Virus record (IMG/VR): IMGVR_UViG_3300028590_000039
Location: 1-42,996 of that record
DNA: 42,996 bases
Source of the DNA: a virus
Strand: one strand, 5' to 3'
Of this stretch, positions 1-42,996 are shown one piece after another (within the stretch, counting starts at the first letter, position 1; every line of letters starts with the position of its first letter). The position numbers were made by a program, and so were the translations under genes. The notes under the pieces were generated by a model. It saw nothing but the letters and a program-made list of their open reading frames with translations, did not search any database and had not been told where the DNA came from.

Positions 1-1
1 T

Positions 2-127
2 ATCTGCTGCTCTCGTAGTCAGGAGGGGATTCGAACCCCTCCGCGCGGTTCCGGCGCAATTACCGGCAATCCTTTTCGCCACCATGGTCAAGGGGAATCG
101 AACCCCACACCCCCGCCAGGGGGACGA
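2..127. repeat. Left copy of 126-bp terminal direct repeat
   Basis: Bases 2-127 are identical to 42871-42996. Base 1 (t) does not match base 42870 (g). The simplest reading is the overlap left when a circular map is assembled as a linear contig. A real short terminal redundancy is the alternative. If circular, the unit is 42,870 bp and the minus-strand RNA region reads across the junction towards the SSB-like gene. Confidence 0.95.
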
Positions 128-145
128 CCGGAATCGAACCGGTCT
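20..145 (-). ncRNA. tRNA-like RNA with three T-arm signatures
   Basis: Read on the minus strand this stretch contains three T-arm hairpins with canonical TTCGANT loops, at 126-144, 92-106 and 22-42. A C5-TGGC-G5 hairpin lies at 110-123. A D-arm-like string (ATTGGCAGAGC) lies just upstream, around 147-157. The T-arms are only 35-70 nt apart, and I could not fold a standard cloverleaf with acceptor, D and anticodon arms for any of them. It may be a cluster of degenerate tRNAs, a tRNA mimic, or tRNA genes damaged in assembly. A promoter at 227-254 points into it. Confidence 0.4.
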
Positions 146-226
146 ACGCTCTGCCAATCTGACTGCCACGTTTAGTCTCCGCCGAGGTCCTGCTCCCCGA
201 TCACCCTGAGCGGGTTCACGAGTAGA

Positions 227-254
227 ACTCTACCCACCCTGGGCGGGATGTCAA
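227..254 (-). promoter_or_regulatory. Promoter for the tRNA-like RNA
   Basis: On the minus strand a TTGACA -35 (249-254) is followed after 16 bp by a TAGAGT -10 (227-232). The -35 lies in the extended element GTCAAGGGTTGACA shared with other promoters here. The TGA inside TTGACA is the stop codon of the upstream nuclease gene. Transcription would start near 220 and run through the T-arm motifs. Confidence 0.6.
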
Positions 255-1909
255 CCCTTGACGCCAAGCTCGCGGAGCGCGATCCGCGCAAGGGTGATCA
301 GCTCGTTGAGGCGCACGCCCACGATGCCCGCAGCCTTGGCCTCACGCCACAGCGCAGAGGCCTCCTCGCCGCTCGTGACGGACGCGAACCGCAGTTCCCA
401 GGACGTCACCGCGTGGGGCGCCAAGGGCGCCGGACCGTCACCCCACGCCTTCATGCGCCCCTGTGGCCGTGCGCGCACGTCCCCGCATACGCGCGCGTGG
501 TCGGCCCCCGACTTCAGGTCGGCCCACAGGAGGCTCACAGTGCCCTCCTGAGGCCCCTGGACGGGCATGTGAATGACGACACCGACCGATTCGGACACCT
601 GGACTACGTCGGCGCGGTCGGGGTCGAATACGACGGTCGCCCACGTCCGCGTGTTCCAGTCGTAGACCCCGTTCTGGTTCACGCCGTGGGCGTAGATCCA
701 GAGCTGGGTCTCGGTCTCGTTCTTGCCGTAGTCCATCGTCTTCCCAGTCTTCAGGTCGCCGATCACGTACTGGCCGGACGGCCGGTGATAGAAGATCCGG
801 TCGAACGTCCCGCAGACCCACCCGTACTCCCGGATGATCGTGGTCCGCTCGATCAGGGACCTGATCGGCTCCAGGCCCGCGTACTTGAGTTGCTGCGTGT
901 ACCGGCGGAGCGACTCCTGGAACTCTTCCGGCGCGTCCTTGTACGTCTTCAGCCCCGCGTCGATGTACTCCGTGAACTCGTGGAGGTACGTCCCCAGGTC
1001 TGAGCCGACCTTGGCCCCGGCTGTCTCTTCCAGCTGGACCACCAGGGCGTTGAGCTTGTCCTTGTCGCGCTCGTGGGTGAGGCCGGTGGCCTGGAGCACG
1101 AGGTCCCGGCGCCGGGACGCTCCGATCAGGACGTTGCGCTTGTTCCAGTCGTTGATGTTCTTCTTGTCGGTCGCCGACTTGTTGAACGTCGTCGCCCTGG
1201 TCCGTCCGACGGGCTTGCCGCTGGACTTGTAGACCTCCAGCTCAGTCTCGCCCGGCAGGACCACCGCGTAGCGCCCGAGGTGGTCGCGCAGGACCTCTTT
1301 GGGCTGGCCGGAGACGCTCATGACCGGCTTGGGCGGGGTGTGCGGGGTCGGATCCTCAAAGAGGTCGGCCCCGCCCATGGAGCCGTAGGCGTTGGCCATG
1401 TCGGCCGCCAGGGCCACGTCCACACGCTCTTGCGTCGCAGCGATGATGCCCGCCTCGTGCTGCGCGTGCCTGCGCGCGGCTGCGCGTGCCTGCTCCTGGT
1501 ACGTGGGCGTTTCGGGCGCGATGTTGCTGAGGTCGTCGTCCCCGCAGTCCTCGCACTCGTACCCGCCCCGACCGTCCGCCCGGATCCGGTCGCCCTCGTA
1601 GATCCGGCACTCACTCACCGAGCACTGGCCCTCGTACATGGCGCCGAACCAGGGGCCCTTGTCCTCGCCGTACGTCACTCGGCGCTCGTAGTCGATGTAG
1701 CCCGGGTCCGCGTCCCTCATGTCCGCCGCGTCCAGGTGTGCTTCCGCGTCCGGGTTCATGTCGTCCCCCTCGGTCGTCGTCTCGTCCACCGTAGGCGCAG
1801 GGTCTGACACCTGCGGGCAGCGGCTCCCCACGGGCCCGTGCGCCCGCAGGCCCCCGTCCGTGAGGGGTGCGTACATGCCGCCGCACCCGGGACAGCTCTT
1901 CTTCTCCAC
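251..1909 (-). CDS. RecB/Cas4-like PD-(D/E)XK nuclease with N-terminal zinc motifs
   Basis: 552 aa from a GTG preceded by GAGGGAGAC. An in-frame ATG at 1954 gives 15 more residues but lacks a ribosome site and lies inside a hairpin. Two Cys clusters come first (CPGC near residue 6; CSVSEC and CEDC near 96-122), suggesting zinc binding. The C-terminal half carries the RecB-family signature in order: GTYLHEF (His310), GTFD (Asp370), GDLKTGKT (Asp385, Lys387) and QLWIYAH (Gln402). This is a DNA exonuclease of the PDDEXK_1/Cas4/AddB class, presumably for replication or recombination. It is the last gene of the minus-strand block, and its stop is embedded in the promoter of the RNA region. The exact substrate is not inferable. 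Confidence 0.85.
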   Translation of the reverse strand: MEKKSCPGCGGMYAPLTDGGLRAHGPVGSRCPQVSDPAPTVDETTTEGDDMNPDAEAHLDAADMRDADPGYIDYERRVTYGEDKGPWFGAMYEGQCSVSECRIYEGDRIRADGRGGYECEDCGDDDLSNIAPETPTYQEQARAAARRHAQHEAGIIAATQERVDVALAADMANAYGSMGGADLFEDPTPHTPPKPVMSVSGQPKEVLRDHLGRYAVVLPGETELEVYKSSGKPVGRTRATTFNKSATDKKNINDWNKRNVLIGASRRRDLVLQATGLTHERDKDKLNALVVQLEETAGAKVGSDLGTYLHEFTEYIDAGLKTYKDAPEEFQESLRRYTQQLKYAGLEPIRSLIERTTIIREYGWVCGTFDRIFYHRPSGQYVIGDLKTGKTMDYGKNETETQLWIYAHGVNQNGVYDWNTRTWATVVFDPDRADVVQVSESVGVVIHMPVQGPQEGTVSLLWADLKSGADHARVCGDVRARPQGRMKAWGDGPAPLAPHAVTSWELRFASVTSGEEASALWREAKAAGIVGVRLNELITLARIALRELGVKG

Positions 1910-1934
1910 GTCGTCTCCCTCTACAATGATCGGA

Positions 1935-1969
1935 GAGGCCCGGCCCCAACTCACTTGGGGCCGGGCCTC
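1935..1969 (-). terminator. GC-rich hairpin between two minus-strand genes
   Basis: Perfect 15-bp inverted repeat (GAGGCCCGGCCCCAA and its complement) around a 5-nt loop. It lies between the stop of the 55-aa gene and the GTG of the nuclease gene. No T-run follows, so it may be an attenuator or mRNA-stabilising stem rather than a full terminator. Confidence 0.6.
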
Positions 1970-1977
1970 TTGTGCTG

Positions 1978-2145
1978 CTAGCGGTGGTTGTTCAGATCCT
2001 TCACGGCCTGGAGGTAGCCGTCCGTGGTGTTCGGCGCGGTGACCGTCATGCCGGTGGCCTGGTCGTGCACGTACACGCTGCCCGCAGGGGCGCCGTTGTC
2101 CGTCACGAAGATGACCGGGTAGGTGGGTGCTCCGTTGTCAGCCAT
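1978..2145 (-). CDS. Hypothetical 55-aa protein
   Basis: Starts at the ATG giving MADNGAPTYPVIF, which overlaps the 3' end of the upstream 45-aa gene by 8 bp, so the two are probably translationally coupled. The open frame extends further upstream, but there it is only the shadow of the 45-aa gene. The protein looks like a small soluble beta-strand unit (VIFVTDNGAPAGSVYVHD). No family is recognised. Confidence 0.65.
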   Translation of the reverse strand: MADNGAPTYPVIFVTDNGAPAGSVYVHDQATGMTVTAPNTTDGYLQAVKDLNNHR

Positions 2146-2275
2146 TGGGTCCGCCGTTCTGCTCCAGGATCCGCTTCGCCTCGGCGAGCTCCCGCTGGAA
2201 CCGGGCCTCCGCCTCGGCCCTCTCGGCCGCCTCCCGCTGCTTCTCAGCGGCCATCTGTGCTTCCAGATCACTCAT
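2138..2275 (-). CDS. Short coiled-coil protein, 45 aa
   Basis: ATG at 2275 preceded by GGGAAGGACACCAGG. Almost the whole protein is a charged Glu/Ala/Lys/Arg helix (EKQREAAERAEAEARFQREL), predicted to form a single coiled coil, ending in NGGPNG. It could be a dimerising adaptor. No function is recognised. It lies just downstream of a GC-rich hairpin and overlaps the next gene. Confidence 0.6.
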   Translation of the reverse strand: MSDLEAQMAAEKQREAAERAEAEARFQRELAEAKRILEQNGGPNG

Positions 2276-2296
2276 CCTGGTGTCCTTCCCTGGTAG

Positions 2297-2325
2297 GGCC
2301 GGGGCCCACTCACTGAGCCCCGGCC
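2297..2325 (-). terminator. Intercistronic GC-rich hairpin
   Basis: Inverted repeat GGCCGGGGC/GCCCCGGCC with an 11-nt loop between the 273-aa gene and the 45-aa gene. It resembles the hairpin at 1935-1969 in position and composition. No T-tract is seen, so attenuation or transcript processing is as likely as termination. Confidence 0.5.
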
Positions 2326-2336
2326 GGATGGTTGTG

Positions 2337-3158
2337 CTACTGGTTGTTGCGGCCGTGGATGTCCAGAGGACCGAACGCAATGCCGTGGTCCTTGTCGGAC
2401 CGCCAGCAGGCGTGCTTGCGCAGGGTGCCGTCCTGCTTCGGCTGGTAGTCACCGAAGCAGTGACCGCACTGGACCGTCTTGGGCACCTCGGTGACCTGCC
2501 CGGTGCCGAGACCGAACCCGCCCTCGGCCCGTGCGTTGCGCATCCGGACAGCCGCGCCGTCATCACCCCGGGCCGCGCTGCGGGCACGGATCCTGCTGGC
2601 GACGTCCCGCATGTTGTCCTCGCCGATGACGGTGACCGTGGCGGGTGTCTCGGGGCACTCGGGGCGGTGCGTACCGCGCGGCCGGGTGAATCCGCCCTGG
2701 GGGCAGGTGCACTTGGCAACCGGCGCCTCGGGGCATTCGATGTAGTGGTTGTCGGTCCCGCTCTTCCGCCGCTCATCCGGAGGGCAGGTGCACTCGCTGA
2801 CCGCGTCGATCGCCGCGAAGATCCCTGCGTTGTCGAACATCTCGAACGCTTCGATGGCCTTTTCGGAGTTGTCGCCGTCCCAGCCGTTACGCAGCCATGC
2901 CAGCGCTTCAATCATCGCGGGGGTGATCGTGGGCTCCGGCTCAGTGAAGGTGACGACCTCCTCGGCCGCCGCGACGCGGGCTTCGAACTTCCGGTCGCAG
3001 CTGGCGCACATCGGGTGGCCCTTGGCCTCGCTGTAGTCGATCGCACCTTCGGCGGACCGCACGATGCTGCTCCGGCAGAGTGCGGACCCGTCCGCCCCGA
3101 ATGCGTGGACCTTGGTGCCGGTCGGGCTGTAGTTCCAGATCTTCGACTCGATGTTCAT
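2337..3158 (-). CDS. Cys-rich zinc-binding protein of unknown function
   Basis: 273 aa from ATG at 3158 with an AGGGGA ribosome site. The frame opens at 3218, but those codons read through the promoter box and are not likely translated. Four Cys clusters are visible: CASC, two CTCP units and CGHC, the last followed by a CW near the C-terminus. Several small zinc ribbons are likely. A helical stretch (AMIEALAWLRNGWDGD) lies in the middle. It is the first gene behind promoter 3195-3234 and leads the operon into the nuclease. No enzymatic family is recognised. Confidence 0.7.
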   Translation of the reverse strand: MNIESKIWNYSPTGTKVHAFGADGSALCRSSIVRSAEGAIDYSEAKGHPMCASCDRKFEARVAAAEEVVTFTEPEPTITPAMIEALAWLRNGWDGDNSEKAIEAFEMFDNAGIFAAIDAVSECTCPPDERRKSGTDNHYIECPEAPVAKCTCPQGGFTRPRGTHRPECPETPATVTVIGEDNMRDVASRIRARSAARGDDGAAVRMRNARAEGGFGLGTGQVTEVPKTVQCGHCFGDYQPKQDGTLRKHACWRSDKDHGIAFGPLDIHGRNNQ

Positions 3159-3194
3159 CGCGATCCCCTGTCGTTCCGGAGGGTGGCCCCCTCT

Positions 3195-3240
3195 CGATGT
3201 CTCAATTAAACAACCCATCGGGAGGTCTTGTCAACCCCTG
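3195..3240 (-). promoter_or_regulatory. Early promoter with conserved box
   Basis: On the minus strand: TTGACA (3229-3234), an 18-bp spacer, TTTAAT (3205-3210), within the conserved box GTTGTTTAATTGAGACATC. The extended -35 reads GTCAGGGGTTGACA and begins a few bases after the polymerase stop codon. It drives the 273-aa gene and those behind it. Confidence 0.75.
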
Positions 3241-3243
3241 ACC

Positions 3244-6200
3244 TCACTTGCACTCCGACCAGCGGAAAGCCGCCTTCGAGACCTCGCAGAGGATCGGCAC
3301 CCCGCGCCACTCCCACGTGAACGCCGATTTCAGCGCCGCTGACCAGTACTCCGCCTCCTTCTCAGGCACTGACAGCACCACTTCGTCGTGAACGACCGCG
3401 CGCAGGTACGGCTGTACCGGCCGCCCCCATTCCTGGCACTTGCGCACCAGCCGCAGCAGGGACTCGCACATGATGTCCCTGGCCGCACCCTGGCCCATCA
3501 GGGCCGGACCCTGCGTGTACGCGCGCTCGGGATCGGGCCGCATCAGGCGCCCGAACCCGTTGTCGAGCAGGCGCCCGGACGCAGCCTCCTCCCGGATCTC
3601 AGCGATGTACTCCGCGAGACGCGGATACGCCTCGGCCTTGGCCTGCTGGATCTCGTAGCACTTCGCCAGGGGGATCCCGGTGCGCTCCGAGACAGCTTTG
3701 GGGCCCTGGCCGTAGTTCCCGGCGTGGTTGAACGCCTTGGTCTTCTGGCGGGACTCCTCGGTGCGCTCGCCGAAGTACACGTCGGACATCTCCATGTGCG
3801 CGTCCCGGCCCGGCTGGAGGATCTCGATGTACGCGGGGTCCTGGGACAGACCAGCCATGGCCCTGAGGTCGACCTGGGAGAGGTCGCAGGTGATGATCAC
3901 GTGACCCGGGTCGGCCACCATGATGTCCCGCTCGGCCGCACCGGCCCCGCGCTTGCCCATGGTGGAGATGCCCGGCTTGACCTGCGCCCACCGGCCGGAA
4001 CCCTGGGCGCTCCCGATCCATGCGTGCACCCGGCCCTTGTCCGTCACCCAGTTCGCCACCTCGGCGTACTTGCGCCGGGCGCCGGTGGCCTGGAGCACGA
4101 GTTCGACCACGCGCCCGAGCTCCTCGTTGCCTGCGTACACCTGCATGAGCCCCGGCTGGGACTTCCCGGTGTCCGTGTTGAACCAGGGCTTGTACCCGAG
4201 TGCGTCCGAGCCGAGCGCCAGCTGACCGGACTTGGTAGTCGGCAGGTGACGGGCCCCCGCGTCCCGGAACGCCCGGTCGATGGCCTCACGGCCACCCTCG
4301 GTCGCCCACGGCGCGTCGTAGACCTCGCCAGGGATGCGTTCAGCCAGCCCGCGCGCCACGGCCGCCTCGGGGAACAGCCGCATGTACCGGCGCGCGGCCA
4401 CGATGGCCAGCCCGTGGACCGTCTTGGGTTCGAGACGACGCTCGCCGACCGGCTCACCGTCGTCGTCCAGGTCCTGTGTCCAGCGCAGGTAGGTGACCGA
4501 CCGCCGGTCCTGGAGAACGAGGGGCCACTCGCGCTTGGACTTCAGCTTGAACCGGTCCGGCCGGTGCGTCGGCATCCCGTACTCCTCGGCGAGGATCCGG
4601 ACCGCCTCCGCGCGCTGCGCGTCCTCGTGCGCAACCCGTTCGGCGAGGAGCTCGGTGTCGACCGCCCAGCCGTTCAGCGTCATGCGGTTCTGAAGCGCCA
4701 CAACCTGCATCTCGCGCTTGGCGTAGTCGCTCATCTCCGGCATGGCCTCGTACACGGCCTTGGTGGCCGCGAGGTCGCCGCGAAGGTAGTCCTGGTACTC
4801 CTTGTCCGTGACCGGGATCTTGTCGAACCCGCCGTGAATGCGGGCCATGGCCTTGAGGTAGTCGGTCTTGCCCTCGTGGCCGAGGCGCTGCGCCACGGCA
4901 TCCAGGCCGTAGTAGCCGTTCGGCATGCCCTTGGACAGCGGCGGATCGATCAGGCGGGCCAGGACCATCGTGTCGACGGACTTGGCCGCGAGCGCGTCGT
5001 AATCGGCCCCGTGATGGTGCGCCAGGGCGAGCAGGTCGAACCCGAGGATGTTGTGGCCGTAGATCACGTCGGCCCGGTTCAGTTCTTCGATCAGCGGCTC
5101 GGGCTTGATCAGTGCCAGATCGTTGTAGTCGGCGATCACGCCAGGGAGCCGCACGAACGGGCCCTCGTGCCCGCCGGTGAACAGCTTGTCCGCGTCGGCG
5201 GTCTCCAGGTCGAACCCGATGGCGACGGGCTCAGGCGCCGGAGGCGTCTCTCCCCAGCCATCGGGAAGCTCGGCCGCCGGTTCATTTCCCCAGAACTCCG
5301 GCGCCGGAGACTCCGGCTCGCGCTCGCCCGTGAACGGGTCCATGCCGTCCGTGCTGATCTCCACGTTGCTCCACCCCCGTTGCTGCTTGCCGCCGACGCT
5401 GAACCGGCCCTGCTGGACCTTGGCCGCGCGCACGATGTCGTGGGACCCGAACCGGGACGCGAACGTCCGGTCGTTCCACGGCCGGTGGCCGCGCTCGCCA
5501 GCCCAGTCGTTGAACGCCTTGAGCATGGACTGGGTCTGGGTGAACGCGCCCTGCTCGAAGCGCAGGCACTCGTCCGCGAAGCCCAGGATCAGATCGGTCT
5601 CGGCCCGCCAGTCCCGCGTTTCACGCTCGACCTGCTCGGGCACCGGCAGCATCATGCGGCCGCGCGCGTACCAGGCCCGCGCGCCCTCGACCATCCAGGA
5701 GAGGGCCGCAGCGCGCACGAGAGCGTCGTTCGCGGCGTAGGCGAGCTTCGGGTCGCCCGTACGGTCGTACGGCCCTGAGAGGGGCACTCCGGGCTTCCGG
5801 AAGGTGAACGGCCACGGCATCAGGGACAGACGGCGCCACGTGCCGTGGTCGGTCTCGGTGACGATCGGCCGGTAGTTCGTGTTGATGAACAGGCTGTGCG
5901 AGGTCAGGAACTCCACCGGGTCCTGCCGGATCCGGCGGGCCTTGATGGACTCGGTGCCGATCGACGTCTTGAGCCGCTGGACGTTCAGGTGCCGGGCCTC
6001 AGGGGTTTCCTCCATCAGCGCGTAGCGGGCGCCACGGAAGTCCATGAGCTCCGTCGGGTGCGCGTCCGGGTTGGCCATGAGCACGCGGTCCGACACCAGG
6101 ACGCCGTAGTCGCCCAGGGTGCGCCGGACGATGTTCATGACGGTCGACTTGCCGTTGGCGCCACCGCCGTGGGCGATCACCAGCATGTGGTCCGGGACCG

Positions 6201-7497
6201 GGTGGCCGGTCAGGGCCTGTCCCATGCGGTCCTGGAACCATTCCTGCATGCCCTCGGGCACGGCCGACAGGGCGGTGTCCCAGTGCGGGTTCTGGCAGCG
6301 CGCCCGGTACTCCGCGTCGGCCGACTTGGTGATGCAGTGCTCGGGGTCGAACGGCAGGAGCTTGCCCGAGGGCAGGTGGATGGTCCCGTTCTTGCACGTG
6401 AGCAGGTCCGGGTCCCCGTCGAACTCGGCCGCGTCCCGCTGGAGCAGGCCCTTGGCCAGGTCGCGCAGGGCGACCAGGCGGCCCTTGTTCAGGATGGCGC
6501 GCCAGCCCGCGATCTTGGAGGTGATCGTGGGGTTGGACCGGTCCCGCTTCTGCTCATCACAGGCCGCGTCGTGCTGCTCAGCGGCCCACACCCGGACCTG
6601 CTCCAGGGGTTCGACCTCGGAGACTTCCTTCCATACGCGCCCGTTCCAGCGCAGCCACCCGAGGCCGGAAGCCCAGCAGAAGCGGCCCTGGAGCGATCCG
6701 GCGAGCTCCTCGACCAGGAACGCGTCCGTGAACGAAGCGTCCTTCTCGCCCGTGCCGGGGGGCTTCTCCGTGGCTGCAGCCGACAGGGCCTCCATCGTGC
6801 CCCCGGCCGCGAAGAAGTCGTCCACGCCCTTGACGGGGGTGCCGTCGACCTCGGCCGGTACCACCAGATAGTGGACCGTGGTGGCGCCCCGGGACTTCAG
6901 CCACGCGCCCAGGCGGACCATGGCCAGCTGCACGTGCCGGTTGCCGGAGGCGTCCGAGTCGAAGCAAACGACGGCCGGACGGCCCTTGATGGGGATCTCG
7001 TCCCAGTCGCCGAGGACGCCTTGGCGGGACTTCCAGTTGAAAACTCCCGTCAGGCCCACGGCCGCCCGGCCCTGGGACACGAGACAGTCCGTCTTCTTCA
7101 CGCCCTCGGTAATCCACAGGGGCGTGGAGGGCGCCTCGCGCAGCCTCTCGGCCGTGAAGGAGGGGACGTCGACGACGTTGGGGTGGCCCTTGGGGGTCTC
7201 GTACTTGATCGGGGTGGCGTGGCCGTCCGTGGTGCGCATGCGCGGGATGCGGGGCTTGAACTGGTGGCCGCGTACGGACCCGTCCATGCCGTGCATGGGG
7301 ATCAGGAGGCCGGGATAGGCGTCGTCGCGCCCGTGGACGTAGGGGAGGAAGCCGAGGGACTCCAGGAGGTCCCTGTCCTCGCCCGTGCCGGTGAGGGTGC
7401 GGTAGCCGCGTGCGGCGGCGATGTCCTCGGCCACGGCCGAGTCGTGGGTGATTTCCTGGTAGTGCTCGGAAGACAGCTCTCCCGTGATGAGGCCCAT
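3244..7497 (-). CDS. Primase-SF3 helicase-family A DNA polymerase fusion, 1417 aa
   Basis: One reading frame holds a replisome. Residues 1-240: Toprim-like DUF3854-type domain (WITEGVKK at 128-135, VVCFDSDASGN at 176-186). Residues about 360-570: D5/P4-type SF3 helicase with Walker A GGGANGKST (444-452), acidic motif LMEETPE (494-500) and motif C FINTNYRP (537-544). Residues about 757-915: DEDD 3'-5' exonuclease with FDLET (762-766), YGHNILGFD (813-821) and YLRGD (904-908). Residues about 1195-1417: PolA palm with motif A CDLSQVDLR (1204-1212), O-helix RQKTKAFNHAGNYG (1250-1263) and motif C VVHDEVV (1368-1374). The O-helix has His1258 where E. coli Pol I has Phe762. ATG at 7497 follows AGAAGGGTACCGA. 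It copies the phage genome and probably primes and unwinds it. Confidence 0.93.
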   Translation of the reverse strand: MGLITGELSSEHYQEITHDSAVAEDIAAARGYRTLTGTGEDRDLLESLGFLPYVHGRDDAYPGLLIPMHGMDGSVRGHQFKPRIPRMRTTDGHATPIKYETPKGHPNVVDVPSFTAERLREAPSTPLWITEGVKKTDCLVSQGRAAVGLTGVFNWKSRQGVLGDWDEIPIKGRPAVVCFDSDASGNRHVQLAMVRLGAWLKSRGATTVHYLVVPAEVDGTPVKGVDDFFAAGGTMEALSAAATEKPPGTGEKDASFTDAFLVEELAGSLQGRFCWASGLGWLRWNGRVWKEVSEVEPLEQVRVWAAEQHDAACDEQKRDRSNPTITSKIAGWRAILNKGRLVALRDLAKGLLQRDAAEFDGDPDLLTCKNGTIHLPSGKLLPFDPEHCITKSADAEYRARCQNPHWDTALSAVPEGMQEWFQDRMGQALTGHPVPDHMLVIAHGGGANGKSTVMNIVRRTLGDYGVLVSDRVLMANPDAHPTELMDFRGARYALMEETPEARHLNVQRLKTSIGTESIKARRIRQDPVEFLTSHSLFINTNYRPIVTETDHGTWRRLSLMPWPFTFRKPGVPLSGPYDRTGDPKLAYAANDALVRAAALSWMVEGARAWYARGRMMLPVPEQVERETRDWRAETDLILGFADECLRFEQGAFTQTQSMLKAFNDWAGERGHRPWNDRTFASRFGSHDIVRAAKVQQGRFSVGGKQQRGWSNVEISTDGMDPFTGEREPESPAPEFWGNEPAAELPDGWGETPPAPEPVAIGFDLETADADKLFTGGHEGPFVRLPGVIADYNDLALIKPEPLIEELNRADVIYGHNILGFDLLALAHHHGADYDALAAKSVDTMVLARLIDPPLSKGMPNGYYGLDAVAQRLGHEGKTDYLKAMARIHGGFDKIPVTDKEYQDYLRGDLAATKAVYEAMPEMSDYAKREMQVVALQNRMTLNGWAVDTELLAERVAHEDAQRAEAVRILAEEYGMPTHRPDRFKLKSKREWPLVLQDRRSVTYLRWTQDLDDDGEPVGERRLEPKTVHGLAIVAARRYMRLFPEAAVARGLAERIPGEVYDAPWATEGGREAIDRAFRDAGARHLPTTKSGQLALGSDALGYKPWFNTDTGKSQPGLMQVYAGNEELGRVVELVLQATGARRKYAEVANWVTDKGRVHAWIGSAQGSGRWAQVKPGISTMGKRGAGAAERDIMVADPGHVIITCDLSQVDLRAMAGLSQDPAYIEILQPGRDAHMEMSDVYFGERTEESRQKTKAFNHAGNYGQGPKAVSERTGIPLAKCYEIQQAKAEAYPRLAEYIAEIREEAASGRLLDNGFGRLMRPDPERAYTQGPALMGQGAARDIMCESLLRLVRKCQEWGRPVQPYLRAVVHDEVVLSVPEKEAEYWSAALKSAFTWEWRGVPILCEVSKAAFRWSECK

Positions 7498-7534
7498 TCG
7501 GTACCCTTCTGATGCGTGTCTGACGGTGCGCGAG

Positions 7535-7568
7535 CCGCCCCCGGTGCCTCTCAGAGGTTCGGGGGCGG
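7535..7568 (-). terminator. Hairpin upstream of the polymerase gene
   Basis: Inverted repeat CCGCCCCCG/CGGGGGCGG about 40 bp before the polymerase ATG, inside its leader. It separates the polymerase from the small HTH gene upstream and may act as terminator or attenuator. No T-run is present. Confidence 0.45.
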
Positions 7569-7606
7569 TCTGCTTGTAGGGGCCCTGAGCTGGGCCTAGC
7601 CACGTC

Positions 7607-7695
7607 CTAGACGGGTTAGACAGCTACTTCGGATCCCCCTCGCGTATAGGAACCTTACATGGCGGTTAACCGGGATAGCTGTCTAACCCGTCTAG
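7607..7695. repeat. Inverted repeat, copy 1 (20-bp perfect arms)
   Basis: CTAGACGGGTTAGACAGCTA at 7607-7626 is perfectly inverted at 7676-7695 around a 49-nt, AT-richer loop containing GGTTAACC. The same arms occur at 23639-23726. In both places the repeat begins just past the 3' end of a small minus-strand DNA-binding gene, here the HTH gene at 7718-7945. It could be a terminator or a protein-binding site. Confidence 0.9.
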
Positions 7696-7717
7696 ATCCG
7701 TCTTTCCGTAGGATCCT

Positions 7718-7945
7718 CTAAGTCGAGATGTCCGTTGTGCCGGGATTCAGCAGGGCGAGCAGTTCTGCGGTCCTGTTGGCGGCCGCGAGCACCTCCCGGG
7801 GATCGTATTCGGCCGGACCCCAGGGTCCGTTCGGCCGGAAGCACTGGATCCGCCCCTCGGCACTCCACCTGTTGATGGTCCGGGGCGTGACCCCCGCGAG
7901 CTCGGCCGCCTGCGCGCGCGTGACGCGCGTGTTCTGTGTGTCCAT
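7718..7945 (-). CDS. MerR/excisionase-like HTH protein, 75 aa
   Basis: Residues 8-34 (VTRAQAAELAGVTPRTINRW) form a winged-helix HTH of the MerR/AlpA/excisionase (HTH_17) type, followed by a short C-terminal helix. I chose the ATG at 7945. The ATG at 7981 would overlap the divergent promoter. No strong ribosome site precedes either. It is transcribed divergently from the plus-strand early operon, so control of the shared intergenic region at 7946-8033 is a reasonable inference. With no integrase seen, a transcriptional role is more likely than an excisionase role. Confidence 0.8.
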   Translation of the reverse strand: MDTQNTRVTRAQAAELAGVTPRTINRWSAEGRIQCFRPNGPWGPAEYDPREVLAAANRTAELLALLNPGTTDIST

Positions 7946-7970
7946 GACCCCAGGGTACGGCGTGGCGACA

Positions 7971-8014
7971 GGGGTTGACATGGACCCCGGAGTGGTTGTT
8001 TAATTGAGACATCG
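7971..8014 (+). promoter_or_regulatory. Early promoter with conserved box
   Basis: TTGACA (7975-7980), 18-bp spacer, TTTAAT (7999-8004) inside the conserved box, preceded by GACAGGGGTTGACA. It drives the plus-strand operon starting at 8034. The -35 lies close to the start of the divergent HTH gene. Confidence 0.8.
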
Positions 8015-8033
8015 ACCTACGGAAGGAGGCCCC

Positions 8034-8372
8034 GTGGCCTACGACCAGCGCAAGCGCACCGGTCCACTGGCACCAGGCCAGATCAAGATCATCGAAGGTC
8101 TGGTAGCGGGCAGGCGCCAGAACGAGATCGCCAAGGAAATGCACGTCTCGGTCTCCCACGTCTCGGCCGAGGTCCGCGTCGCCGCATCCCGAATGGGCGT
8201 TGCCACCACCAACGCGGCCTGCGCCCGATGGGGCACCGCACTGGCCTACCTGGACGCGGCCGACCTGCTGGAGCAGCAGGCGTCCTGGGATGCCGACCAG
8301 CAGGTGGCCGACGTCCTGCGGGAACTCGTGGCCATCCTGCGCAGCCGCGCAGCCGCGCTCATCCCTGAATGA
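8034..8372 (+). CDS. LuxR-type HTH regulator, 112 aa
   Basis: GTG start 5 bases after GGAAGGAGG. The open frame begins earlier but would cross the -10 box. Residues 12-56 (LAPGQIKIIEGLVAGRRQNE then IAKEMHVSVSHVSAEVRVAA) match the GerE/LuxR C-terminal HTH, with no receiver domain. The C-terminal half is helical, with DAADLLEQQASWDADQQVAD, perhaps for dimerisation. First gene of the early operon and so a candidate for control of the phage promoters. The next gene overlaps its stop by ATGA. Confidence 0.8.
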   Translation: MAYDQRKRTGPLAPGQIKIIEGLVAGRRQNEIAKEMHVSVSHVSAEVRVAASRMGVATTNAACARWGTALAYLDAADLLEQQASWDADQQVADVLRELVAILRSRAAALIPE

Positions 8373-8584
8373 GCCGGAAGCGCTGGATCCAGCTCCCGTT
8401 CCCAGGCTTTTACGAGGGCCACACCGTGGACCTGCCCCCGGGCATCGACCACGGTGGTCCCTCGGCCTACAACCGGTACAAGTGCCGGTGCGGCCTCTGC
8501 AAGGGGTGGCGCCAGTCCTACGACCGGACGACCTGGGAGATCAAGCACCGTCAGCAGAAACGCAACGAGAAGAGGCAGCCATGA
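8369..8584 (+). CDS. Small CxC..C protein, 71 aa
   Basis: ATG overlaps the previous stop (ATGA). The core NRYKCRCGLCKGW has Cys residues able to bind one metal ion, after an HGGPSAYNRY segment. The C-terminus is very basic (KHRQQKRNEKRQ), so nucleic-acid binding is possible. Similar short CRC-motif proteins are frequent in actinophages. I do not know a defined function. Confidence 0.75.
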   Translation: MSRKRWIQLPFPGFYEGHTVDLPPGIDHGGPSAYNRYKCRCGLCKGWRQSYDRTTWEIKHRQQKRNEKRQP

Positions 8585-8775
8585 CCAAGTTCAAGGTCGG
8601 CGACCGGGTGAAGATCACCGTGGATGCCGACCCCTTCCCCCGGGGGACCGGCGGAATGATCGACTACACCAGCCCGAACGCCCTCCTGTCGATCGGGTGC
8701 GGAGTACAGCTGGACGGGGACCCGACCGGGCTTTCCGCGTGGTTCGACTGGAACGAACTGGAGCTGGAGTCATGA
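8581..8775 (+). CDS. Small KOW/SH3-like protein, 64 aa
   Basis: ATG overlaps the upstream stop (ATGA). It opens with FKVGDRVKITVDAD, a hallmark of small beta-barrel SH3/KOW-like domains, and ends acidic (WNELELES). Probably a nucleic-acid- or protein-binding barrel. No specific role is evident. Confidence 0.7.
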   Translation: MTKFKVGDRVKITVDADPFPRGTGGMIDYTSPNALLSIGCGVQLDGDPTGLSAWFDWNELELES

Positions 8776-8996
8776 TCCTCAGCATCTGGGTGTTCTTCAT
8801 CGTCGGCGACCCGCTCGCCACCGACCACGGCACCCCCTACGTCCAGCAGACCGTCCCGGCCAGCGTGCACGCGTCCCGCGACGCGTCGTACGTGGTCGAG
8901 CAGACGTGCCGGAGCAAGTTCGAGCGGCTCTACCCCGGCCACCACGTGTGCGACTCGGGATGGTGCCAGCAGGAAGTCCGGGTGATGGGTGGATGA
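8772..8996 (+). CDS. Hypothetical 74-aa protein with hydrophobic N-terminus
   Basis: ATGA overlap on both sides. The N-terminus (MILSIWVFFIVGDPLA) is hydrophobic and short, possibly a membrane or signal segment. Three Cys residues lie in the C-terminal half (QTC, HVCDSGWC). No family is recognised. Its placement before the helicase suggests coupled translation only. Confidence 0.65.
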   Translation: MILSIWVFFIVGDPLATDHGTPYVQQTVPASVHASRDASYVVEQTCRSKFERLYPGHHVCDSGWCQQEVRVMGG

Positions 8997-10624
8997 CCGA
9001 GATCAAGCTGCGCGACTACCAGCGCGACGCCATCGACGCCGTGTTCAAGGCGTGGGCGGACGGCATGCAGCGTCCGGCGGTCGTGCTCCCGACCGGCGCC
9101 GGGAAGACGGTCGTCTTCTCGGCCCTGGTGAAGGAGTGGCGGGTACGGGCGGAGGCAGGCTGGCAGTACGGCCGACGCGTCATGATCCTGGCCCACCGTG
9201 ACGAGTTGGTCGATCAGGCCATCGCGAAGCTGCGGGCGGTCATGCCGGGCGTGAACGTCGGCAAGGTCAAGGCCGAGTCCAACGACGTGGATGCCGACGT
9301 CATGGTCTGCTCCGTGCAGACCCTGGCCAGCGCCAAGCGCCGGTCGGAGCTGTTCCGGGGCGAGGAACGCCAGGGCAAGATCGGCCTGATCATCACCGAC
9401 GAGTGCCACCACGCCACCGCAGCGTCGTACCAGAAGATCTACGACGCATTCCCGGACGCGCTCCAGCTCGGTGTCACGGCCACCATGGCCCGTGGCGACC
9501 AGCAGGGGCTCGGGGACCAGTGGCAGGACGTGGTCTACAAGCGCTCCATCCTCTGGATGATCTCCAAGGGGTACCTGACCGACGTCCGGACCAAGCGCAT
9601 CGACCTGGAGTCGCTGAGCATGGCCGGGGTCAAGGTCGGCATGGGCGACTGGCAGGCCGGAGCGCTCGGTGACGCGCTCATGGAGTCCAAGTTCGACTCG
9701 GTCATCGCAGACGCCTACAGGGAGCACGCAGGGGTCCGCCAGGGCATCGTGTTCACACCGACCGTGGAAACGGCCAGGGCCGCCCGTGAGGCCTTGCACG
9801 TGGCGGGTGTGCCGTCTGCCGTGGTGAGCGGGGAGACATCCCGGGAAGAGCGTCAGGTGGTCTACGACGACTTCCGGACCGGCCTGACACAAGTTCTTGT
9901 TAACTGCATGGTCCTCACCGAGGGCTTCGACATGCCACAGGCCGAGGTGGCAGTCATCGCCCGGCCGACCCGGTCCGCACCGCTGTACGCCCAGATGGTC
10001 GGGCGCGTCCTGCGCCCCTATCCGGGCAAGACGGAGGCGCTGGTCCTGGACCTGGTCGGCGCGTCGGCGAACAAGCTGCGCACGTTGATCGACCTGGAGC
10101 CCGGGGTCGTCGAGGCGATCGGGGACGGTGAGTCGCTGGCCGAGGCGGTTGTGCGTGAGGCCGAGGCGCAGGAGAAGAAGGTGCCTGCGGGCTCGTTGGC
10201 CTTCGAGCTGAAGGTGCGCGAGGTCAACTCCTTCGAAGCCTCCGAGCACGCGTGGCAGCGCACCCCCAAGGGCGTGCTGTTCATCAACTGCGGGACGGTG
10301 CGGGTGTTCCTGTGGCCGTCCGCCGAACCGGGCACCTGGGACGTCTGCACGCATACCAGGGACGGTGGCTGGCAGCGTACGGAGCGTCTTGGGCTGGACC
10401 TGGGGTCGGCCATGGCGTGGGGCGAGGCGACTGCTGAGGACTACGCCGACTTCTCGGTGGCCCGCAGCGCTCGGTGGCGCAGGGACAAGCCGTCCCAGGG
10501 ACAGCTCGACTACGCGGTTGCCCTGGGCATCGAGGGTGCCGACCGGATGCGCCGTGGCGAGCTGTCGGAGGCCATTGACCTGCGGCTCAGCGCGGACATC
10601 TTCGATCCGTACGTCAGGGGTTGA
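8993..10624 (+). CDS. SF2 DEAD/DEAH-type helicase, 543 aa
   Basis: Start is the ATG of MTEIKLRDYQRDA, overlapping the previous stop by 4 bp. Helicase motifs: Q-like RDYQRDA, Walker A PTGAGKT (33-39), motif II DECH (136-139), motif III GVTAT (160-164), and motif VI QMVGRVLR (334-341). The first two-thirds is a standard two-domain UvrB/RecG/DEAD-like core. The last 170 residues are specific to this protein. It probably remodels or unwinds DNA in phage replication or recombination. The stop TGA lies inside the -35 of the next promoter. Confidence 0.93.
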   Translation: MTEIKLRDYQRDAIDAVFKAWADGMQRPAVVLPTGAGKTVVFSALVKEWRVRAEAGWQYGRRVMILAHRDELVDQAIAKLRAVMPGVNVGKVKAESNDVDADVMVCSVQTLASAKRRSELFRGEERQGKIGLIITDECHHATAASYQKIYDAFPDALQLGVTATMARGDQQGLGDQWQDVVYKRSILWMISKGYLTDVRTKRIDLESLSMAGVKVGMGDWQAGALGDALMESKFDSVIADAYREHAGVRQGIVFTPTVETARAAREALHVAGVPSAVVSGETSREERQVVYDDFRTGLTQVLVNCMVLTEGFDMPQAEVAVIARPTRSAPLYAQMVGRVLRPYPGKTEALVLDLVGASANKLRTLIDLEPGVVEAIGDGESLAEAVVREAEAQEKKVPAGSLAFELKVREVNSFEASEHAWQRTPKGVLFINCGTVRVFLWPSAEPGTWDVCTHTRDGGWQRTERLGLDLGSAMAWGEATAEDYADFSVARSARWRRDKPSQGQLDYAVALGIEGADRMRRGELSEAIDLRLSADIFDPYVRG

Positions 10625-10661
10625 CAACCTCGTACGGCTGGTTGTTTAATTGAGACATCGG
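10608..10661 (+). promoter_or_regulatory. Early promoter with conserved box
   Basis: TTGACA (10621-10626), 18-bp spacer, TTTAAT (10645-10650) inside the conserved box. The extended -35 GTCAGGGGTTGACA overlaps the helicase stop codon (TGA at 10622-10624). It drives the ParB-like gene and the long operon behind it. Confidence 0.8.
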
Positions 10662-10663
10662 AA

Positions 10664-10694
10664 GGGGGCCGGACAAGTGAGAGGCCCGGCCCCC
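10664..10694 (+). promoter_or_regulatory. Leader hairpin of the ParB-like gene
   Basis: GGGGGCCGG (10664-10672) pairs with CCGGCCCCC (10686-10694) a few bases after the expected transcription start. The GTG of the next gene follows after about 30 nt. A possible attenuator or transcript-stabilising stem. Confidence 0.5.
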
Positions 10695-10724
10695 TCCACC
10701 CCGATCACCTCAAGGGAGAAGCAA

Positions 10725-11519
10725 GTGAAGATCGAGATCCAGGACGTCACCCCCGAGCTGGCAGCCCAGCTCCTCAAGCTCAACACCCGCAACCGCAACC
10801 TCAACGCCAAGACGGTCGCGGCCTACGCCAGGGCCATGGCTCGCGGTGACTGGAAGGTCAACGGCGACCCGTTCTACCGGACCGATACCGAGAACCGCAT
10901 CTCGGACGGCCAGCACCGCCTCGAAGCAGTCGTCCAGTCCGGAGTTACCCTCCCGGGGATGCTGGTCGTCACCGGCCTGGACCCCGAAGCCCAGGACACC
11001 ATGGACTCCGGCCGCAAGCGCACCACGGCCGACGCGCTCAGCATCCACGGCATGAGCAACGCCAACGTCCTGTCCGCCGTCGCCCGGCGGGCCTGGATGT
11101 GGGACCGGGGCAACTACAAGTTCACCAACACCGAGTCCCCCTCCACGGCCGAGATCCGGGAGGTCCTCCAGACCTACCCGAGCATCGTCCGCTCAGCTGA
11201 GATCGGCGCCCGCACCAACAGCAGTTACCGGCCCGCCGGAGCCACCGTCACCGGGTTCGCCCACCACCTCTTCCACAACATCCAGGAAGACTTGGCGGCC
11301 GAGTTCTTCGCCCAGCTGGCCACCGGCGCCGGTCTCACCGAGGGACACCCGGTCCTGACCCTGCGCAGCCGCCTCGTGCGCGACAAGGTCACCGGCAAGG
11401 TCCTCACCACGCCGCTCGCGCTCGCGTACTACATCCGGTGCTGGAACGCGCTGCGCGAGGACCGTCCGCTCACCGTCATCGTGCACACGGCCGCAGAGCC
11501 CATGCCGATGCCCGTCTAG
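10725..11519 (+). CDS. ParB-like domain protein, 264 aa
   Basis: GTG start with AAGGGAGAA upstream. Residues 35-80 include DWKVNGDPFYRTDTENRI then SDGQHRLEAVVQSG (60-73), the signature of ParB/sulfiredoxin-fold proteins, where this loop binds nucleotide. The remainder is helical and could bind DNA. Actinophage relatives are usually labelled ParB-like nuclease, but I see no separate nuclease motif. It opens its own promoter unit, upstream of a resolvase-like gene and the hexamer-array gene. Partition, regulation or DNA processing are all possible. Confidence 0.75.
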   Translation: MKIEIQDVTPELAAQLLKLNTRNRNLNAKTVAAYARAMARGDWKVNGDPFYRTDTENRISDGQHRLEAVVQSGVTLPGMLVVTGLDPEAQDTMDSGRKRTTADALSIHGMSNANVLSAVARRAWMWDRGNYKFTNTESPSTAEIREVLQTYPSIVRSAEIGARTNSSYRPAGATVTGFAHHLFHNIQEDLAAEFFAQLATGAGLTEGHPVLTLRSRLVRDKVTGKVLTTPLALAYYIRCWNALREDRPLTVIVHTAAEPMPMPV

Positions 11520-11526
11520 CACCACA

Positions 11527-11567
11527 GCCCCGATGGTCGCAGGGCGGGTCCGACTCCCGCCCGGGGC
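11527..11567 (+). other. tRNA-like fold lacking an anticodon arm
   Basis: Outer stem GCCCCG/CGGGGC (11527-11532 with 11562-11567) encloses a D-arm-like ATGGTCGCA and an inner T-arm-like stem-loop (GGCGGG-tccgact-CCCGCC, 11543-11561). The order recalls a tRNA remnant without an anticodon arm, or a nested terminator. It lies between the ParB-like gene and the 67-aa gene. Confidence 0.35.
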
Positions 11568-11596
11568 ACTCCGCACCACCCGAGAGAGGAGAAATC

Positions 11597-11800
11597 ATGG
11601 ACGTCAACTGGGCACAGCTGGGGTTCGCAGGTGGCCTCGGACTTGTGATCGGTTTCGTGGTCCTGGCGTCCGGTGTATGGATGGACAAGATCCGTGACCG
11701 GAAGTTTAACCGCGATGTGCGGGCCCTGACCGGTGCTCCGGACGTGCGCCGGACGAACCGCGCGATCCGGATGATCCGGGGTCTGCGCCGTGGCGCGTAA
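11597..11800 (+). CDS. Small single-TM membrane protein, 67 aa
   Basis: ATG at 11597 after GAGAGAGGAG. Residues 8-28 (LGFAGGLGLVIGFVVLASGVW) form one transmembrane helix. The C-terminal 35 residues are strongly basic and probably cytoplasmic. No family is recognised. The next gene starts within its last 11 bases. Confidence 0.75.
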   Translation: MDVNWAQLGFAGGLGLVIGFVVLASGVWMDKIRDRKFNRDVRALTGAPDVRRTNRAIRMIRGLRRGA

Positions 11801-12170
11801 CACCACCCGGCAGGGCGCCAACTTCGAACTCAAGGTGATGCACGACCTGGAGGGGCACGGGTACACGTGCCTGCGCTCCTCCGGTTCGCGCGGCGCCGTC
11901 GACGTTGTGGCGGTGGCAGAGCTGGGGCGGTTCAACCTGTTCGACGAAACCGGCTACCTGCTCTTCATCCAGTGCAAGATCACCAACCCGGTGATCCCGC
12001 CCTACGAGCGCACCGCCGTCCAGGACCTGGCCATGAGGGCCGCAGCAATCCCTCTCGTGGCCCACTGGGCGGCCGACAAGACCACCGGACTCATGAGGGT
12101 CCACTACCGAATGCTGACGGGCCCCGGGCCCAGGGACTGGGCGCACTGGGCGCCCGGGGAGGATGACTGA
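11790..12170 (+). CDS. Holliday-junction-resolvase-like nuclease, 126 aa
   Basis: GTG start overlapping the previous gene by 11 bp. It matches the small archaeal-Hjc/VRR-NUC-like PD-(D/E)XK fold: Glu13 in GANFELKV, GSRGAVDVVAV with Asp38, and IQCK at 60-63. The usual ExK is QxK here, as in many phage members. The likely role is cutting branched DNA during recombination or clearing replicated DNA before packaging. The 1-bp TGATG junction with the next gene indicates coupling. Confidence 0.85.
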   Translation: MARNTTRQGANFELKVMHDLEGHGYTCLRSSGSRGAVDVVAVAELGRFNLFDETGYLLFIQCKITNPVIPPYERTAVQDLAMRAAAIPLVAHWAADKTTGLMRVHYRMLTGPGPRDWAHWAPGEDD

Positions 12171-12907
12171 TGGCGATCTTCACCTACGCGGACTACGACG
12201 GCGACGAACTGGACGTGCACGACAACCCCGAACGGGGTACCCCGGCGCTCGTCTTCCACAGCACCCGGAACAACGACCGCACCCGCACGCTCGTGAGCGT
12301 CCAGCTGAGCCGTGAGGAGGTCACCAAGCTCCACGCGGCCCTGGGTGAATGGCTGTACCCCGCCTACGCGGGCACCCCCGACACCAGCCTCCTGGAGCGC
12401 ATGGTCCGCAAGGCGGCCGAGGACGCCGTGAGCGCGGTCCTCCCCCTCGCGGCCCGCCCCGGCGCCGGACACATCGACGTCGATCCCGAGCCGCGCGACG
12501 TCGGCCACCCCGAGCCCACGTGGGACGACAAGCTGTGGGGCTCCATGGACGGTCCCGAGAGCGGCGGCCCGTGCGGGGAGCTGGCCAAGCGCGGCGTGCG
12601 CCTCAGCGACCCCTGTCAGGCCTGCGGGTACCTGTGGGCGCTCCACCGGGCGCAGCCCGTCTGCGGGTGCATCCGGACCGGCGCCCCCATCGGCGAGCAG
12701 TGCCCCGACTGCGCGCACTGGCACCGCACCGGCACCCGCTGTATGAAGCCCAGTGAGGTACAGGCGCCCCGACAGCTGGTCGGCTGCGAGTGCGGACACC
12801 GATGGGGTCTCCACGGCGGTGCTGCTTGCCACGGCCAGATCTCGGGCGGCCGTACCTGCGAGTGCACCCGGCTCACCCAGGCCGATGCGCACCGGGGCCT
12901 CCAGTGA
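12170..12907 (+). CDS. Cys/His-rich protein, 245 aa
   Basis: ATG overlaps the previous stop. The N-terminal 80 residues look globular, with FTYADYDGDELDVHD and SREEVTKLHAALGEWLY. From about residue 130 there are repeated zinc-knuckle-like units (CQACGYLWALH, CGC, CPDCAHWH, CECGHRWGLH, CECT), so several zinc sites are probable. No enzyme family is recognised. The last 280 bp already contain copies of the GYACYC/GRGTRC hexamer that fills the following gene. Confidence 0.75.
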   Translation: MAIFTYADYDGDELDVHDNPERGTPALVFHSTRNNDRTRTLVSVQLSREEVTKLHAALGEWLYPAYAGTPDTSLLERMVRKAAEDAVSAVLPLAARPGAGHIDVDPEPRDVGHPEPTWDDKLWGSMDGPESGGPCGELAKRGVRLSDPCQACGYLWALHRAQPVCGCIRTGAPIGEQCPDCAHWHRTGTRCMKPSEVQAPRQLVGCECGHRWGLHGGAACHGQISGGRTCECTRLTQADAHRGLQ

Positions 12908-13710
12908 GTGCGGGTACCCGCAAGGACTGGATCCTCTGGGGTGCACTCGGGTGCGCACTCGTCTCCACCGCGCACGCCGAGTACACCCTGGCCACCGCAG
13001 CGCACTTCAACGAGTACGTCGCACTCGCCGTACCCGGCGCACTCGACCTGTACGTGGTGCGCGCACTCCAGCAGCGCCGGGACGTGTTCGTGGCCGTACT
13101 CGCGATGGTCGCGGCCAACGTGACCTCGCACCTGATCGCCGGAGGCGTACTCGACGTCCGGTGGCCGGTCATCGCGGCCGTGGGTGCAGTCGCACCCCTG
13201 ATCGTGTGGCGGGTGTACTCGCTGAAGTACACCCGTACCCGGCAGGAACTCATCTGGGGTACGGAGGCGGGTGCAGTGAGTGCACCCGTACCCGACTCCG
13301 CACCCGAGGCGGGTACACCCGTACCCGTCGCAGGTCAGAGCCTTGCACCCGTACCCGCATGGGCGCCCGGCTACCACCTGGACGGGTGCGACGGACAGCA
13401 CAAGGGCGAAGGCCCGATCGCCTGCACCCACCGCGCGAGTCAGCTGGAGTACGCCGCACCCGACCACGTACCCGCCGACTGGATGGCGGCCGAGTACCCC
13501 GAGACGTACCCGGGTACGGCCGTACTCGCCGCACAGGAAGACGAGTACGCGGACAAGTGGGAGGCGAGTGCGGACGCACCCGTGCCGTACCTGCGCCCGG
13601 TGCCCGCACTCCCGCCCGAGTACACCCCGGGTACGGCAGTGCACTCGGTCGTACTCGAAGATCGCGACAAGGAGTACGCCGCACCCGCGAAGGAGTACGC
13701 GGCCGGGTGC
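12626..13710. repeat. Dense array of hexamer GYACYC/GRGTRC
   Basis: By hand I count about 57 occurrences (some overlapping) of GTACCC, GTACTC, GCACCC, GCACTC or their complements in 1.08 kb, about 51 of them within 12904-13710. Eight hexamers out of 4096 would give only a few. They appear in both orientations and in all three codon phases, and they force codons that are uncommon in this GC-rich genome (GTA, GCA). The tape-measure gene shows only isolated copies. Selection acting on the DNA itself is the likeliest cause. Confidence 0.85.
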
Positions 13711-13818
13711 GCCATGTCCGGCACGGTTCCGTCCGTCCGGGGCATGCGGCGCGAACTCAGCATCGGACAGGACCGTGCGGACCGGCTGCTTGCGTGGCTC
13801 GAATCGGAAGAGAAGTGA
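12904..13818 (+). CDS. DUF2637-like membrane protein with C-terminal helical domain, 304 aa
   Basis: GTG overlaps the previous stop. Residues 9-104 contain about four membrane helices with the DUF2637-like signatures VPGALDLYVVRAL and AANVTSHL, as in spread/transfer-associated proteins of Streptomyces plasmids. A Pro/Ala/Tyr-rich linker (120-270) follows, with a possible Cys/His pair (C162, C174). The last 30 residues (SVRGMRRELSIGQDRADRLL) look like a small winged-helix or wHTH end, also typical of DUF2637 proteins. The gene is saturated with the GYACYC/GRGTRC hexamer. The role in a phage is unknown; membrane-tethered DNA binding is an inference. Confidence 0.75.
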   Translation: MSAGTRKDWILWGALGCALVSTAHAEYTLATAAHFNEYVALAVPGALDLYVVRALQQRRDVFVAVLAMVAANVTSHLIAGGVLDVRWPVIAAVGAVAPLIVWRVYSLKYTRTRQELIWGTEAGAVSAPVPDSAPEAGTPVPVAGQSLAPVPAWAPGYHLDGCDGQHKGEGPIACTHRASQLEYAAPDHVPADWMAAEYPETYPGTAVLAAQEDEYADKWEASADAPVPYLRPVPALPPEYTPGTAVHSVVLEDRDKEYAAPAKEYAAGCAMSGTVPSVRGMRRELSIGQDRADRLLAWLESEEK

Positions 13819-14042
13819 AGTTCATCGTCGCCCAGAACTACCAGCGCTACTACTGGTGGTGCCGGGAGCAGAATCCGCCGCTGAATCCGCGCGGACCCGA
13901 AGTCAAGTACGTGAAAGACATCAACACCCTGCGCGGCGTGGCGGTCGGATTCGACTACCTGTGCATCGGCGACTGGACCAGCCGCCCCGACTGGCGCGAT
14001 ATCCACCACGTCCTGCTCACCCGTGGAAAGAGGCCACAGTGA
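13815..14042 (+). CDS. Hypothetical aromatic-rich protein, 75 aa
   Basis: GTG overlaps the previous stop by 4 bp. It begins VKFIVAQNYQRYYWWCREQN and has a central beta-strand pattern (VKYVKDINTLRGVAVGFDYL). The register resembles small phage proteins that may act as nucleotide-binding or Rossmann-like fragments, but I cannot assign a family. The hexamer array stops before this gene. Confidence 0.7.
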   Translation: MKFIVAQNYQRYYWWCREQNPPLNPRGPEVKYVKDINTLRGVAVGFDYLCIGDWTSRPDWRDIHHVLLTRGKRPQ

Positions 14043-14122
14043 AAGACTTCATGCTCGGTCTGGTCTGGGGCCTCGCGGCCCTGGTCGCCCTGACCGCCTT
14101 CATGGACTGGGTGCTGCGATGA
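14039..14122 (+). CDS. 27-residue single-TM peptide
   Basis: GTG start in a 4-bp overlap, ending in a 4-bp overlap with the next ATG. The product is one hydrophobic helix (MLGLVWGLAALVALTAFMDW) with a terminal Arg. Overlaps on both sides argue for real translation despite the tiny size. Membrane peptide of unknown role. Confidence 0.55.
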   Translation: MKDFMLGLVWGLAALVALTAFMDWVLR

Positions 14123-14640
14123 ACGCCACTGAAGGCATTACCTACGGCACCCTTGTCATCGGCCTGATCTGCCTCGCGGCGGAGCTCGCCGACTGGTGGC
14201 CCGGCTTCAGGGCCTTACGGAAGGCCCCGCTCAAGCACGTGGCCGACCTGGCCCCCTTCTCGGCCATGTGGGCGGTCGGCGCACTGATGGCCATGTGCAC
14301 CGGAGGCGTTGTCGGATGGCTCACGGACTGGTTCGTCTGGGGTGCCGGATGGCTCGGTGACGCAGCCCTGATCTACGGGGTCGGGGGCGAGCGTCAGGCG
14401 GTCGCCCAGGGCCTCTCGCAGCCCCTCACGAACGGCGGGCTGGCCATGACGCTGATCATCCTCACCATTGCGGTCATCAGGATGAAGCGGGCCGGGGACG
14501 GACTCGGCTGGAGCCACAAGCGGGGCATCGTATCGGGGGCCACACTCGGTCTCTCGGCCGGGGTGGCGGCCGTGGTCGCCGTACCGCTCGCCTCGGCCGT
14601 CAACATGGCCGGGGCGTGGATCCCCGGGGGCACGCTGTGA
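14119..14640 (+). CDS. Multi-pass membrane protein, 173 aa
   Basis: ATG overlaps the preceding stop. Hydrophobic segments near residues 9-24, 46-67, 107-121 and 138-163 suggest four membrane helices. The loop around 85-105 is polar. No family is recognised. It sits in a run of small membrane proteins after the DUF2637-like gene, a common place in actinophages for genes altering the host envelope. Confidence 0.75.
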   Translation: MNATEGITYGTLVIGLICLAAELADWWPGFRALRKAPLKHVADLAPFSAMWAVGALMAMCTGGVVGWLTDWFVWGAGWLGDAALIYGVGGERQAVAQGLSQPLTNGGLAMTLIILTIAVIRMKRAGDGLGWSHKRGIVSGATLGLSAGVAAVVAVPLASAVNMAGAWIPGGTL

Positions 14641-14957
14641 CCCCCGAACAGCAAGGGGCGGCCGTCCTCGTGACGGCCGCCGCCGGGGTCGGCATCGCAG
14701 TGTTCGTCTACTCCCGGGACGCGTTCGTACTCCTCGTGTGGGCACTCGGTGCGGTGGCCGTCTGGTGGGCCGGATGCCGCCCCAACAAGCCCGTGCAGGA
14801 CGCACCTAACCCCGCTCCCCCACCGCTCTCCGAGAGGGGCTCGGAGGAAGAACCGCAGGTCACGCTGATGCGTGACACGACGCACGCCAACCGCTGGATG
14901 GTCACCCGGCCTTCGCCGTGGCTGACGGAAGAGATCACCAAGGAGGCCGAATCATGA
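14637..14957 (+). CDS. Two-TM membrane protein, 106 aa
   Basis: GTG overlaps the previous stop. Helices at about 7-22 and 27-45 are followed by a Pro-rich linker (PNPAPPPLSERGSEEE) and a soluble tail with WMVTRPSPWLTEEI. The tail is probably cytoplasmic. No family is recognised. It is coupled to the next gene by ATGA. Confidence 0.7.
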   Translation: MTPEQQGAAVLVTAAAGVGIAVFVYSRDAFVLLVWALGAVAVWWAGCRPNKPVQDAPNPAPPPLSERGSEEEPQVTLMRDTTHANRWMVTRPSPWLTEEITKEAES

Positions 14958-15157
14958 GCGAGCGCACCACGAAGTACGTGACCCTGACCGTCAAGGCCAC
15001 CTTCCACGGCGACTACATCGACGTCGATGAAGTCGCCAGCCACCTCCAGGGCTGGATCGAGGGCGCCCTGGACGACCGGGACGACCTCCACGAGTGGACG
15101 TTCGGCCCCGCCAGCGTCCGTGAGGTCACCGGCGATCCGGAAGGGTACGACAAATGA
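14954..15157 (+). CDS. Small acidic protein, 67 aa
   Basis: ATG overlaps the preceding stop; GGAGG lies about 10 bp upstream. An alpha/beta protein (YVTLTVKATFHGDYIDVDEV, then a helix LQGWIEGALDDRDDL). Short relatives are common among actinophage hypothetical proteins. No function can be given. Confidence 0.7.
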   Translation: MSERTTKYVTLTVKATFHGDYIDVDEVASHLQGWIEGALDDRDDLHEWTFGPASVREVTGDPEGYDK

Positions 15158-15279
15158 CACTCAAGCAGCCGGACCCCGCCAAGGCGGACCCGAAGTACAC
15201 AACCGTCTACAGCGCCTCACGCGGGGGCCACTACCCGCCGAAGCCCAAGCCCGTACCGGCCACCCCGAAGCAGAAGTAG
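15154..15279 (+). CDS. Short basic Pro/Lys-rich protein, 41 aa
   Basis: ATG overlaps the previous stop; the last gene of the early operon, 11 bp before a terminator hairpin. The C-terminus is rich in Pro and Lys (YPPKPKPVPATPKQK) and probably unstructured. Function unknown. Confidence 0.6.
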   Translation: MTLKQPDPAKADPKYTTVYSASRGGHYPPKPKPVPATPKQK

Positions 15280-15289
15280 ACCGCACAAC

Positions 15290-15323
15290 CGAAGCCCCCT
15301 GTCTGCCAGGTCAGGGGGCTTCG
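15290..15323 (+). terminator. Terminator ending the early operon
   Basis: Perfect 12-bp stem CGAAGCCCCCTG/CAGGGGGCTTCG with a 10-nt loop between the 41-aa gene and the endolysin. No T-run follows, as is usual for strong GC-rich hairpin terminators in actinobacteria. Confidence 0.75.
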
Positions 15324-15360
15324 GCGTACCCTGGGTCAGACGACGACACAGGGACGTGAT

Positions 15361-16473
15361 ATGGCCATACCCATGACCGCCAGCCAATTCGTGGCCGCAC
15401 TGATCGCCGAAGGCGTCACGGTCAACGAGTACCAGTCCTGGCGGATGCACAACCGCAACCACAAGGGCGCCTGGGGACCCGTCAACGGCGTGATCATCCA
15501 CCACACGGTTTCCTCCGGAGAGATGTCCTCCGTCAAGCTCTGCTACGACGGCTACAGCGAGCTCCCCGGGCCGCTGTGCCAGTCCGTCATCGGCAAGTCC
15601 GGCACCGCCTACATGACCGGCAACGGCCGCTGCAACCACGCGGGCGCAGGCAGCCCCGACGTGTTCGCGGCCGTCAAGGACGAACGCTACGGCGACCGTC
15701 CCCCGGCCACGCACCACCACGAGGGCAGCGCGGGCGCCGTCGACGGCAACGCCCACTTCTACGGGGCCGAGTGCGTCAACCTCGGCGACGGCAAGGACCC
15801 GTGGCCCGACGCCCAGGTCGACGCGATCGTCCGGTGGGCCACGGCCATCTGCCGGTTCCACGGCTGGACCGAAAAGTCAGTCATCGGCCACAAGGAATGG
15901 TCGGACTGGAAGTCGGACCCGAAGGGTCCCGGCGCCATGGCGGACGCCATGCCCATGCTCCGTGCGAAGATCAAAGAGCGCCTCGCGCACGCACCGTCCT
16001 GGAACCCCGGCACGGCGCCCGTACCCCCGACGACAGGGACACCCATGACCAAGCCCAACCGCAGCCTGCTCCGCCGCACCGAGGATCTCTCCCTGGTCCC
16101 CGGTGTCGCCCAGACTATCTACTGGACGACCGAGTACCCGGACGACGCCAACGGCCACGGCGACGGAGGCAAGACCGTCGGCACCAACATCGTCTACGAC
16201 GGCATCCTGAACCTGCGCCTCGCGGGCCTCGGCGAGGGCGATTTCGTCGAGGTCTACGCGGCCGAGGAGGACGGCAACGGCCTCCTCATGGGTGAGAGCG
16301 AGATCCGCCACGCCATCCGTGGCTGGGACCTCGGCCACCCCGTCCCGCCCGAGTCCGCTCCCGTCCACGGCCACGTCACCAACCGGCTCGTGTTCCGCAT
16401 CGTGTCCCGCGCATCGACCGTCGTGACGGTCGAGGAAGCGTGGCTCTCCCTGCACTCGTGGCCTCAGAGCTGA
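15361..16473 (+). CDS. Endolysin: N-acetylmuramoyl-L-alanine amidase
   Basis: 370 aa from ATG after AGGGACG. Residues about 40-195 are an Amidase_2/PGRP-type zinc amidase: VIIHHTVS (His47), a central NHAG, and GHKEWSDWKSDPKG (His177 and Asp186 as likely ligands). It cleaves the bond between muramic acid and L-alanine. The remaining 175 residues, from about 225, form a beta-rich domain that may bind the cell wall or may be unrelated. There is no signal peptide, so a holin is needed; a candidate lies far away at 41297 and a small membrane protein is next door. Confidence 0.9.
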   Translation: MAIPMTASQFVAALIAEGVTVNEYQSWRMHNRNHKGAWGPVNGVIIHHTVSSGEMSSVKLCYDGYSELPGPLCQSVIGKSGTAYMTGNGRCNHAGAGSPDVFAAVKDERYGDRPPATHHHEGSAGAVDGNAHFYGAECVNLGDGKDPWPDAQVDAIVRWATAICRFHGWTEKSVIGHKEWSDWKSDPKGPGAMADAMPMLRAKIKERLAHAPSWNPGTAPVPPTTGTPMTKPNRSLLRRTEDLSLVPGVAQTIYWTTEYPDDANGHGDGGKTVGTNIVYDGILNLRLAGLGEGDFVEVYAAEEDGNGLLMGESEIRHAIRGWDLGHPVPPESAPVHGHVTNRLVFRIVSRASTVVTVEEAWLSLHSWPQS

Positions 16474-16493
16474 CCCCACCGGGGTTACGCGTT

Positions 16494-16757
16494 ATGGATG
16501 AGCCCACGCTGGCCGAGATGATCCGGGCACTCCAGGCAGACGTCACGCGCATGCGCGCGGAGCAGTCGATGTACGTCACCAAAGAGATCATGGATCTCAA
16601 GCTGGCGGCCCTGGCGAAAGACCATCTCGATCTGGAGAACGCGGTCACGGCCGACCGGGCCCGGCTTGCCTCGGTGAACCGGTGGCTCTGGTCGGGCGTG
16701 GTCGCACCTGTCATCGTGGGCATCATCCTGTACGTCCTGATAGGGAAGCAGCCGTGA
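16494..16757 (+). CDS. Coiled-coil single-TM protein, 87 aa
   Basis: The ATG at 16494 (MDEPTLAEMIRALQADV) was chosen over an earlier in-frame start inside the endolysin. The first 65 residues are a coiled coil. One C-terminal membrane helix follows (SGVVAPVIVGIILYVLI). This tail-anchored layout next to the endolysin fits a lysis-accessory or holin-like protein. It overlaps the collagen-like gene by 4 bp. Confidence 0.7.
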   Translation: MDEPTLAEMIRALQADVTRMRAEQSMYVTKEIMDLKLAALAKDHLDLENAVTADRARLASVNRWLWSGVVAPVIVGIILYVLIGKQP

Positions 16758-17269
16758 AGACCGTCCGATGGTGGCTCGTGCTCGTGGCACTGTCCGTCGG
16801 CGTCGCGTACGCGATCGCGTACGGTTCACGGCTTGCCGACCGGCTGGACACCGCCGAACGTGACCGGGTCGCCCTCGCCCAGCAGGTGCGGTCCCTCGGC
16901 GGTGTCCCGGTCGCGGGACCCAAGGGCGACTCGGGCACGAACGGGAGGGACGGGCGTGATGGCAAAGACGGTACGGACGGCGGCCCCGGACCTGTCGGAC
17001 CTTCCGGCCCTGCGGGCATTGACGGCACAAATGGCAGCCAGGGCCCTGTCGGACCGCAGGGCGTGGCCGGGCCGCCGGGCCCGCAGGGGGAACGAGGAGA
17101 GCCCGGAGTTCAGGGCGTGGAGGGTCCGGCAGGCCCGCAGGGGGCTCAGGGGCCCGCTGGTCCGCAAGGCGACAAGGGCGAGCCTGCTGAAGCGTGCCCG
17201 GTCGGCTACACGGGCGCGATAGTAGAGATCGAGAAGCAGGACTACTTCCTGTGCCGAAAGGTGACGTAA
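16754..17269 (+). CDS. Membrane-anchored collagen-like protein, 171 aa
   Basis: GTG overlaps the previous stop. Residues 5-23 (RWWLVLVALSVGVAYAIAY) are an N-terminal membrane anchor or uncleaved signal. A coiled segment (28-48) follows, then about 30 Gly-X-Y triplets (55-144; GPKGDSGTNGRDGRDGKDG and onwards), and a C-terminal cap with two Cys (ACPVGYTG, FLCRKV). Collagen-like repeats usually occur in phage fibres. A membrane-anchored version beside lysis and terminase genes is less usual. It may be exposed on the cell surface or act in lysis. Confidence 0.85.
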   Translation: MKTVRWWLVLVALSVGVAYAIAYGSRLADRLDTAERDRVALAQQVRSLGGVPVAGPKGDSGTNGRDGRDGKDGTDGGPGPVGPSGPAGIDGTNGSQGPVGPQGVAGPPGPQGERGEPGVQGVEGPAGPQGAQGPAGPQGDKGEPAEACPVGYTGAIVEIEKQDYFLCRKVT

Positions 17270-17281
17270 GGGGCGTACGGG

Positions 17282-17770
17282 ATGAGCGAGCAGATCTGGA
17301 CACGACGTAACGGCGAGTCGACGGTTGCCTACACTGCGTTCAAGGAGTACCTCCACCAGGGCACCGAACGCAGTCTGGCGTCCGTCGGGATCGTGTTGGG
17401 CAAATCAACCGCCCTGATGGAGCGCTGGTCAGCCACGCATGACTGGGTCGCGCGCTCCGTCGCCTACGACGGCTACGTCATGTCCGCCGACACAGACGGC
17501 ATGGTCCACGCACTGGCCGAGACCAGGGACAAGAACCTCGCCCTCATGGACAAGCTCCGGGGCCTGCTCGACTCCCGGCTCGACGACTTCATCGCCCGGC
17601 GCGACGACCCCACCATCCGCTGGACACAAGCCTGCATCGCCATGACCAAGATCGAGGCCAACAGCCTCGCCATGGGCGAGACCAAGAAGTCCTCCGAGAA
17701 GATCGCCAACATCGAGGCGCTCGTCGAACGCGCCCTGGAACTCCAGAGCAGGATCCCGGAGGAGGCATGA
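17282..17770 (+). CDS. Terminase small subunit
   Basis: 162 aa from ATG after AAGGGGCG. Residues 27-57 (GTERSLASVGIVLGKSTALM then ERWSATHDWVARSVAYD) are the HTH motif typical of small terminases of actinophages. The rest is helical (oligomerisation). It recognises phage DNA for packaging and delivers it to the large subunit, whose gene overlaps it by 4 bp. Confidence 0.85.
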   Translation: MSEQIWTRRNGESTVAYTAFKEYLHQGTERSLASVGIVLGKSTALMERWSATHDWVARSVAYDGYVMSADTDGMVHALAETRDKNLALMDKLRGLLDSRLDDFIARRDDPTIRWTQACIAMTKIEANSLAMGETKKSSEKIANIEALVERALELQSRIPEEA

Positions 17771-19203
17771 GCTTCACCCGGGCCGAACTGGAGCGCATGG
17801 ACCCAGCCTCCCTCTCACGCCTCGAAGAGGTCCTGGAGCAGGTCGTCCAGGATGCGGAGGGGGGCAAGGTCCCGTGGCGCTGCGCCCGGCCCGGCTGCGA
17901 CGGCAAGCCCCACAAGGGCGCCCCCGGCCGCCACGCACGCGCCTCCCAGCTCGCCCCCGACTGGGAATGGGACGTCTGGATGGCGCTCGCCGGACGCGGG
18001 TTCGGCAAGACCAGGCTCGGGGCTGAGTGGGCCATCGAAAAGGCACGGACCCAGGAACGCGGCGCGCTCATCGGCCCCACCGCAGCCGACACCAGGGACA
18101 TCCTCGTGCAGGGCGAATCAGGCATCCTCTCCTGTGCCCCCGCCACCTTCCGGCCCGTCTACAACCCGTCCAAGCGCCAGCTCACCTATCCCAACGGCGC
18201 CATCCAGACCCTGTACTCCGCCGACGAACCCAACCGCCTCCGAGGCCCCCAGCACCACTACGGCTGGTTCGACGAAATGGCCGCATGGCGCTACATCCAA
18301 GAGGCATGGGACATGGCGCAGCTCGGCATGCGCCTCGGCGACCACCCCCAGATCTGCATCACCACCACGCCCCGGCCACTCCCCCTCATCAAGCAGCTCG
18401 TCAAAGACCCCATGACCGCCCTCACCAAGGGCACCACCTACGACAACCTGCACAACCTCGCAGCCACCTTCCAGCGCGCCGTGGTCTCCAAATACGAGGG
18501 CACCACCCTCGGCCGCCAGGAACTCAGCGCAGAGATCCTCGACGACCTCCCCGGCGCCCTGGTCGCCCGGCGCCACATCGACGGCTCACGCGTCACCGAA
18601 GCCCCCGAGCTCATCAACATCGTGGTCGGCATGGACCCCGCCGGAACCGGTGTCGGCGACGAGACCGGCCTGGTCGTCGCAGGGCGCGGGCTCGACGGCA
18701 AGAACTACATCCTGCACGACGGGTCCGAGAAACTGTCCCCCGAGCGCGCCTCGGCCCGGGCGTGGGCGCTCCACGAGACCTGGGGCGCGTCCCTGGTCGT
18801 CGTCGAGGACAACGGCGGCAAGGACTGGATCGAGACCGTGCTGCGCATGGCGTGGAAGCACCGGAACCCCGGTGGCGGCCCCCCGCCCCTGCGCCGCGTC
18901 AACGCCTCCCAGGGCAAGCGGCTGCGCGCCCAGCCTGTTGCCATGCGCTACGAACAGGCGCGCGTCTGCCACGTCGGCTCGTTCCCCGAGCTTGAGGATC
19001 AGCTCACCACCTGGATCCCTGAAGAGGATCCCGAGAGCCCCGACCGGCTCGACGCCATGGTCCACGCCGTGGCGCACCTGATGAAGAAGCACGACCGGTC
19101 CGAATCCGTGGTCATCAACCCCCACGCCCGGCGGGGCATCGGAGGGGGCGAACACCCCGCCATCGCCGCACGGCGCCGTGCCCAGCAGCGACGGGCATCA
19201 TAG
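17767..19203 (+). CDS. Terminase large subunit (ATPase-nuclease)
   Basis: 478 aa. Walker A GRGFGKT (76-82), Walker B WFDE (167-170), motif C-like CITTTPRP (197-204), and an RNase-H-like nuclease with GMDPAGTG (Asp290), VVVED (Glu347/Asp348) and DRLDAMVHAV near the C-terminus. It has the size and motif order of HK97-style large terminases. It pumps DNA into proheads and cuts concatemers. The ATG overlaps the small subunit gene. Confidence 0.95.
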   Translation: MSFTRAELERMDPASLSRLEEVLEQVVQDAEGGKVPWRCARPGCDGKPHKGAPGRHARASQLAPDWEWDVWMALAGRGFGKTRLGAEWAIEKARTQERGALIGPTAADTRDILVQGESGILSCAPATFRPVYNPSKRQLTYPNGAIQTLYSADEPNRLRGPQHHYGWFDEMAAWRYIQEAWDMAQLGMRLGDHPQICITTTPRPLPLIKQLVKDPMTALTKGTTYDNLHNLAATFQRAVVSKYEGTTLGRQELSAEILDDLPGALVARRHIDGSRVTEAPELINIVVGMDPAGTGVGDETGLVVAGRGLDGKNYILHDGSEKLSPERASARAWALHETWGASLVVVEDNGGKDWIETVLRMAWKHRNPGGGPPPLRRVNASQGKRLRAQPVAMRYEQARVCHVGSFPELEDQLTTWIPEEDPESPDRLDAMVHAVAHLMKKHDRSESVVINPHARRGIGGGEHPAIAARRRAQQRRAS

Positions 19204-19210
19204 GAGCAAT

Positions 19211-19498
19211 ATGGACGCGATCACGCTGCTCATCGCAGCCCTGGCAACCGCCCGCACCACACGGCTCGTCACCACGGACCGCATCACGCAGGCACCCCGC
19301 CAATGGGCGCTGCGACGCCTGTCGAGCGAGGGCCTGCTCGCCTATCTGATCGTGTGCGACTGGTGTGCATCCGTGTACGCGGGCGCAGGAGTGATCGCCG
19401 TCCTCACCTGGGGCGGGACACCGGGGCTGTGGGTGCTCACGGCACTCGCGCTCAGCTACGTGGCCGGATGGCTGGCCGCACGAGAGGACGGGGAGTGA
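19211..19498 (+). CDS. DUF1360-like small membrane protein, 95 aa
   Basis: ATG after TAGGAGC. RTTRLVTTDRITQAPRQWAL and CDWCASVYAG match the pattern of the DUF1360 family (cytoplasmic arginine-rich segment, then a CxxC at a membrane helix). About two membrane helices follow (VYAGAGVIAVLTW, LWVLTALALSYVAGWLAA). The role is unknown; family members occur in spore-forming bacteria and actinophages. It overlaps the portal gene by 1 bp. Confidence 0.75.
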   Translation: MDAITLLIAALATARTTRLVTTDRITQAPRQWALRRLSSEGLLAYLIVCDWCASVYAGAGVIAVLTWGGTPGLWVLTALALSYVAGWLAAREDGE

Positions 19499-21327
19499 TG
19501 GGTATCCGGGACGCGATCCAGATCGCTACAGGCAAGAAGCACCCAGGGCGCACCATCGTCGCGGCCGCCATGCCCATGAACGGGCCCGGGGTCCAACGCA
19601 TCAACCGCTCCCGTCAGCACACCACGACCGAGATGTGGCAGAAGGAGGCGGGCTACTTCTTCGACGCCATCGGCGAGCTGCGCGGCCCCCTGATCTGGAT
19701 CGCCAACGCTGTCTCCCAGGCGGATGTCCACGCGACCGAACTCGATGCCGAGACCGGCAAGCCCACCGGCCCGTCCTCGGACCCCAGGGAGCAGGCCGTG
19801 GCCGCGCAGACCCTCGGCGGGGTCTCGCAGCGCGCGGGCCTGCTCCGGCTCATCGCACTGTGCTGGCAGGTGGTAGGCGAAGCGTGGCTGATCGTGCGGC
19901 CGGGCAAGCCCGGGAAGCCGGACAAGTGGCTGGTGCTGTCCGGGACCAAGGTGCGCGCCAAGGGCGAGTCGTGGGAGTACACCGACCCGTTCACGGGTGA
20001 GCACGTCATCCTGACCGCCCAGGACCGGCTCATCCGCATCTGGTGTCCGCACTGGGACGACCAGGCCAAGGCGGACTCGGCCGTGCGCCCCGCGCTCCCC
20101 ATCTGCCGTGAGATCGAGAAGTCGTCGCAGAACATCGCGGCGCGCCTCGACTCGCGTATCGCCATGAACGGCGTGATGGCGCTCGCTGAGGAGCTGGACT
20201 TCCCCAAGGGCGATTTCGACACGTCGGGTGAGGCGTTCACGGACGCGCTCATCACGGCGGCCGAGGCGGGGCTCCAGAATCCGGGGCAGGCCAGCAGTCA
20301 GGTGCCCCTCGCGTTCACGGCACCCGCTGAGCACATCGCGAGCGGTGGCGCGTTCGCCCACTACGACCTCGGCACCCAGTTCGACGCCTCCGTGGTGGAC
20401 CTGCGGGACGCGGGCCTGCGCCGTCTGGCAGCCACGCTGGACATGCCGAAGGATGTGGCCGAGGGCACGCAGGGCGAGTCCAACCACTGGTCCGCGTGGC
20501 AGGTGGAGGAATCCACCTACAAGATCTTCATCGAGCCCCTGCTCAAGGCCATCGGCGACGCCATCACCGAGTTCTGGTACCGGCCCGCGCTGATCGCCAT
20601 GGGGTTCAGCCCCGAGGACGCCGAGCGTTCCGAGCTCGGGTGGGACACCACGGCGATCGTGGCCCGGCCCGATGACCGGGAGACGCTGGAGTCGCTGTAC
20701 GACAAGATCCTTATCTCAGACGAGTACATGCTCACCGAATCCGGTGTGCCCCTGGACGCCATGCCGTCGCCGGATGAGCGCACGCGTCGCTTCCTGGAGA
20801 AGGTGACGCTCGGAGCTCCCACGCTGCTTGCCGACCCGGGTGTCTCCGGGGCGCTGGACCTGGGGATCGAGATCGCCCCTGTGGCGGCCGGTGTCGACGC
20901 GGAGGTGGGCGCCGGAGGCGAGCTGGAGGTTCCCGAGCCCCCGGCGCCGGTGGTCAACGCGCTGCCCGGCACGCAGGGCGAAGAGCCGGTGCCCGAGGGA
21001 CTCGTGGCTGCTGCCGAGCTGATCGTCTACGACGCGCTCTCGCGGGCGGGCGGGCGGCTGCTCACCAACCAGAACAGGGGTCAGTTCAAGACCACGCCGC
21101 GCCATGAGCTGCACACGGTGATCCCCTACGGGGAGGCTGCGCACGAGATCCTGGAGGGCTCGTTCCAGTTCACGGACCCGGTGGCCGAGGCGTTCGGGTA
21201 CTGGCCGCGCACCCTGCGCGAGGAGCTTCGCGACTACTGCGTCCGGCTCCTGATGAACGAGCGGCCCCACGACCGTGAGGAGCTGCGTGCCGTCCTGGCC
21301 GCGCTCCCCAAGGAGTACAAGCGGTGA
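19498..21327 (+). CDS. Portal protein
   Basis: 609 aa from ATG overlapping the previous TGA. Position directly after terminase, length and a phage-portal core (ELRGPLIWIANAVSQADVHA near the N-terminus; LDMPKDVAEGTQGESNHWSA in the C-terminal half) identify the dodecameric channel at the capsid vertex. The C-terminal 170 residues are less typical (Pro/Ala/Glu-rich linker, then YDALSRAGGRLL). It overlaps the next GTG by 4 bp. Confidence 0.9.
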   Translation: MGIRDAIQIATGKKHPGRTIVAAAMPMNGPGVQRINRSRQHTTTEMWQKEAGYFFDAIGELRGPLIWIANAVSQADVHATELDAETGKPTGPSSDPREQAVAAQTLGGVSQRAGLLRLIALCWQVVGEAWLIVRPGKPGKPDKWLVLSGTKVRAKGESWEYTDPFTGEHVILTAQDRLIRIWCPHWDDQAKADSAVRPALPICREIEKSSQNIAARLDSRIAMNGVMALAEELDFPKGDFDTSGEAFTDALITAAEAGLQNPGQASSQVPLAFTAPAEHIASGGAFAHYDLGTQFDASVVDLRDAGLRRLAATLDMPKDVAEGTQGESNHWSAWQVEESTYKIFIEPLLKAIGDAITEFWYRPALIAMGFSPEDAERSELGWDTTAIVARPDDRETLESLYDKILISDEYMLTESGVPLDAMPSPDERTRRFLEKVTLGAPTLLADPGVSGALDLGIEIAPVAAGVDAEVGAGGELEVPEPPAPVVNALPGTQGEEPVPEGLVAAAELIVYDALSRAGGRLLTNQNRGQFKTTPRHELHTVIPYGEAAHEILEGSFQFTDPVAEAFGYWPRTLREELRDYCVRLLMNERPHDREELRAVLAALPKEYKR

Positions 21328-22133
21328 CCACACCCCCTGGCGAGGACCCGGACCTGCCCCAGCGGCTGCGCGCCCAGTCGTTCATCCGCGAGGGTGAGGA
21401 GCGCATCGGGAACTCCTGGTACCGCAGCATGACCCGGTTCCTGGACAAGGTGCGCCCGGCCGTCCTGCGCGAGGGGCGTGTCGACCCGGCGCGCGTCTCC
21501 GACTCGCAGGGCTTCTGGACGTCGCAGGTCGACAACGAGATCGTGCCCGAGGTCGGCAACGTCCTGACGGACGCGTGGCGTCGTGTCACGGCGGCCGGTA
21601 CGCCGCGTACGGACCCGTTCGTCAGCACGTACCTGAACCAGGCCGGGAACCGCATGAAGAACGTGCCCGACGAGGTCTACGCCCTGATCGTGGCAGAGGT
21701 GGAACGGGGCATCACCGAGGGCCGGAGCCTGGACCGGGTGCGCGACGACATCCAGGTCATCCTCACCGCGTCGGGCACGGACAGGTGGCGGAACCGGGCC
21801 ATGACGGTGGCCAGGACCGAGACGATCGGCGCGGTGAACGCCGGGGTGTTCCGGGCGGCCGAGATGGAGGCCGAGCAGCGCGGGGATCCGGCCCCGTTCA
21901 AGGTGTGGATCTCCACGGCGGATGCGAGGACTCGGCCGACGCACCGGGCGGCCGACCAGCAGCGCACTCTGCTGCGCTCCCCGTTCCAGGTGGGCGGGGC
22001 GCAGCTCCTGTTCCCGGGCGATCCGCGCGCGCCGGGCAACGAGGTGATCAACTGCCGGTGCACGATGCTGCCCCACGTACTGGGTGAGACGATCGACTGG
22101 ACCGACCGTCAGAACGCGAGAGGAAGTCAGTGA
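21324..22133 (+). CDS. Mu F-like head morphogenesis protein
   Basis: 269 aa from GTG in a 4-bp overlap. The C-terminal half carries the Phage_Mu_F signature: VARTETIGAVNAGVF, ISTADARTRPTHRAADQQ and NEVINCRC. Such proteins ride on the portal and enter the procapsid, and in some phages are injected. The N-terminal half is helical. A 49-aa gene overlaps its stop. Confidence 0.85.
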   Translation: MTTPPGEDPDLPQRLRAQSFIREGEERIGNSWYRSMTRFLDKVRPAVLREGRVDPARVSDSQGFWTSQVDNEIVPEVGNVLTDAWRRVTAAGTPRTDPFVSTYLNQAGNRMKNVPDEVYALIVAEVERGITEGRSLDRVRDDIQVILTASGTDRWRNRAMTVARTETIGAVNAGVFRAAEMEAEQRGDPAPFKVWISTADARTRPTHRAADQQRTLLRSPFQVGGAQLLFPGDPRAPGNEVINCRCTMLPHVLGETIDWTDRQNARGSQ

Positions 22134-22282
22134 TGGACCTTGCGACGTACCACCTGATCCACGGGTGGCCCCCGATCCCGACCGACCCTGAAGAGATCCT
22201 GACGATGGTCACGCAGAACGAACTCCAGCTGGACCAGGACCTGCTCCTGTACCTCTGGGCGCGGACGGAGATGACCCCGTGA
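22133..22282 (+). CDS. Hypothetical 49-aa protein
   Basis: ATG overlaps the preceding TGA, and the stop overlaps the next GTG by 4 bp. Both junctions fit this operon's style, supporting a real gene. An acidic, mostly helical peptide (DPEEILTMVTQNELQLDQDL). No function is recognised. Confidence 0.6.
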   Translation: MDLATYHLIHGWPPIPTDPEEILTMVTQNELQLDQDLLLYLWARTEMTP

Positions 22283-23457
22283 GCCGTACCTGGAGCGCGG
22301 TCCTCGCGCGGCTGGGCGTGCCCACGGGCGACGGGCGCATCATCGCGCCGGTGGGCGGGTCGTCCCGGGACCTGCCTCTGCCTCTGATGTGGCAGGAGCT
22401 GTCCGATGACGGGCACGGGGGCTCGCGCGTGGTCGCGCGTATCGAGTCCCTGCACATCGGTGACGGCATGGTCACGGCGACGGGGACCATGCTCGACTCT
22501 GCGCCGTACGCGGTCATCGAACAGCTTGAGGCGGGGCTTCTGGGGCCGTCCGTGGACCTGGACGACATCGAGTACCAGATGGACGACCAGGAGCGTCTCG
22601 TCATCACCAAGTGGCGGATCGCGGGCGCGACCCTGGTGGCCATCCCCGCGTTCGCCGACGTCTCGGTGACGCTGGATCCGATGCCGGTGGAGCCGATGCC
22701 GGTGGAGCCGATGGCCGACGTGGCCGAACCTGCTCCGGACTGGCTCTACGCATCGGCTGCGCCGCAGCTGCCTCCATCGGACTGGTTCCGGCAACCGGAC
22801 CTGGACCGGCTGACCCCGGTCACGGTGTCGGACTCGGGCCGGGTGTTCGGTCACATCGCCGGATGGGAGACGTGCCACGTGGGCCTGCCCGGCTGCGTGA
22901 CTGCGCCCGCGTCCCAGAGCGGCTACGCCTACTTCCACGTGGCGGAGCAGGCCACCCAGGACGGCTACGTGCTGCCCGTGGGGACGCTGGTGGCCGGTCC
23001 CCGGCATGCGGACCCGCAGCTGGCGTTCCAGGCCGCAACGCAGCACTACGACGATCCCGGGGCTGCTGTGGCGCGCGTGGTGGCCGGGGAGGATGAGTAC
23101 GGCATCTGGGTGGCGGGCTGGATCCTGCCGGACGCGACGGAGGCTGTGAAGCAGGTGTTCCGTACGTCCCCGGTGTCGGGTGACTGGCGCCGGGTGGGCG
23201 GATCGCTGGAGCTGATCGCGGTGTGCTCGGTGAATACCCCTGGCTTCCCGGTCCCGCGCGCGCGGGTGGCGTTCGGTGCCAACGCGTTCGCCCTCGGTGG
23301 TCACGAGAAGGGTGTGCAGCGCACGCTGATCGCGTCCTCGGGGATCGTGCCCGTGGAGGGTGAATACGTGCCGTATGTGGCTCCGCCACGCGGCGAAGTT
23401 GCCCGGGCTCGGTGGGCCTGGGCGCAGAACGAAGGGACGAATCATGGCGTGCGGTAG
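22279..23457 (+). CDS. Capsid maturation protease
   Basis: 392 aa from GTG. The N-terminal 140 residues (RIESLHIGDGMVTATGTMLD, LEAGLLGPSVDLDDIEYQ, TLVAIPAFADVSV) match prohead proteases of actinophages, with the GPSVD serine the likely nucleophile. A tandem repeat MPVEPMPVEP follows at about residues 135-144. The C-terminal 240 residues (VFGHIAGWETCHVG onwards) are the extra domain seen in Streptomyces-phage proteases. It cuts the scaffold or N-terminal parts of the capsid protein. Confidence 0.85.
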   Translation: MSRTWSAVLARLGVPTGDGRIIAPVGGSSRDLPLPLMWQELSDDGHGGSRVVARIESLHIGDGMVTATGTMLDSAPYAVIEQLEAGLLGPSVDLDDIEYQMDDQERLVITKWRIAGATLVAIPAFADVSVTLDPMPVEPMPVEPMADVAEPAPDWLYASAAPQLPPSDWFRQPDLDRLTPVTVSDSGRVFGHIAGWETCHVGLPGCVTAPASQSGYAYFHVAEQATQDGYVLPVGTLVAGPRHADPQLAFQAATQHYDDPGAAVARVVAGEDEYGIWVAGWILPDATEAVKQVFRTSPVSGDWRRVGGSLELIAVCSVNTPGFPVPRARVAFGANAFALGGHEKGVQRTLIASSGIVPVEGEYVPYVAPPRGEVARARWAWAQNEGTNHGVR

Positions 23458-23623
23458 CTGCGGGTCACGGGCCCGGCAGGCGAACTGGGAGTGGGAAGCC
23501 ACCTTCCGTGACGGGTCCAAAGGGCGCTTCGCGACCAAGGGTGAGGCCCGTATGGCGGTCGCTATGAGTGACGCGCAGGGGAGCACCGCCCCGATGGTGC
23601 GCGCGGTGGCCAAGCAGAAATAG
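23444..23623 (+). CDS. Small CxxC protein, 59 aa
   Basis: ATG overlaps the end of the protease gene by 14 bp. It begins MACGSCGSRARQANWEWEAT, a layout seen in small actinophage head-module proteins, and contains FRDGSKGRFATKGEARMAVA. The last plus-strand gene before the inverted repeat at 23639. Function unknown. Confidence 0.7.
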   Translation: MACGSCGSRARQANWEWEATFRDGSKGRFATKGEARMAVAMSDAQGSTAPMVRAVAKQK

Positions 23624-23638
23624 CAGGTCAGTCGACAT

Positions 23639-23726
23639 CTAGACGGGTTAGACAGCTATTTCTATTAACGGCTAGAGAGACAACCCCACGTGAGGCGTTA
23701 ATAGATTTAGCTGTCTAACCCGTCTA
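23639..23726. repeat. Inverted repeat, copy 2 (long imperfect stem)
   Basis: Arms TAGACGGGTTAGACAGCTA (left from 23639) and its complement (23708-23726), the same arms as at 7607-7695. Here the stem continues inward through tctattaacg/cgttaatag with two mismatches, giving a stem of about 36 bp. It lies between the convergent ends of the 59-aa gene (plus) and the RHH gene (minus), so bidirectional termination is plausible. Confidence 0.9.
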
Positions 23727-23727
23727 A

Positions 23728-24135
23728 CTACGCTACGTGCAGCTTTACTCGCTCTGGGCGACCAGCAAATAGTGACTCAACGTCACCGGCCCCCTCCTGG
23801 GGAATCTCCCACCAGCGATCCGATCGGCGGTGCCTCGGGCCGGTATAGCGCCGGGCGCCGGGGAGGCACCCCACGACGTCGTCCAGATCCCACCAGTCGG
23901 ACCCCGGGGGTACCTGGACGTACGCATGGTCGGGGCTCATCCAGGGCAGCAGGGCCCGGCGCTCTACGGGCGTCGGCGAGTCCAGTCCCATTGCCAGGAG
24001 CAGTCGCAGTGCCTCGGAGTCACCGACGCCACTGGACTGCGCCCATTCGGTGAGTCGGGTCCAGAGCGGTTCGGGGATGCGGACGGTGCGGACCTGAGTC
24101 GGCCCGTTGTCGAGTGACTTCATGGTGATCAGCAT
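23728..24135 (-). CDS. Ribbon-helix-helix regulator, 135 aa
   Basis: Residues 14-50 (TQVRTVRIPEPLWTRLTEW then SEALRLLLAMGL) are a CopG/Arc-type RHH DNA-binding domain. The other 85 residues are rich in Trp and Arg (SDWWDLDDVVGC, RRSDRWWEIP) and unfamiliar. The ATG at 24135 sits 4 bp after the likely -10, so the mRNA may be leaderless; a second ATG lies at 24123. It is the only minus-strand gene inside the structural block. Two CGTATGCT repeats at its promoter suggest autoregulation. Confidence 0.8.
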   Translation of the reverse strand: MLITMKSLDNGPTQVRTVRIPEPLWTRLTEWAQSSGVGDSEALRLLLAMGLDSPTPVERRALLPWMSPDHAYVQVPPGSDWWDLDDVVGCLPGARRYTGPRHRRSDRWWEIPQEGAGDVESLFAGRPERVKLHVA

Positions 24136-24180
24136 ACGGTCACTAGCATACGATGTCCAACGTGTCAACCCCTGACGCTT
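24133..24180 (-). promoter_or_regulatory. Promoter and direct-repeat operator of the RHH gene
   Basis: Minus strand: GTCAGGGGTTGACA (TTGACA at 24163-24168), 17-bp spacer, TAGTGA (24140-24145). Two direct CGTATGCT copies flank the -10, the second merging into the start codon. It lacks the GTTGTTTAATTGAG box of the other promoters with this -35. Confidence 0.65.
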
Positions 24181-24283
24181 GACCGGTGGCGTACATTGGT
24201 CGTACCGCTGGTGGATGAGCTGAGAGCCTCGCGAGTGGTGGAAAACGTGTCCATTCCGTTTCTGCCCACGAGAGGAAATCGCC

Positions 24284-26044
24284 ATGGCAGACGACACCAC
24301 CCCCGAGGTCTCGCAGGCCTTCGACCCCACGACCCTGGACGACGCGGCCCTCGCGGCCGAGTTCGCCCGAGCCGGGGAGCGCGGCCGCGAGCTGTCCGCC
24401 AAGGCCGAGTTCGCAGCAGGCGAGGCTGAGGAGCTGACCGAGTGCGCGAACCGCGTCACGGCCATCCAGGCCGAGCAGGCGGCCCGCGTGGAGCGCGCCC
24501 AGGCCGTCCAGGCCAAGCGCGACGTGTTCGCCAGCCTCGGTGACCTCCCCCAGATCCCCCAGCCGGTCCTTCCCGAGCCCCAGGCGGCCCCTGTGGCGCC
24601 CGTGGAGGCTGCCCCGGTCTCCCAGGCCGTCGCGGTCCCGAGCGTGGCTCAGATGGCCGCACAGCCGCCCGTCCCGGTCGCGGGCAACGTGAGCGACGGA
24701 TCCGTCACCCGCATCAGCGCCCACGTCGGCGCCAACGCGGGCGGCTTCATCGGCAAGGGAGTCGGCGAGGAGTTCACCTCCGACACCGAGGTCTCCAAGG
24801 CGCTCATCGAGAACGCACGCAGCTTCGGCCACCGTGGGGGCTCCGGACGGCAGGCGATCGCGCAGTACAAGCGCGACCGTGGCGCCCAGTTCACCATCGA
24901 CACCGACAACCCCGAGGAGTCGATGGCCATCCTGCGCCGCGCGCGGGACGAGAAGCGCCTGCACGGCGGCTCCCTGGCCAAGGCGTGGCAGCACTCCATC
25001 GACACCGGAGCGTCGTCCCTGACGGCTGCTGCGGGCTGGTGTGCGCCCTCGCAGAACGACTACAGCCTCTGCACGAACTGGGTGGCGGGTGTCGGTCTTC
25101 TCGACCTGCCCACGGTCACCGTGACGCGAGGCGGCATCAACTACACCGATGAGCCGGACTTCCCGACGATCTACGCGAACGCCGTGGCGGCCGGTGGCGG
25201 ATCGAACTTCCTCACCGAAGCCCAGGTCATCGCCGACACCGTCAAGACCTGCTCCGAGATCCCCTGCCCCACCTTCGAGAACCGGCGCCTCGACGTCATG
25301 GCGCTGTGCATCCGGGTGAGCTTCCTTCAGGCGGCCGGTTACCCCGAGGTCGTCTCGGCTTGGCGCCAGGGCCTGCTCGCCTCGCACGAGCAGGAAATGA
25401 ACCGCCTGATCATCGCGGACATCCTCGCCCGCGCGGGCGCGGCGACCACGCTCGCGGCCGTGGACGCGGACGGCACCGACTCCTTCACGTCCGCCCTGCT
25501 CAGCGGTGTGGAGCAGGCGCGCGAGGACCTGCTGTACCGGTTCATGCTGTCGTGGGACTCGACCATCGAGGTCGTCCTCCCCCACTGGATCCTCCCCCAG
25601 ATCCGTGCCGACCTCTCGCGCCGTTCCGGCGACACCGGCGGTCTGCTGTGCGTCACGGACTCCTACATCGCGAACCTGTTCTCGTGCCGTGGCGTGCGCG
25701 TCCAGTTCGTGCGCGGATGGCAGGACGGTCTCATCACCGGCGGTGCGCTCAACGCCGCGTTCCCCGGCGGTGACGCCGCGACCCCGTTCAACACGTCCCT
25801 CCCGTCCACGGTGTCCTTCCTCGCCTACCCGGCGGGCTCGGTCGTGGCGGCGCGCCAGGACGTCGTCACCCTGACCAACGTCTACGACGCAGCCAGCCTC
25901 GCGGTCAACGAGTACACCGACCTGTTCGCGGAAGAGGGCTTCGCGCCCATCTACCCGTGCCCCGGTCAGCGTCTCTACACCGTGACCGGCTGCACCGGAG
26001 GCACCACCGGCGCCCACGTGATCGACTGCACGGACGCGCCGTAA
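24284..26044 (+). CDS. Major capsid protein with long N-terminal region
   Basis: 586 aa from ATG after GAGAGGAAA. Residues about 15-80 are a Glu/Ala-rich helix and 90-140 a Pro/Val/Ala linker, resembling a fused scaffold or delta domain. From about 240 the sequence is HK97-like capsid (TDEPDFPTIYANAVAAGGG, WRQGLLASHEQEMNRLIIAD, LPHWILPQIRADLS, YPAGSVVAARQDVVT). It is rich in Cys (TNW-C-like and CTGCTGG near the end), unusual for this fold and perhaps crosslinking. The upstream protease probably removes the N-terminal part. Confidence 0.9.
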   Translation: MADDTTPEVSQAFDPTTLDDAALAAEFARAGERGRELSAKAEFAAGEAEELTECANRVTAIQAEQAARVERAQAVQAKRDVFASLGDLPQIPQPVLPEPQAAPVAPVEAAPVSQAVAVPSVAQMAAQPPVPVAGNVSDGSVTRISAHVGANAGGFIGKGVGEEFTSDTEVSKALIENARSFGHRGGSGRQAIAQYKRDRGAQFTIDTDNPEESMAILRRARDEKRLHGGSLAKAWQHSIDTGASSLTAAAGWCAPSQNDYSLCTNWVAGVGLLDLPTVTVTRGGINYTDEPDFPTIYANAVAAGGGSNFLTEAQVIADTVKTCSEIPCPTFENRRLDVMALCIRVSFLQAAGYPEVVSAWRQGLLASHEQEMNRLIIADILARAGAATTLAAVDADGTDSFTSALLSGVEQAREDLLYRFMLSWDSTIEVVLPHWILPQIRADLSRRSGDTGGLLCVTDSYIANLFSCRGVRVQFVRGWQDGLITGGALNAAFPGGDAATPFNTSLPSTVSFLAYPAGSVVAARQDVVTLTNVYDAASLAVNEYTDLFAEEGFAPIYPCPGQRLYTVTGCTGGTTGAHVIDCTDAP

Positions 26045-26059
26045 CCCACCCCCTGTACA

Positions 26060-26097
26060 GCCCCCGCCCGTTCGTCGTCCCTGTGACGGGCGGGGGC
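26060..26097 (+). terminator. Terminator behind the capsid gene
   Basis: Twelve-bp stem GCCCCCGCCCGT/ACGGGCGGGGGC with a 14-nt loop between the capsid gene and the 288-aa gene. It could set a high capsid-to-downstream ratio by partial termination. Confidence 0.7.
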
Positions 26098-26119
26098 CCT
26101 CAGACAGAAGGGAGGGACC

Positions 26120-26986
26120 ATGGGAAAGATCATCACTAACCGTCAGCTCGTGCCGACACCGCCGACCACGCCCCTGCACTACGGGCTGTTCACGGCTGTG
26201 GCGAGCGTGCAGACGATGGACACCCGCCTGATCGCGGCGGGCGGACAGTTCTTCGCCGATCACTGCGGTGACGGCCAGCTGTACAACCAGACCTGTCTCG
26301 TCAGCCCCGAGAAGACGTTCGTAGAGGGCTCGGACCTCATGCCCTTCGACCCGTTCTGGACCGTCGCGCGCAAGCGCTGCGGATCGGTCGGGCGCACGGC
26401 CGAGGAAATGCGCAACGCGGTCCGGGACCAGCTCGTCACCTCGCAGCAGACGTTGGTGGAGGAGGGCTTCTGGGGTGGCACTGTCGTCCCCGTCGACCCG
26501 AACCTGATCGGCCACCCCGGCACTGTGATCGTCACCCCGTCCGCCCCGGGCGCGGGCGCGGCCATCGCGGCCCTGGAGGAGGCGTTCTACGGGGTCTACG
26601 GCTACACCGGAACCATCCACATCAACATGCGCGCCTACGCGGCCGCCGCGTACTCGCAGCTGATCGTCCGCCAGGGCGGTGCCGGTGTCCTGCGCACCCC
26701 GATCGGGTCCACGTGGTCATTCGGTGCCGGGTACGGCATCACCGGCCCGGCCGGGGTCGCCCCGGCGGCCGGATTCGTCTGGGCGTTCATGACCGGCGCT
26801 GTGAATATGTGGCGCTCGGGCATCCTGCCTCAGCCCGACCCACGTCAGACGCTGGACCGGTCCCTGAACCAGTGGGACGTGGTGGCCGAGGAAGTGTTCG
26901 GCCTGACCTGGGACTGCCCCGAGGTCTACGCCGTGCAGGTTCCGGTTGCCGCACCGGCCGTGGCCACCGCCCCGGCGGTGCCGTAG
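26120..26986 (+). CDS. Virion protein after the capsid gene, 288 aa
   Basis: ATG after GAAGGGAGGG. Regions include FDPFWTVARKRCGSVGRTAE, LEEAFYGVYGYTGTIHINM and FVWAFMTGAVNMWRS. The last two recall encapsulin/HK97-like strand patterns, but this is only an impression. The gene lies between two terminators with the capsid gene, which suggests an abundant structural role such as a second capsid, cement or connector protein. I cannot decide among these. Confidence 0.6.
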   Translation: MGKIITNRQLVPTPPTTPLHYGLFTAVASVQTMDTRLIAAGGQFFADHCGDGQLYNQTCLVSPEKTFVEGSDLMPFDPFWTVARKRCGSVGRTAEEMRNAVRDQLVTSQQTLVEEGFWGGTVVPVDPNLIGHPGTVIVTPSAPGAGAAIAALEEAFYGVYGYTGTIHINMRAYAAAAYSQLIVRQGGAGVLRTPIGSTWSFGAGYGITGPAGVAPAAGFVWAFMTGAVNMWRSGILPQPDPRQTLDRSLNQWDVVAEEVFGLTWDCPEVYAVQVPVAAPAVATAPAVP

Positions 26987-27198
26987 TGGAAGACGACTGG
27001 ATCACCGTGATCCCGGACCCGGGCGAGGTGAAGAAGGTGGCGCGGGACCTGCTCGCGCTCGCGTCCTCACCCGCGCACGTGCGCACCGACGGGAACGGTT
27101 CCGAGTTCCGCATCCCGCCGTACCTGGCGGACCTGTACAGCCCTGCGCCCGCGCCCAGGAAGCGCCCGGCCAAGAAGAAGGAAGAGGGTGAAGAGTAA
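26986..27198 (+). CDS. Small head/tail-region protein, 70 aa
   Basis: GTG overlaps the previous TAG by one base, and the stop overlaps the next ATG by one base. WITVIPDPGEVKKVARDLLA and the C-terminal basic tail (RKRPAKKKEEGEE) are typical of small connector-region proteins of actinophages (head-fibre or Rho-like tails). Function unknown. Confidence 0.65.
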   Translation: MEDDWITVIPDPGEVKKVARDLLALASSPAHVRTDGNGSEFRIPPYLADLYSPAPAPRKRPAKKKEEGEE

Positions 27199-27899
27199 TG
27201 GCTACCGTGTGCGCAACCCAGTCGCGCGGCAAGATGATGCGGCTCACGCTCCTGGACGAATGTGGCGCTCCGGTTGAGGGCCCCGCGTCCACGCTGGTGA
27301 GCAAGTCGTTCGTCTCGGTCACGGCAACCCCGAACTACCTGGACGCCGAAGAAATCTCGCAGGCTGACGCCAACGGTGACATCTGCATCGACGACCGGTC
27401 GGACCCGGCCCTGCGCTGGATCGACCTGTCGATCATCGTCTGTGTCACCGACCCCCAGATGATCAACCTGATCACGGGTGACCCGCTCGTGGTCGACGAC
27501 GCGACCCCCACCCCGAACACGGTCGGCTTCCGCATCAACGCGGCCCTCACCGGCACCGCGAACTTCGCCCTGGAGATCTGGTCCGGCATCACCGGACAGG
27601 CCTGCACGGCGGGCGGGTTCACGAACTACGGGTACTGGCTGTACCCGTGGGTCAAGGACGCTCAGTGGGGCGAGTGGGTCCACCAGAACGGCGCCCTGGT
27701 CCTCACGTTCACCGCGCGTGCCGTGAACGAGTCCCAGTGGGGCGTGGGCCCGTACATGGTCCGCCGTGACGCGACGGTCCCGGCCACGCTGGAGCCGCTT
27801 CTCTCGCCGATCGACGACGACGATTTCGTGCACTTCGAGGTCACGGCTGCGCCGCTCCCGACCCCGGCCTGTGGCGCGGTCGCGCTCGTCATTCCGTAA
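27198..27899 (+). CDS. Probable major tail tube protein, 233 aa
   Basis: ATG in a 1-bp overlap. A beta-rich protein (LTLLDECGAPVEGPASTLVS, ALRWIDLSIIVCVTDPQMIN, ALVLTFTARAVNESQWGVGP). No major tail protein is seen in the usual place between the gp10-like gene and the tail chaperones, and this is the only gene of suitable size and composition. The strong terminator right behind it suits a highly expressed gene. The assignment rests on context, not on a family match. Confidence 0.5.
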   Translation: MATVCATQSRGKMMRLTLLDECGAPVEGPASTLVSKSFVSVTATPNYLDAEEISQADANGDICIDDRSDPALRWIDLSIIVCVTDPQMINLITGDPLVVDDATPTPNTVGFRINAALTGTANFALEIWSGITGQACTAGGFTNYGYWLYPWVKDAQWGEWVHQNGALVLTFTARAVNESQWGVGPYMVRRDATVPATLEPLLSPIDDDDFVHFEVTAAPLPTPACGAVALVIP

Positions 27900-27907
27900 C
27901 AGGTACC

Positions 27908-27945
27908 GGGTGATCACTTTCCGGGCTTCCGGAAAGTGATCACCC
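27908..27945 (+). terminator. Strong terminator behind the putative tail tube gene
   Basis: Perfect 17-bp stem GGGTGATCACTTTCCGG/CCGGAAAGTGATCACCC with a GCTT loop, followed by TTCGGGGG. It separates the capsid/tail-tube unit from the fibre genes. Confidence 0.85.
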
Positions 27946-27958
27946 TTCGGGGGTCACC

Positions 27959-28420
27959 ATGCCGCTCATTCACTACCATCAGTTTCTGACCTATCCGGAC
28001 GGTAACCCAGCAGCCAACACCCTGTTCCCGCTAGCGCTCCTGGGCGGGAACAGTCTCGTGCCCACGTTCGCCGACAAGGCGGGGACGATCCCGCTCCCCA
28101 ACCCGGTACTCACCGGGGCGGACGGCCTGATCGACTTCTACGCGGCCCCGGGAGCGTACGCCGTGGACGTGGCGGGCGCAGTCGTCCACATCGTCGTCCA
28201 CCCCGCCGAGACAGACGATGCATGGCCGGGGACCTTTGTTCATGCGCAGCCGGTGGCGGCCGCCACCTGGACGGTGAACCATCACTTCGGGGTAGAGCCG
28301 AACGTCAGCATCCTGGTGGCAGGTCAGTCAGCAGAGGCAGACGTCACGCACCCGACCACGGAACAGACCGTGATCACATTCGGTAGCCCGGTCTCGGGCA
28401 CCGCCCTGCTGCGGAGGTAG
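27959..28420 (+). CDS. Tail fibre module, 153 aa
   Basis: ATG at 27959. Residues 1-85 form the HYHQFLTYPDGNPAANTLFP-type fibre domain that is repeated in the gene at 29446 (HYRDLYWYPNG). The C-terminal 55 residues (WTVNHHFGVEPNVSILVAGQ) are a small beta-module also seen at the end of the next gene (SFTVSHNFSTFDVLVQVYEI). The domain mix points to a short fibre or fibre-attached protein. Confidence 0.75.
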   Translation: MPLIHYHQFLTYPDGNPAANTLFPLALLGGNSLVPTFADKAGTIPLPNPVLTGADGLIDFYAAPGAYAVDVAGAVVHIVVHPAETDDAWPGTFVHAQPVAAATWTVNHHFGVEPNVSILVAGQSAEADVTHPTTEQTVITFGSPVSGTALLRR

Positions 28421-28423
28421 ACC

Positions 28424-28765
28424 ATGAGCGGCGTGCAGTTCGTCCAGCAGATCGACATGAACAGCCTGAAGATCACCGAGCTGGCTCCGGGCGTAGCCGG
28501 AACCGACGCGGTGAACGTCAACCAGCTGACCGCGTCGGCCCCGCAGGGGTTCGCGTCGGACATCGGCAACGGCGTGGCCACCAGCTTCACCGTCAGCCAC
28601 AACTTCTCCACCTTCGATGTCCTGGTCCAGGTCTACGAGATCGCGACCGGCGCCACCGTCCACCCCACGATCAACCGCGTGGCCGAGGACGACGTCCAGC
28701 TGATCTTCGGAGTCGCCCCCACCGCCGCGCAGTACCGTCTTCTCGTGGTCCCGGTGCCTGCCTGA
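28424..28765 (+). CDS. Small fibre-like protein, 113 aa
   Basis: ATG right after the previous stop. The N-terminus (DMNSLKITELAPGVAGTDAV NVNQLTA) is the usual fibre trimer-attachment pattern. The C-terminal 60 residues carry the FTVSHNFSTFDV module shared with the preceding gene. Likely a virion accessory fibre. The last base overlaps the next ATG. Confidence 0.7.
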   Translation: MSGVQFVQQIDMNSLKITELAPGVAGTDAVNVNQLTASAPQGFASDIGNGVATSFTVSHNFSTFDVLVQVYEIATGATVHPTINRVAEDDVQLIFGVAPTAAQYRLLVVPVPA

Positions 28766-29436
28766 TGTCCGTCCTGCTCAAGGTGGCCGCGCGCCTGTTC
28801 AACACGACGGCCACCCCCGCCTCTGTCGCCTCGGGAGACATGTGGTACAGGTCCGATACGGACCAGGTCCAGGTGTCGGACGGAGCGGCCGGGATCCCCA
28901 TCACAGTCGGGCCGGTCGGCAACCTGCCGGTCATCGCGTCCACGCGGTGGCACGGCCTGCCCGCCTACGGCAACGCCGCATCCATCAACATCCCGGACGG
29001 CAGGCTGTACGCCCTGCCGTTCTGGCCCGGGCGCACCTGCACGGTCACGGCCGTCGCGGCCAACGTGACGCTCGCCCTGGTCGGCGGACTGATGCGCATG
29101 GGCATCTACGAGTCGGACGGGGCGCTGCCCACGACACTGCTGGCCGATTACGGCACGGTCACGGCCGGGGTCACGGGCCTGCGCACGATCAGCGGCCTGT
29201 CCACGGCCGTGCGTCCCGTGCTCCACTACCTGGTGATCGGACGACAGAGCGCGGGCCTCACGCTCAGCGTGTCGTCCCGGTCGTCGTGGGAGCCGATCGT
29301 CTCGGACGCGGCCGCCACCATCTCATCCAACACGAACACCTACTACGTCGACGGGGTGGGTGGCGCGCTGCCCGGTACCTTCGGCACCCCGGACGGCACC
29401 GACCAGGGGCCGTGCCTGACTGTCCAGCTCACCTGA
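28765..29436 (+). CDS. Receptor-binding/fibre protein, 223 aa
   Basis: ATG overlaps the TGA of the preceding gene. It begins SVLLKVAARLFNTTATPASV then MWYRSDTDQVQVSDGAAG, a phage tail-fibre beta-prism pattern. A jelly-roll-like region follows (LPFWPGRTCTVTAVAANVTL). Probably a host-contact protein. The specific ligand is unknown. Confidence 0.7.
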   Translation: MSVLLKVAARLFNTTATPASVASGDMWYRSDTDQVQVSDGAAGIPITVGPVGNLPVIASTRWHGLPAYGNAASINIPDGRLYALPFWPGRTCTVTAVAANVTLALVGGLMRMGIYESDGALPTTLLADYGTVTAGVTGLRTISGLSTAVRPVLHYLVIGRQSAGLTLSVSSRSSWEPIVSDAAATISSNTNTYYVDGVGGALPGTFGTPDGTDQGPCLTVQLT

Positions 29437-29445
29437 GGAGGGGCC

Positions 29446-30621
29446 GTGGCCCTGGCGCATTACCGGGACCTGTACTGGTACCCCAACGGGGCCTTGGCCA
29501 CCAACGTGTCAGCCAGGGTCTTCCCCTTCGGCTCCAACGGGCTGGCCACGCTGTGGGCGGACCAGGCCGGGACGATCCCGCTCACCAACCCGCTGAACAC
29601 CGACGGGTCCGGGTTCCTGGACTTCTGGGCGGAGGAGGGTGAGTACTGGATCTACATCGACGCGCGCTCGTTCCGAGTCAGCGTCGGCAACCCCGTCGCC
29701 CTGGACTCCTGGGACGGTGCCTCCGTCGCCTTGTCGACGGGCATCATGTCCGGCGGCAACTTCACGGCGGCCGGAACGTCGATCGGCGTGCAAGAGACCG
29801 TGGGCTACGTGGTGGACTACGCCACGGACAGCTTCCGGCCCACGCTCACGCGCGTGCACGTGCCCGCGCAGCTCGTACCCCTGTCCCCGGCCGCGCTCGC
29901 GCGCACGCTCACGTGGTGGCAGGTCGATGCGGCCGGGAACTTCCTGGAGCTCCTCGACGACCCCACGCCCCAGCAGCGCAGGGCGAACATCACGCTCGGG
30001 TTCTCCATCGTGTTCGGCGGGGTCGTCGTCTTCACCAAGGCCGTACCCCTGCTCATGGCGCAGCCCGCGAACCAGCTGGCCGACCTGACCGACTCCCTCG
30101 GCCCGTTTATCCTGGAGGGCGCCCGCTTCTCGCCGAACGGGCCCAACCTCAGCTTCAACCTGTCGGCCGGGACCATGTTCTCCCGGGGCTTCAACCACAC
30201 CTTGGTCCCCGGCAACCCGAACATCGCCCCGATCGCAGCGCAGTCCCCGGCGCAGTTCCGGGTAGCCACCTCGGCCACGACCGTGTTCGGGGCGCCGGTC
30301 ACAGTCATCGACCCGGCCAACTACGACGTCGGCGGGGTCGTCACCCCGGTCCCGGGCGGCCCCCTGGTGGCCACCGTGCAGCGCGTGTTCGTGTTCGCCC
30401 AGGACAACGCCCCTGACCAGCTGGTGGCGCAGTACGGGCAGCGCGTGTACCCGAGCCTGTCGGCGGCCGCGCTGAACATCAACACCGAGGAGTACGTCAC
30501 GAACCCGGTCTTCGTGAGCGCGCTTGTAGGCTGGATCTGTGTGATCCGGACGGCAACCGACCTGACGGATCAGGCGCAGGCCACGTTCATCCCGGCCCCG
30601 GGCAAGTTCTCACGACCGTAA
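29446..30621 (+). CDS. Tail fibre protein, 391 aa
   Basis: GTG after GAGGAGGGGCC. Residues 1-80 (HYRDLYWYPNG, FADx-like DQAGTIPLTNPLNTDGSGFL, YWIYIDARSFRV) repeat the N-terminal domain of the 153-aa gene at 27959. The rest is beta-rich and glycine-rich with no family I recognise (LSFNLSAGTMFSRGFNHTLV in the middle). Probably the long fibre whose N-terminus docks to the tail. Confidence 0.7.
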   Translation: MALAHYRDLYWYPNGALATNVSARVFPFGSNGLATLWADQAGTIPLTNPLNTDGSGFLDFWAEEGEYWIYIDARSFRVSVGNPVALDSWDGASVALSTGIMSGGNFTAAGTSIGVQETVGYVVDYATDSFRPTLTRVHVPAQLVPLSPAALARTLTWWQVDAAGNFLELLDDPTPQQRRANITLGFSIVFGGVVVFTKAVPLLMAQPANQLADLTDSLGPFILEGARFSPNGPNLSFNLSAGTMFSRGFNHTLVPGNPNIAPIAAQSPAQFRVATSATTVFGAPVTVIDPANYDVGGVVTPVPGGPLVATVQRVFVFAQDNAPDQLVAQYGQRVYPSLSAAALNINTEEYVTNPVFVSALVGWICVIRTATDLTDQAQATFIPAPGKFSRP

Positions 30622-30630
30622 GGAGGTTCC

Positions 30631-31479
30631 ATGCCGGTCATCGACGTAGTGATCCCAGGGTCGGTCGACCCCCAGGACAGCAGCACGCCGTGCAACTGGA
30701 CTGTGGACACGCTGTGCGTGGCCGACTGGGCATCGGTCCCGCCGAACGTGCAGACGGCCGCCTCCGAGTGGGCCGTGCAGATCCTCTGGGCGCTAACAGG
30801 CCGACAATATGGGGCCTGTTCCGTGACGCTGCGCCCGTGCGGTCCCAGGTGCATGGGGCCGGACGGCTACATGGCGTTCCCCGTCAACTCGGGCGGGTTC
30901 ACCGGGGCAACAGGCCCGTGGATGATCCCCTGGATCGACGCCGGAGTGTGGCGCAACTGCGGCTGCACCGGCGGCTGCTCCTGCTCCGCGCCGTGTGAGA
31001 TCGCCATCCCGGGGCCGGTCTCGGTGATCGATGAAGTGAGGGTGGACGGCATCGTCCTGGACCCCTCTGCGTACCGGCTTGACTCGCTGCGCGGCATCCC
31101 GGTCCTGGTCCGTATCGACGGTGAATGCTGGCCGGACTGCCAGGACATGGCTGCGGACATCGACGAACCGGGCGCGTTCTCGGTCACCTACCAGCGCGGG
31201 CGCGTGGTCCCCCGCTCGGGTCAGTTGGCGGCCGGGGAGCTGGCCGGTGAGTTCGCCAAGGCCTGCCAGGGCCAGGACTGCGCGCTGCCTCAGCAGCTGG
31301 CGTCGATGACCCGTAACGGCATCGAGGTTCAGGTGATGGACCCGAACACGCTGCTCGAATCGGGTCTGACGGGCATCGCGAACGTGGACCTGTGGATCAG
31401 GGCCGTGAACCCGGCGCGCAAAGCCATGCGGTCGCGCGTCCTGTCGGCCGACGTCCCGGCGCAGAGGTACATGACATGA
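30631..31479 (+). CDS. Head-tail adaptor, 282 aa
   Basis: ATG after TAAGGAGG. It contains AASEWAVQILWALTGRQYG and SYQRG-like strands (AFSVTYQRGRVVPRSGQLA) expected of head-tail adaptors of actinophages, plus a Cys cluster (NCGCTGGCSCSAPCEI) that may bind metal or form disulfides. It leads the connector block (adaptor, stopper, gp10). It overlaps the next gene by 4 bp. Confidence 0.75.
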   Translation: MPVIDVVIPGSVDPQDSSTPCNWTVDTLCVADWASVPPNVQTAASEWAVQILWALTGRQYGACSVTLRPCGPRCMGPDGYMAFPVNSGGFTGATGPWMIPWIDAGVWRNCGCTGGCSCSAPCEIAIPGPVSVIDEVRVDGIVLDPSAYRLDSLRGIPVLVRIDGECWPDCQDMAADIDEPGAFSVTYQRGRVVPRSGQLAAGELAGEFAKACQGQDCALPQQLASMTRNGIEVQVMDPNTLLESGLTGIANVDLWIRAVNPARKAMRSRVLSADVPAQRYMT

Positions 31480-31985
31480 CACAGGCCATCGTCCTTGCCC
31501 AGGAGCTGTTGGACTGCCTGGAAACGGCTCTCCTCGCGGGCCCGAACCCGCCCCCGGCCAGTTCGATCATGCTGCGTGCCGGATCCGAGGTCACCCCACT
31601 TCTGAGCACCAAGACCGACGAATGCTGCTCGGGCCTCGGCTGGGTCCGCATCCAGTCCATCTCGGGGGTGCGCTCACTGGGCGAGCTGGACAACGTGGCC
31701 TGCTTCCAGCAGGAGCGCACGCTGAACCTGGAGCTGGGCGTGGCCCGGTGCGCCCCGTCCTCGGACATCAGCACGGTGCCGACCGAGGAACAGTGGGCGG
31801 CCGTGGCCATGCAGCTGGACGCGGACCAGGGCGCCATGGAGGCAGCCATCTGCTGCGCGTTCGGGGACCTGGATGAGACCACGGCCGAGGAGGTAGCGGT
31901 CGGCGAGTACCTGCCCTTCGGCGTGGACGGCAACTGTATCGGTGGCACCATGCAGGTCAGCGTCCGTATGACTGTCTGCTGTTAG
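31476..31985 (+). CDS. Head-tail connector/stopper, 169 aa
   Basis: ATG in a 4-bp overlap. Cys-rich (TDECCSGLGWVRIQSI, VACFQQERTLNLELGVARCA, ICCAFGD, MTVCC). Position between the adaptor and the gp10-like gene makes it a stopper or tail-terminator. The fold is inferred only from location. Confidence 0.65.
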   Translation: MTQAIVLAQELLDCLETALLAGPNPPPASSIMLRAGSEVTPLLSTKTDECCSGLGWVRIQSISGVRSLGELDNVACFQQERTLNLELGVARCAPSSDISTVPTEEQWAAVAMQLDADQGAMEAAICCAFGDLDETTAEEVAVGEYLPFGVDGNCIGGTMQVSVRMTVCC

Positions 31986-31993
31986 GAGCGATC

Positions 31994-32305
31994 ATGGCTG
32001 CGAAGAAGACTCCCGCACGCGCGTCCGAGGGTGCGCGCGTGCGGGTGCGTACGTCGTTCAACGGCCTGCGCAAGGGTGATGAAGCGGACGTGAAGCTCAG
32101 CGAACTCGTGCGCGCGTGGCTCGCCATGGGGCTGGTGGAGGTGGTGACAGGTGGCACGGATCCGGCTGGACCGGGCGCAGCTGAACCGTCAGCTGCGGGG
32201 GGCGCGCCGGAGCGAGCTGGAGACAGCGGCCCGGCAGGTGATGAACCGGGCGAAAGTTTTGGCTCCGGTGGATACGGGACGTCTGCGCGCGTCGATCAGG
32301 ATTGA
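31994..32305 (+). CDS. Small connector-region protein, 103 aa, overlapping the next gene
   Basis: ATG after TAGGAGC. The first 50 residues (RVRVRTSFNGLRKGDEADVK, LVRAWLAMGLVEVV) are ordered and match the short proteins often found at this site in actinophages. The last 52 residues (GTDPAGPGAAEPSAAGG...) overlap the start of the gp10-like gene by 155 bp in another frame and are low-complexity. It is real in its N-terminal half. Whether the tail is translated or the ribosome shifts is open. Confidence 0.65.
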   Translation: MAAKKTPARASEGARVRVRTSFNGLRKGDEADVKLSELVRAWLAMGLVEVVTGGTDPAGPGAAEPSAAGGAPERAGDSGPAGDEPGESFGSGGYGTSARVDQD

Positions 32306-32564
32306 GGCCCGGCGGGACTTTGCTTTCCGCTCGGTGTACACCGTCGGGTCCGACGTCGAGTACGCGGCTATGGTCAACGACGGCACCCGGCCGCACATCA
32401 TCCGGCCGCGCCGGGCGCAGGCACTCCGCTTCAGGGTCGGCGGCCGGATTGTGTTCGCCAGGGTCGTCCACCACCCGGGCACCAAGCCGAACCCGTTCCT
32501 GGACCGGGCCTTGCGTGAGGTCGCGTCCGCGCGCGGATACTCGTTCCGGCATACCGCCTCGTAG
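32151..32564 (+). CDS. HK97 gp10-like tail completion protein, 137 aa
   Basis: GTG after GGAGGTGG. AKVLAPVDTGRLRASIRIEA, DVEYAAMVNDGTRPHII and PGTKPNPFLDRALREV are the signature of the HK97 gp10 family (neck/tail-completion). Its first 155 bp lie within the preceding gene. It precedes the tail chaperone genes in the usual order. Confidence 0.88.
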   Translation: MARIRLDRAQLNRQLRGARRSELETAARQVMNRAKVLAPVDTGRLRASIRIEARRDFAFRSVYTVGSDVEYAAMVNDGTRPHIIRPRRAQALRFRVGGRIVFARVVHHPGTKPNPFLDRALREVASARGYSFRHTAS

Positions 32565-32574
32565 ACTCGTGACC

Positions 32575-32874
32575 ATGGGCGACGACAAGTACTACACGAT
32601 CCAGATCAAGGGCACGGCCTACCGGTTCGCGCCACTCCAGGAAGACGACGTCACGCGCGTCGTCACGGTCATCAACATGAGTGCCAGCCCCCTCAAGTCA
32701 CTCAAGGTGATCATGAAGGTGCTGTCCGGGTCTGCCGGGGCCGAACAGTGGGATGCGATCACGGACCGGCTGATCAGCGGCGAGGTCTCTGTCGAGGACA
32801 TCTCGGGCAAGCTGTTCAAGAAACTCGTGGAGCGCCAGAAGGCGGACCAGCCTGCGCCCGCAGATGCCGAGTGA
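32575..32874 (+). CDS. Tail assembly chaperone, first frame, 99 aa
   Basis: ATG at 32575. DKYYTIQIKGTAYRFAPLQE and VINMSASPLKSLKVIMKVLS fit gpG-like chaperones that precede the tape measure. The stop lies 11 bp into the next gene. The frames are related by +1, and I see no canonical -1 slippery heptamer in the overlap. Confidence 0.75.
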   Translation: MGDDKYYTIQIKGTAYRFAPLQEDDVTRVVTVINMSASPLKSLKVIMKVLSGSAGAEQWDAITDRLISGEVSVEDISGKLFKKLVERQKADQPAPADAE

Positions 32875-33394
32875 CTTTGCGCCGATCCTCCGCGAGCCGG
32901 TAACCGTCACCGTGGCGGGGACCAGGATCTCCATCCCCTACCAGCCCGCAGCCGTCTGGGCGAAGGGGCTGGAGCGCCTCAGCCTCCTTGCCGCCGTGCT
33001 CGCCGGACCGGACGACCGGGACCGCATCGCGGACCTGCTGATCGAGCACCCGCACGCGGTCAACGAGCTGCGCACGGAGTCCCTGCGGATCCTGGGCGAG
33101 GCGGCCGGGCGCAAGTGGTGGGAGGCCGGGCGCCTGCTGTCCACGTCCGTCCAGCCGGAAGTTCTCGGCAGACTCGTGCTGGCCAACGTGGACCCGTGGC
33201 AACGGTCGGTCGGCGAATGGTGCGCAGCCGTATACGCGCTGTGCGTCAAGGGACAGGACGAGAAAGGGCGGATCCGGTTCGATTTCTCCCTGTCCATCCC
33301 CCCGGCTGATCATGAGGATGAGTGGGATGATGGCGGGGGGTTGGACCCGGCGGCAGCCATGGCTGCGGTGTCGCAGATGACCGGCAAGAGGTAA
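32864..33394 (+). CDS. Tail assembly chaperone, second frame, 176 aa
   Basis: ATG with no clear ribosome site, 11 bp before the upstream stop, so coupling is likely. EPVTVTVAGTRISIPYQPAA, SLLAAVLAGPDDRDRIADLL and WCAAVYALCVKGQ are typical of the gpT-like partner. It usually forms part of a frameshifted G-T fusion. Here separate initiation looks as likely. Followed by the tape-measure gene 12 bp on. Confidence 0.75.
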   Translation: MPSDFAPILREPVTVTVAGTRISIPYQPAAVWAKGLERLSLLAAVLAGPDDRDRIADLLIEHPHAVNELRTESLRILGEAAGRKWWEAGRLLSTSVQPEVLGRLVLANVDPWQRSVGEWCAAVYALCVKGQDEKGRIRFDFSLSIPPADHEDEWDDGGGLDPAAAMAAVSQMTGKR

Positions 33395-33406
33395 GGAGGG
33401 AACGGC

Positions 33407-36151
33407 GTGGCGTCACAGGCTGAAGTCGATCTGATCATCTCCACAGCGAATGCGCTCCCACAGCTCGAACGGGACCTGGAACAGATCGTCCGCACGGCCG
33501 AGGCAGACGCTGATGCCGTCGAACTCCAGGCTCTGCTCGACGCGGACGATTCGCTTGCCGAACTCATCCGTGACCTGGACGCCATCGTGGCGGACGCCCA
33601 GCTGGCGGCCGACCCAGTCGAGTTGAACGCCCGGCTGGACCAGCTGGCGGCGCTCACCGAGCTCCAAGACGACCTGGACGACGTCATCCGCGCGGCCGAA
33701 CTGCGCGCCAACGACATCCAGCTCGACGCGGAACTCGACGCTGACATCGCCGAACTCGACGCTGAGATCGCGGCCCTGGTCGCGGAGCTTGAGGCGTCGG
33801 CCCCCGAGATCGACCTGGAAGTCGACGTGGACCGCGACGGCCGGGGCGCCCGCGCGCTCGCGGGCCTCGGGCGCGGGCTCCTCAACCTCCTCCCCAGCCT
33901 CGGGAAGGCCACCGCAGGCATCGGTGCATTCGGTCTGGCGGTCGGCTCCAGCGTCCCCCTGCTGGCCGGTGTGGCCACCGCTGTGGAGTCGATCGCGCCC
34001 GCCTCCGCCGTGGCTGTGTCCGGCCTGATCGCCGTGCAGCTGGCGACCAACACCGTCAAGCTGGCCATGGTCGGCGTGGAGGACGCTGTCTCGGCAGCCT
34101 TCGACCCTGAGACCAGCCCCGAGGACCTTGCCAAGGCCATGGAGAACCTGGCTCCGAACGCGCGCGCGTTCGTGCTCCAGCTCCAGTCCATGCGCAAGGA
34201 TCTGTCAGCGATCCAGAAGGACGTCCAGCAGAACTTCTTCGCGGGGTTCGACAACGCCCTGAAGAACCTCGGGTCGACCGTGCTCCCGGTCGTCGGCAAC
34301 GCCCTGCGGAACACGTCCAAGGAACTCAACCTGATGGCCCTGGGCGTGGCCGATGCGGCCGTGAAGCTTGCCCAGGACGGCATCCTCGGCCGGGCCCTGG
34401 ATGGTGCCGTCAAGGGCCTCGGGAACCTGCGGCAGACCCCGGGGCAGGTGACCACCGCCCTGGGTCAGCTGGGCGCAGCAGCAGCCCCGGCATTCGACCG
34501 GATCACGAAGGCTGCTGCTGCGGCCGGGACCAGGATCAGCGACCGGCTGACCAAAGCCTTCGAGTCGGGGGCGCTGGAAAAGGCCATCGACAATGCGGTC
34601 AGCGCGATCTCTCAGCTCGGGCGCATCGCGGGCAACGTGTTCCACGGCATCGGCAACATCCTCAAGACGGTGTCGTCCGACGGCGAGGGTCTCTTCTCCG
34701 TCATGGAGAAGGTGACCCAGGCGTTCGAGAACGTGACCGCGTCCAACGGCTTCCAGCAGGCGCTCAAGGCGCTCGTGCAGACGGCCGGGGTCGTGGCGGA
34801 CACGGTACTGCCGTTGATCTCGCAAGCGCTTCAGGCCCTCGGCCCGATCTTCCAGGCGCTGGCGGCCCCGGTGCAGATCCTGGTCCGCGCCCTGGGTGAC
34901 GGGTTGAGCCGGATCATGACCGCCCTGGCACCCGTCCTGGTGTCGGTCGGTCACGCATTCGGCCAGCTGGTCATTGCCGTGACTCCGCTTATCAAGCTGG
35001 CGTCCAGCCTGATCGCCGCAATCCTGCCGGTCCTCACCCCGCTGTTCGAAGCACTGGGTCAGATCATCAACGCCATGGTCCCGTTCATCGAACAGCTGGC
35101 GTCGGTACTGGAGTCCGCCCTCGTTCCGCTGTTCACCACCCTGGCGACCGAGGTACTGCCCGCCATTCTTCCGCCGTTCATCGACCTGGCGACGAAGATT
35201 TTCCCAATCCTGACCAAGATCATCACCCAGCTGGCGCCCGTCATCGCCGTACTGGCCGAGGCGTTCGGGCAGGTCCTGGTAGCACTCGCCCCCGTGATCG
35301 CGCAGCTCCTCACCCTGGTCAGCGAAATCCAGGACGAACTCATGCCGATCCTCCAGCCGGTCATCGACTTCCTCATCAAATTCGCGGTCCAGGGCCTGCA
35401 ATTCACGGCCGACGTGATCTCGGGAATCCTTGTACCCATCCTGCAAATCCTGGTCGACTTCCTCAAGGGCGACTTCTCCGCAGCCTGGGAGGGCGTGAAG
35501 GAACTCGTCAAGCGGGTGGCTGCAAAGACGGCCGAGGCTGTTGCAGGCTTCGCTGACTCCGTGGTCCAGACCCTTCAGCGGCTGGGCCAGGAAGTCGCAC
35601 AGCGGTTCCTGCAAATGGCGTCCGACATGGGTGAGTCGATCAGCCGGGGTATCCAAGGCGTGCTGCGCGACTTCGCCTCGCTGCCCAGCCGGATCGCGGC
35701 CAGCCTCGGGGACACCAGTCAGACCCTGGTCCAGGCCGGTGCCGACTTTGTGATGGGGTTCGTCAACGGCATCGAGGGGCAGATCCGGTCGGCTGCTCAG
35801 GCGGCTGCGGAGATGGCGCAGTCCGCAGTGAACGCGGCCAAAGACTTCCTCGGCATCCAGTCCCCGTCCCGCCTCATGATGGAGGTCGGCGAGAACACGA
35901 TTGAGGGTTTCCGACTGGGCGTTGAAGCCGGGGTTCCGGACCTGCGGTCCGAGCTCCAGGGGATCGCGGCCCTGGCGCCCTCGTTCGCCCTGCCGGGCGG
36001 TCAGTCGCTGAGGCTGCCTCAGCCGTCCGAGGTCCAGCCGACCGTCCAGGTGTTCATCGGCAACGAACGGCTCGACGGGCACTTCGATGCCCGCATCGCG
36101 CGGTCCAACATGGCGCGCGACCGACTCGCGATCACAGGAGTGCGCCGATGA
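33407..36151 (+). CDS. Tape measure protein, 914 aa
   Basis: GTG after GTAAGGAGGG. Residues 1-140 are Asp/Glu/Leu/Ala coiled-coil repeats. Hydrophobic stretches follow (about 165-230 and 460-640), then a coiled C-terminal part ending in DFLGIQSPSRLMMEVGENTI, a motif common at the end of tape measures. It sets tail length and is probably involved in DNA entry. It overlaps the next gene by 4 bp. Confidence 0.93.
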   Translation: MASQAEVDLIISTANALPQLERDLEQIVRTAEADADAVELQALLDADDSLAELIRDLDAIVADAQLAADPVELNARLDQLAALTELQDDLDDVIRAAELRANDIQLDAELDADIAELDAEIAALVAELEASAPEIDLEVDVDRDGRGARALAGLGRGLLNLLPSLGKATAGIGAFGLAVGSSVPLLAGVATAVESIAPASAVAVSGLIAVQLATNTVKLAMVGVEDAVSAAFDPETSPEDLAKAMENLAPNARAFVLQLQSMRKDLSAIQKDVQQNFFAGFDNALKNLGSTVLPVVGNALRNTSKELNLMALGVADAAVKLAQDGILGRALDGAVKGLGNLRQTPGQVTTALGQLGAAAAPAFDRITKAAAAAGTRISDRLTKAFESGALEKAIDNAVSAISQLGRIAGNVFHGIGNILKTVSSDGEGLFSVMEKVTQAFENVTASNGFQQALKALVQTAGVVADTVLPLISQALQALGPIFQALAAPVQILVRALGDGLSRIMTALAPVLVSVGHAFGQLVIAVTPLIKLASSLIAAILPVLTPLFEALGQIINAMVPFIEQLASVLESALVPLFTTLATEVLPAILPPFIDLATKIFPILTKIITQLAPVIAVLAEAFGQVLVALAPVIAQLLTLVSEIQDELMPILQPVIDFLIKFAVQGLQFTADVISGILVPILQILVDFLKGDFSAAWEGVKELVKRVAAKTAEAVAGFADSVVQTLQRLGQEVAQRFLQMASDMGESISRGIQGVLRDFASLPSRIAASLGDTSQTLVQAGADFVMGFVNGIEGQIRSAAQAAAEMAQSAVNAAKDFLGIQSPSRLMMEVGENTIEGFRLGVEAGVPDLRSELQGIAALAPSFALPGGQSLRLPQPSEVQPTVQVFIGNERLDGHFDARIARSNMARDRLAITGVRR

Positions 36152-37032
36152 GCGACGGCATCGTCTACCTGACCGCCGACTTCACCGCAGCGCCCGGCAC
36201 CCAGACCACGGCCACCATCGAGCGGGGCCTGTCGGCCACGGGCCCGTGGACCCTGATCGGAAGCGCGGACCTGCTGGCCGAGGTCGGTGTCTTCTACGAC
36301 TCCACAGCGCCCCTGGACACCAACGTCTGGTACCGCTGGACGGGCGACCCGGGCGGGTTCACGATCATCCAGGGCCCCTACGTCGAGGTATCCACGGGCA
36401 CGGTCCTGATCAAGGACCCCCTGCGCCCGTGGGCAAACCTGGAGCTGATGTTCTGCGCGACCCCGCACCTTGCCCTCGCGGCCATCTGTCGGCCGGACGC
36501 GCCGGAGCTGGTGTGGGCCGGGTTCGGGGACAAGGTCTACCGGGCGGACGCCAACCTGTTCGACGTGTACAACTCGCGGGTCCCGGCCGACCTGTACGGG
36601 CGCCGCAAGCGGCTGGACGGGGAGCTGCGCATCCTGTCCAAGACGCTGGCCGCGAAGGATGCGGTGGAGGCCCTGTTTGCGTGGGGCGGGCCCATCCAGA
36701 TCCAGACCCCGCTCGTGTACGGGCTGCCGGACATCATCGTGCAGCCCGGGGACGTCACCGAGGAGTACCTCTCGGGCGTACGCGACCAGCGCTACCCCTA
36801 CCGGCTGTGGGTGGCGCCGTTCACGATCGTGGACGCGCCCCTGGGACCGAAGCAGGGCACGGCCGAGGCGAACTGGTGCGAGCTGGCCGAGGCGTTCCCG
36901 ACCTACGCGGACCTGATCGCGTCCGGATACACCTGGGGCCAGGTCGCATCGGGCGAGGCTACCCAGCCCCCTGGTACAGACGGATACGGCGAGGGCATGT
37001 ACGGCGACGGCCCTTACGGCGACGGAGGATAG
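36148..37032 (+). CDS. Minor tail protein, 294 aa
   Basis: ATG overlaps the tape-measure stop. Located where a distal tail protein belongs, with beta-rich sequence (IVYLTADFTAAPGTQTTATI, LWVAPFTIVDAPLG, YPYRLWV) and a C-terminal Gly/Tyr repeat (GYGEGMYGDGPYGDGG). A Dit-like hub is probable by position. I recognise no clear domain. Confidence 0.7.
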   Translation: MSDGIVYLTADFTAAPGTQTTATIERGLSATGPWTLIGSADLLAEVGVFYDSTAPLDTNVWYRWTGDPGGFTIIQGPYVEVSTGTVLIKDPLRPWANLELMFCATPHLALAAICRPDAPELVWAGFGDKVYRADANLFDVYNSRVPADLYGRRKRLDGELRILSKTLAAKDAVEALFAWGGPIQIQTPLVYGLPDIIVQPGDVTEEYLSGVRDQRYPYRLWVAPFTIVDAPLGPKQGTAEANWCELAEAFPTYADLIASGYTWGQVASGEATQPPGTDGYGEGMYGDGPYGDGG

Positions 37033-37036
37033 GACC

Positions 37037-37654
37037 ATGGCATACACCCCGTACTTCCCTGCGATCCCGATCGGCTCCCTGGCATGGGGTACGCCGCTCA
37101 ACACGGCTCTCGCCAACCTGGACCGAGTCCAGGAGTCGAAGGCTGCCGACCAGGGCCTGATCACCTGGAACTTCAGCCCCGGCCCCAACATGGTCGCCAC
37201 AGCCCTCACCTCGGGCACGGTCAACATGGTCAAGGTGTGGATCCGCCAGCCCGTCACGGTCTCCACCGTGGCGGTCGGCATCGGTACCGTAGGTGCGGCC
37301 CTGGTGGCCGGTCAGAACTTCGCGGGGCTCTACGACGCGGGCGGCAACCGGCTCGGACAGACGGCCGACCAGACGGCCAACTGGGGGACGATCGGCGGCA
37401 AGAACATGGCGCTCACGGCGCCGGTCGTCATCACCACCCCCGGTGCCTACTACGTGGCAATCCTGTCGAACGCGGGCACGACGCCCGCCTTCGCGCGCGG
37501 GTCCGCGCTCACGCCCACGATCGTGAACATCAACCTGACCGCGACCGACGGGGCCTGGACCACGGGGCCCGCAGCGCAGACGACGCTGCCCGCGTCCATC
37601 ACCATGGCGTCGCGCACGCTGACCGGCAACGCCATCTGGGCTGCGGTCGGCTAA
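37037..37654 (+). CDS. Tail/baseplate protein, 205 aa
   Basis: ATG after GGATAGGACC. PIGSLAWGTPLNTALANLDR is a small conserved N-terminal pattern, followed by a carbohydrate-binding-like beta-sandwich (VNMVKVWIRQPVTVSTVAVG, LYDAGGNRLGQTADQTANWG). It resembles receptor-facing beta-sandwich modules in phage fibres. The last base overlaps the next ATG. Confidence 0.65.
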   Translation: MAYTPYFPAIPIGSLAWGTPLNTALANLDRVQESKAADQGLITWNFSPGPNMVATALTSGTVNMVKVWIRQPVTVSTVAVGIGTVGAALVAGQNFAGLYDAGGNRLGQTADQTANWGTIGGKNMALTAPVVITTPGAYYVAILSNAGTTPAFARGSALTPTIVNINLTATDGAWTTGPAAQTTLPASITMASRTLTGNAIWAAVG

Positions 37655-38757
37655 TGCTCGCATCCAGCACCGTCTACAAGGACGCGATCCATGCCCCGAA
37701 CCAGCAGGGGGCGTTCCGCGTGGATCTGTACGCGGGTCCGGGCGGGCCCGTGCTCGCGCGCGACGTGCCCGTGTACGGGGGGTCCGTCACGGCGAACCTG
37801 ACGCACCGGGTGACCAGGACGGCCAGCTTCACCCTGGGCGGGGAGTTCTGGCCGACGTCGGCCACGTCCGTGCTCACCCCGTACCAGACGGTGGCGCAGA
37901 TCCGGGCGGGCATCCAGTACGGCGACGGTTCCGAGGAGCTGTTCCCGATCATCACGGGGCGTGTCGGCACGGTAACCCGGAACGATGACGGGTCTGTCAC
38001 GGCGCAGGTCGAGGACCTCGCGGCGGACGTGGTGGCGTACGAGTTCCGCCAGCCCCGGGTGTCGGAGTTCCGGATCACGGTTCTGTCACAGATCCAGCGG
38101 CTGATCGCCGAGGTCCTGCCGGGCACCGTCCTGGGACCGTCCGATGTGGACGCGGAGGCGATCACGCCCGAGCTGGTCTGGGACACCGACCGGGGCAAGG
38201 CCCTGGACGACCTGTCCGAGACGCTCGGGGGCCGCTGGTACACGCTCGGGGACGGCACCTTCGTGGTGCGCTCCTACGCCTACGACGTGGGCACTCCGGT
38301 GCAGACGTTCGCCGACGGGCCCCGGGGCCTGCTCATCTCGGGCTCCCCGTCGATCACCCGCAACGACGCGGCCAACAGCGTGACCGTGGTGGTGGAGCGG
38401 TTCGACGGGGGCACCCCGTTCCGGGTGACGGCGCAGGACTCCAGCCCCACCAGCCCTACCCGTTGGGACGGCCCCTTCGGGAACGTCACGCAGATCATTA
38501 AGGTGCAGACCCCGTTGACGGTGGGTGAGGCCACGATCTACGCGCGCGGCCAGCTGAACGCGTCGACGGCCCTGGCCACCCAGTGGAGCGCCCAGGTGGT
38601 GCCGGACTACACGATGGAGCCGGGCGACACAGTCCGCCTCACGTCGCGCGACGTGTCAGAGATCCAGGTGATCGACACGATCTCTTATCCCCTGGGTCCG
38701 GGCACCATGTCCCTGGGCACTCGCGGGTTCGTACGCGCGCAAGCGACACTGGACTAG
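37654..38757 (+). CDS. DUF5047-like minor tail protein, 367 aa
   Basis: ATG overlapping the previous TAA. VTRTASFTLGGEFWPTSATS, LTPYQTVAQIRAGIQYGDGS and ITRNDAANSVTVVVERFDGG match DUF5047-type tail proteins of actinophages, probably the tail-tip hub after Dit. GLGG-type motifs are absent. No enzymatic domain is recognised. Confidence 0.8.
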   Translation: MLASSTVYKDAIHAPNQQGAFRVDLYAGPGGPVLARDVPVYGGSVTANLTHRVTRTASFTLGGEFWPTSATSVLTPYQTVAQIRAGIQYGDGSEELFPIITGRVGTVTRNDDGSVTAQVEDLAADVVAYEFRQPRVSEFRITVLSQIQRLIAEVLPGTVLGPSDVDAEAITPELVWDTDRGKALDDLSETLGGRWYTLGDGTFVVRSYAYDVGTPVQTFADGPRGLLISGSPSITRNDAANSVTVVVERFDGGTPFRVTAQDSSPTSPTRWDGPFGNVTQIIKVQTPLTVGEATIYARGQLNASTALATQWSAQVVPDYTMEPGDTVRLTSRDVSEIQVIDTISYPLGPGTMSLGTRGFVRAQATLD

Positions 38758-38767
38758 GAGGGACGAC

Positions 38768-39337
38768 ATGGACACGACCGAATGCCTCGGGCTCCCGTAC
38801 CCGCAGTGTGACCCGCCGCTGGTCAAAGACGCCTCGGACATCGAGCAGTTCCGGGACCTGGCGGAAGCCACGGACGCGGCCGTGCAGGCGTATGCCGACC
38901 AGCTGACGGACACCCTGACCGCGCCCCCGGCCTGCGCCATGACCGGCGCGTCGAACACGGCCGGGACAGAGGTCAACCAGTTCTACGCCTCCCTGGAGTT
39001 CGACACCGGGGGCATGGCCGACCTGGACGGGGACGGGTTCCGCATCCAGGAGGACGGCTGGTACATGCTCGGGGGCAGCGTCCGCCTGTCCGGCTTCTCG
39101 CCGACCGTGACCAACATGCGCGTCGACCCCCTGCTGAACGGCGACCCGTGGTCGTCCCGCCAGGGTCCTGGCCACGTGATCACGGGCCGTACCAGCGAGG
39201 ACGTGAACTGGGTGGACGTAGGCTTCTTCCGCGCCGGGGACTTCCTCAACACGCGCACCGCCCACACAGGCAACCCGGCCACCGTGGCCACGTACAACCA
39301 CCGGATGTGGGTCTTGCAGATCCTGGTCAATGTCTAG
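38768..39337 (+). CDS. C1q-like fibre, 189 aa (paralog A)
   Basis: ATG after AGGAGGGAC. The N-terminus CLGLPYPQCDPPLVKDASDI-EQFRDLAEATDAAV is the tail-docking pattern also seen in the 40078 and 40638 genes. The remainder is a C1q/TNF-like jelly-roll (NQFYASLEFDTGGMADLDGD, RIQEDGWYMLGGSVRL). Probably a receptor-binding fibre. It overlaps the next gene by 8 bp. Confidence 0.75.
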   Translation: MDTTECLGLPYPQCDPPLVKDASDIEQFRDLAEATDAAVQAYADQLTDTLTAPPACAMTGASNTAGTEVNQFYASLEFDTGGMADLDGDGFRIQEDGWYMLGGSVRLSGFSPTVTNMRVDPLLNGDPWSSRQGPGHVITGRTSEDVNWVDVGFFRAGDFLNTRTAHTGNPATVATYNHRMWVLQILVNV

Positions 39338-40076
39338 CCCGATCGGTGTCGCGGGCCAGTTCCCCGGCGCGCTGACCGAGTCGCGTATCGGGGTGGTTGT
39401 GCTGGCCACACCCAACAGCATGTTCGTGGACGTCGGCGGAACGACCATGGAGGTGGCGTTCGACCTGCCGTTCACGTCGACCGCCGTGTCCCCTCCGGCC
39501 GCCGGGACGGTCGTCCATCTCGTGCGCCAGGACGCCACCTGGGTGGCCGTAGGACGCATCGTGGGCGCCGGGTCGAACTCTGTGGCCAACGGCAGTTTCG
39601 AAGGCTCTGAGCCGGGCGGACAGCCCGCCCACTGGATCTCGTACGACATCAGCGGTTCGTCGACCGCGACCGTGGTGGACATCGACAACCCGCCCGAGGG
39701 CGACTTTGCCGCGCGCGTGTACACCGCGCAGGCCTCCGACCACTACCTGTACTCGGACCCGATCCCGGTGAACACGGGCGAGTCCTGGTCCATCAGCGCG
39801 TTCGTCGGCGGGGACTACGCGGGTGGCGCGCAGACCGGCCGGGCCCGCATCGACGCCATGTGGTTCGCCAACTCCACGGACCTGTTCCCGACGGTGTCGG
39901 CCGCCAGCATCAACGTGGCCGACCGGCTGAACGTCCCGCAGTACCCGCCGTTCCAGGTGCTGGCCGGGAGCGTGACCGTCCCGGCCGCCACGTTCTTCAT
40001 GCGCGTGGCCCTGCGCTCCACCCTGGCGGCCGGTCAGGCCCTGGTCTGGGATTCCGTCATCGCCCGGAGGAACTGA
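39330..40076 (+). CDS. Carbohydrate-binding-like tail protein, 248 aa
   Basis: ATG in an 8-bp overlap. Residues 90-220 (SVANGSFEGSEPGGQPAHWI, PVNTGESWSISAFVGGDY, FFMRVALRSTLAAGQALVWD) look like a CBM-type jelly-roll fibre domain. Residues 1-85 (PIGVAGQFPGALTESRIGVV) are probably an attachment domain. It sits between two C1q-like genes. Confidence 0.7.
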   Translation: MSSPIGVAGQFPGALTESRIGVVVLATPNSMFVDVGGTTMEVAFDLPFTSTAVSPPAAGTVVHLVRQDATWVAVGRIVGAGSNSVANGSFEGSEPGGQPAHWISYDISGSSTATVVDIDNPPEGDFAARVYTAQASDHYLYSDPIPVNTGESWSISAFVGGDYAGGAQTGRARIDAMWFANSTDLFPTVSAASINVADRLNVPQYPPFQVLAGSVTVPAATFFMRVALRSTLAAGQALVWDSVIARRN

Positions 40077-40077
40077 G

Positions 40078-40638
40078 ATGCCAGCCAACACCCCGCGCGG
40101 GTACACGTACCCGACCTACGGCGACCCGGCCAACCCGCCCGCCCAGATCCAGGACTTCGCCCAGGACGTCGACACCGACGTGGCCACGCTCGTGGCCCGC
40201 CGGACGGCCGCCCTGAACCGTCCCTCCGCGCGCGTGTCCGCGAGCGCCAACCAGGCGATCGCGCAGAACACGAACGTGTTCGCGACGTTCGCGACGGAGG
40301 AGTACGACAACGCGGCCATGGCGAACCTGGGCGTGAACAACGACCGGCTGACGTTCACCGAGACCGGTATCTACCTGGTGACCGCCGAGGTGAACTTCTC
40401 CTCGAACGGCAACGCCACGGTCAACGGCCGCAGCCTGATTCTGGTGGCGAACCTGTTCGGCAACCTGGCGCACGACAGCAGGCGCGGGGCGCAGAACATG
40501 GACACCGAGATGACGACGACTGCGCTCTACAAGGTGAACACGGTGGGCGACTTCATCCGGGTGGAGGTCCGGCAGGAGTCGGGCGCGGCCCTGAACATCT
40601 CGGCCCGGTCCTTCTCCGCAACGAAGGTGGCTGACTGA
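40078..40638 (+). CDS. C1q-like fibre, 186 aa (paralog B)
   Basis: ATG 2 bp after the previous stop. The N-terminal pattern (YTYPTYGDPANPPAQIQDFA-QDVDTDVATL) resembles paralogs A and C. FATEEYDNAAMANLGVNNDR and LTFTETGIYLVTAEVNFSSN show the C1q-like pattern. It shares fibre logic with its neighbours, pointing to gene duplication with divergence. The last base overlaps the next ATG. Confidence 0.75.
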   Translation: MPANTPRGYTYPTYGDPANPPAQIQDFAQDVDTDVATLVARRTAALNRPSARVSASANQAIAQNTNVFATFATEEYDNAAMANLGVNNDRLTFTETGIYLVTAEVNFSSNGNATVNGRSLILVANLFGNLAHDSRRGAQNMDTEMTTTALYKVNTVGDFIRVEVRQESGAALNISARSFSATKVAD

Positions 40639-41288
40639 TGCCCGGGACCACACCGAACCGGTTCTACCCGTACCCGTTCCCGACCGACCCGACGGACGTG
40701 CCGGGCGATCTCCAGCGTCTGGCCGAAGCCATCGACGCGGACGTGTGCGCGCTCCAGGACGGGCTCACAGGGCGCCCTGTGGCGCGCTTCAGGGGCACGA
40801 CGCCCTTCGTCTCGGAGTCGACCGCGCGCGCGAACGTGAACGCGCCCGCAGCCCCGTACGACGACCGTATCCCGTTCAACGTGACGGACTTCAACACGGC
40901 GAACGTGATCATGACGTCGCCGGACGCGGGCCAGAGGCTGATCTTCCCGGACGACCCCGGGTTCTACTTCGCCGTGGCGACCGTCTATGTGCCGGTGTTC
41001 ACGATCGCGGGCGCCACGGTCAACTACATGGCGTTGCAGATCCGCCGGGGCGACTTCACCAACCCGACGTCCCTGGTGCCAGCTCCCCGGCTGGGGGGTA
41101 CGAGTCACAACGTGCCGGTCGACTCGTTCGACCGCAACGTGCGCGTGCTCCAGCTGGCCGTGGGCTGCTTCATGAACGGCACGACGGACGCATTCAGTGT
41201 GGAGTTCCGCGCGGACACCACGCCGAACACGGCGGGGTACGCGATCGGGGACCGCACGATCACCATCCTGAAGATGACCCAGTCATAG
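40638..41288 (+). CDS. C1q-like fibre, 216 aa (paralog C)
   Basis: ATG in a 1-bp overlap. The N-terminus (RFYPYPFPTDPTDVPGDLQR-LAEAIDADVCAL) is the third copy of the docking pattern. The C-terminal beta region (NVIMTSPDAGQRLIFPDDPG, FYFAVATVYVPVF) is diverged. The last structural gene before the holin. Confidence 0.72.
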   Translation: MPGTTPNRFYPYPFPTDPTDVPGDLQRLAEAIDADVCALQDGLTGRPVARFRGTTPFVSESTARANVNAPAAPYDDRIPFNVTDFNTANVIMTSPDAGQRLIFPDDPGFYFAVATVYVPVFTIAGATVNYMALQIRRGDFTNPTSLVPAPRLGGTSHNVPVDSFDRNVRVLQLAVGCFMNGTTDAFSVEFRADTTPNTAGYAIGDRTITILKMTQS

Positions 41289-41296
41289 GAGGAACC

Positions 41297-41512
41297 ATGA
41301 GCACGTACCTGAAGGATCTGGCCGAGAGAGTCATCGGCGTGTTCGTCATCACCCTGGCGTCCCTGGCGGCCGCTGCCACGCCCTTCGACGTCCTCACCTT
41401 CGGGTGGGTCCGGGCGCTGACTGTGAGCGGCTCTGCGGCCGTCCTGGCGCTCCTGGTGGGGCTGGCCGCGCGGTTCCGGGGGAGCCCTGATTCGGCCGGT
41501 CTCACCAAGTAA
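41297..41512 (+). CDS. r1t-type holin, 71 aa
   Basis: ATG after TAGGAGGAACC. YLKDLAERVIGVFVITLASL and FGWVRALTVSGSAAVLALL match the layout of r1t-type holins: two membrane helices, with a short polar tail ending SPDSAGLTK. It likely permeabilises the membrane for the endolysin at 15361. The final plus-strand gene, followed by the origin region. Confidence 0.8.
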   Translation: MSTYLKDLAERVIGVFVITLASLAAAATPFDVLTFGWVRALTVSGSAAVLALLVGLAARFRGSPDSAGLTK

Positions 41513-41555
41513 CCGGGGCTCACATCGATGTCCGTTTTATCATCTCATAGGTGGT

Positions 41556-41564
41556 TGTGGATAA
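41556..41564 (-). promoter_or_regulatory. DnaA box 1
   Basis: Complement of TTATCCACA, a perfect consensus DnaA box, 7 bp after iteron 1 and 20 bp before iteron 2. Confidence 0.75.
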
Positions 41565-41623
41565 CTACCGTGAGTGACGACTATATCGATGTCCGATTTA
41601 TCATCTCATCGACGACTCGTTAG

Positions 41624-41642
41624 GTGTCTCAACTAAACAACC
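41624..41642 (-). promoter_or_regulatory. Orphan copy of the promoter box
   Basis: On the minus strand GTTGTTTAGTTGAGACAC resembles the box over the -10 of the early promoters (one changed base in the core), but no TTGACA lies upstream. This suggests the box is bound by a protein in its own right. It is 12 bp from iteron 2. Confidence 0.6.
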
Positions 41643-41656
41643 TGCGGGCATGAGAA

Positions 41657-41676
41657 AGGGCCCCCTCAGGGGCCCT
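41657..41676 (-). terminator. Terminator of the origin gene
   Basis: AGGGCCCC/GGGGCCCT with a 4-nt loop, followed on the minus strand by TTTCTC. It lies 5 bp beyond the stop of the 76-aa minus-strand gene. Confidence 0.75.
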
Positions 41677-41680
41677 GGTC

Positions 41681-41911
41681 TCAGAGGATCCGGTAGTCGA
41701 TCAGGTAGGTCCCGGAGGCTTGCTGGGCTCCCAGGCTCTTGGCGGCCGGTACCAGGTCCCCGTCCGCGATCCGCCGCTCGTGGGTCCTGGTGGCCTTGGC
41801 CTTGGCCTCGGTGACCGTGGTGGCCTCCACCGAGTAGTAGGTGCAGCGCCGTCCGGCCGCCCGGCCCTTGGGGCTGATCTTCGTGTAGTCGCGGATCTCG
41901 ATCTCGATCAT
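41681..41911 (-). CDS. Small origin-located protein, 76 aa
   Basis: ATG at 41911 with GGGAGACAGGGAG upstream. An alpha/beta protein (MIEIEIRDYTKISPKGRAAG, VTEAKAKATRTHERRIADGD) with many basic residues. No domain is recognised. It lies between the two halves of the origin inverted repeat and has its own promoter of the early class. A replication-initiator or regulatory role is an inference from location only. Confidence 0.75.
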   Translation of the reverse strand: MIEIEIRDYTKISPKGRAAGRRCTYYSVEATTVTEAKAKATRTHERRIADGDLVPAAKSLGAQQASGTYLIDYRIL

Positions 41912-41934
41912 TTCCGGCTCCCTGTCTCCCTGGC

Positions 41935-41980
41935 TGATGTCTCAATTAAACAACCTATCCAGGGTCGTGTCAACCCCTGT
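41935..41980 (-). promoter_or_regulatory. Early promoter with conserved box in the origin
   Basis: Minus strand: TTGACA (41968-41973), 17-bp spacer, TTTAAT (41945-41950), conserved box, and extended -35 GACAGGGGTTGACA. It drives the 76-aa origin gene. About 30 bp from DnaA box 2. Confidence 0.78.
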
Positions 41981-42000
41981 CAGAAGATTACTTTGTGTAG

Positions 42001-42009
42001 TTATCCACA
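42001..42009 (+). promoter_or_regulatory. DnaA box 2
   Basis: TTATCCACA, perfect consensus, 8 bp before the inverted iteron at 42017. With box 1 it forms the symmetric half of the origin repeat. Confidence 0.75.
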
Positions 42010-42059
42010 ACCCGCCATGAGATGATAAATCGGACATCCGTTAGGGCTTCGACTACACA

Positions 42060-42101
42060 GAGAAGCCCTCCCCGGGGGCCACCATCCGGGAAGGGCTTCT
42101 C
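42060..42101 (-). terminator. Terminator of the SSB-like gene
   Basis: Stem of 16 bp (one mismatch), GAGAAGCCCTCCCCGG/CCGGGAAGGGCTTCTC, with a 10-nt loop, about 60 bp downstream of the minus-strand stop at 42161. It shields the origin from the SSB transcript. Confidence 0.75.
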
Positions 42102-42160
42102 ATCTCGACCCCTGCACCGCGCCGTCGGGGGGAAACGGTCACAGGGGGAGTCTCAGGGGG

Positions 42161-42673
42161 TTAGAACGGCGCCTTGTCGGCCGCCGGGGCGAACGGGTCC
42201 ACATCCTGCTCGGCCAGCTGGATCCGAGCCAGCTCCTGCGCCGCAGCCGACTTCTCCTCGGCCGACACAGCGTTGATGGTCCACGGGTTGCCGGGACCGG
42301 CGACACCGCCCGGCTTCAGGGTGTCCAGACGGACCAGGACCCGCTTGCGCAGCGTCTTGCCGTCCGGCAGCTGGAGTCCCTGGGTAACCTGCTCCTGGTT
42401 AAACCAGACGCCACGGTGAATGGGGCCGTCCAGGAAGCGGCCGGTGGGGACCTTCTGGGAGTAGACCTGGACCGGGCCCTTGCCGTCCAGGACGGTGACG
42501 GTCGCGGTGATCTTGTCACCACGTGCGCCGGTCGGGTCCACGCTGGACTTGGGGACGTCCCGCTCGACCTTGGTCGGCTCGATGAGGACGATGCGGCCCC
42601 GGAAGGAGTCGGCGGATGCGAAGGCCGAGACGCGGGGGGTCGGGTCCTCGAACGGGTCGGTGGTGTCGGTCAT
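42161..42673 (-). CDS. Single-stranded-DNA-binding-protein-like, 170 aa
   Basis: ATG at 42673 after AGGAGAACTGAG. The open frame to 42718 crosses an upstream repeat and is rejected. SFRGRIVLIEPTKVERDVPK, TVTVLDGKGPVQVYSQKVPT, and IHRGVWFNQEQVTQGLQLPD form an OB-fold pattern common to actinophage SSB-like proteins. The C-terminal tip DVDPFAPAADKAPF ends in Pro-Phe like SSB tails that recruit partners. It probably coats single-stranded DNA in replication from the adjacent origin. Confidence 0.75.
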   Translation of the reverse strand: MTDTTDPFEDPTPRVSAFASADSFRGRIVLIEPTKVERDVPKSSVDPTGARGDKITATVTVLDGKGPVQVYSQKVPTGRFLDGPIHRGVWFNQEQVTQGLQLPDGKTLRKRVLVRLDTLKPGGVAGPGNPWTINAVSAEEKSAAAQELARIQLAEQDVDPFAPAADKAPF

Positions 42674-42682
42674 CTCAGTTCT

Positions 42683-42714
42683 CCTGATTCGGTGTCTGTT
42701 CCTGATTCGATGTC
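42683..42714. repeat. Two direct repeats upstream of the SSB-like gene
   Basis: CCTGATTCGGTGTC (42683-42696) and CCTGATTCGATGTC (42701-42714), 18 bp apart, in the leader of the SSB-like gene. Possible operator. No clear -35/-10 pair is seen. Confidence 0.7.
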
Positions 42715-42755
42715 CCACACCGGGGACCAGAGCTCACTCACGCCCCCGGTGTGGG
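42714..42755 (-). terminator. Hairpin between the RNA region and the SSB-like gene
   Basis: Perfect 12-bp stem CCCACACCGGGG/CCCCGGTGTGGG with an 18-nt loop. If the map is circular it would terminate the RNA transcript read from 220 downward, before the SSB-like gene. Confidence 0.65.
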
Positions 42756-42809
42756 GTGCCCCGGGCTTTACGGGCGCTGGCCGAGAGCCAACTACGGCAT
42801 CTAGACGTT

Positions 42810-42857
42810 GGATCGGGTTATGGCTAACGCCGTCGAGCTCTCACCCATCCCCGATCC
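42810..42857. repeat. 8-bp inverted repeat enclosing 32 nt
   Basis: GGATCGGG pairs with CCCGATCC around a 32-nt centre holding the small self-complementary GTTATGGCTAAC. It is of tRNA-acceptor length but without T-arm or anticodon pattern. The stretch 42756-42870 otherwise shows no gene. Confidence 0.6.
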
Positions 42858-42870
42858 GCCCTCGTTCCGG

Positions 42871-42996
42871 ATCTGCTGCTCTCGTAGTCAGGAGGGGATT
42901 CGAACCCCTCCGCGCGGTTCCGGCGCAATTACCGGCAATCCTTTTCGCCACCATGGTCAAGGGGAATCGAACCCCACACCCCCGCCAGGGGGACGA
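42871..42996. repeat. Right copy of 126-bp terminal direct repeat
   Basis: Exact copy of bases 2-127, containing the third T-arm motif (42891-42911), the second (42961-42975) and the C5/G5 hairpin (42979-42992). No coding sequence is recognised in it. See the left copy for interpretation. Confidence 0.95.

Follow-up and report, generated by a model that had tools for sequence, protein, structure and literature searches.

Hexamer arrays inside the genes of DUF2637-like proteins in actinobacterial phages and plasmids, and their predicted reading by the encoded C-terminal domain

Why does one gene of an actinobacterial phage contain the same short DNA motif dozens of times, and what might read it? 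Here, we address this question for a 43 kb phage contig (the window, i.e., the whole stretch of DNA that was analysed), which carries portal, terminase, endolysin, and primase-polymerase genes and whose major head protein is nearest to those of actinobacterial phages, with Actinoplanes phage phiAsp2 as the top match. The array gene lies between the replication genes and the lysis and packaging genes, directly after helicase and resolvase-like genes (Table 1). Its correct start is the GTG at 12904, which overlaps the stop codon of a Cys-rich gene without match in Pfam or PHROG; the L004 counterpart of this upstream gene is also Cys-rich and has diverged. The small gene that follows the array gene is probably part of the same operon. 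Open reading frames similar in length to the 1417-aa primase-polymerase are present in G002 and G003, and none above 1000 aa was seen in 40 kb of G001.

Table 1 Features in and around the hexamer array (window positions)
Feature	Position	Strand	Description
Primase-polymerase ORF	3244-7497	-	1417 aa; DUF3854/D5_N primase-helicase domains fused to family A DNA polymerase
Small gene	11790-12170	+	weak match to archaeal Holliday junction resolvase Hjc (E 0.008)
Cys-rich gene	12170-12907	+	245 aa; several CxC/CxxC motifs; first array sites in 3' third
Hexamer array	12626-13710	both orientations	57 GRGTRC/GYACYC hexamers; from the end of the Cys-rich gene through most of the array gene
Array gene	12904-13818	+	304 aa; DUF2637-like helical membrane domain, low-complexity linker, C-terminal helix-turn-helix (HTH) domain
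Membrane domain	12922-13230	+	residues 7-109; predicted helices 7-32, 37-42/46-56, 61-79, 87-109
Low-complexity linker	13231-13647	+	residues 110-248; hexamer-dense
C-terminal three-helix HTH, proposed array reader	13648-13815	+	residues 249-304; FtsK-gamma-like
Small downstream gene	13815-14042	+	counterpart in L003
Downstream gene, PHROG 16379	14023-14640	+	function unknown
Collagen-like triple-helix repeat protein gene	16682-17269	+	endolysin and terminase genes on either side

The array is the strongest local 6-mer cluster in the entire 43 kb. A preliminary description had put it at about 57 copies, about 51 of them in 12904-13710, with an onset in the previous gene; an exact recount returned 57, with 51 in the array gene, against a background of approximately 1.5 per 500 bp elsewhere in the window, and the onset inside the Cys-rich gene was confirmed. 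Copies occur in both orientations (26 GRGTRC, 31 GYACYC). They also occupy all three codon phases, as had been stated, but unevenly, with only three sites in phase 1. The refined consensus is C-GRGTRC-R, the preceding C being present in 77% of the sites and a following G or A in 89%, and TRF found no tandem repeats within the array. A motif bias of the whole genome was ruled out, as the counts outside the array (127 hexamers observed, 108 expected from a second-order Markov model) are near expectation.

The proposal that these hexamers constitute a recognition array at the DNA level, and not a by-product of protein composition, is upheld by synonymous shuffles and by homologs, the two tests that the preliminary description had named as able to refute it. 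Permutation of the array gene's own synonymous codons yielded 16.9±3.0 sites (maximum 28 in 1000 permutations) and resampling with the usual codon usage of the phage 12.1±2.4 (maximum 21), compared to 51 observed. The codons GTA and GCA, described as avoided by the neighbouring genes, make up 9 of 32 Val and 20 of 54 Ala codons in the array gene versus 19 of 440 and 60 of 675 elsewhere. Eleven other window genes match their synonymous shuffles; the tape-measure gene, in which only isolated copies had been noticed, has 4 sites with 3.2 expected.

The array recurs at the corresponding place in each of eight homologous phage genes, whose proteins are 45-70% identical to that of the window, and in these relatives it likewise begins in the gene upstream (L003 and L008 derive from one contig, L004 and L011 from another). 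Synonymous permutation revealed an excess of sites in nine of nine phage genes, which rules out protein-level bias. In each pairwise comparison, 12-26 sites are common to the window and the relative and 14-25 are found in the window only, and the count per gene stays at 29-57; over all phage pairs, 542 sites are shared versus 1252 unshared, and 70 of the shared sites coincide with changed residues. Sites thus turn over while density holds, i.e., the motif persists independently of the residues it encodes. The choice between A and G at hexamer position 5 shifts jointly across the sites of a gene: GRGTGC predominates in most relatives and GRGTAC in L012, and both bases are used in the window and in L006. 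A single HTH residue as determinant of this choice was considered and dropped, as L009 does not fit.

The naming of the array gene as DUF2637-like is supported by the homology of its membrane domain to plasmid DUF2637-like proteins (hhalign 99.6%). The window protein itself has no match to Pfam DUF2637 (PF10935), and the plasmid family member L014 reaches 18.9 bits, below the cut-off of 22.8. The membrane helices were predicted by AF2 at low pLDDT and hydropathy is strong only for residues 61-107; the predicted membrane topology of the phage protein is thus moderately supported. In the part of the literature that was covered, no phenotype is reported for DUF2637 proteins, and the domain is named in a single unrelated paper, incidentally.

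The C-terminal domain was modelled alone because Foldseek with the full-length model was uninformative. AF2 predicted three helices for the last 56 residues at a mean pLDDT of 93.8, and the best Foldseek matches were HTH domains, including the KOPS-bound FtsK gamma domain 2ve9 (TM-score 0.63, rmsd 1.9 A over 44 columns), with no E-value reaching significance for this 56-residue domain. FtsK gamma is the domain that reads KOPS. The Pfam FtsK_gamma family (PF09397) matched three of eight homologs weakly (best E 0.005-0.0098), with 14.1 bits for the window protein and 17 for L003 at a gathering cut-off of 30.6. An hhalign comparison of the phage HTH with an FtsK gamma consensus, which was checked to match FtsK chains in the PDB, gave 90.5% probability and 32% identity over 38 columns, and the gamma-type recognition helix pattern (G..RA.RL) is present. 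A PDB sequence search with the phage HTH returned no meaningful match. The likeness to FtsK gamma is best taken as a resemblance rather than as established membership of that family.

Searches with the array protein (tblastn) reached plasmids of Streptomyces, Kitasatospora, and Micromonospora as well as phage pMLP1, mostly via the membrane domain. None of the first five distant homologs has a GRGTRC array, and in each a different short motif forms the array: CGGAAG in pMLP1, CGGTAC in NBC_01259, TGAGAG in S. chartreusis, CGGAAA in pVMKU, and TGAGAC in K. aureofaciens. Across plasmid, integrative and conjugative element (ICE), and phage homologs, arrays, with a motif that differs from class to class, were found in 46 of 50 genes tested versus none of 11 neighbouring control genes. 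Permutation was positive for 23 of 23 genes (19 of 19 plasmid or pMLP1-type genes and four phage genes) and negative for the 11 large neighbouring genes. A first scan of genome contigs for homologs gave no match; relatives in genome contigs were recovered by scanning with the plasmid-type membrane domain, and arrays were present in 17 of the 21 loci thus added from genomes and viral contigs, as well as in all six plasmid genes tested last. These loci were picked by membrane-domain homology alone, so that arrays were not selected for. L047, L048, L049, and L051, which have a near-identical membrane domain and a different C-terminus (PTASEFADAI...), lack a clear array, and a search for longer or gapped motifs in them gave nothing convincing.

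Which protein reads the array? A ParB-like protein, one of two candidates named in the preliminary description, lost its basis, as no ParB_N domain was detected in the phage or its relatives. The other candidate, the C-terminal domain of the array protein itself, gained support from the covariation of motif and HTH. Most family proteins have a predicted HTH-like C-terminal domain, and these HTHs fall into unrelated classes. With the HTH-coding gene end and pairs within the window-type phage family left out, the mean motif cosine of a pair was 0.31 where the HTHs are related, 0.07 where only the membrane domains are, and 0.04 where neither is (p=2e-16 for 0.31 versus 0.07, pairs not being independent). 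Partial Mantel correlations were almost equal (0.33 for motif and HTH given the membrane domain, 0.32 for motif and membrane domain given the HTH), and more weight therefore falls on pairs that represent natural domain swaps. L050 and L051 have a membrane similarity of 0.98 and an HTH similarity of 0.07, L014 and L015 of 0.83 and 0.08, and a further pair, L043 and L044, of 0.76 and 0.09; motifs are unrelated in all three pairs, L051 being without a clear array. Of the six later plasmid genes, five (four CCGTACG, one CTGTACG) have the motif expected from their HTH class, and the sixth, with a diverged HTH, departs from the expectation by one base; closeness of their membrane domains to those of known members may have helped this success. 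As judged by these sequence comparisons, motif identity follows the C-terminal HTH and not the membrane domain, and the array is very probably read by the HTH of the protein encoded by the array gene.

We propose that the array gene product is a membrane-anchored, sequence-specific DNA-binding protein that would resemble FtsK without its motor, with several transmembrane helices at its N-terminus and, beyond a flexible linker, an FtsK-gamma-like HTH at its C-terminus. The approximately 57 hexamers would be its binding sites, encoded via codon choice and a linker that is free to vary, and with many protein copies bound there the phage genome would be held at the cell membrane, by a centromere or tether that the phage itself encodes. 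Within actinobacterial mycelium, such a tether would help the element to segregate, to replicate locally, or to move from one hyphal compartment to the next; its plasmid counterpart, whose gene opens the transfer region, may present the plasmid for transfer. We infer that the protein physically binds the array and tethers it to the membrane, and likewise what this is for (segregation, spreading, or transfer). If the HTH reads the array, tethering to the membrane is quite probable, and the model as a whole, in which a membrane tether of FtsK type but without a motor reads an array in its own gene, is one we hold with somewhat more belief than doubt. A role in spread or segregation rather than in regulation has roughly even chances. 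The four array-less relatives with a near-identical membrane domain and the one-sided site orientation in several plasmid classes count against the tether model.

The closest precedent for the position of the sites is SpdA2 of pIJ101, which binds sps sites within its own gene; silent removal of sps destabilises the plasmid (PMC4170104). Both systems belong to mobile elements of mycelial actinobacteria, and the hexamers, like sps, lie in the gene of their putative binding protein, where silent changes can remove them. SpdA2/sps affects segregational stability; binding of the window array by the encoded protein is suggested by the covariation of motif and HTH. The sps site, a conserved 12-bp palindrome, occurs 1-3 times, in contrast to arrays of 10-70 hexamers whose motif differs between elements (57 copies of GRGTRC in the phage array); SpdA2 is small and has a zinc-finger-like match, whereas the array protein combines a membrane domain with an HTH and has no SpdA-type N-terminus. 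Noc of Bacillus subtilis, through DNA binding and membrane attachment, recruits DNA to the membrane (PMC4331003), but is a CTPase of the ParB type that has an amphipathic helix and whose sites are dispersed across the chromosome. These two precedents, together with the lack of a motor or ParABS in window-type phages, are why we favour a centromere-like tether. The integral membrane protein p16.7 of phage phi29 likewise ties viral DNA to the host membrane, but contacts terminal protein and displaced strands, and no site array is reported there (PMC4974454). SpdB/SpdB2 of Streptomyces plasmids, encoded with transfer genes, is a membrane protein that binds double-stranded DNA (PMC4170104); this binding is, however, non-specific, and pIJ101 spdB, considered as an array-bearing homolog, was rejected, as it has neither an array nor detectable homology to the array gene.

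FtsK gamma/KOPS and TraB/clt share with the proposed system a membrane-anchored protein with a C-terminal gamma-type HTH and short repeated motifs. The array protein differs from FtsK in that it is without an ATPase motor and that its putative sites are gathered in one gene and non-polar, and KOPS (GGGNAGGG) differs from the phage array motif. The parallel to Streptomyces clt/TraB drawn in the preliminary description holds as an analogy but does not extend to the mechanism: TraB/clt requires an element-encoded FtsK/SpoIIIE-type ATPase, a translocase that reads the repeats, and no such motor (PF01580) was found in the window phage and the six relatives searched. ParABS needs an element-encoded ParA and ParB, and no ParA (AAA_31) was detected in the window phage family either. 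Without motor, ParA, or ParB, neither TraB/clt nor ParABS applies to window-type phages, in which a tyrosine integrase was not found either.

An alternative is autoregulation by roadblock, in which the protein, bound to the array in its own gene, halts transcription of that gene and of the operon downstream, and thereby controls how much of it is made and when lysis genes (phage) or transfer genes (plasmid) come on. The array is inside a transcribed gene that is usually followed by co-oriented genes, and self-recognition agrees with the covariation of motif and HTH. We nevertheless regard this explanation as unlikely: at least 50 sites are far beyond need, a membrane anchor would be purposeless, and some plasmid array genes precede gaps or opposite-strand genes. 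Rather improbable, too, is a clt/TRS- or pac-like site at which a translocating motor would start transfer or packaging. The array gene of conjugative plasmids heads the transfer region, as a rule with two small genes and an ATPase or VirD4/FtsK-like gene behind it; TraB assembles on 8-bp TRS repeats (PMC4170104), and the phage array is located approximately 4 kb upstream of the terminase genes. However, window-type phages lack the required motor, it is the DUF2637-like protein's own HTH with which the motif varies, and the small terminase gene has no array.

A function at the RNA level, with repeats that form hairpins or bind protein in the mRNA, is very improbable, even though complementary orientations are able to pair and the coding RNA of the window gene (z -5.2) and of some relatives exceeds its synonymous shuffles in folding stability, an extra stability that inverted hexamers alone may cause. 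The strand split, near even in every phage (218 to 224 in total), suits duplex DNA, class L014 with a 13:1 orientation shows little extra folding (z -1.7), and the C-termini resemble DNA-binding HTHs. Least probable are replication origin iterons within the gene, as in lambda O, for which the position right after helicase and resolvase-like genes would speak, but the encoded protein looks membrane-type and not like an initiator, plasmid homologs are in transfer regions, and no GC-skew turning point lies consistently at the array in five phages.

Recurrence of this arrangement in Streptomyces and Micromonospora plasmids suggests an undescribed way to mark DNA and hold it at the membrane. DUF2637, a domain of unknown function, gains a concrete and testable role, and a DNA code hidden in coding sequence keeps pace with its presumed reader domain. 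Small motif differences between members with related HTHs make the family a natural data set for the evolution of HTH specificity. If the tether model is true, it would account for the holding or spreading of phage and plasmid genomes in multicellular hyphae, a step for which hardly any specific DNA handles are known. More speculatively, and to us doubtful in this breadth, self-marking could be widespread: DUF2637-type membrane proteins with exchangeable HTHs, reading element-specific arrays in their own genes, would tether their elements and carry plasmids and phage genomes through the septated mycelium, the phages having taken over the spreading device of plasmids.

Several plasmid versions of the protein have an extra N-terminal coiled coil similar to DivIVA/Wag31 or Scy (best E 4.6e-7), e.g., L023 (2939-4741); this could point to hyphal tips, and generic coiled-coil similarity is also possible. 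Single-hexamer clusters were also seen outside the array gene, namely eight copies of CTGACA in L061-L062 (G010, about 10.2-11.7 kb), six of CGTTAA in L053 (G001, about 12.6-14.1 kb), and ten of GGCCAA in L066 (W02, about 33 kb of the record).
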